Below, one piece after another: positions 1 to 11,495 of a stretch of DNA of 11,495 nucleotides. Each line of letters begins with the position of its first letter. The stretch's first letter is position 1. The notes under the pieces are model-generated. The model searched no databases and was not told the DNA's origin. It saw only the letters and a list, made by a program, of their open reading frames with translations. The translations under genes and the position numbers were made by a program. The DNA is from Coemansia sp. RSA 922 (taxonomy: Eukaryota; Kickxellomycota; Kickxellomycetes; Kickxellales; Kickxellaceae), in contig JANBQS010000825.1 in the NCBI GenBank assembly GCA_027577415.1, forward strand, positions 1 to 11,495, read 5' to 3'.

Positions 1-723
1 ATTGGTGACGCCCTTGCTACGGCATTTAACGACAAAGAGCGCATGCTTCGGCGAGAAGACGTGTGGATAACTAGCAAACTAGCGCCTAAGCAGCAGGGCT
101 ACGATGGTGCAGCAGCTGCCGTTCTCGAATCGCTCAAGAGCCTGAAGGTGGACTATATCGATCTTTACCTCATCCACTGGCCAGGCACATCGGGTAAAGC
201 ACTTGACAGCCCTGAACATCGCGTCCTTCGCGAGGGCAGCTGGAAAGCGCTAGAGGCATTATACCGGCAAAAGAAGGTGCGTGCGATTGGAGTCAGCAAT
301 TATACGCAGAGACATTTGGAGGAGATGCGCGAGTACGCCGAGATCAGGCCGATGGTAAACCAGTGTGAATTACATCCACTAGCTCAGCAGCCCGATCTTT
401 TGCAGTACTGTCGTGAAAGTGGCATTGTCTTCACGGCATATGCAAGTCTGGGCGAGGCGGCACTACTGGCTGACGATACAGATGTTGAGCAGCTAAAAGT
501 GATCTGTAACCGTCGGCCAGACTTGACTCGTGCCCAAATATTGCTCCTGTGGGGACTACAACATGGGGCGGCGGTGATACCCAAGGCTACCAGCGATAGT
601 CATTTGCGAGAGAATTTTGCTGCTGCCGACCACAGGCTGTCTGCCGATGAAATGGCTATACTTGACGACATTGGCAATAAGCCAGAAAAGCGGTTTTGCT
701 GGAACGCAGCCAATGTTGCATAG
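1..723 (+). CDS. Aldo-keto reductase family protein, 5' partial
   Basis: The frame is already open at base 1 and runs 240 codons to a TAG stop, so the N-terminal barrel strands are outside the window. Aldo-keto reductases are NADPH-dependent cytosolic oxidoreductases with a TIM barrel. Visible hallmarks, numbered from the first codon here: the catalytic Lys in WITSKL (residue 26), the catalytic His in LYLIHWP (residue 59), IGVSNY, a VNQCELHP segment, and the cofactor-binding tail PKATSDSHLREN (Lys 195), which gives the usual K-x7-R-x2-EN spacing. The catalytic Asp and Tyr of the tetrad would lie upstream and cannot be checked. The ATG at 43 is internal to the fold and is not the start. The C-terminus is short and ends without the long loop of some AKR subfamilies, so the substrate cannot be named. 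No damage is seen in the part present. Confidence 0.93.
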   Translation: MGDALATAFNDKERMLRREDVWITSKLAPKQQGYDGAAAAVLESLKSLKVDYIDLYLIHWPGTSGKALDSPEHRVLREGSWKALEALYRQKKVRAIGVSNYTQRHLEEMREYAEIRPMVNQCELHPLAQQPDLLQYCRESGIVFTAYASLGEAALLADDTDVEQLKVICNRRPDLTRAQILLLWGLQHGAAVIPKATSDSHLRENFAAADHRLSADEMAILDDIGNKPEKRFCWNAANVA

Positions 724-1356
724 TCAGCCAAGTTGAAGCCACCATTACTAGGATCTGAGTTGTGCCTCCTCTGACCATGTTTCAAAAATCCAAATCAATT
801 ATCATGTAAAAAGCAGCACCGGTGACAAGTGAAGACCACGGTGTGTAGACATGGTCTGGGTCAACCATTTACCCACATCACAGCACCCCTGTGTTCCTTG
901 CCCTGGGCCGGAATGATCGGCACACTGACTCTGGACCAGAACCTCCTCAACGCACACGGCTCGGAATAGCGTGAACAAATGCAAAGAGATTGCGCTCCTG
1001 CAGATTCTCCTGCTGGTTTTGAGGGAATGCCGAACCCCCAAAAAAGAAACAAGCCATAGCAATGTCCGAGGTGCGCATATTGAATAGCGCGCACCTCGGA
1101 CATTGTCAAGTGTCATATTCTGGCAATCCAGCAAACCATGCCCAGTTTGGGCCCAGAGATCCCGCCAATTCTCACGACCAAGGGCAGCGTGTGTCTGGCC
1201 GCTCAACTACTTTACTTAAATGGGCTTTACACGGCACCAGCAAATTCATAAAGCTGTTATCAGCTATTCTCGACCATTTTTATTATCTAATTTTCATTAT
1301 CGCCATTTATTTTGCTTCCATTGTCCTTAACTTGCATTAATTTACTACTCGCCTTC
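724..1356. other. Intergenic interval between the AKR and transporter genes
   Basis: These 633 bases hold no convincing gene. Several short frames exist on both strands, but none resembles a protein family and they overlap one another. The last ~110 bases before the transporter ATG are rich in T and C and poor in G, as expected for a fungal core promoter and leader, without a clear TATA box. The one strong structural signal is the perfect inverted repeat at 1060-1105, listed separately. Confidence 0.7.
1060..1105. repeat. Perfect 17-bp inverted repeat with 12-nt spacer
   Basis: The left arm CAATGTCCGAGGTGCGC (1060-1076) is the exact reverse complement of the right arm (1089-1105). The spacer is 12 bases, ATATTGAATAGC. 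A 17/17 match with 11 G/C pairs per arm is very unlikely by chance in 11 kb. It lies about 250-300 bp upstream of the transporter ATG and about 340 bp after the AKR stop. It could be a cruciform-forming element, the core of a small inverted-repeat transposon, or an operator for a dimeric regulator. No second copy is visible in the window. Confidence 0.9.
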
Positions 1357-2757
1357 ATGTTATCAAGGAGTGACAGTACGCCTAGTACCCATGTGTCTCA
1401 CGGCGCATGCTCTTGCACCGACGAGATGGAAAAGTGTGACCATCAGGACGTGCCATCTGTCATGACGAACAGCGCTCTTCACACGGAGGCAGCGCCTGAG
1501 GATCAGCTTGAAAAGAACAGTGCACATCTGCCCGCAGAGTTGACCCCGGCCGACTCGGGGTATGCCTGGGTCATAGTTATCTGCGCAGCATTCAATCTGA
1601 TGTGTACGCTAGGCGTCGTCAACAGCTTTGGCGTATTTTCCACTTACTACATAAACTACATCTACCCAAGCGTGTCCGCAGCAAGCATTGCCTGGGTAGG
1701 GACAACAATGTCTCTATTTATGCTTGGTGGCGCCATCGCCACTGGCCCACTAACAGACCGATTTGGATTCCGCTTGGTCTCGCTGGCGGGTACGGTGATA
1801 TGCTGCGTCGCACTTCTTTTGGCTTCGTTTACCAGCGCGTTGTGGCAACTGGTGCTCACACAGGGAATCATGTTTGGCATCGGCGCTGCGTGTATATTCT
1901 CACCATCCGTGTCACTTCCGGCGCAGTGGCACGAGAAACGCCGCCCGCTGGCAACAGGGATTGCGGTGGCTGGTAGCGGAGCTGGCGGTATGATCTTCAC
2001 CGTAGCTACGCAAAACATGATGGACACCATCGGCCACAAGTGGACGCTTCGAGCGCTGGCGCTGATACTGCTGTGTGTGAGTGGGACTGCTGGTATGTTT
2101 TACAAGCGGCGTGTGTCAGTCCCTCGCGGCGGCATTAGTCTCGGCGCCATCGCAAGGGATCCTCGTCTGATTGCAATAGGGATGGCTGGCTTTATGGTCA
2201 ATGTCAGCTATTTTGTTCCTTGGTTTTATCTTCCAACCGCCGCGCTAAAGATCGGCCAGACCAAGCAGGCCGCGAATAACCTCATTCTCTACATGAATGC
2301 TGGAAGTACCGTCGGTCGGATCTTGGCGGCATATGCGGCGATGCTCTTGGGGCCTATCAACAGTATTGCCATCGCATATGTAATATGCTCCGTGCTTGTC
2401 TTGGTAGTGATGCTGGCCGTGAAGAGCATGACGGCCTATATCATACTTGCGGTGATATATGGTGGGCTATCGGCTAGCTTCATCTCTATCACTCCGTTAG
2501 TCCTGACCAACATATTCGGCACTCAGGCAGTCACGACAGCCATGGGAATTATGAACATGTGGTGCGCGATCGGAGTTCTGATCGGAAATCCATCGCAGGG
2601 CGCCATTTATCAAAGGTTCGATCGGCCACACAATGAATTCACAGCCATGTCCATATGGGGGTTTACTGGCCTGCTGCTTGCTGCATGCAGCTATTTGCTG
2701 CTGAAGGCAATTATCATCCGCAACTCGCCTCGCCAACACCTTTGGTCCAAGTTATAG
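1357..2757 (+). CDS. MFS monocarboxylate transporter-like permease
   Basis: A 466-residue major facilitator of the monocarboxylate porter (MCT/MCH) type. The sequence shows a hydrophilic N-terminal tail of about 65 residues, then the family signature DSGYAWV at residues 66-72, directly before the first membrane helix. NSFGVFSTYY follows in helix 1, and GPLTDRFGFR (about 130-139) is the MFS motif A loop between helices 2 and 3. Roughly 12 hydrophobic segments follow, with a basic central loop near FYKRRVS. The first in-frame ATG is at 1357; an earlier TTG at 1312 is not a plausible eukaryotic start. A second ATG at 1426 would only shorten the tail. It probably sits in the plasma or an organelle membrane and moves a carboxylate or related small molecule. 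Fungal members range from monocarboxylates to riboflavin, so the substrate is unassigned. Confidence 0.9.
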   Translation: MLSRSDSTPSTHVSHGACSCTDEMEKCDHQDVPSVMTNSALHTEAAPEDQLEKNSAHLPAELTPADSGYAWVIVICAAFNLMCTLGVVNSFGVFSTYYINYIYPSVSAASIAWVGTTMSLFMLGGAIATGPLTDRFGFRLVSLAGTVICCVALLLASFTSALWQLVLTQGIMFGIGAACIFSPSVSLPAQWHEKRRPLATGIAVAGSGAGGMIFTVATQNMMDTIGHKWTLRALALILLCVSGTAGMFYKRRVSVPRGGISLGAIARDPRLIAIGMAGFMVNVSYFVPWFYLPTAALKIGQTKQAANNLILYMNAGSTVGRILAAYAAMLLGPINSIAIAYVICSVLVLVVMLAVKSMTAYIILAVIYGGLSASFISITPLVLTNIFGTQAVTTAMGIMNMWCAIGVLIGNPSQGAIYQRFDRPHNEFTAMSIWGFTGLLLAACSYLLLKAIIIRNSPRQHLWSKL

Positions 2758-2970
2758 AAATGACATTTATTCGTCTAAATGTTATTCTGTTTAAATACGA
2801 AGAGTGCCAATTAATTTTATTAGTCAGAGCTGGATGCCCATCTATGCTTTTAATTGAAATCGTGCTTACTTCAAGAACATTAGTGCTGTCGAAGAGCCGT
2901 CTGCAGCACAGGCTCTAGCCATGATGTCTGACGATCAAATACACGTAGCTCAGAGCGAGGCAGTTGAGCA

Positions 2971-2993
2971 TGTCCAATATGCATGGTTGGACA
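2971..2993. repeat. Short inverted repeat (7-bp arms)
   Basis: TGTCCAA (2971-2977) and TTGGACA (2987-2993) are perfect inverted arms around a 9-base spacer that itself contains ATGCAT. It lies between the transporter 3' UTR and the Mdm31-like promoter. It could be a dimeric factor site or a chance hairpin. Confidence 0.4.
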
Positions 2994-3068
2994 ATTTGGT
3001 TCGACGCTGCAACCGCAAGCTTTGCATTGCACCTCACTTCACATAATCATTGTCTGTAGGCGAGGTGG

Positions 3069-3092
3069 CTCGCATCTTGGCCAAAATGCGAG
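3069..3092. promoter_or_regulatory. 24-bp near-perfect palindrome upstream of the Mdm31-like gene
   Basis: The stretch reads CTCGCAT, C, TTGGCCAA, A, ATGCGAG: 11 of 12 base pairs are symmetric, with one mismatched pair (3076/3085). It is centred about 138 bp before the ATG at 3219, a typical place for an upstream activating or repressing site. The TTGGCCAA core and flanking GCAT/ATGC half-sites suggest a symmetric dimer site. The factor is unknown. Confidence 0.45.
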
Positions 3093-3218
3093 TCGAGCCG
3101 ATACTACTTGCCCTGATCCAGATTCTAGCATCTTTGCACAAACTCGAACTTTTCCTCTTTAAAATTTATCTCTATATTTTAATTACATAAACCCTCAGTG
3201 TCAGTGCACGTGGCTGCC

Positions 3219-5789
3219 ATGTCGCTTTGTAAATATCCTTGCGCGCGGCGGGCTTTCTTGGCACTGACCCAACGAAGGCCAGTAATGCCGATGCAGGGTC
3301 ACTCATTACGTCAATGGCTATGTGCTGGCATTCAAACCTGGCGCCCTGGCAACGTTAGGGTCGACGCACTGGCGAGTAGAATACCGCAGGGTAACATAGA
3401 TATATACTTGGCACCAGCAAATATAAATAAGGACAGATACCGCCAAACACGGCTATTGGCCCTTACAAAGAAGCGCCGCAGCGATGATAGCAGCGGCAAC
3501 GATAGCAACAACTATCACTACCCGCGCTTTTCTCGTGCCTCTTGCCGCACCAGCGCCAGCCTGGCAAAGTTTGGCTTGGTCCCTGGTGCATTCCTGTACG
3601 AACATTGCTCGGAAACGCCAGTCGTCAAATCAACTCAGTGTAGCACGGCTGAAAACCGCACATCTTTGGATTGCAGCACTCGATCTTGGTACCTGACCAG
3701 ACCTGCGCTAGAGACGTCACGTTTGACCTCTTTTTTGTGGTCAAGGAACCTTCATACGGACTCGGAGCCCAGTAAGGATCCCATGTGCGGGATGTGTGGA
3801 CGTGCAGCCCCGGCAGGCGATGCTGTTCGTCGCCAGCCACGCGATTCACGCGTCTTGCCGCCAGATCCAAGCGGCCAGTTAAGGATTACTGCACCAAAAG
3901 ACCCAAAGGCGCTCCCCGAGCCGTCGTTTGACCCGCTGTACTTTTATCACTACGGATCTAGGCAAGAAATTATGCGCGAGATAACAGGGTTCTTCCCGCG
4001 GCTGCGTGCGCGGCTGAGAAGGGCGCTTAAGGGGTCGTACCAGAAGCGGCCTTGGACAATTGACGACGTTTTCGCACTAGCAACATGGGTGATCATGTCT
4101 CAGGCGATGCTGCTGCTCATTGGCACTACAACAACCGTGTCAGTAATTCTATGGACACTCAACCGCCTTCAGTACCAGGACTGGATCGCGCACAAGCTTA
4201 GCGACTGGGTCTCGTCGGCACTGGGTGTCGCCGTGTCCTTTGAATCGGCAATTGTGCCCGCATGGCGTCGAGGGGCCATCCGCCTAAAGAACGTCAAAAT
4301 ATATTGTGGACCTGAACACGGCGCACTGTTGGATGGCGGAGACCGAGACACTAACTTTACAAACTACAAGCTGCAAATCGACCAGATCGACGTCACGCTT
4401 TCGCTGTGGCGGTGGATGGACGACCGCGGGCTAATCCGCGAGTGTGCCATGCGAGGAGTTCGCGGCGTTGTGGACCGCAGACCAGTGTGGTGGGACCCCG
4501 AAATCACATACAGTCCCAGTGAATCTAGACGTGCGCGCCTACCGGGAGTATTTGACTTGGACTCGCTAGACATCGAGGACATGCTGCTGACTGTGCATCC
4601 CTGGCAAAACTTTCGCCCCATCACCGTGTCTATCTACTCCGCCAGTCTACCTCGGTTTAGGGACCGGTGGATGCTCTATGACGCCCTCAACGCAAACTCA
4701 ATCGTAGGCATGTACGACGGCAGCCTGTTTACGATCCACCAAGCCCACCAACACCTGCACCCTCACTCACTCACCATGCATACAGCGGGGCTTTATGGCT
4801 ACGATGGCCAGCCCAAGGGAGACCGGAGGGCAGAGGGTGCAGAAGCAGAAGCCGAGGCCCGCACTACTCATGTGCAAGTCGAAGGCCTAAATATTGACCA
4901 TATAAACTCTGGCGTTGACGGACCAGTGGGCTGGATTACATCTGGGCGGCTAAATGTGTCAGCCCTGGTCAACTTCCCCACCCAGCCATCAGCGACTGAC
5001 CCTGCGATGGCCATTCGAAAGATTGTTGACAACATCAACGACAGCATCGACGTTGTCATCTTGCCCAGCATGCCAGACTGGTCAAACCCAGAGAAATCGC
5101 CCAACTCGCTAGTCCGCGCACTGTATCACTTGGACATGGTAGATTCGCCTCTAGCGCAAGAGATGCACGACCGCCTCAAGCGCCGAGCAGAGCGAGAAAG
5201 CCAGCGTCGATTGGAGAAGCAGCGGCAGCGCACGGCATCATGGAGTCAGCCGCTTGCCCCGATCCCAAGCCACTTGATCGGCGGCGTCCTACAGCACACA
5301 GTACACCCTACTGCACATGCTGATGCACACTCTATCGAAACGCTGCCAAGAGCCCTCGAAGACCCCACAGCTGTTCACGTCGATTTGCAAGTCGAATTTA
5401 ACGACATTCGGGCCTCGGTGCCTCTGAGCATGCCAGCGCTTGGCTACCCGCTGCTGTCAGCAGTGCTGGTGCGGCCGATTGTTGCGTACATGAACGCGCA
5501 TCGCACTTCGCTACCCATGCGCTGCCAGCTACGCCTGCGCCTCGATGACTTTGATGGTGCCTGGAGCTTTTGGGACTCTGGCGCCGATAGCCTCATCACA
5601 CAGGGGATTGGTGCAGCTTTTGCGCAGTTGGCGCAGAACGAACGCGAGCGAAATCGCCGGCTCAAGCTCGTTGGTTGGTGGAGTGTTACTGCCATTGCTC
5701 GCCAGTGTGCTCGCTTAGCCGACTTTGTGTTCAGCCAACGCAGCTTTTTTTCGTATCTGGGCGTAGCTCCCGAAACGGATCGCATATAG
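3219..5789 (+). CDS. Mdm31/Mdm32-like mitochondrial inner membrane protein
   Basis: An 856-residue protein of the fungal Mdm31/Mdm32 family, inner-membrane proteins needed for mitochondrial shape, mtDNA nucleoid stability and cardiolipin-linked lipid balance; remote homology to AsmA/TamB-type lipid-transfer proteins has been proposed. The ATG at 3219, in GCCATGT context, opens an Arg-rich, acid-free stretch (MSLCKYPCARRAFLALTQRR) typical of a matrix-targeting presequence. The GTG at 3198 is not used. The conserved core starts near residue 279 (WTIDDVFALATW), continues through a membrane helix ending in VILWTLNRL, then FESAIVPAWRRGAIRLKNVKI, the most diagnostic block. A charged Arg/Glu/Gln stretch lies around residues 650-672, and a C-terminal hydrophobic segment precedes the stop. 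At 856 residues it is well above the ~580 of yeast Mdm31; most of the excess is the low-complexity N-terminal ~270 residues, including a CGMC pair near 189. No visible intron. Confidence 0.9.
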   Translation: MSLCKYPCARRAFLALTQRRPVMPMQGHSLRQWLCAGIQTWRPGNVRVDALASRIPQGNIDIYLAPANINKDRYRQTRLLALTKKRRSDDSSGNDSNNYHYPRFSRASCRTSASLAKFGLVPGAFLYEHCSETPVVKSTQCSTAENRTSLDCSTRSWYLTRPALETSRLTSFLWSRNLHTDSEPSKDPMCGMCGRAAPAGDAVRRQPRDSRVLPPDPSGQLRITAPKDPKALPEPSFDPLYFYHYGSRQEIMREITGFFPRLRARLRRALKGSYQKRPWTIDDVFALATWVIMSQAMLLLIGTTTTVSVILWTLNRLQYQDWIAHKLSDWVSSALGVAVSFESAIVPAWRRGAIRLKNVKIYCGPEHGALLDGGDRDTNFTNYKLQIDQIDVTLSLWRWMDDRGLIRECAMRGVRGVVDRRPVWWDPEITYSPSESRRARLPGVFDLDSLDIEDMLLTVHPWQNFRPITVSIYSASLPRFRDRWMLYDALNANSIVGMYDGSLFTIHQAHQHLHPHSLTMHTAGLYGYDGQPKGDRRAEGAEAEAEARTTHVQVEGLNIDHINSGVDGPVGWITSGRLNVSALVNFPTQPSATDPAMAIRKIVDNINDSIDVVILPSMPDWSNPEKSPNSLVRALYHLDMVDSPLAQEMHDRLKRRAERESQRRLEKQRQRTASWSQPLAPIPSHLIGGVLQHTVHPTAHADAHSIETLPRALEDPTAVHVDLQVEFNDIRASVPLSMPALGYPLLSAVLVRPIVAYMNAHRTSLPMRCQLRLRLDDFDGAWSFWDSGADSLITQGIGAAFAQLAQNERERNRRLKLVGWWSVTAIARQCARLADFVFSQRSFFSYLGVAPETDRI

Positions 5790-5818
5790 ATTGGATTTAT
5801 TTGCATGTCTCTATAAAA
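5790..5818 (-). terminator. 29-bp convergent gap with AATAAA on the minus strand
   Basis: The Mdm31-like and LAMTOR2-like genes end tail to tail with only 29 bp between stops. TTTATT at 5796-5801 is a canonical AATAAA for the minus-strand gene, 17 bp past its stop. TATAAA at 5812-5817 is a weaker plus-strand candidate. With signals this close, the mature 3' ends of both mRNAs almost certainly run into the opposite coding region. Confidence 0.5.
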
Positions 5819-6622
5819 TCACAATGACGAGTGGCTGACAAGGAACTCTTCTAGATACCGGCACAAGCTGTCTGACTTTAGCTTTAGAAGGCCAAGCGGC
5901 GTAGCTGTCTTGCTGAGGAGAAACAGCCTGTAGCCTCCCAACCGAGTCACGACGGCCTTGCCATGCTCGCACTCGATAATGATCATATTGAGCATATTTT
6001 CGAGCATTCTGTCGTGCACCTCCGAAGCAGTGTCGCCCGTGTAATCGTCAACATCGCGCTCCTTTCGTTCAATCAAGTTAGGCATGCCTTCGTAGCTTTG
6101 CCACAGGTTGGCTGCGATAGCCAGGTCGTCATCTAGCTTTTCCCGCGTGCTCATGACTGGAGACATTTCGGCCAGGTCCTCGCTCAGCGAGGACGAGCAA
6201 GAGCCAATCTCGGTTGGCTGACTGTCTTCTTGCAGCTGAGCGGTGGTACTGCTGCCAAAAGCCGTCGACGACTGTGCTGCATAGTGTAGTTGGCGTGGTG
6301 AGCCGCCTGTGGTCGCCGATACCCCTGTATGCTTTCTTTGCAGCCTTTCAGCTCCATGGGCTGCTGCTCGGTCGCCTTCGCCTTGTTGAGCCTCGTCTCC
6401 GCTGTAGCTGGAAAAAGGCGATCTCTGTGTGCCCTTGTCATTCGATGCGCCATGAGGTGACGAGCGACGGTGAGCGCTATCCTGCTTAACAGCAGGACCA
6501 AGAACCTGCGACACGGCCGCATGAGCTAGAACCACGCCATCTTCATTAAAGATAGCGCACATGCGAATGTCATTGGTCAGTGCCTGCTCCAAGATTCTTT
6601 TCAAATTCTTCGACCTGAGCAT
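5819..6622 (-). CDS. LAMTOR2: LAMTOR2/p14-like roadblock protein (Ragulator/EGO subunit) with a large insertion
   Basis: 267 residues. The N-terminus (MLRSKNLKRILEQAL, then FNEDGVVLAHAAV, 1-37) matches the first helix and two strands of LAMTOR2. From residue 164 the protein resumes the family (DDDLAIAANLWQSYE, IIIECEHGKAVVTRL, GLLKLKSDSLCRYLEEFL). LAMTOR2 is a roadblock/LC7 subunit of Ragulator, which anchors Rag GTPases on lysosome or vacuole membranes for TORC1 control; the yeast counterpart is Slm4/Ego3. Human LAMTOR2 is about 125 residues. Here residues 38-163 are an extra stretch rich in Ser, Thr, Gln, Gly and Ala with no predicted fold, and a shorter extra loop (ERKERDVDDYTGDTASEVH) follows the second helix. 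The frame stays open throughout with no obvious GT-AG intron, so the insert is probably translated. It is divergently placed from the gene-poor tract on the right. Confidence 0.88.
   Translation of the reverse strand: MLRSKNLKRILEQALTNDIRMCAIFNEDGVVLAHAAVSQVLGPAVKQDSAHRRSSPHGASNDKGTQRSPFSSYSGDEAQQGEGDRAAAHGAERLQRKHTGVSATTGGSPRQLHYAAQSSTAFGSSTTAQLQEDSQPTEIGSCSSSLSEDLAEMSPVMSTREKLDDDLAIAANLWQSYEGMPNLIERKERDVDDYTGDTASEVHDRMLENMLNMIIIECEHGKAVVTRLGGYRLFLLSKTATPLGLLKLKSDSLCRYLEEFLVSHSSL
6134..6511 (-). other. Low-complexity insertion inside the LAMTOR2-like gene
   Basis: These 378 bases (126 codons, a multiple of three) fall between the second strand and the second helix of the roadblock fold, a loop position where extra sequence should be tolerated. 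The content is hydrophilic, with poly-Ser and many Gln, Thr and Gly residues, and contains SSSLSEDLAEM and several Ser/Thr-Pro pairs that could be phosphorylated. An unspliced intron is the main alternative; no strong GTAAGT-type donor was seen. Confidence 0.6.
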
Positions 6623-6840
6623 CGCCTGTTCAGCAGTAGGTGATCAATGAGAAAGAGAAAAGAAAAAAGATGTTAATTACAAAAAAATAATAATAATAAT
6701 TGCGCTTTGAAAAGAGAGCGAAAAGAGAAAGCACTACTTTCCCATCACTTTGATGATTTTGTGTGATGCAAAATATGGTGGGGGTAGCTGACGTCACGAA
6801 GTATAGTGTGGCTCTCGTTTTCTTTTAGCTATGTTGACGT
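6623..6840 (-). promoter_or_regulatory. Upstream region of the LAMTOR2-like gene
   Basis: This interval is strongly A/G-rich on the plus strand near the gene (about 6648-6735), so T/C-rich in the sense of the gene. It includes a short TAA/AAT microsatellite around 6687-6702. Such pyrimidine tracts are common before fungal start codons. Further up it carries a perfect CRE, listed separately. No coding frame is seen. Confidence 0.55.
6789..6796. promoter_or_regulatory. Consensus CRE (TGACGTCA)
   Basis: A perfect eight-base palindromic CRE/ATF site, about 170 bp before the LAMTOR2-like ATG. A half-site, TGACGT, follows at 6835-6840. ATF/CREB-type bZIP factors bind this sequence and in fungi often answer stress or nutrient signals, which would fit a TORC1-pathway gene. 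Binding is inferred, not shown. Confidence 0.5.
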
Positions 6841-7826
6841 TTAGCTGGAGATGATTGCTGCTTTGAATGTCGCTGTCAACACCGTGTCGAATGTGCCTAT
6901 CCAAACCACTGGGCCAGGATGATATAAAAGTCGATCAAGGACTCCAATATCACATATGCTTTGTGCCAGGATGAAAACGTCATAGTCAGTCCTGAGCTTA
7001 GCACCATTATTGCATTTAGTTCCAGCCCGCACCTCTGTGGAGTCAGTGCTCATCAGTCTACGCCTAGCTATACCAAGGAGTATGCCATCAAGCATAGCAA
7101 CATGATAATCAATGCTGGCAGATGATAGCTTCTTTGACCTCAAAGTTGTGGCCTAGAGGTGGACTAACAAGTCTAGTGGTCCCAATGACAAGTACTGTGG
7201 CCATGTATCCAACTTGTTTTTGATAAATTTCACTGACAAGATCTTTGATTCTGTTATGAATGAGTGTATGAACAACTTACTCTTGTAGCCATCGCTAGAT
7301 AATAATATGCTCAGTTGACACATATATTTTCTAGAAAAGGCCAAGACAGCATTGTCCATTTCTCTATCTAAGGGGGATAATTGTTACACAGCTAACCTTG
7401 GCATTAGAGCTAGCAATGTAAAATCTCAATGATAAGTGCACACCGAGTCCCTGTTACAAAGCGATAAAACACGCATCCCTTGTCTGATTATATTCAGGAG
7501 ACAAACCATGACTCTAACGTAACGTAGAGAAGTTGTGGTTTGAGTATAATAAGTGAGAGAAAACGAACAAGGAAACAAGAGAATAAACACAGGTGCAGAG
7601 AGCTGATATATGCGAGTAAGCAAGTGAATCCAGAAACGATGAGTTTGCATTACTGCCCAATAAGTAGGCAGAGATGCTAGGCCAATACTAGATAAATTAT
7701 CAACCGAATACACACCCAACAAAAGACTCGGATGTCTATATCAAAATACAGGTCACAAGTGCATGCTGGCAGGAAAGACTCAGCAATGATTTGGACAAAA
7801 CCAATGGAAAAGAACTATATCCTTTT
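6841..7826. other. Gene-poor tract, mostly unassigned decayed sequence
   Basis: This ~1-kb stretch is richer in A and T than its neighbours and has no intact gene. Long but unfamiliar frames occur on both strands, for example minus 6841-7143 and 7426-7722, and a plus-strand frame that is open from 6841 to about 7125 except for one stop. These look like remains of coding sequence worn down by mutation. The only part with any family resemblance is 7157-7288, listed below. I could not assign the rest. Confidence 0.5.
7157..7288 (+). pseudogene. Possible piggyBac-type transposase N-terminal relic
   Basis: In plus frame 2 the segment encodes SNLFLINFTDKIFDSVMNE (about 7205-7261). Its pattern F-x3-F-T-D-x2-x-D-x3-x-x-E lines up without gaps with the start of the DDE_Tnp_1_7 (piggyBac) domain, which typically reads like F-x-L-F-F-T-D-x-I-x-D-x-I-V-x-E-T-N. 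A stop at 7286-7288 and further stops after it break the frame, and neither catalytic Asp nor flanking terminal repeats were found. The match covers only about 20 residues, so this is a weak call; a chance open frame is the alternative. Confidence 0.22.
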
Positions 7827-7827
7827 G

Positions 7828-8295
7828 CTAAGGGCACTGGGGTGGTCGTACTTTCATTTTGAGTGAGGACTTGATAAAGCCTCGGGTAATTTGCAAGGAT
7901 GATGGGGGCCTAAGAGGTACCTCTATGCAAGCGCTGGGGCTGTGGCAGTGACGGCGGCGATGACTGTTGCTTGTTGGTATATGGCTTTCCCTTGGAATAT
8001 GAGTCGCAGGCATCTTGGACGGAGCAGCAACTGGTTGCTTGTGCGAGGGCTTGGTAGTAGAGTGGGGCTAGTTAGAGACAGTCCCCTTGGCCGTCGTAGT
8101 AGTGCCTGATTTGCCCGGCTCACTCTTGTCAGCATTCGACTTCTTGCTAGTATCAGGCGGAGAAGTCGACGGCTTAAAGCTATCTGGAATATCGCCGGTC
8201 TATCGCAGACTAACAACGATCCGTCGGAAGTTAATAACAGCCACTCTGTTGCGGTTGAACCGCCGTCTCTTAGTAGTTCCATCGTATTTTGGCAT
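7828..8295 (-). pseudogene. Gag-like relic of a copia-type retroelement
   Basis: On the minus strand a frame starting at an ATG at 8295 runs to 7828 with two internal stops (8200-8202 and 8068-8070). It opens MPKYDGTTKRRRF, close to the K-[YF]-D-G-T-N-[YF]-x2-W start of copia Gag proteins, then becomes rich in Lys, Ser, Thr and Pro. It starts ~95 bases inside the LTR at 8391-8602, the place a gag would occupy if that LTR were the 5' LTR of a minus-strand element. Another minus ATG at 8341 starts an alternative frame (MPRSTKVPKPK) that is stopped after 22 codons, so a frameshift may separate the true start from the rest. No zinc knuckle is seen. The family call rests on position plus a short motif. 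Confidence 0.4.
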
Positions 8296-8390
8296 GGTCC
8301 ACATACATTTTTGGTTTTGGCACCTTAGTAGACCGTGGCATGATGTTTCCAGACCTATTTGTTAACTTTCTTGTAGCAGTTCGGTATACC

Positions 8391-8602
8391 TGTGGGAATA
8401 GCTACTGTGAGGAAGATAATAGTAAATAAATTCACTCGTAAACAAGGCGAAGAGATGAGAGAAGCTAAAACAAGTATAATAAATGATGTGTTCTGTTATC
8501 TTGCTCAAAGCTCTGCCAAGAGCTCCTGTAAAATATGGTTAGTTCTCCTTGTAATTGGCGCAATAGAGTATGTTGGCGTCTGTTTAGAAGTAGCAACCAA
8601 TA
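8391..8602 (-). mobile_element. Long terminal repeat A (212 bp, diverged copy)
   Basis: Begins TGTGGGAATA and ends AACCAATA. It aligns end to end with the 212-bp LTR at 10861-11072, at an identity I estimate by eye as roughly 60-70%, with compensating small gaps. Shared landmarks include AGTAAATAAATT, an AGCTCT-rich doublet near the middle (8508-8525) and AAGTAGCAACCAA at the end. Similarity stops at both termini. The minus orientation is inferred from the Gag-like relic just to its left, which would make this the 5' LTR. No 5-bp target-site duplication is seen (ATACC left, ATCGT right), which fits an LTR with internal sequence on one side rather than a solo LTR. Confidence 0.7.
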
Positions 8603-8924
8603 ATCGTGCTATTACTAAGTCATGACTTTGTTGTACTTGTGTGCTGACTCAGAGAAGTTGTCAAACAGTCCACAAAGAGTGATCATGATAAATATAAGCG
8701 TCCTCAACTATCTGGCCAGCATAAGATAATTTATAGTATCTACGCCTGTTTAATTATTATCCATAGCACCAAAGAATTATGTCGATTAGTTGTTTGCCTT
8801 GTGACTTTCAGGTCTATAGAGCAAAGACGATGTCGCGACAATTTCATATATTAGTATAAATAATAACAATACACAACTAGGACAACTTTGGCATATAATT
8901 TATTAGCCGCGTAGTGGGACCTAA
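8603..8924. other. AT-rich interval between LTR A and the FRG1-like frame
   Basis: These 322 bases show no gene, no exon with the Lys-rich start expected for FRG1, and no further repeat that I can recognise. CTTTCAG at about 8805-8811 and CCTAAG at 8920-8925 could act as splice acceptors, but no matching upstream donor plus ATG exon was found. Confidence 0.5.
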
Positions 8925-9785
8925 GATCCTGATAATGACAAGTGCCAAAGCACCACTGGGTGGGTTCCCATAGAGTCGCTAGAAGACTTGGAAGGTCCTA
9001 TTGCGCTCTATCATAGAGACGAACAGCTTTACGCTTTAGCCATTCCACCCAAGGAGGAGATGCAGGCGCGAGCAGACACGAACGAGCAAGTCCCAGCACT
9101 CTACACACTTGACAACGCATCGCTAATGGAGAGCGAGCCTCTGAGCGTCGAGCAAGTGTTTGCTGTTCGCAGATCCGTACCCATGGCTGGCCCAGCCGAC
9201 GCAGAGGCGACAATGTACTCGTTAAAGTCGTTTGTAGGCACATATTTGTCGGCCGACAGGCATGGACGCCTTTCCTGCGCCTCAACAGCCATTGGCGCCC
9301 TGGAAATGTGGACCCCCGTTCTGCTTCCCGACAGAGGCGATGGTGCAATAGCATTTATGATCCGTCCACCAGGTGTATCTGAAGATCGATTCCTGAGCGC
9401 CGAGACAAACAATACAGCGCCGGAGGGCAGGCCTGCTGTATTGACCGGATCCACACTGCCTGTCCACATTCATGCACTTGGAACGTCCATTGGATACTCC
9501 CAGGTATTCTTCGCAAAATGTCAGGCCGCAATTAGGCAGAAACGCCAACAGGCCATAGCTGCAACAGCAGCCGATAGCATCGTGGGCATAGCGCCCATGT
9601 CTGGCAACCTTGCTGTCGACGAAGCCACCCAAGCCAAGCGCTTTCAGAGCTTTCAGGGCGGGCGACCACGTCCAACAGCTGAGCGCAGCATGCCCGATCT
9701 CAATAGCGCCAAGCAGGCTGGCAAGTACGGGGAGGGTCTGTTGGATCGACGCGAAAAGACAAAATCGGACCGTTACTGCAAGTAA
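8925..9785 (+). CDS. FRG1: FRG1 family protein, 5' end missing or unrecognised
   Basis: The open frame runs from just after a TAA (8922-8924) to the TAA at 9783-9785, 286 codons. The family match is clear: TGWVPIESLEDLEGPIALYH at the start, SLKSFVGTYLSADRHGRL near residues 98-115 in the beta-trefoil/fascin-like core, then MWTPVL, and the signature tail KRFQSFQ (about 238) and LLDRREKTKSDRYCK at the very end. FRG1 proteins are nuclear/nucleolar, linked to mRNA splicing and, in animals, to actin bundling. No ATG precedes the conserved start; the first in-frame ATG (9060) would remove about 45 residues of homologous sequence. The basic Lys-rich N-terminus of the family is absent. Either a short 5' exon joins at the CCTAAG acceptor (8920-8925), or the 5' end was lost next to LTR A. 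The remaining frame is intact, with no stop or shift. Confidence 0.85.
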   Translation, partial: DPDNDKCQSTTGWVPIESLEDLEGPIALYHRDEQLYALAIPPKEEMQARADTNEQVPALYTLDNASLMESEPLSVEQVFAVRRSVPMAGPADAEATMYSLKSFVGTYLSADRHGRLSCASTAIGALEMWTPVLLPDRGDGAIAFMIRPPGVSEDRFLSAETNNTAPEGRPAVLTGSTLPVHIHALGTSIGYSQVFFAKCQAAIRQKRQQAIAATAADSIVGIAPMSGNLAVDEATQAKRFQSFQGGRPRPTAERSMPDLNSAKQAGKYGEGLLDRREKTKSDRYCK

Positions 9786-9928
9786 AATCTTTAAGCATGG
9801 TGTGTGATTTAAATACCACAAGCGTACAACACTGGCAGCGAGAGACGCCTGCTACGCTTCTTTTTTTTTGTTCTGATCTCACGCGATTATTTTGCCTTGT
9901 TACTTGTCCGTATTTTCATCACTTTCCT
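9786..9928 (+). promoter_or_regulatory. Short FRG1-DcpS intergenic region
   Basis: Only 143 bp separate the FRG1-like stop from the DcpS ATG, so the FRG1 3' end and the DcpS promoter share it. It contains GATTTAAATACC, a possible TATA-like site, and a nine-T run at 9861-9869 with flanking pyrimidines, typical of fungal promoters. The two genes are co-directional; readthrough transcripts are possible. Confidence 0.4.
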
Positions 9929-10888
9929 ATGGATTCCGACACAAACAACACCACAACGCTGTCCGAGATTGAGGGCCTGCTTCAGCGCTTCCAGTTCAAA
10001 GAGGTGCTTAGCGACGACACAAGCTCCAAAACGATCTGGCTACTGGGGATCATCGCTGCCACCACCAGTACGGCCAACATTGTAGATGAGCCTGTAGTTG
10101 TTGGACACAATGCAGCCATTGTTGTTCTTGAGCGCATGGCCTTCTCACCTCTGGCAATTGCTGAAGCTGGCTGCTCACTCCCTACGCTACTTGACTCAGT
10201 ACTGCTAGCCACTGGTGAGCGCAACGACGTCTATGCTTGGGCTACTGGAGATGCTAGTGTTGCCGCGCTCAAGCCAGACCTCCGCATTGCGCTGACATAC
10301 CCAGCCACGCAGAAGCACATTGACAAGCATCGCCGTCAGCTGCGCAAATGGGTCAGCGAGACACCAGAGCTCTATTCCCGAATCACCAAGTCATTTATTG
10401 ACAGCCAGCCCACCTCCCGCGTCCAGTGGGTACACAACATTCTCTCCAAGCAGGTTGAATCAGAGCACATTGTGTTTGAGGACCCGGACCCAGACAACGG
10501 CTTTATTATTGTCCCTGATCTCAAGTGGGACGCTACCAACACAGACAACATGTACTTGGTCGCCATTGTCCACCGCCGCGACCTGCGCTCACTGCGCGAC
10601 CTTACCAGCAATCATCTGCCGCTGCTCAACAATTTACGCAGCAAGGCAGCTGTAGCTGCTAAAAAGTATGGCGTATCGTCCGACCAGCTTAGACTATATG
10701 TTCACTATCAGCCGTCATACTACCATCTTCATGTGCACATCACCAATGTGCTGCTCGAAGGCAAAGGCATGCTTGCTGGTAGGGCGCATCTTCTGGACAG
10801 CGTTATCGACAACATTGGCAACATTGCTTCCGACTATAACCAATGGACCACCATTCCATATGTTGGAATAACTACTGGAACAAGGTAA
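9929..10888 (+). CDS. DcpS-type scavenger mRNA-decapping enzyme (HIT family) with LTR-derived C-terminus
   Basis: 319 residues from the ATG at 9929. DcpS hydrolyses m7GpppN cap dinucleotides and short capped fragments left after 3'-5' mRNA decay. The swapped N-terminal domain comes first, then VQWVHNIL (Trp167) and Glu177, PDPDNGFIIVPDLKW with Asp197 and Lys199, matching the human cap-contacting Trp175, Glu185, Asp205 and Lys207. HRRDLRSLRDLT follows, and the histidine triad SYYHLHVHI has its central His at 268. All key residues are present. The frame is open further up to 9797, but that extension has no family similarity and lies in the likely promoter (a T-run at 9861-9869), so the downstream ATG is chosen. 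The last eight residues, VGITTGTR, and the TAA are encoded by the LTR that starts at 10861; animal homologues continue about 16 residues past this point. The catalytic core is untouched. Confidence 0.92.
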   Translation: MDSDTNNTTTLSEIEGLLQRFQFKEVLSDDTSSKTIWLLGIIAATTSTANIVDEPVVVGHNAAIVVLERMAFSPLAIAEAGCSLPTLLDSVLLATGERNDVYAWATGDASVAALKPDLRIALTYPATQKHIDKHRRQLRKWVSETPELYSRITKSFIDSQPTSRVQWVHNILSKQVESEHIVFEDPDPDNGFIIVPDLKWDATNTDNMYLVAIVHRRDLRSLRDLTSNHLPLLNNLRSKAAVAAKKYGVSSDQLRLYVHYQPSYYHLHVHITNVLLEGKGMLAGRAHLLDSVIDNIGNIASDYNQWTTIPYVGITTGTR

Positions 10889-11072
10889 TAGTCAATAAAT
10901 TGGTTTGATAATGAGGTGAAGAGAAGAAGATAAGCTAAATAAAGTAAGGTATATGATACATTGTGTTGTCTTGTTCAGAGCTCTTGCCAGAGCTCTTATA
11001 AACGTTGGTTGGTTCCCCTACCGGTTGGTGCAGTAGAAGACATAGACATTCTATAGGAAGTGGCAGCCAACA
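10861..11072 (-). mobile_element. Long terminal repeat B (212 bp, Ty1/copia type)
   Basis: Begins TGTTGGAATA, the same ten bases that open yeast Ty1 LTRs, and ends GCAGCCAACA, giving 6-bp perfect inverted termini TGTTGG/CCAACA. It is the same length as LTR A and alignable to it throughout. On the minus strand a TATAAGAG box (plus 10993-11000) lies in the middle, as expected for a U3 promoter in that orientation. With the integrase relic on its right, it would be the 3' LTR of a minus-strand element; no clear polypurine tract is seen at the inner edge. The left edge falls inside the DcpS coding frame. Flanking pentamers (CCATA left, CCTGA right) do not match, as expected when internal sequence lies on one side. 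Confidence 0.78.
10894..10899 (+). terminator. AATAAA supplied to DcpS by the LTR
   Basis: A canonical AATAAA lies 5 bp after the DcpS stop, inside LTR B, and is conserved in LTR A (8425-8430). If used, the retroelement gives the host mRNA its 3'-end processing signal. It is close to the stop, so the downstream LTR sequence would form the 3' UTR. Confidence 0.4.
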
Positions 11073-11495
11073 CCTGATGACTGCAGTACGGCAAGGGTGC
11101 TTAGATCTACTAGTAGTCAGCATATTAGCTGCTGTATGGTCTATAGGTGTGCTCTGCAACATCGGTTGCTCAACAACAGGCTCTGTATCCACCATATCCC
11201 CCGTAACAGAGGCGTCATGCTTGCAATTGTGTGTATCACCAGCAGTGTCCATACCAGCCAAATCCGACTCATCTAGAAGAGAAACAAGACTGTCCTGAGC
11301 AGAGATCGGAATATTAAACGTAGGCTTTGACAGATGACGATAGATAGGAAGAGAGGGTAGAGGAGTAGGACCAGAGGAAGGGGAAGAGGTGCCAAATGGA
11401 AACACACTCTCATGGTAGCTGCCACGAGATGAGTAAAACACCCGACCAGTGGCAAGGTTATAGAGAACCGCCTTGTGGTCAACAGTACCAAGATA
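11073..11495 (-). pseudogene. Ty1/copia integrase C-terminal and linker relic, partial at window edge
   Basis: The minus-strand frame is open from the right edge to a stop at 10935-10937 inside LTR B. Its first residues include YLGTVDHKAVLYNLATGRVF followed by YSSRGSYHESVFPF. This matches the end of copia-type integrases, commonly of the form GYS...YR-x-D-x-x-T-G-R-[IV]-[YF]-x-S-R-x-x-x-[FY]-[DH]-E-x-x-F-P-F. A Pro/Ser/Thr-rich linker follows (PTPLPSLP and beyond), as between integrase and reverse transcriptase in copia polyproteins. The reverse transcriptase and RNase H that should come next are absent: LTR B begins after only ~420 bases. The element is therefore internally deleted or joined by recombination. 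Its integrase core would lie beyond the window. Confidence 0.6.

Follow-up and report, generated by a model that had tools for sequence, protein, structure and literature searches.

The DcpS gene of the window (the whole 11,495-nt stretch of DNA analysed here, which makes up all of contig C823 of Coemansia sp. RSA 922) is an extra, truncated duplicate and not the main DcpS gene of the genome. We consider it probable that the window holds a rearranged duplicate, in which LTR-LTR recombination joined an LTR-tailed copy of DcpS to an LTR residing in a copia element. The original prediction had an LTR taking the place of the 3' end of DcpS itself; instead, a full-length gene with a normal tail was found on contig C226, and the window carries a duplicate cut on both sides.

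The assembly has a size of 20.4 Mb in 960 contigs. The contigs searched seem to be no shorter than about 10 kb, and a sequence described below as single copy is single among these.

A truncated duplicate of the FRG1-DcpS locus

The full-length FRG1-DcpS locus was found on C226 in a genome search with the DcpS protein. There, DcpS ends in YVLGSSDELWSHWTVQ and is preceded by an FRG1-like gene that is longer and has an ATG of its own. Positions 8937-10863 of the window align to this locus with 97.4% identity, and the match breaks off at both ends. Thus, the 1.92-kb segment at 8937-10860 is an extra copy of the locus that has lost the start and the first codons of FRG1 on one side and the last 15 codons of DcpS on the other (Table 1).

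Table 1. Coordinates of the features described in the window and the basis of each assignment.
Feature	Positions	Strand	Basis
Older LTR-like relative in this family, to the left of the duplicate and not adjoining it	8391..8602	.	70% identical to the LTR at 10861; 95% copy on C778
FRG1-like gene copy without 5' end and start codon	8937..9785	+	Homology to C226 FRG1 begins at 8937; C778 shares this junction
FRG1-DcpS intergenic DNA, copied along; probable DcpS promoter	9786..9928	+	Alignment with C226
DcpS copy, residues 1 to about 311, native C-terminus missing	9929..10860	+	PF05652, PF11969
LTR, 212 bp, TGTTGG...CCAACA, probably mosaic	10861..11072	.	Family alignment, segment identities
LTR-derived codons VGITTGTR and stop TAA	10861..10888	+	Sequence reading, alignment of DcpS proteins
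AATAAA in the LTR, candidate poly(A) signal	10894..10899	+	Same place in 10/17 aligned family copies
copia pol fragment that covers the integrase C-terminus up to the RT linker and reaches the contig end	11073..11495	-	Comparison with C921 and C226

The DcpS copy matches PF05652 (1.5e-17) and PF11969 (5.7e-30) and has the HIT histidines, which together identify it as a DcpS. It differs from C226 at 25 sites in 932 nt, and its protein is 90% identical to a protein of Coemansia aciculifera. Since the copied segment contains pieces of two genes along with intergenic DNA, its template was DNA rather than one mRNA. The joint presence of the FRG1 piece, the intergenic DNA and DcpS argues against a processed retrocopy of one spliced mRNA.

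A repeat of about 150-170 bp follows the native DcpS on its downstream side (C226:9604-9750). The same repeat was seen on C851, C676, C2, C305 and C124, as well as on C532 and C835, where it is near DcpS copies.

The junction between DcpS and the LTR

The reading frame of the window DcpS (9929-10888) crosses into the edge of the LTR exactly at 10860|10861, where the LTR starts with TGTTGGAATA. The predicted protein ends in ...IPY|VGITTGTR. The LTR codes for VGITTGTR, supplies the last base of the tyrosine codon ahead of it, and contains the TAA stop (10886-10888) as well as the AATAAA. The original prediction had placed the LTR edge at 10861 and had derived the tail, the stop and the AATAAA from LTR DNA, all of which the sequence and the termini of the LTR family confirmed. 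The exact junction base is common to three places, i.e. the window, C835 and C532, and because of this identity a junction formed by chance is excluded.

The presumed insertion point in DcpS is CCATA|CGTGC, 15 codons before the native stop. The DcpS proteins of close Coemansia relatives end in VLGSSDELWSHW or near it; the window copy lacks this C-terminus, while the C226 protein has its native tail. No VGITTGTR-like tail occurred in any of the 35 database DcpS proteins that we aligned. The ...LW... motif was present in 23 of them, two were partial and consistent with the usual tail (...LGS), three ended otherwise, one fish protein had its own tail, and six stopped short of the region. A protein search with residues 278-319 of the window copy returned eight proteins, each matching 83% of the stretch, and all eight are among the 35 that are devoid of the tail.

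A search of the genome contigs for the missing DcpS tail next to an LTR elsewhere found none: the tail is present on C226 only, and the remaining 11 matches belong to the repeat further downstream of DcpS. Among the entries listed in literature searches that were not aimed at exactly this, no report of an LTR-tailed DcpS came up, which does not prove that there is none.

The LTR family and the copia flank

The window LTR had 12 matches in the genome. It is a repeated sequence with fixed TG...CA ends, as is characteristic of LTRs: among the 17 family copies aligned, nine start with TGTTGG and four more with TGTGGG or TGTAGA, while 12 end with CCAACA and four more with near variants. A solo copy on C839 is flanked by ATAAC left and right, a clean 5-bp target duplication. 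Given the shared termini and this duplication, position 10861 is a true edge of the element. The LTR-like copy at 8391, said earlier to carry the same LTR bases, is an older relative with 70% identity over the LTR. On C412, two LTRs of the family lie about 5.5 kb apart, but elements nested there obscure the sense strand of the family.

By eye, we saw no target-site duplication at the window LTR (CCATA on the left, CCTGA on the right) or at the LTRs of C835 and C532. For the window LTR this would be explained by recombination. The second half of the LTR insertion was not found among the genome contigs.

The identity between the window and C835 LTRs drops from 63/69 (91%) over the first ~82 positions to 79/128 (62%) beyond them (Fisher p 5e-6). 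The LTRs of C835 and C532, on the other hand, are evenly similar, with 91-93% identity in all five segments. The signal comes from LTR positions 41-82, where the window is 90% identical to C835, 81% to C532 and 61-76% to six other copies. Beyond the first ~80 bp, the window LTR is probably nearer to other family members. Two points weaken the case for a mosaic: the opening 40 bp are conserved family-wide, with 65-85% identity of the window to the six other copies, and the last segment resembles C835 (69%) and C532 (75%) slightly more than those five of the six that extend into it (57-69%). A crossover inside the LTR near 10930-10945 would explain both the mosaic and the flanks.

On its right side, the window LTR splits the integrase-RT linker of copia at 11072|11073. 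The same copia stretch is uninterrupted in C921 (91%) and in C226 (81%); therefore, the LTR sits inserted in copia, with its expected left flank swapped for DcpS. The LTR|copia junction was seen on the window contig alone, one of three matches. The original description of the LTR as copia-type is not borne out in the sense of copia's own LTR: the window LTR splits the linker rather than following RNase H, and C921 is uninterrupted at this place.

Sister copies of the duplicate

The DcpS copies on C835 and C532 share the junction with the window and are both broken, the former having lost about 50 bp and undergone a frameshift, the latter lacking about 311 bp internally. The frame of the tail on both contigs is unlike that in the window because of one extra base in their LTR. 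Survival of DcpS by means of an exapted 3' end is unsupported because the ordinary, intact gene is present on C226; in addition, the C835 and C532 copies are broken, and selection on the window copy is not shown.

C778, with 97% identity to window positions 1-9506, has the same left limit of the duplicate (8937). This long stretch is present twice, and four reading frames are intact on both contigs. The pair may represent two haplotypes or a segmental or recent duplication. Between the window and C778, the four other frames have 61 synonymous and 31 non-synonymous differences and no gaps, compared to 11 synonymous and 19 non-synonymous differences and four missing bases in the FRG1 piece, a pseudogene-like pattern. 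Separately, we observed a 267-aa open frame at 5819-6622 (minus strand) that has no Pfam match at E 0.001. This frame is open on C778 too, with eight synonymous and five non-synonymous differences.

CpG decay and probable gene conversion

The window and C226 differ at 3 of 528 positions (0.6%) in 8937-9464 compared to 44 of the remaining 1396 (p 4e-4, with the boundary chosen post hoc). Divergence in segments between 9465 and 10830, whose limits were also chosen post hoc, varies from 1.5 to 5.6%, and in the last 30 bp before the LTR it reaches 4/30 (13%). A T at 10844 is common to the window, C835 and C532 and not to C226. I42R and V56I are common to C226 and C835, whereas the window has the residues seen in most relatives. 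Despite the common left junction, the FRG1 piece differs from C226 at 30 positions in C778 and at four in the window. Since these shared changes conflict, no single clock-like tree fits them, and gene conversion was invoked. The pattern suggests that copies or haplotypes exchanged sequence, or that some of the copies decayed faster.

For CpG sites, we compared C835 (1-835), C532 (5092-5512) and C778 (1-566) with C226. In these copies, C-to-T changes were found at 39 of 190 CpG sites and at 43 of 798 other C, a ~4x excess (p 9e-10). The window copy had such changes at 5 of 214 CpG sites and 18 of 811 other C, i.e. no CpG decay; the difference in CpG loss from the other copies (5/214 vs 39/190) has a p of 1e-9. 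The likely cause of this pattern is that the silent copies were methylated, whereas the window copy escaped methylation or was recently renewed. Three genome matches to the C5-methyltransferase family PF00145 were found (C793, C934 and C499), and a study of CDCA7 and DNA methyltransferases (PMC10538959) names a zinc-finger protein of the CDCA7 type for Coemansia reversa. The CpG decay in the duplicates suggests that cytosines of duplicated DNA are methylated in Coemansia.

Tests for selection on the truncated copy

The 25 differences between the window and C226 DcpS comprise 16 synonymous and 9 non-synonymous changes (p 0.004 vs neutrality). Changes on the window branch were polarised with C835 and C532 as reference and classified by hand. 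With this polarisation, 8/17 were synonymous, compared to a fraction of 0.357 expected under neutrality from the observed mutation spectrum (p 0.23, a comparison of low power). For three of the 17 sites (in codons 42 and 56), most relatives agree with the window; without these three, the count is 8/14 (p 0.08).

The start-less FRG1 copy, with 8/14 synonymous (p 0.05), and the broken C532 copy, with 22/41 (p 0.014), are rich in synonymous changes as well, while the broken C835 copy has 22/51 (p 0.17). Since the FRG1 piece and C532 look partly constrained though broken, the constraint in the window-C226 counts may come from the branch of the working gene. For the same reason, and because it includes that branch, the raw dN/dS of 0.17 between the window and C226 is no proof of selection. 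The probability of no stop codon after 17 neutral changes was 0.60 in a model that covers substitutions and no indels. The intact frame and the missing CpG decay are compatible with recent gene conversion as well as with residual function.

The predicted protein

The HIT triad (H266, H268 and H270) is located upstream of the junction and is intact in the window copy, just as originally described, and it is invariant in the alignment. All 31 columns that are invariant in 45 other DcpS proteins, the catalytic histidines included, are kept. Two leucines of the tail, L313 and L319 (C226 numbering), each conserved in at least 90% of the 45 proteins, are missing along with it, and S takes the place of the nearly invariant P155, as it does in P0001. 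The last seven DcpS codons before the LTR carry three non-synonymous changes (N304, W306 and T307). The sites of N304 and W306 have Y and R (one K) in C226 and in all 10 listed relatives that reach them.

The structure model of the native C226 protein (mean pLDDT 89.1) ends with a strand at 309-314 and a helix at 319-325. In the model of the window protein (mean pLDDT 88.5), the strand at 309-315 is kept by way of the LTR codons and the helix is gone; the last block has a pLDDT of 68. It is possible that the 319-residue protein would be active. DcpS is described as acting as a homodimer in PMC7329352. The human DCPS variant Thr316Met, reported in the same source, would correspond to window residues 307-308 at the end of the alignment, where the placement is uncertain by about one residue, and it does not enter into the conclusions.

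Origin of the LTR-tailed copy

The rearrangement that we favor would have started with a DcpS copy taking up an LTR element at the insertion point given above, so that the frame ran into the LTR edge. The resulting junction is present in three places among the contigs. Two family LTRs, one in DcpS and one in copia, would have recombined to produce the copia right flank and the mosaic LTR, a step that is documented in part. Later, the body of the window copy may have been overwritten by gene conversion from a full-length gene, which would explain why a near-native body adjoins a divergent final 30 bp. Transcription from the copied promoter would yield a 319-residue DcpS that has the cap-hydrolase core and a terminal strand completed by the LTR and that lacks the last helix. 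Since the full-length gene is present, this DcpS is most likely dispensable. What speaks against this reading is that the window frame is intact, unlike the frameshifted C835 copy and the C532 copy with its 311-bp loss.

This intact frame would also be expected if the LTR-tailed copy worked as a second DcpS, using the copied promoter as well as the TAA and AATAAA of the LTR, and were kept by selection. The preserved invariant columns, the modelled final strand retained with LTR codons, and the absence of a CpG decay that is strong in the other copies all agree with this possibility, as do the synonymous fractions of 16/25 against C226 and 8/14 on the window branch under one polarisation. However, the 8/17 under the other polarisation fits neutrality, the helix of the native model and the two nearly invariant leucines are lost, the changes at N304, W306 and T307 cluster within the last seven codons, and the tail is absent from the database proteins compared. 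We thus regard a working second DcpS as unlikely. Similarly unlikely is that the protein is an active second enzyme or, via the homodimer, a regulator of the full-length DcpS; it would be expressed and so spared CpG decay, with the LTR completing the last beta strand and fixing a separate tail while gene conversion maintains the body.

An explanation by capture, in which a retroelement carried DcpS along by transduction or as a retrocopy and thereby spread the junction, would account for a junction exactly at the LTR edge in three occurrences. Yet the copied segment consists of pieces of two genes and intergenic DNA, its left limit at 8937 lies 335 bp from the nearest LTR copy and carries no element sequence in either the window or C778, and by eye no polypurine tract or primer-binding site was recognised next to the LTR, all of which makes capture very improbable. 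Wrong joins caused by repeats seem the least credible origin of all. The assembly is fragmented, the LTR is repetitive, and the LTR|copia junction occurs in the window contig only, but the left junction is found independently on C778 and the DcpS|LTR junction on C835 and C532. In addition, the C835 copy is supported by a protein of Coemansia sp. S2, P0011 (GGI08_002527), which matches it at 99.6% over 243 residues, though it stops short of the DcpS|LTR junction.

Relation to known events

Ectopic recombination between LTRs is a known process, and solo LTRs occur at rearrangement breakpoints. The case described here adds to the known events of this kind, and its history can be read unusually well. 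As in LTR-LTR recombination, the window LTR lies exactly where two unrelated flanks meet and appears as a mosaic of two members; what sets it apart is that a coding frame forms one of the flanks and takes its protein tail from the LTR.

There is also a likeness to LTR exonisation as presented in PMC2008291, in that LTR DNA joins a coding frame, here with the last codons, the stop and possibly the AATAAA. In contrast to the exonisation described there, the window case needs no splicing, affects an extra copy and is known from DNA alone. With truncated duplicates or pseudogenes of housekeeping genes it has in common that it is partial at both ends, that the full-length gene is located elsewhere and that the sister copies of the junction are broken. 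It differs from them in its intact frame and in the absence of CpG decay.

One genome thus shows how a copy of a housekeeping gene gains a retroelement-coded end, through an in-frame LTR edge, a repeated junction and LTR-LTR recombination, with gene conversion probably restoring one copy as CpG decay erodes others. Caution is called for, since sequences of this sort are deposited in databases as proteins. For example, P0011, deposited as a hypothetical protein under GGI08_002527, is the product of a frameshifted DcpS copy of the C835 type.
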